Shown in pieces: positions 1 through 10,533 of a stretch of DNA of 10,533 nucleotides. The stretch is from Clostridia bacterium. GTDB lineage: Bacteria; Bacillota; Clostridia; Oscillospirales; CAG-382. Numbering within the stretch: position 1 is the stretch's first letter; every line of letters starts with the position of its first letter. The translations under genes and the position numbers were made by a program. The notes under the pieces were generated by a model, which did not search any database, was not told the DNA's origin, and saw only the letters and a list, made by a program, of their open reading frames with translations. The DNA lies in the NCBI GenBank assembly GCA_017397605.1, contig JAFQII010000147.1, forward strand, positions 1 through 10,533. Reading direction: 5' to 3'.

Positions 1-35
1 ATACTGCACCTATCAACCCTACGAGGTACACGCCC

Positions 36-740
36 ATGAAAATCGCCATCTGCGACGACGAACGCATCCAGACCCAAAGCCTGACCCAAAAGCTTTCTCT
101 CTTTGCCGAAACCCGTCACAAGCATTTTGAGATCCAAGCCTATTCATCCGCCGAAGCGTTTTTGTTTGCATACCGCGAAAACCGCGACGTCGACATCCTG
201 TTTCTGGACATCGAGATGGGGCAGATGAACGGCATCGAGCTTGCGCGCGAAATCCGCGCAGACAACGAAACGGTGCAGATCGTCTTTATCACGGGATATC
301 CCGATTACATCGGCGAGGGCTACGACGTGGACGCATTGCACTATCTGCTCAAGCCCGTGGACACCCAAAAGCTGTACGAGGTCTGCGAGCGTGCGCTTGC
401 CAACCTGCAAAAACAACCGCGCTTTCATCTTCTACCCGTCGGCAAGGAAGTCGTGCGCGTGTACGAAAAAGACATCCTCTACGCCGAAACGCAGGGACAT
501 TATCTGCGCCTCGTCACCAAAAAAGGCGAGCACAGACTCCGCATGACACTGCCCGAGCTGAGCACGCGATTGGGGAACAGTTTTTTCAAATGCAGCCGCT
601 CGTACCTTGCGGGGCTGTTGCACGTTTCGCGCATTACCAAAACGTCGGTCATATTGGAGGACGGCACCGAATTGCCGCTCGGCAAAGGGCTGTACGACGA
701 GATCAACACCGCACTCATTCGTTTTTTGAGAGGGCTTTGA
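36..740 (+). CDS. LytTR-family response regulator (AgrA/VirR-like)
   Basis: This is a cytoplasmic transcription regulator of a two-component system. Residues 1-120 form a receiver domain: acidic pocket D7-D8, phosphoacceptor D58 in LFLDIEM, switch threonine T86 and the conserved lysine K106 followed by proline. Residues about 130-234 form a LytTR DNA-binding domain, recognisable by VRVYEKDILYAETQGHYLRL, the KCSRSYLAGLLHVSRI stretch and the closing LEDGTELPLGKG. The length of 234 aa is normal for the family. GAGG at 23-26 supports the start at 36. The kinase gene follows after one base, so the two are translationally coupled. By family knowledge such regulators bind paired direct repeats upstream of peptide, bacteriocin or surface genes; I saw no convincing binding site here. 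The family call is secure, the target is unknown. Confidence 0.96.
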   Translation: MKIAICDDERIQTQSLTQKLSLFAETRHKHFEIQAYSSAEAFLFAYRENRDVDILFLDIEMGQMNGIELAREIRADNETVQIVFITGYPDYIGEGYDVDALHYLLKPVDTQKLYEVCERALANLQKQPRFHLLPVGKEVVRVYEKDILYAETQGHYLRLVTKKGEHRLRMTLPELSTRLGNSFFKCSRSYLAGLLHVSRITKTSVILEDGTELPLGKGLYDEINTALIRFLRGL

Positions 741-741
741 C

Positions 742-1392
742 ATGTTTGGCTTTGCAAGCAACAAAAAAATCACCGCCTACCAGAACGCACTGCTGGAACA
801 GCATTACGCCGAGGTCGAGAACATGTACCGCAAAATGCGCACATGGCGGCACGACTACCACAATCACATTCAGGTGCTTTCTGCCCTGTTGGAGCAGAAC
901 GACACGGAAAAAGCGCGCGCTTATCTGTCGCAGATCCACGAGACGCTCGTGCAGGTGGACACCGTGCTCAAAACGGGCAACACGATGGTCGACGCGATCT
1001 TAAACAGCAAAATTTCGCTGATGCGTTCCAAAAGCATTGACATCGACGCGACCGCAAAGGTTCCGCCGTCGCTTTCCGCCAAAGACATCGACCTCTGCGT
1101 GATCATCGGCAACTTGCTGGACAACGCCATGGAAGCATGCGAAAAGCTCCCCGAAGGGAGCCGTTTCGTGCGCATTTATATCAGCGTCAAGGGCAATCAT
1201 CTGTACATGTCGTTTACCAATTCCGCGGGCAAAAAGCAAACAAAGCTCGGCGGCATCTTCCCGTCCGCCAAAGGAACGCTCGGCGGGCTCGGCCTTGCAC
1301 GCGTGGACAGCCTTGTGGAACGCTACGGCGGCTACGTCACCCGCGCTTCCGAAGACGGCGGATATACCACCGAGGTCATTTTGCCAATGTGA
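742..1392 (+). CDS. Soluble GHKL sensor histidine kinase, AgrC/HPK10 type, no membrane domain
   Basis: This is the partner kinase of the upstream LytTR regulator. It starts with a short coiled-coil-like helix (residues about 10-35). The H-box RHDYHNH follows, with H37 the likely phosphorylated histidine, as in HPK10 kinases. The ATPase domain has an N-box IIGNLLDNAMEAC (N124, N128) and a G-box GGLGLARV (181-188), and ends in a GGYTTEVILPM strand. At 216 aa it is about half the usual AgrC-like length, because the 5-7-helix N-terminal sensor is absent. GAGAGGG at 728-734 and the one-base gap to the previous stop fix the start, so this is not a mis-called start. It may take its signal from a separate membrane protein or a cytosolic ligand. 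A silent truncation is possible, but all catalytic boxes visible to me are intact. Confidence 0.93.
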   Translation: MFGFASNKKITAYQNALLEQHYAEVENMYRKMRTWRHDYHNHIQVLSALLEQNDTEKARAYLSQIHETLVQVDTVLKTGNTMVDAILNSKISLMRSKSIDIDATAKVPPSLSAKDIDLCVIIGNLLDNAMEACEKLPEGSRFVRIYISVKGNHLYMSFTNSAGKKQTKLGGIFPSAKGTLGGLGLARVDSLVERYGGYVTRASEDGGYTTEVILPM

Positions 1393-1401
1393 GGGTTGCA
1401 A

Positions 1402-1535
1402 ATGATGTTGCGCTTTGCGCAAATGATGTTTGCCGCTTTTGCGGCAAAATGATGTTGAGCGTTGCTCAAATGATGTGACGCTTCGCGTCAATGATGTTGT
1501 GCGCCCGTCTGCTTTCGCAGACTATTCGCGCACAA
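1402..1535. repeat. Hairpin array R: five stem-loops separated by ATGATG spacers
   Basis: Five perfect or near-perfect stem-loops follow one another with exactly six bases, ATGATG, between them (1423-1428, 1449-1454, 1470-1475, 1491-1496, plus a leading copy at 1402-1407). The hairpins are at 1408-1422 (TTGCGC/GCGCAA), 1429-1448 (TTTGCCGC/GCGGCAAA), 1455-1469 (TTGAGC/GCTCAA), 1476-1490 (TGACGC/GCGTCA) and 1497-1535 (TTGTGCGC/GCGCACAA, with an inner GTCTGC/GCAGAC hairpin). Stem sequences differ while pairing is kept. It begins ten bases after the kinase stop codon. Read on the minus strand the spacer is CATCAT, as in the two downstream arrays, so this array is in the opposite orientation. Confidence 0.9.
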
Positions 1536-1579
1536 AAAATAAGTTGCGAGATATGAAAATATTCCAAAGGTAAACAACT
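1527..1579 (+). repeat. Direct repeat copy 1 (with 1677-1730)
   Basis: A 53-nt sequence beginning CGCGCACAAAA, continuing AGTTG and the core AAATATTCC, and ending GGTAAACAACT. It matches 1677-1730 at most positions with one gap, offset by 150 bp. The AGTTG...CAACT ends are also inverted to each other, so each copy is a loose palindrome around AAATATTCC. Its first nine bases are shared with the closing arm of the last hairpin of array R. Confidence 0.8.
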
Positions 1580-1676
1580 TGTGAGCCTCCCTCCGGGAGG
1601 GAGGTGGCATTTTCGTCAGAAAATGACGGAAGGAGCCTGCGAGCATCAAAAGTTATGTCTTTTGTTATAGTGATTG
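1580..1676. repeat. Hairpin-rich insert between the direct repeats (MITE-like)
   Basis: A 97-nt segment between the two direct repeats. It holds CCTCCC/GGGAGG pairing at about 1587-1602, then CATTTTC-GTCA-GAAAATG at about 1609-1626, followed by GACGGAAGGAGCC. No reading frame here looks protein-like. The layout (short repeats outside, nested hairpins inside, no transposase) resembles a small non-autonomous element; that is inference. Confidence 0.5.
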
Positions 1677-1730
1677 CGCGCACAAAAGCCGAGTTGTTGA
1701 CAGATGGAAATATTCCGAGGGTAAACAACT
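1677..1730 (+). repeat. Direct repeat copy 2 (with 1527-1579)
   Basis: Second copy of the direct repeat: CGCGCACAAAA, then AGTTGTTGACAGATGGAAAT, core AAATATTCC, ending GGGTAAACAACT. The arms AGTTGTT and AACAACT are fully complementary in this copy. Hairpin array A starts nine bases further on. Confidence 0.8.
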
Positions 1731-1738
1731 GTTTCCGT

Positions 1739-1891
1739 TTGCAAGCGAAGCTTGCAACATCATTTGCACGCAGTGCAACATCATTTGCGGCGCAGTCGCA
1801 ACATCATTTGCGCGAAGCGCAACTTCATTTGCGGCGCAGTCGCAACATCGTTTGCACGCAGTGCAACTTCATTTGCGAGCCATGCTCGCAA
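1739..1891 (+). repeat. Hairpin array A: seven stem-loops with CATCAT/CTTCAT spacers
   Basis: Seven hairpins of the form TTGC...GCAA are separated by six-base spacers CATCAT, CATCAT, CATCAT, CTTCAT, CATCGT and CTTCAT. Cores are GCAAGC-GAA-GCTTGC (1741-1755), GCAC-GCA-GTGC (1766-1776), GCGGC-GCA-GTCGC (1787-1799, one G-T pair), GCGC-GAA-GCGC (1810-1820), GCGGC-GCA-GTCGC again (1831-1843), GCAC-GCA-GTGC (1854-1864) and GCGAGC-CAT-GCTCGC (1875-1889). Six of seven loops are GNA triplets closed by C-G, a loop type known to make very stable DNA mini-hairpins. Its first and last hairpins are identical to those of array B. Confidence 0.9.
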
Positions 1892-1920
1892 CACTTTTCG
1901 TGCCTGAAAACGCACTTTTT

Positions 1921-1950
1921 TTGCCAAAACGCACTTTTAAGCAATAAAAT
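1921..1950 (+). promoter_or_regulatory. Possible sigma-A promoter of the ABC exporter operon
   Basis: TTGCCA (1921-1926), an 18-base spacer and TAAAAT (1945-1950) lie in the only AT-rich stretch of the 1393-2136 region, between hairpin arrays A and B. An overlapping TATAGT (1950-1955) has no good -35. Start of transcription would be near 1957, giving a leader of about 180 nt that includes all of array B. Moderate match only. Confidence 0.45.
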
Positions 1951-1988
1951 ATAGTATTCTGCAAGCGTCGGCGGAACTACTGTTCCGT

Positions 1989-2111
1989 TTGCAAGCGAAG
2001 CTTGCAACATCGTTGATGCGGCGCGTCTCACGCGTCGCATCACTTCATTTGCACGCAGTGCAACTTCATTTGCGACGCAGTCGCAACATCATTTGCGAGC
2101 CATGCTCGCAA
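1989..2111 (+). repeat. Hairpin array B: five stem-loops just upstream of the ABC gene
   Basis: Five hairpins with six-base spacers CATCGT, CTTCAT, CTTCAT and CATCAT: GCAAGC-GAA-GCTTGC (1991-2005), a longer 12-bp stem with one G-T pair and loop TCTCA (2014-2042), GCAC-GCA-GTGC (2051-2061), GCGAC-GCA-GTCGC (2072-2084) and GCGAGC-CAT-GCTCGC (2095-2109). The array shares TTCCG plus its first hairpin, and its last hairpin, with array A, so one is probably a rearranged copy of the other. The last stem ends ten bases before the ribosome binding site GGGAGGTG (2122-2129). Confidence 0.9.
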
Positions 2112-2136
2112 CCCAACCCTCGGGAGGTGTTTTTAT

Positions 2137-3990
2137 ATGGCTGAGAATAAAGACAACAAACAAAAAGAACCCAAGCGCAAGCCGAAATACGGGATGTGGA
2201 CCTGCATCAAATGGCTTGCGGCGCGGCTTTGGAAATGGGACAAGCTGACTGCGGTGTGCTGTATCGCGACCGTTCCGCTGGCGCTGGTGCTGTACGCCGT
2301 CAACCTCTACACGCCCACCGCGATCTTAAACGCGCTCCAAACGGCAAAGAGCTTTGATATCGTCGCGCTGACGGTTGTCATGCTGTTCGGTACGCAATTG
2401 GGATTTCGGCTGATCAAAATCGTCACGGACGGCGCACGCGGACTTGCGCACCATGACGGCGCGATGCATTTTTATTTTGAACTGGTCAAAAGGATGTCAG
2501 AGGACGATTTTCACCTGCTGTTGGACGAGGATTACCTCACCCGCCGTCGCCGCGCGGGGGAAGTGCTGGGCAACAGCGCCGCAGGCTCGCCCACGCAATA
2601 TCTGCTCAACGCCGTCAACGTCGTCGCCGATCTGCTGTGCTTTTTGATGTTCGGCTCGGTGATCTCGCTGCTGCATCCCGCGATCATTTTGCTGTTGATC
2701 GCAGGCTCTTTTGTGACCTTCTTTCTGCAAAAAAGACAGCAAAACCGTAACCACGCCCGCACCGACGAAACCGCCGCCGTCAACCAAAAGATCAATTATC
2801 TGTCTTGGAACCTTTCCGCCAACCCACGCCCCGGCAAGGACATCCGTCTGTACGGCCTGGCGCCGTTTTTAAATCAAAAAGGCAAAAAGCTGATCGGTGA
2901 GCACACAAAGCTGCTCAAATTCCGACAGAACAACCAGTCCGTCGTCACCGTCGGCACGCATCTGGTCAACGCACTGCGCGACGGCGTCGCTTACCTCGTA
3001 TTGATCTACGCCGCCATGGAAGGCAGGGTCACGGCAGGCGAGTTTGTGCTGTATTTTTCCGCCATTTCCCAGATGTCTGGCTTTATCGGGGGAATCATCG
3101 GCTATTTCGGCTCCCTGCACGAAATGCGGCTCAAAACCTCTGACTGCATCGAATATTTAGACGACGATTACAACCGTCTCAGACGGGAAGGGGGTATTCC
3201 CAAGCCGACGGGCAGGCCCCTCTCCGTGGAATTTCAAAACGTGACCTTTAAATATCCGCGCGGTGACAAAAACGTGTTGGAAAACGTCAGCTTTACGATC
3301 CGCGCAGGAGAGAAAATCTCGCTCGTCGGACTCAACGGCGCGGGCAAAACCACGCTGACCATGCTGATGTGCGGGATGTACCTGCCCGACGAGGGCGACA
3401 TTCTGATCGACGGACATTCCGTCTTTGAATACAACCGCGACGACCTGCACAGCCTGTTTTCGCTCCTTCCTCAGGAGTACACGGTATTGCCCACCTCTAT
3501 CGCCGAAAACGTCGCCATGCAAGACCGCGCCGACATCGACGAAAAACGCCTTTGGAGCGCAATGGAGACCGCAGGCATTGCAGACCGCGTCCGCGCGCTT
3601 CCCGACGGCATCGAAACGGGCATGAGCAAGGAATATGACGCCAACGCCGTCAATTTTTCGGGCGGGGAAATGCAAAAGCTGTTGCTTGCGCGCGTGCTGT
3701 ACCACCGCGCACCGATCATGATTCTGGACGAGCCGACGGCGGCATTGGACCCGATCGCGGAGCACCAAATGTATCTCAAATACAATGAGATCGCCGGGGG
3801 CACCACGGCAATCTTCATCTCCCACCGCCTCGCCTCGACACGCTTCTGCGACCGCATTTACCTGCTGGACGGCGCTTCCTTTGCGGAATGCGGTACGCAC
3901 GACGAGCTGATGGAAAAGGGCGGCAAATACAAGGAGCTGTTTGACATCCAGAGCAAATACTACAAGGAGGGCGCGACCGATGAGCTCTAA
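2137..3990 (+). CDS. ABC exporter half-transporter (permease-ATPase fusion), subunit 1
   Basis: A 617-aa membrane exporter subunit: basic N-terminal tail (1-20), a transmembrane domain with helices roughly at 38-58, 73-95, 163-180, 182-198, 280-295 and 302-325, then an ATPase domain from about 363. Walker A is GLNGAGKTT (398-406), Q-loop Q446, signature FSGGEMQ (507-513), Walker B IMILDEPT with D531 and catalytic E532, D-loop ALDP, H-loop H563. All ATPase motifs are intact. Start 2137 is set by GGGAGGTG at 2122-2129. It overlaps the next gene by 11 nt and the two proteins share layout and the LSKEYD/LSKKYD and ALDPIAE stretches, which indicates a heterodimer. The family exports drugs, peptides or lipids; the substrate cannot be read from sequence. 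The adjacent LytTR system makes a peptide or antimicrobial plausible. Confidence 0.93.
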   Translation: MAENKDNKQKEPKRKPKYGMWTCIKWLAARLWKWDKLTAVCCIATVPLALVLYAVNLYTPTAILNALQTAKSFDIVALTVVMLFGTQLGFRLIKIVTDGARGLAHHDGAMHFYFELVKRMSEDDFHLLLDEDYLTRRRRAGEVLGNSAAGSPTQYLLNAVNVVADLLCFLMFGSVISLLHPAIILLLIAGSFVTFFLQKRQQNRNHARTDETAAVNQKINYLSWNLSANPRPGKDIRLYGLAPFLNQKGKKLIGEHTKLLKFRQNNQSVVTVGTHLVNALRDGVAYLVLIYAAMEGRVTAGEFVLYFSAISQMSGFIGGIIGYFGSLHEMRLKTSDCIEYLDDDYNRLRREGGIPKPTGRPLSVEFQNVTFKYPRGDKNVLENVSFTIRAGEKISLVGLNGAGKTTLTMLMCGMYLPDEGDILIDGHSVFEYNRDDLHSLFSLLPQEYTVLPTSIAENVAMQDRADIDEKRLWSAMETAGIADRVRALPDGIETGMSKEYDANAVNFSGGEMQKLLLARVLYHRAPIMILDEPTAALDPIAEHQMYLKYNEIAGGTTAIFISHRLASTRFCDRIYLLDGASFAECGTHDELMEKGGKYKELFDIQSKYYKEGATDEL

Positions 3991-5824
3991 AACAAAATCA
4001 CTCCGCAAGGACCTCGCGCTGATCGTGCGCGGCTACAAGCTGTTGTTTGAGATCTCGCCTTCCAACATGGTGTGGCGCACGGTCAACTGCATCGTGCAGC
4101 AGATCTGGCCCTATTTCTCGCTGTATATGTCTTCCCTGCTGATCAACGCGCTTGCCGCAGGCGCGTCACTGCAAACCCTGCTGATTCTGGCGGCGGTCAC
4201 CGTCTTCGGACTGCTGTTTCTCAACGTCTCGATGCACCTCATCAACCGCAAAGCGGAGGAAAAGGAAAGCATCAACTACAACCTCAACGAGCTGTATCTG
4301 CTGGACGCGCAATGCCGCATGCAGTACAAGCATTTTGAGCACCCCGACACCGCGCTCCTGCGCCAGACCATCCGCAACCACTCCAACTACGGCGGACACG
4401 GATTGCCAAAGCTGTACTGGATCTATTGGAGCTGGCTGTCCGCACTTATCAACATCATTTTTTCGGTATCTTTGACCGTTTCGATGCTGAAAACGGCAAG
4501 CGTATCGGGGCTGACGGGATTTCTCGCCTTTGTCAACACGCCGTATTCCGTGCTGGTGATCCTTGCCGTCATCGCGGTCAACGTTTCCGTCCAGCTTTTG
4601 CGCGTCAAGCATTTTGACCTCAAGGAAACCAAGGAGTGGCAGGATTTTAACACGCGCTTTGCGCACAGCAACGCCTATATGACGGCAGAAAACGCGGACG
4701 TCCGCTTGTTTGGTGCCGTGCCGTTTACATTAAGCCGAAGCGAACACGTGCTCAACGACCGCACCTATATCCGCAGACTGCTCAAAAACGGCATCGCAGG
4801 CAACTACGTCGAGCACATCATGAGCACGTTTATGAATGTCGCGCTTGCGATCTACGTGGGTGCCAAAGCGTTTATCGGCACGTTTGGGATCGGCAACTTT
4901 GTGCTGTACCGCGGCACGGTCGAAAAGTTTGTCGGCGCCGTTTCCACCCTCGCGGGCGCATTCGGCAACCTTCGCATCAACAACCCCTATCTGGAGGACG
5001 TATTCCGCTTTTTGGATCTGCCCGACGAAATGTACAAAGGTACGCTTTCGGTTGAAAAGCGGGACGACAACCGTTTTGAGATCGAGTTCCGCGACGTGTC
5101 GTTCAAGTACCCCGGCGCAGACAGCTACGCCCTGCGGCATGTCAATTTCAAATTCCGCATCGGCGAGCGATTGGCGTTTGTCGGCATGAACGGCTCGGGC
5201 AAGTCCACCTTTATCAAGCTGCTTTGCCGTCTGTACGACCCGACCGAAGGAACGATTCTGCTCAACGGCATCGACATCACGCGGTACGACTACGACCAGT
5301 ATCTGGCGCTGTTCTCGGTAGTTTTTCAGGATTATCACCTCTTTGCGTTCTCTTTGGGCGAAAACGTCGCGTGTGCGGAACATTACGATGCCGCCCGCGT
5401 CACGGACGCACTGCAAAAGGCAGGCTTTTCCGACCGACTCGCCGAGATGGAACAAGGGCTTGACACCCACCTATCCAAAAAATACGATCTCTCCGGCATC
5501 GAGATTTCGGGCGGCGAATCGCAAAAGATCGCCCTTGCACGCGCATTGTACAAGGACGCGCCGTTCTTTATTCTCGACGAACCGACGGCGGCGCTGGACC
5601 CGATCGCCGAGTCGGAGGTTTACAGCCGTTTCAACGAAACGGTCGGCGAAAAGACCGCCGTGTTTATTTCGCACAGACTTTCTTCCTGCCGTTTCTGCGA
5701 CAAGATCGTTGTGTTCCACGAAGGACAGCTTGTGCAGTTCGGCTCGCACGACACCCTCGTCGCGGACGAAAACGGCAAATACCACGAGCTCTGGCACGCG
5801 CAGGCACAGTATTACGCAGACTAA
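3980..5824 (+). CDS. ABC exporter half-transporter (permease-ATPase fusion), subunit 2
   Basis: A 614-aa partner of the upstream subunit. The transmembrane domain has helices roughly at 34-58, 66-86, 148-170, 188-206, 283-300 and 305-328. The ATPase domain begins near 366: Walker A GMNGSGKST (402-410), Q450, signature ISGGESQ (509-515), Walker B FFILDEPT with D533 and catalytic E534, H-loop H565. I chose the ATG at 3980 because AAGGAGG (3964-3970) sits nine bases before it; an in-frame ATG at 3941 lacks such a site and would add 13 residues reading from inside the upstream gene. The 11-nt overlap implies coupled translation. Both halves keep the catalytic glutamate, so neither site looks degenerate, unlike many asymmetric heterodimeric exporters. 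A terminator follows directly. Confidence 0.94.
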   Translation: MSSKTKSLRKDLALIVRGYKLLFEISPSNMVWRTVNCIVQQIWPYFSLYMSSLLINALAAGASLQTLLILAAVTVFGLLFLNVSMHLINRKAEEKESINYNLNELYLLDAQCRMQYKHFEHPDTALLRQTIRNHSNYGGHGLPKLYWIYWSWLSALINIIFSVSLTVSMLKTASVSGLTGFLAFVNTPYSVLVILAVIAVNVSVQLLRVKHFDLKETKEWQDFNTRFAHSNAYMTAENADVRLFGAVPFTLSRSEHVLNDRTYIRRLLKNGIAGNYVEHIMSTFMNVALAIYVGAKAFIGTFGIGNFVLYRGTVEKFVGAVSTLAGAFGNLRINNPYLEDVFRFLDLPDEMYKGTLSVEKRDDNRFEIEFRDVSFKYPGADSYALRHVNFKFRIGERLAFVGMNGSGKSTFIKLLCRLYDPTEGTILLNGIDITRYDYDQYLALFSVVFQDYHLFAFSLGENVACAEHYDAARVTDALQKAGFSDRLAEMEQGLDTHLSKKYDLSGIEISGGESQKIALARALYKDAPFFILDEPTAALDPIAESEVYSRFNETVGEKTAVFISHRLSSCRFCDKIVVFHEGQLVQFGSHDTLVADENGKYHELWHAQAQYYAD

Positions 5825-5868
5825 AAAAACGGGGTCGAGTCGGTTGACTCAACCCCGTCGTTTTATTC
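5825..5868. terminator. Bidirectional intrinsic terminator between convergent genes
   Basis: Arms ACGGGGTCGAGTC (5830 region, from 5829) and GACTCAACCCCGT (to 5858) pair over 13 positions with one mismatch around loop GGTT. A run of seven A lies to the left (T run for the minus-strand gene) and CGTTTTATT to the right for the ABC operon. Its right flank overlaps the stop codon of the minus-strand gene. Confidence 0.9.
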
Positions 5869-6720
5869 CTTATCGCGGACCGTGCTTGCCCAGTCGTAGA
5901 TCTGTTGCTCGTACTGCGCGTTTTCGCTGTTTTCGACCGTAAACTGAAGCATCCAGAACGCCGTCTCTCCCTTATAGAAGAAGTAATAGTAATTGTACAG
6001 CACTCCGTCGACAGTGTCCGTTTCGGTAAAACCGGGCATGCCGTTTTGCAAAACCTGCAGCTTTGACAGATCGATGCTGTTGATCTCCATGATGCTTTCG
6101 CCGTAGTCCTTGGCGGTCATCGCGTTGCCGTTCTCAAAATCGCCGATCGGCTCATAAAACGCAAAGCAACCGATGTGGTCGGAGACATACGCAACGTCAA
6201 AGCCCTCGACCGTTTCTTCGTCAAACGCTTCCGTCAGCGTGATCTGCATGTTGTCGTAGGTAAACGTCTTGGGATCGTTGCTCTCAAACAAGCCCGAGCT
6301 GTACAAGCCGACCACCACGCCCAGTGCAAGCGCGCCGACAAAGACCGCAATGCCGATCCACGTGCCTTTTTTGCGGTTTTTGATCATCTCGGGGTCGGTC
6401 ACGCCGTCAAAATAAAACGGATTGCCCTTGACGGGGTTGTAGTGGTTTTTGCCCGACAGATAAATGTCCTCTTCGCCCTCGGGCAGGGGATAAAAATCGT
6501 TGCAATACCCCTTGGTCAGCTTGTCCGCGATCACGCAGACGCGCGACGCGCCGTTGCCGATCTCAAAGGTCGCCTCTTCCCCGTTTTTGAGCGTTCCCAG
6601 CTTGCGGAACGCCACGCCGCCGAACGCAAGATCGCTCGACGTCGGATCCTCGATGTACACCTTCATTTTTCCCAGGCAGCCGACAAAGCTTTTTTGTCTC
6701 TTGATGGTCAGTTTTCTCAT
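5863..6720 (-). CDS. Single-pass membrane protein of unknown function
   Basis: I do not recognise a named family. The 285-aa protein has a cytoplasmic N-terminal part (1-117) rich in beta-strand-like stretches (KMKVYIEDP, LKNGEEATFEIGNGASRVCVIAD), resembling small sandwich folds that decorate clostridial membrane proteins. The basic stop-transfer KNRKK (114-118) precedes one helix (about 119-141). An external C-terminal domain (about 145-285) is acidic and aromatic, with YNYYYFFYKGETAFWMLQFTVEN near the end. There is no signal-peptide cleavage site. The start is fixed by GGGAGG (6726-6731 on this strand) five bases upstream, behind a good promoter. It is monocistronic and convergent with the ABC operon, so a shared job with the exporter is not indicated. 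The external half could bind a ligand or another surface protein; this is speculation. Confidence 0.85.
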   Translation of the reverse strand: MRKLTIKRQKSFVGCLGKMKVYIEDPTSSDLAFGGVAFRKLGTLKNGEEATFEIGNGASRVCVIADKLTKGYCNDFYPLPEGEEDIYLSGKNHYNPVKGNPFYFDGVTDPEMIKNRKKGTWIGIAVFVGALALGVVVGLYSSGLFESNDPKTFTYDNMQITLTEAFDEETVEGFDVAYVSDHIGCFAFYEPIGDFENGNAMTAKDYGESIMEINSIDLSKLQVLQNGMPGFTETDTVDGVLYNYYYFFYKGETAFWMLQFTVENSENAQYEQQIYDWASTVRDKE

Positions 6721-6752
6721 TGTTTCCTCCCAAAAATCCCTGTTTTTCTTTC

Positions 6753-6781
6753 AGTATAGCAGAAAAAAACCAAAAGCGCAA
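6753..6781 (-). promoter_or_regulatory. Sigma-A promoter of the minus-strand membrane protein gene
   Basis: Read on the minus strand: TTGCGC (6781-6776), 17-base spacer, TATACT (6758-6753). It lies 33 bases before the start codon and directly upstream of the GGGAGG site. Confidence 0.75.
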
Positions 6782-6795
6782 GTTTTTTGCAAAAT

Positions 6796-6825
6796 TTTAC
6801 AAACCAAACCGCGTATGCGTACACT
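6796..6825 (+). promoter_or_regulatory. Possible promoter in the intergenic spacer
   Basis: TTTACA (6796-6801), 18-base spacer, TACACT (6820-6825), pointing toward 7076. It would transcribe the hairpin-rich stretch 6832-6950 and possibly the gene at 7076, which also has its own promoter nearer by. Weak to moderate match. Confidence 0.35.
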
Positions 6826-6831
6826 ATAGAA

Positions 6832-6950
6832 ACGAAAAACGTTTTTTCCAACCTTTTTGCAAAAAGAGCCGTCTTAATGGTTAAGTCGGCGCAATGCTTT
6901 GTCAATCGCATTACGTATACCGCCGACATCAAAAACGCTGACGCGTTTTT
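6832..6950 (+). ncRNA. Structured intergenic stretch, possible leader or small RNA
   Basis: Hairpins in series: CTTTTTGCAAAAAG (about 6853-6866), GCCGTCTTAA/TTAAGTCGGC (6868-6890, one T-T mismatch), and AAAAACGC-TGAC-GCGTTTTT (6931-6950). An alternative 7-bp pairing GTCGGCG (6885-6891) with CGCCGAC (6921-6927), enclosing AATGC/GCATT, excludes the second hairpin. No reading frame of note is present. Whether it is transcribed is unknown. Confidence 0.3.
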
Positions 6951-7011
6951 ATGAGAGACGCATCGAAGCACCATTCAACCACACATAGAAACGTGCTAAA
7001 CTACAAGTTGC

Positions 7012-7040
7012 TTTACTTTTTCCCCTGCCCGTGATACACT
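7012..7040 (+). promoter_or_regulatory. Sigma-A promoter of the gene at 7076
   Basis: TTTACT (7012-7017), 17-base spacer, TACACT (7035-7040) preceded by TGA, an extended -10 form. It lies 35 bases before the start codon with AAAGGAAA (7061-7068) as ribosome binding site. Confidence 0.6.
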
Positions 7041-7075
7041 AAACACAACCAAAAAGCAAGAAAGGAAACACACAC

Positions 7076-7762
7076 ATGAACTACAAACGCAACACCAAAT
7101 ATTTCACTTCCCCGTGGATGGGCAAGGCCGCCGCGCTGTGCTGGGTGCTGACCGCGATCGGCGTGGTCGTCGTCTTTTTGCGCATCAGCTGGGTCACCTA
7201 TTCCCTGGGCGGAACAATCGCCATCGGCTCGGTGCTGGCAGGCATCATTCTGAACAGCATCTCCGTCAGCGACAAGGAGTACGACGAGCTTTGCGCGGGA
7301 CTTACAAAAAAGTTCCGCGAGAAATTCTCCGAGTACGTCTACACCAAGCTCAATGCGGGAAACGGCAGAAACAAAGCCCCCGTCGCCGTCGATGAGGACA
7401 AAATCGCGCTTGCGCGCATGTTCCATTATGACAATTCCACGCTCTCCCGCGTCGGTCAGGACGGCAGACGCCGCAGCGGAACGCTGTTGCTCGGCGCATG
7501 CTACCTCGACAAAACCGCCGTCTACATCGCCACGGAATCGCACGGCATCACCGCCGAGCATCACGACGAGTCCTTTGGCACCTACCCCTTTGCCGAGATC
7601 GCCTCGGTCGAGGTCACCGAGAGCGGTATTCCCTACGCGGAATACGCGCTCTACACGTTGACGTTCAAAAACAAGCCCGCCCCCGTCACGCTCTGCCTCT
7701 CCTCCGACGCCGAGACGGAAAAGCTGATGAACACCGTCAAAAGCAAGATCACAGCGGAATAA
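7076..7762 (+). CDS. Small membrane protein with cytoplasmic C-terminal domain, unknown function
   Basis: I do not recognise a named family. The 228-aa protein begins with a basic tail, then two hydrophobic helices (about 17-35 and 42-60) joined by a short RISWVTYS turn. A charged helical linker follows (65-95), then a soluble domain (about 105-225). The soluble part has alternating beta-like strands (GTLLLGACYLDKTAVYIATE, YPFAEIASVEVTESG, AEYALYTLTFKN, APVTLCLSS) and a closing helix, an arrangement resembling bacterial PH-like domains that sit behind a pair of helices. With both ends inside, the domain would be cytoplasmic and membrane-attached. It is monocistronic with its own promoter. The long-stem element starts 18 bases after the stop. 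The PH-like suggestion is structural guesswork. Confidence 0.85.
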   Translation: MNYKRNTKYFTSPWMGKAAALCWVLTAIGVVVVFLRISWVTYSLGGTIAIGSVLAGIILNSISVSDKEYDELCAGLTKKFREKFSEYVYTKLNAGNGRNKAPVAVDEDKIALARMFHYDNSTLSRVGQDGRRRSGTLLLGACYLDKTAVYIATESHGITAEHHDESFGTYPFAEIASVEVTESGIPYAEYALYTLTFKNKPAPVTLCLSSDAETEKLMNTVKSKITAE

Positions 7763-7780
7763 ACTGCGCTTCAAAACAGC

Positions 7781-7933
7781 AAGCCCCCGTCGGCGTGCCC
7801 CCTTTGGATCAAAGCAAGCACGGCAACGGCATGACCGCTGCCTGCGCGGGCAAACGCTCAGACGATCCGAGTATGCGCCTTTCGATGATATGTCTGCGGC
7901 ACGGTTCCCGAGGGGTCGCGCCGACGGGGGCTT
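7781..7933. repeat. 153-nt element closed by a perfect 15-bp inverted repeat, structured inside
   Basis: AAGCCCCCGTCGGCG (7781-7795) is the exact reverse complement of 7919-7933, and CCCC/GGGG (7799-7802 with 7912-7915) extends the stem after a small bulge. Inside, TTGGATC (7804-7810) can pair with GATCCGA (7864-7870), enclosing a 10-bp bulged hairpin at 7818-7845 with loop CATGA. CAGAC (7859-7863) can pair with GTCTG (7892-7896), which competes partly. There is no convincing reading frame. It may be a non-autonomous mobile element or a structured RNA; strand is unknown. Confidence 0.6.
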
Positions 7934-7973
7934 ACGAGCTACGGGGGTACGGGGGGATGGGGGACCGTTTAAG

Positions 7974-8068
7974 AACCTTTCTTTTGAAAAAGAAAAGGTT
8001 AAGCCTCGCTTACAGCGAGCCTAAAAAATCTCCAAAGAAAACTGAATGCCGAAAGCTATCGCTTTCGG
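7974..8068. repeat. Composite hairpin repeat, copy 1
   Basis: Three hairpins in a row: an AT-rich stem AACCTTT.CTTTT/AAGAAAAGGTT (7974-8000), CTCGCT-TAC-AGCGAG (8005-8019), then after AATCTCCAAAGAAAACTGAA the hairpin CCGAAAGC-TATC-GCTTTCGG (8049-8068). The linker and last hairpin correspond to 10029-10073 (AATCTTCAAAAAACT..., CCGAAAAC-TGCC-GTTTTCGG), with a compensating base change in the stem. Confidence 0.65.
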
Positions 8069-8125
8069 AGGGGGCATGAGGTTTTTCTTCCGCAATTGCA
8101 GTTTTTACAACATTGTTTTACCGCC

Positions 8126-8154
8126 TTGACAACTTCAAATATTTTTTGTATAAT
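8126..8154 (+). promoter_or_regulatory. Consensus sigma-A promoter of the XRE regulator gene
   Basis: TTGACA (8126-8131), 17-base spacer, TATAAT (8149-8154): both hexamers match consensus exactly. The start of transcription would be near 8161, leaving a leader of about 130 nt that includes the hairpin pair at 8184-8247. A promoter this strong implies repression or attenuation downstream. Confidence 0.85.
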
Positions 8155-8183
8155 ATCTTTGGAAACAGATTTTCTTTTTGATT

Positions 8184-8247
8184 CTTAAACTTTTTCTTCT
8201 AAAAAGAAAAAGTTTAAGCAGGAGTTCAAGAGGACAGCGTCCTCTTG
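8184..8247 (+). repeat. Composite hairpin repeat, copy 2, in the leader of the XRE gene
   Basis: A perfect 15-bp stem CTTAAACTTTTTCTT/AAGAAAAAGTTTAAG with loop CTAAA (8184-8218), then CAGGAGTT, then a perfect 9-bp stem CAAGAGGAC-AGC-GTCCTCTTG (8227-8247). Same plan as 7974-8019 and, inverted, as 9974-10028. No T-run follows either stem, so neither is a classical terminator. Confidence 0.75.
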
Positions 8248-8290
8248 CCCCCCGACACTTTACAAAAACCGTTTGGAGTTGTTTTTTTAC

Positions 8291-8920
8291 ATGACCGACA
8301 TCAAGGCGACCATCGCCAAAAATATTACCGAGCTACGCACCGCACGCGGCATGACACAACTGGAGCTGGCAGAGCAATTGCATTACTCCGACAAAGCCGT
8401 CTCCAAATGGGAGCGCGGCGAGTCCGTCCCCGAGATCTCCACGCTCAAGTTGATCGCCGACCTGTTTGGCGTGACGCTGGACTACCTCGTGCAGGAGACG
8501 CACGGCACGGCCGACGCCGATTCCATCCCCGAAGCCAAGCGCAAAAAACGCAACCGCGCCGTGATCACCGCGATGAGCGTGATCTTGGTCTGGTTTATCG
8601 CGCTGTTCTCCTTTGTCGTGCTGGACATCGTCCCCGTCGAGGTCGAAACGCACTGGCTGTCCTTTTTGTACGCCTTTGTCGTGAGCCTGATCGTGTGGCT
8701 GGTGTTCAACTCCGTTTGGTTCAACCCGCGTTTTAACTACGTGATCCTCTCGCTGTTTTGCTGGTCGCTGTTGGCATGCGTCCACGTGACCTGCTTTGTC
8801 GCTTCTCAAAACGTCTGGCAGATCTATCTTTTGGGCATCCCCGCGCAGATCGTGATCGTTTTGTGGTCGCGCCTGCGCTCTCCCAAGAAAAAGGCACATA
8901 TTACACAAGAAACAAAGTAA
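8291..8920 (+). CDS. Membrane-anchored XRE-family transcription regulator, four predicted membrane helices
   Basis: Residues 4-70 form a Cro/C1-type helix-turn-helix: NITELRTARGMTQLELAEQL, then HYSDKAVSKWERGESVPEIS and TLKLIADLFGVTLDYLV, the standard clostridial XRE pattern. After a basic linker KRKKRNR (83-89) come four hydrophobic helices at about 90-112, 122-141, 149-170 and 176-193, ending in a basic tail. It is therefore a DNA-binding domain tethered to the membrane, presumably sensing a membrane or envelope state; the ligand is unknown. I prefer ATG 8291 (209 aa), since the N-terminus then matches the usual XRE start; GGAG at 8275-8278 is 12 bases away, rather far. An in-frame TTG at 8273 would add six residues but has no site of its own. 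The gene has a consensus promoter and its own terminator. Confidence 0.92.
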   Translation: MTDIKATIAKNITELRTARGMTQLELAEQLHYSDKAVSKWERGESVPEISTLKLIADLFGVTLDYLVQETHGTADADSIPEAKRKKRNRAVITAMSVILVWFIALFSFVVLDIVPVEVETHWLSFLYAFVVSLIVWLVFNSVWFNPRFNYVILSLFCWSLLACVHVTCFVASQNVWQIYLLGIPAQIVIVLWSRLRSPKKKAHITQETK

Positions 8921-8928
8921 ACGTCCAT

Positions 8929-8956
8929 GACTCTACCGATGGTAGAGTCTTTTTTT
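8929..8956 (+). terminator. Intrinsic terminator of the XRE gene
   Basis: Perfect 9-bp stem GACTCTACC-GAT-GGTAGAGTC (8929-8949) followed by seven T (8950-8956), starting eight bases after the stop codon. Confidence 0.95.
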
Positions 8957-8970
8957 ACCGTTTCTCCGCG

Positions 8971-9000
8971 CGGTAGAACGGCATTTTTTGCACTCTACCG
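8971..9000. promoter_or_regulatory. Inverted CGGTAGA/TCTACCG motif, possible operator
   Basis: CGGTAGA (8971-8977) and TCTACCG (8994-9000) are inverted with 16 bases between. The same half-site occurs in both arms of the terminator just upstream, and a related CGGTAGG stands at 9034-9040, directly before the -35 of the next gene. It could be a protein-binding site or a remnant of a duplicated terminator. Confidence 0.3.
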
Positions 9001-9040
9001 ACGCAGAACCAACGCGAGAGCGCAAAAAATGTGCGGTAGG

Positions 9041-9069
9041 TTGCAAAACGCGCCGCGGCAGGCTATACT
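9041..9069 (+). promoter_or_regulatory. Sigma-A promoter of the degV-like gene
   Basis: TTGCAA (9041-9046), 17-base spacer, TATACT (9064-9069), 54 bases before the start codon. Confidence 0.75.
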
Positions 9070-9123
9070 GAACATGCTCCCGGCGGACGCGTCGGGGGAC
9101 AAAACCGACGGAGATTTTTTTGC

Positions 9124-9960
9124 ATGCAAAATTACAAGATCGTCGCAGACTCCTCCTGCGACTTTACCGCGCTGGACGGCGCGTGCTTTGAAGCCGCACC
9201 GCTCAAGATCATCACCTCCGCGTGCGAGTACACGGACGACGCGAAGTTAAACGTCGAGGAAATGGTAAGCACGCTGTTGACCTACAGCGGCAAGTCCTCG
9301 ACCTCCTGCCCCAACGTGGGCGACTGGCTGGGTGCGTTCGGCGACGCGGAGAACGTCTTTTGCGTGACCATCACCGCGACGCTTTCGGGCAGCTACAACG
9401 CCGCCATGCAGGCAAAAGCGCATTACGAAGAACTGTACCCCGGCAGGCGCGTATACGTCCTCAATTCCCTCTCCGCAGGCGCGGAGATCGGGCTCATCCT
9501 GCACAAGATGCGCGAGCTCGTGCAGACAGATCTCTCCTTTGACGAGATCTGCGCCGAGATCGACGCGTATTCCAAAAAGACGGGACTTCTCTTTATCCTG
9601 GAGTCCATGCAAAACCTTGCAAATAACGGACGCGTCAGCCCCCTCGTTGCCAAAATGGCAGGGCTCCTGGGCATCCGCGTGATCGGCAAGGCGAGCGACC
9701 GCGGCGATTTGGAACAGCTCCACAAAGCACGCGGCGAAAAGAAAATGGTCGAAATGACCGTCCAGACCCTCACGGACCTCGGTCTCAAAACAGGCAAGGT
9801 GTTCATTGCGCACTGCCTTAACGAAGCCGCGGCGCAAAAGGTCAAGGAAGCGCTCCTCGCAAAGCTTCCTTCCGTTTCGGTCGAGATCTACCCGACCGGC
9901 GGACTTTGCTCCTTCTACGCCGAAAAAGGCGGTCTGATGATCGGGTTCGAGAAGGTGTAA
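9124..9960 (+). CDS. DegV-family fatty-acid-binding protein
   Basis: A 278-aa cytoplasmic protein of the DegV family, which binds a fatty acid; FakB members present it to a kinase (FakA) for phospholipid synthesis. Visible family marks: N-terminal IVADSSCD (6-13), TSCPNVGDW (60-68, where most members have TSQPS), VTITATLSGSYNAA (81-94), and LENNGR-like NLANNGRVSP (165-173). The C-terminus is atypical: TGGLCSFYAEKGGLMIGFE replaces the usual segment with a histidine and GPG before the last strand. Many Clostridia carry several DegV paralogues, and this may be one of the less typical. Start: GGAG at 9110-9113, ten bases upstream. It stands alone between its own promoter and a large palindrome; no fakA is in the window. 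Lipid specificity cannot be read here. Confidence 0.93.
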   Translation: MQNYKIVADSSCDFTALDGACFEAAPLKIITSACEYTDDAKLNVEEMVSTLLTYSGKSSTSCPNVGDWLGAFGDAENVFCVTITATLSGSYNAAMQAKAHYEELYPGRRVYVLNSLSAGAEIGLILHKMRELVQTDLSFDEICAEIDAYSKKTGLLFILESMQNLANNGRVSPLVAKMAGLLGIRVIGKASDRGDLEQLHKARGEKKMVEMTVQTLTDLGLKTGKVFIAHCLNEAAAQKVKEALLAKLPSVSVEIYPTGGLCSFYAEKGGLMIGFEKV

Positions 9961-9973
9961 AGGGACGAGGCTG

Positions 9974-10073
9974 TTGAGGCTCCGCCTCAAACTCCGCCAA
10001 AGAAACTTTTTGCAAAAAGTTTCTTTGGAATCTTCAAAAAACTTTATGTTTGGCCGAAAACTGCCGTTTTCGG
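9974..10073. repeat. Composite hairpin repeat, copy 3, downstream of the degV-like gene
   Basis: TTGAGGC-TCC-GCCTCAA (9974-9990), then a perfect 32-bp palindrome with arms CCAAAGAAACTTTTT and AAAAAGTTTCTTTGG (9997-10028), then linker AATCTTCAAAAAACT and hairpin CCGAAAAC-TGCC-GTTTTCGG (10054-10073). The palindrome begins 36 bases after the degV-like stop codon and may help end transcription, although no clean T-run follows. Confidence 0.75.
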
Positions 10074-10112
10074 GTGGTGAAGAACAGAAGATTATTTTAC
10101 TTTGAAAACTGA

Positions 10113-10168
10113 AAGAAAACACATGCGCACCTTGCATTTTTTGGCAAAACTACGCACGGTGTTTTCTT
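10113..10168. promoter_or_regulatory. Nested inverted repeat upstream of the last gene
   Basis: AAGAAAACAC (10113-10122) pairs perfectly with GTGTTTTCTT (10159-10168). Inside, TGCG (10124-10127) pairs with CGCA (10153-10156) and TTGC (10132-10135) with GCAA (10144-10147). It ends 17 bases before the ribosome binding site of the next gene and could be a leader structure or operator. No clear promoter is seen nearby. Confidence 0.45.
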
Positions 10169-10200
10169 GTACCCAAAATTCCCCCAAGGAGAGAAAAATC

Positions 10201-10533
10201 ATGGAAAAAATTGCAAGTATCTTTCGCAAAATTGCAAGACCGCCGATCTTTGCCGTGGCGTTTTTGCTGATCATTTATATCGTCGATCCCGCCTGGGTGG
10301 GAAGCATCCGGCAATTGCTCGGCGGCATCCTCACGCTGGGTGTCCTGCCCATTCTGGGCTATCCGTTGCAGAAATACATTCCGCATTTCCGCGACAAAGG
10401 GCGCGAGGGACAGCGCAGTCTGGCGATGATCTTTTGCTTTGCGGGTTACTTGCTCGGCACGCTGATCGCGGTGTTTACGCATGCCCCCGAACCGCTGTTG
10501 ATGCTCTATCTGTGCTACCTCTCCTGCGGCATC
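10201..10533 (+). CDS. Multi-pass membrane protein, PAP2-like (partial, runs off the window)
   Basis: The first 111 codons are open from ATG 10201 to the window end, with AAGGAGAG (10186-10193) seven bases upstream. The translation starts MEKIASIFRKIARPPIFAVA and has hydrophobic helices at about 15-28, 38-55, 74-93 and 99-111 (incomplete), with a basic loop QKYIPHFRDKGREGQRSLA between the second and third. This pattern resembles the N-terminal part of clostridial membrane proteins related to PAP2 phosphatases, whose catalytic histidines would lie beyond the window, so activity cannot be judged. The protein is certainly an integral membrane protein; the family call is from resemblance only. 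It is separated from the degV-like gene by 240 bases of hairpins and is likely a new transcription unit. Confidence 0.7.
   Translation, partial: MEKIASIFRKIARPPIFAVAFLLIIYIVDPAWVGSIRQLLGGILTLGVLPILGYPLQKYIPHFRDKGREGQRSLAMIFCFAGYLLGTLIAVFTHAPEPLLMLYLCYLSCGI

What the first reader, a model, noticed from the sequence alone, without database searches (positions are those of the whole stretch)
1402..2111. Seventeen variable-stem hairpins joined by a fixed 6-nt spacer
Three arrays (5 + 7 + 5 hairpins) obey one rule: a perfect or near-perfect stem, exactly six bases CATCAT (variants CTTCAT, CATCGT), then another stem. Stems differ in sequence and length, yet pairing is kept, so selection or the copying process acts on hairpin form and spacer, not on stem sequence. 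That is unlike CRISPR (constant repeat, variable spacer), REP pairs or simple tandem repeats. Many loops are C-GNA-G, including the heptamer GCGAAGC, known from DNA biophysics as an exceptionally stable single-stranded DNA mini-hairpin. This hints at a role or origin involving single-stranded DNA (for example HUH/Y1-type enzymes) as well as RNA. No such enzyme is in the window.
Basis: partly seen in the sequence, partly recalled or inferred. Interest (0 to 1): 0.75.

Follow-up and report, generated by a model that had tools for sequence, protein, structure and literature searches.

The report
Hairpin arrays of a mobile element
These rows of tiny hairpins, with changing stems but a fixed six-base linker, look like gene-less copies of a small, apparently mobile element of gut Clostridia, in which each linker type tends to travel with its own version of a four-helix-bundle protein of unknown function.

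Summary
In detail: 5+7+5 hairpins and 15 spacers, all six bases; shuffles give almost none. It is not local. The own genome (a MAG) has five further CATCAT-type loci, and the spaced motif hits 25 of 63 family genomes (reversed pattern 1 of 63) and 78 of 394 order genomes. Two congeners lack the arrays at this locus.

New here: a partner gene, PF05635/TIGR02436, the 'four helix bundle' or 23S rRNA intervening-sequence protein (IVP). All four IVP genes found in the own genome have hairpin arrays beside them, each with its own linker (two of the four seen by eye). 43 of 96 IVP loci score as arrays, against 1 of 43 control loci and 0 of 96 shuffles. Linker type follows the IVP protein tree (13 changes, shuffled mean 31.7). 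The window's copies resemble the CATCAT element on contig C75 without its gene. Rfam's Gut-1 'sRNA' is the GTGAAAT flavour.

Loops and scarce G-T pairs favour single-stranded DNA over RNA. A Y1 partner is not supported. How it moves is unknown.

The parts
1393..1534 (-). Array 1: four simple hairpins (1408-1422, 1429-1448, 1455-1469, 1476-1490) and a compound hairpin (1497-1534); spacers at 1402, 1423, 1449, 1470, 1491 read CATCAT on the minus strand; starts just behind the HK stop codon, with a TTGCAA remnant
1527..1582 (.). Core copy 1 (lead-in AAGTTG ... AAACAACTT), resembling the junctions of the gene-bearing C75 element with the gene missing
   Evidence: repeat families D4/D5; alignment to L328 junctions (weaker than for C31 and C274)
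1583..1676 (.). Unrelated palindromic stretch (CCTCCCTCCGGGAGGGAGG and CATTTTCGTCAGAAAATG) between the two core copies
1677..1738 (.). Core copy 2, ending AAACAACTGTTTCCGTT before array 2
1739..1891 (+). Array 2: seven hairpins; spacers at 1758, 1779, 1802 (CATCAT), 1823, 1867 (CTTCAT), 1846 (CATCGT)
1892..1982 (.). Stretch resembling the intergenic region of congeners (TTTTTTGCCAAAAC ...), separating the two insertions
   Evidence: by eye (L204, L205)
1983..2111 (+). Array 3: lead-in TTCCGTT and five hairpins; spacers at 2008 (CATCGT), 2043, 2064 (CTTCAT), 2087 (CATCAT); ends shortly before the ABC gene's ribosome-binding site
36..1392 (+). Flanking genes, not part of the element: LytTR response regulator (36-740) and GHKL histidine kinase (742-1392)
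2137..5824 (+). Flanking genes, not part of the element: two ABC transporter genes (2137-3990, 3980-5824)

Best explanation
The arrays are gene-less (MITE-like) copies of a small mobile element of Clostridia. The complete element carries one gene, a PF05635 four-helix-bundle protein (IVP), with arrays of variable-stem hairpins joined by a fixed linker beside it. SHOWN here: IVP genes recur beside such arrays; linker type follows the IVP protein tree; arrays are present or absent at orthologous loci; related copies lie beside different genes. INFERRED: the IVP, probably a ring-shaped oligomer, recognises linker plus hairpin form, most likely in single-stranded DNA, so stem sequence is free while pairing, loop and linker are kept. 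INFERRED: this recognition is needed to copy or move the element. UNKNOWN: which nuclease, polymerase or host process does the chemistry. The window's copies have no gene and would depend on an IVP in trans; the CATCAT-clade copy on contig C75 is the candidate.
For: Association: all four IVP genes found in the own genome have arrays beside them with four different linkers (C269 and C184 seen by eye, C126 and C75 also by the chain finder). 43 of 96 distinct family IVP loci reach score 4, against 1 of 43 control loci and 0 of 96 shuffles; with a stricter both-sides score of 3, 25 of 102 loci (6 of them fetched twice) against 0 of 43 and 0 of 102. By hand from two complete listings, 10 of 57 contigs with the CATCAT motif have a PF05635 gene within 1 kb of it. 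Cognate pairing: 13 linker changes on the tree of 51 proteins chosen without regard to linker, shuffled mean 31.7, 0 of 200 as low. Insertion: about 763 bp here against about 123 bp in two congeners. Gene-less copy: the C75 right junction matches C274 at 34 of 41 columns, and the left junction shares AAAGTTGATTTGT with C31. Site preference: 54 of 152 CATCAT blocks face a tRNA 3' end within 150 bp, against 114 of 3040 random blocks; none has a tRNA 5' end on that side. Form: 397 of 420 distinct units perfect; loops GNA 169 and TNC 6 on the linker strand.
Against: Of 96 family loci 53 do not reach score 4, nor do two of the own genome's four (C75 scores 3, C269 scores 2). Outside the family only 5 of 21 fetched IVP loci do, so many IVP genes have no such array. 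At genome level the link is weak: PF05635 is in 22 of 25 genomes with the motif and 28 of 38 without, and G020, G022 and G023 have arrays but no PF05635 found. Linker words were chosen after looking, and 44 of 112 proteins got no label. No target-site duplication, excision product or binding was shown. The window's own core aligns less well than C31 or C274. Sources are mostly MAGs.
Confidence: 0.6

Rival explanations
1. A structured RNA: the arrays are transcribed and act as an sRNA or mRNA element of the Gut-1 kind, with the IVP as an RNA-binding protein.
For: Rfam's Gut-1 matches the GTGAAAT flavour; the window's arrays lie between co-directional genes; stems show G-T 8 against A-C 2 on the linker strand; other IVP-type ORFs sit in rRNA intervening sequences excised by RNase III (PMC4990558, passages).
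Against: G-T pairs are 8 of 2444 array pairs against 70 of 4261 in terminators of the same loci; GNA loops are 169 of 420 against 6 of 423 (stem lengths differ, so this is rough). 75 of 152 blocks are bipolar and read outward, so one transcript cannot carry the favoured loops in both halves. In the aligned gene-bearing copies the arrays lie upstream of a promoter-like TTGACA-17-TATAAT.
Confidence: 0.2
2. MITE-like repeats moved by an ordinary transposase in trans, with the IVP as a passenger or regulator.
For: Bipolar layout with inverted ends in many blocks; gene-less copies in genomes without any IVP found; dispersed similar copies in G020.
Against: No transposase gene was seen in the aligned elements; the one transposase family tested, Y1 (PF01797), does not track the motif; linker follows the IVP tree. 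Other transposases were not tested.
Confidence: 0.12
3. A by-product of replication: unit duplication plus templated correction of quasi-palindromes makes perfect hairpins, without a dedicated protein or function.
For: Stem units recur between arrays 2 and 3; pairing is nearly perfect.
Against: Linker type follows a protein tree, loops are strand-specific and sites are specific; none of this is expected.
Confidence: 0.08

Closest known systems
23S rRNA intervening sequences (IVS) with S23p/PF05635 ORF
   Same: Same protein family; small selfish-looking element with inverted repeats; mobility of the ORF product has been proposed (PMC4990558, passages)
   Different: Here the elements lie outside rRNA genes and carry arrays of variable-stem hairpins with a lineage-specific linker
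Gut-1 RNA (RF01706)
   Same: Variable-stem hairpins joined by a constant GUGAAAU; matches arrays in L100, L105 and L256
   Different: Rfam models one linker flavour, on the strand opposite to the GNA loops, as an sRNA; the window's CATCAT arrays do not match it
REP/BIME repeats with RAYT (Y1) transposases
   Same: Extragenic palindromes with a conserved tag, and a gene flanked by the same palindromes (PMC3733652, abstract)
   Different: Tag is not GTAG or CGTC; stems are free; PF01797 does not track the motif; partner is PF05635
Diversity-generating retroelements (Avd)
   Same: PF05635 is said to resemble Avd (PMC10053308, passages)
   Different: No reverse transcriptase is seen in the copies aligned; template and variable repeats were not searched for

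Membership tests
REP/BIME with RAYT | GTAG or CGTC tag next to the palindrome | tested here: not met
   The constant words are CATCAT, CTTCAT, CATCGT; definition from the abstract of PMC3733652
REP/BIME with RAYT | Associated Y1 tyrosine transposase | tested here: not met
   PF01797 in 9 of 25 genomes with the motif and 9 of 38 without; absent from array-rich G020, G022, G044, G045
Gut-1 RNA (RF01706) | Match at or above the gathering score | tested here: not met
   0 matches in the window; the GTGAAAT flavour in other loci does match
CRISPR array | Long constant repeat between unique spacers | tested here: not met
   The constant part is six bases and the variable parts are palindromes
PF05635 IVS element | Encodes a PF05635 protein | tested here: not met
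   No PF05635 hit among the nine window ORFs scanned; own-genome relative C75 has the gene between two arrays
PF05635 IVS element | Inserted in a 23S rRNA gene | tested here: not met
   No rRNA match in the window at Rfam gathering score
MITE | Internally deleted derivative of a coding element | tested here: inconclusive
   Both C75 junctions are recognisable in gene-less cores, 34 of 41 columns at best (C274); weaker in the window
MITE | Target-site duplication | not tested
   Empty sites are only 71-78% alike and no exact junction could be fixed
Intrinsic terminator cluster | T-run directly behind the hairpin | tested here: not met
   Hairpins are followed by CATCAT-type spacers

The most novel reading that the evidence does not exclude
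A class of bacterial mobile element that encodes no recognisable nuclease or polymerase: an Avd-like four-helix-bundle ring protein reads rows of single-stranded DNA hairpins by linker and shape, not by stem sequence. Linker and protein co-evolve like lock and key, and the elements settle behind tRNA terminators or between operon genes, perhaps through the lagging strand or a borrowed reverse transcriptase.
Probability: 0.35. Interest if true: 0.92.

Novelty: new variant of a known kind. Interest (0 to 1): 0.8.

Why it matters
PF05635 proteins have no established function in the papers seen; a role in mobility was proposed for rRNA intervening sequences, and their biological role is called unclear (PMC4990558, passages). 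Finding their genes beside hairpin arrays whose linker matches the protein lineage gives the family a candidate ligand and makes the question directly testable. It also connects separate observations: rRNA intervening sequences, the orphan Gut-1 motif and anonymous palindromic repeats of gut Clostridia. A code with free stems and a fixed linker would be an unusual way for a protein to recognise nucleic acid.

Tried and rejected
Y1/RAYT partner: tested and not supported. Exact 14-mer: too specific, own window plus one hit each in G049 and G054. Rfam on the window: nothing. G-T against A-C alone is weak: 7 against 1, p 0.07, 8 against 2. The terminator control required longer stems (7 bp or more against 4), so the per-pair comparison is rough. 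The score threshold of 4 was read off after the run; at 3 it is 57 of 96, 5 of 43 and 0 of 96. Six loci fetched twice were dropped before the count of 96, but not. Some hits counted (for example G005, G052) show no hairpin and are probably chance. Among 152 blocks 75 are bipolar outward, 23 inward, 13 mixed and 41 of one orientation. The 152 include loci fetched because they hold PF05635, so the 40 with that gene within 600 bp are not an unbiased rate. 66 of 79 tRNAs with a CATCAT array downstream and 76 of 107 without have a hairpin directly behind them, so whether that hairpin belongs to the element is open. Order-level IVP loci: 5 of 21 with score 4, and none of the four best PF05635 matches among them. 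Paper searches (open-licence PMC only) showed no description of PF05635 with hairpin arrays outside rRNA in listings or passages seen. AlphaFold, fold search, covariance models and protein-database searches were not used.

Full report
WHAT IS IN THE WINDOW. The window is a whole contig (C120) of a 61%-complete MAG in 300 contigs. Between a LytTR/GHKL two-component pair and two ABC transporter genes lie 5+7+5 hairpins with 15 six-base spacers. Thirteen of 16 simple stems are perfect, three carry one G-T, and the seventeenth hairpin is compound. Shuffles give almost no such junctions. Array 1 reads CATCAT on the minus strand, arrays 2 and 3 on the plus strand.

TWO INSERTIONS. Congeners G002 and G009 have the same HK (78% identical) and ABC genes; between the aligned parts they have about 123 bp, the window about 763. 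By eye, a piece of their intergenic region (TTTTTTGCCAAAAC ...) can be recognised in the window between arrays 2 and 3. So arrays 1 and 2 with their core look like one insertion and array 3 like a second. Besides the window and C75, the own genome has five CATCAT-type array loci on C31, C212, C274 (two) and C287. At C31, C212, C287 and on the dnaN side of C274 the array ends shortly before a ribosome-binding site (by eye).

HOW WIDESPREAD. A two-spacer pattern hits 25 of 63 family genomes (reversed pattern 1 of 63) and 78 of 394 order genomes (reversed pattern 6 of 394 as I read the table). In the named collection the loci with hairpin chains and CATCA-type spacers are mostly Clostridia MAGs from ruminants, and one Faecalibacterium prausnitzii. 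Four viral-collection loci gave hairpin units. Other chains in the same records use other linkers (ATATCGC, ATTTCAC, ACTTCAC, ATGATATA).

THE PARTNER GENE. Several array loci share an open frame beside the array. In the two tested it is PF05635 (E 5e-28 and 8e-28) and TIGR02436 'four helix bundle protein'; the C75 protein matches PDB 2rld (E 4e-22). PF05635 is found in 50 of 63 family genomes. The own genome has four matches, and all four have hairpin arrays beside them: C75 with CATCAT/CTTCAT on both sides, C184 with AATTCAT on both sides, C269 with GTGATAT/ATATCAC and C126 with GTGAAAT/ATTTCAC on one side. The chain finder listed C75 and C126; C269 and C184 I read by eye. A score for a repeated word touching hairpins reaches 4 at 43 of 96 distinct family IVP loci, 1 of 43 control loci (flanks of dnaN, HK and Y1 genes) and 0 of 96 shuffles. 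It is conservative: C75 gets 3 and C269 gets 2. Outside the family only 5 of 21 fetched loci reach 4. So the link holds for part of the PF05635 family.

NOT A GENOME-LEVEL LINK. PF05635 is in 22 of 25 genomes with the motif and 28 of 38 without; G020, G022 and G023 have the motif but no PF05635 found. At locus level the link is clear: from the two complete listings, by hand, 10 of 57 motif-bearing contigs have a PF05635 gene within 1 kb of the motif (G001:C87, G004:C42, G021:C62, G027:C30, G033:C26, G033:C59, G036:C38, G037:C22, G044:C26, G050:C23). Simple arithmetic (about 120 genes in some 120 Mb) would expect well under one.

LINKER AND PROTEIN GO TOGETHER. On a tree of 68 labelled proteins seven linker types need 14 changes (minimum 6; shuffled mean 33.9; 0 of 200 as low). 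On the 51 rows that came from the PF05635 search, which is blind to linker, it is 13 against 31.7, 0 of 200. The four own copies fall in four different linker groups, each shared with other genomes. Limits: about 135 columns, many open forks, some long branches, linker words chosen after looking, 44 of 112 rows unlabelled, and near-copies help clustering.

THE WINDOW AS A GENE-LESS COPY. The C75 element reads array, AAAGTTGATTTGT, RBS, gene, AACAACATAACGTTTGC, array. Gene-less cores keep pieces of these junctions: the right junction matches C274 at 34 of 41 columns and the left one shares AAAGTTGATTTGT with C31; the window's two cores align less well.

WHERE COPIES SIT. Five related gene-bearing copies (L249, L332, L335, L339, L330) share this order: terminator-like hairpin, minus array, core near CGATGTTTGCC or similar, plus array, promoter-like TTGACA-17-TATAAT (in four of five), RBS, IVP gene (L249 starts inside the element). 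In the four with a left flank it ends in CCA; ARAGORN calls a tRNA there for L335, L339 and L315 (the locus of L332), and none is listed for L330. Over 152 CATCAT blocks 54 face a tRNA 3' end within 150 bp, against 114 of 3040 random blocks; no block has a tRNA 5' end that near, for which no random figure was made. L249 and L332, from genomes of different families, are 96% identical over 571 bp: transfer or mis-binning.

DNA OR RNA. On the linker strand 420 distinct units have loops GNA 169, other three-base loops 113, GNRA 45, GNYA 37, TNC 6; 397 are perfect; mismatches are G-T 8, A-C 2, other 13, of 2444 pairs. Terminators in the same loci (423) have GNA 6, TNC 6, GNRA 34, GNYA 12, TNCG 7; 285 are perfect; G-T 70 and A-C 52 of 4261 pairs. 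Units and terminators with more than one mismatch were left out in both sets. That C-GNA-G and C-GNNA-G loops are specially stable in DNA is recalled, not from a call. A loop argument of this kind, pointing to RNA, is used for the STAXI motif in PMC2864571 (passage). As 75 of 152 blocks are bipolar and read outward, one transcript cannot carry the favoured loops in both halves; two 3' single strands, or two divergent RNAs, could.

MECHANISM. Shown: association, linker following protein, presence or absence, dispersal. Inferred: a ring-shaped oligomer (a Xanthomonas homologue is a homopentamer, PMC4990558 passage) that recognises linker and hairpin, most likely on single-stranded DNA. Unknown: the chemistry of movement. 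The stated resemblance to Avd (PMC10053308 passage) makes a borrowed reverse transcriptase one option and fork ssDNA another; neither was tested.

KNOWN OR NEW. Gut-1 (RF01706) matches other linker flavours (mainly GTGAAAT; one weaker match, L256:1209-1279, has GTTATAT). It was listed as 'human gut only' and discussed as noncoding RNA (PMC2864571 passages). REPs with RAYTs are alike in design but fail membership. PF05635 genes were reported in cas loci (PMC3936711 passage) and in CPR rRNA insertions (PMC11270868 passages). None of the passages seen links PF05635 to hairpin arrays outside rRNA; only passages and listings were seen, not whole papers. I rate it a new variant of a known kind because a gene flanked by its own palindromes is the REP-RAYT design, although protein, tag and array differ.

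Noticed in passing
L229:1489-1831 (G000:C274) and L399 near 1500 (G000:C93): The own genome's dnaA-dnaN gap (343 bp) is filled by a bipolar hairpin array, while by eye congeners keep DnaA-box-like and (TAG)n repeats there; an oriC-like stretch with two TTATCCACA boxes and a (TAG)n run lies on C93 (the reversed pattern also hit). No TTATCCACA was found on C274.
   Followed up: partly
window 1583-1676: A palindromic stretch of another kind (CCTCCCTCCGGGAGGGAGG) sits between two copies of the element core, as if a second repeat had inserted into it.
   Followed up: no
L249 and L332: IVP elements of genomes placed in different families are 96% identical over 571 bp: recent transfer or mis-binning.
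   Followed up: no
Viral-contig loci: Four viral-collection loci gave 12 CATCAT hairpin units; prophage or bacterial carry-over was not checked.
   Followed up: no
window 7978-8019, 8184-8247, 9974-10028: Further long inverted repeats in the window outside the finding, terminator-like.
   Followed up: no
PMC4990558 (passage): That paper reports tandem heptamers just upstream of the S23p ORF in an rRNA intervening sequence, which might be a reduced counterpart of linker arrays.
   Followed up: no
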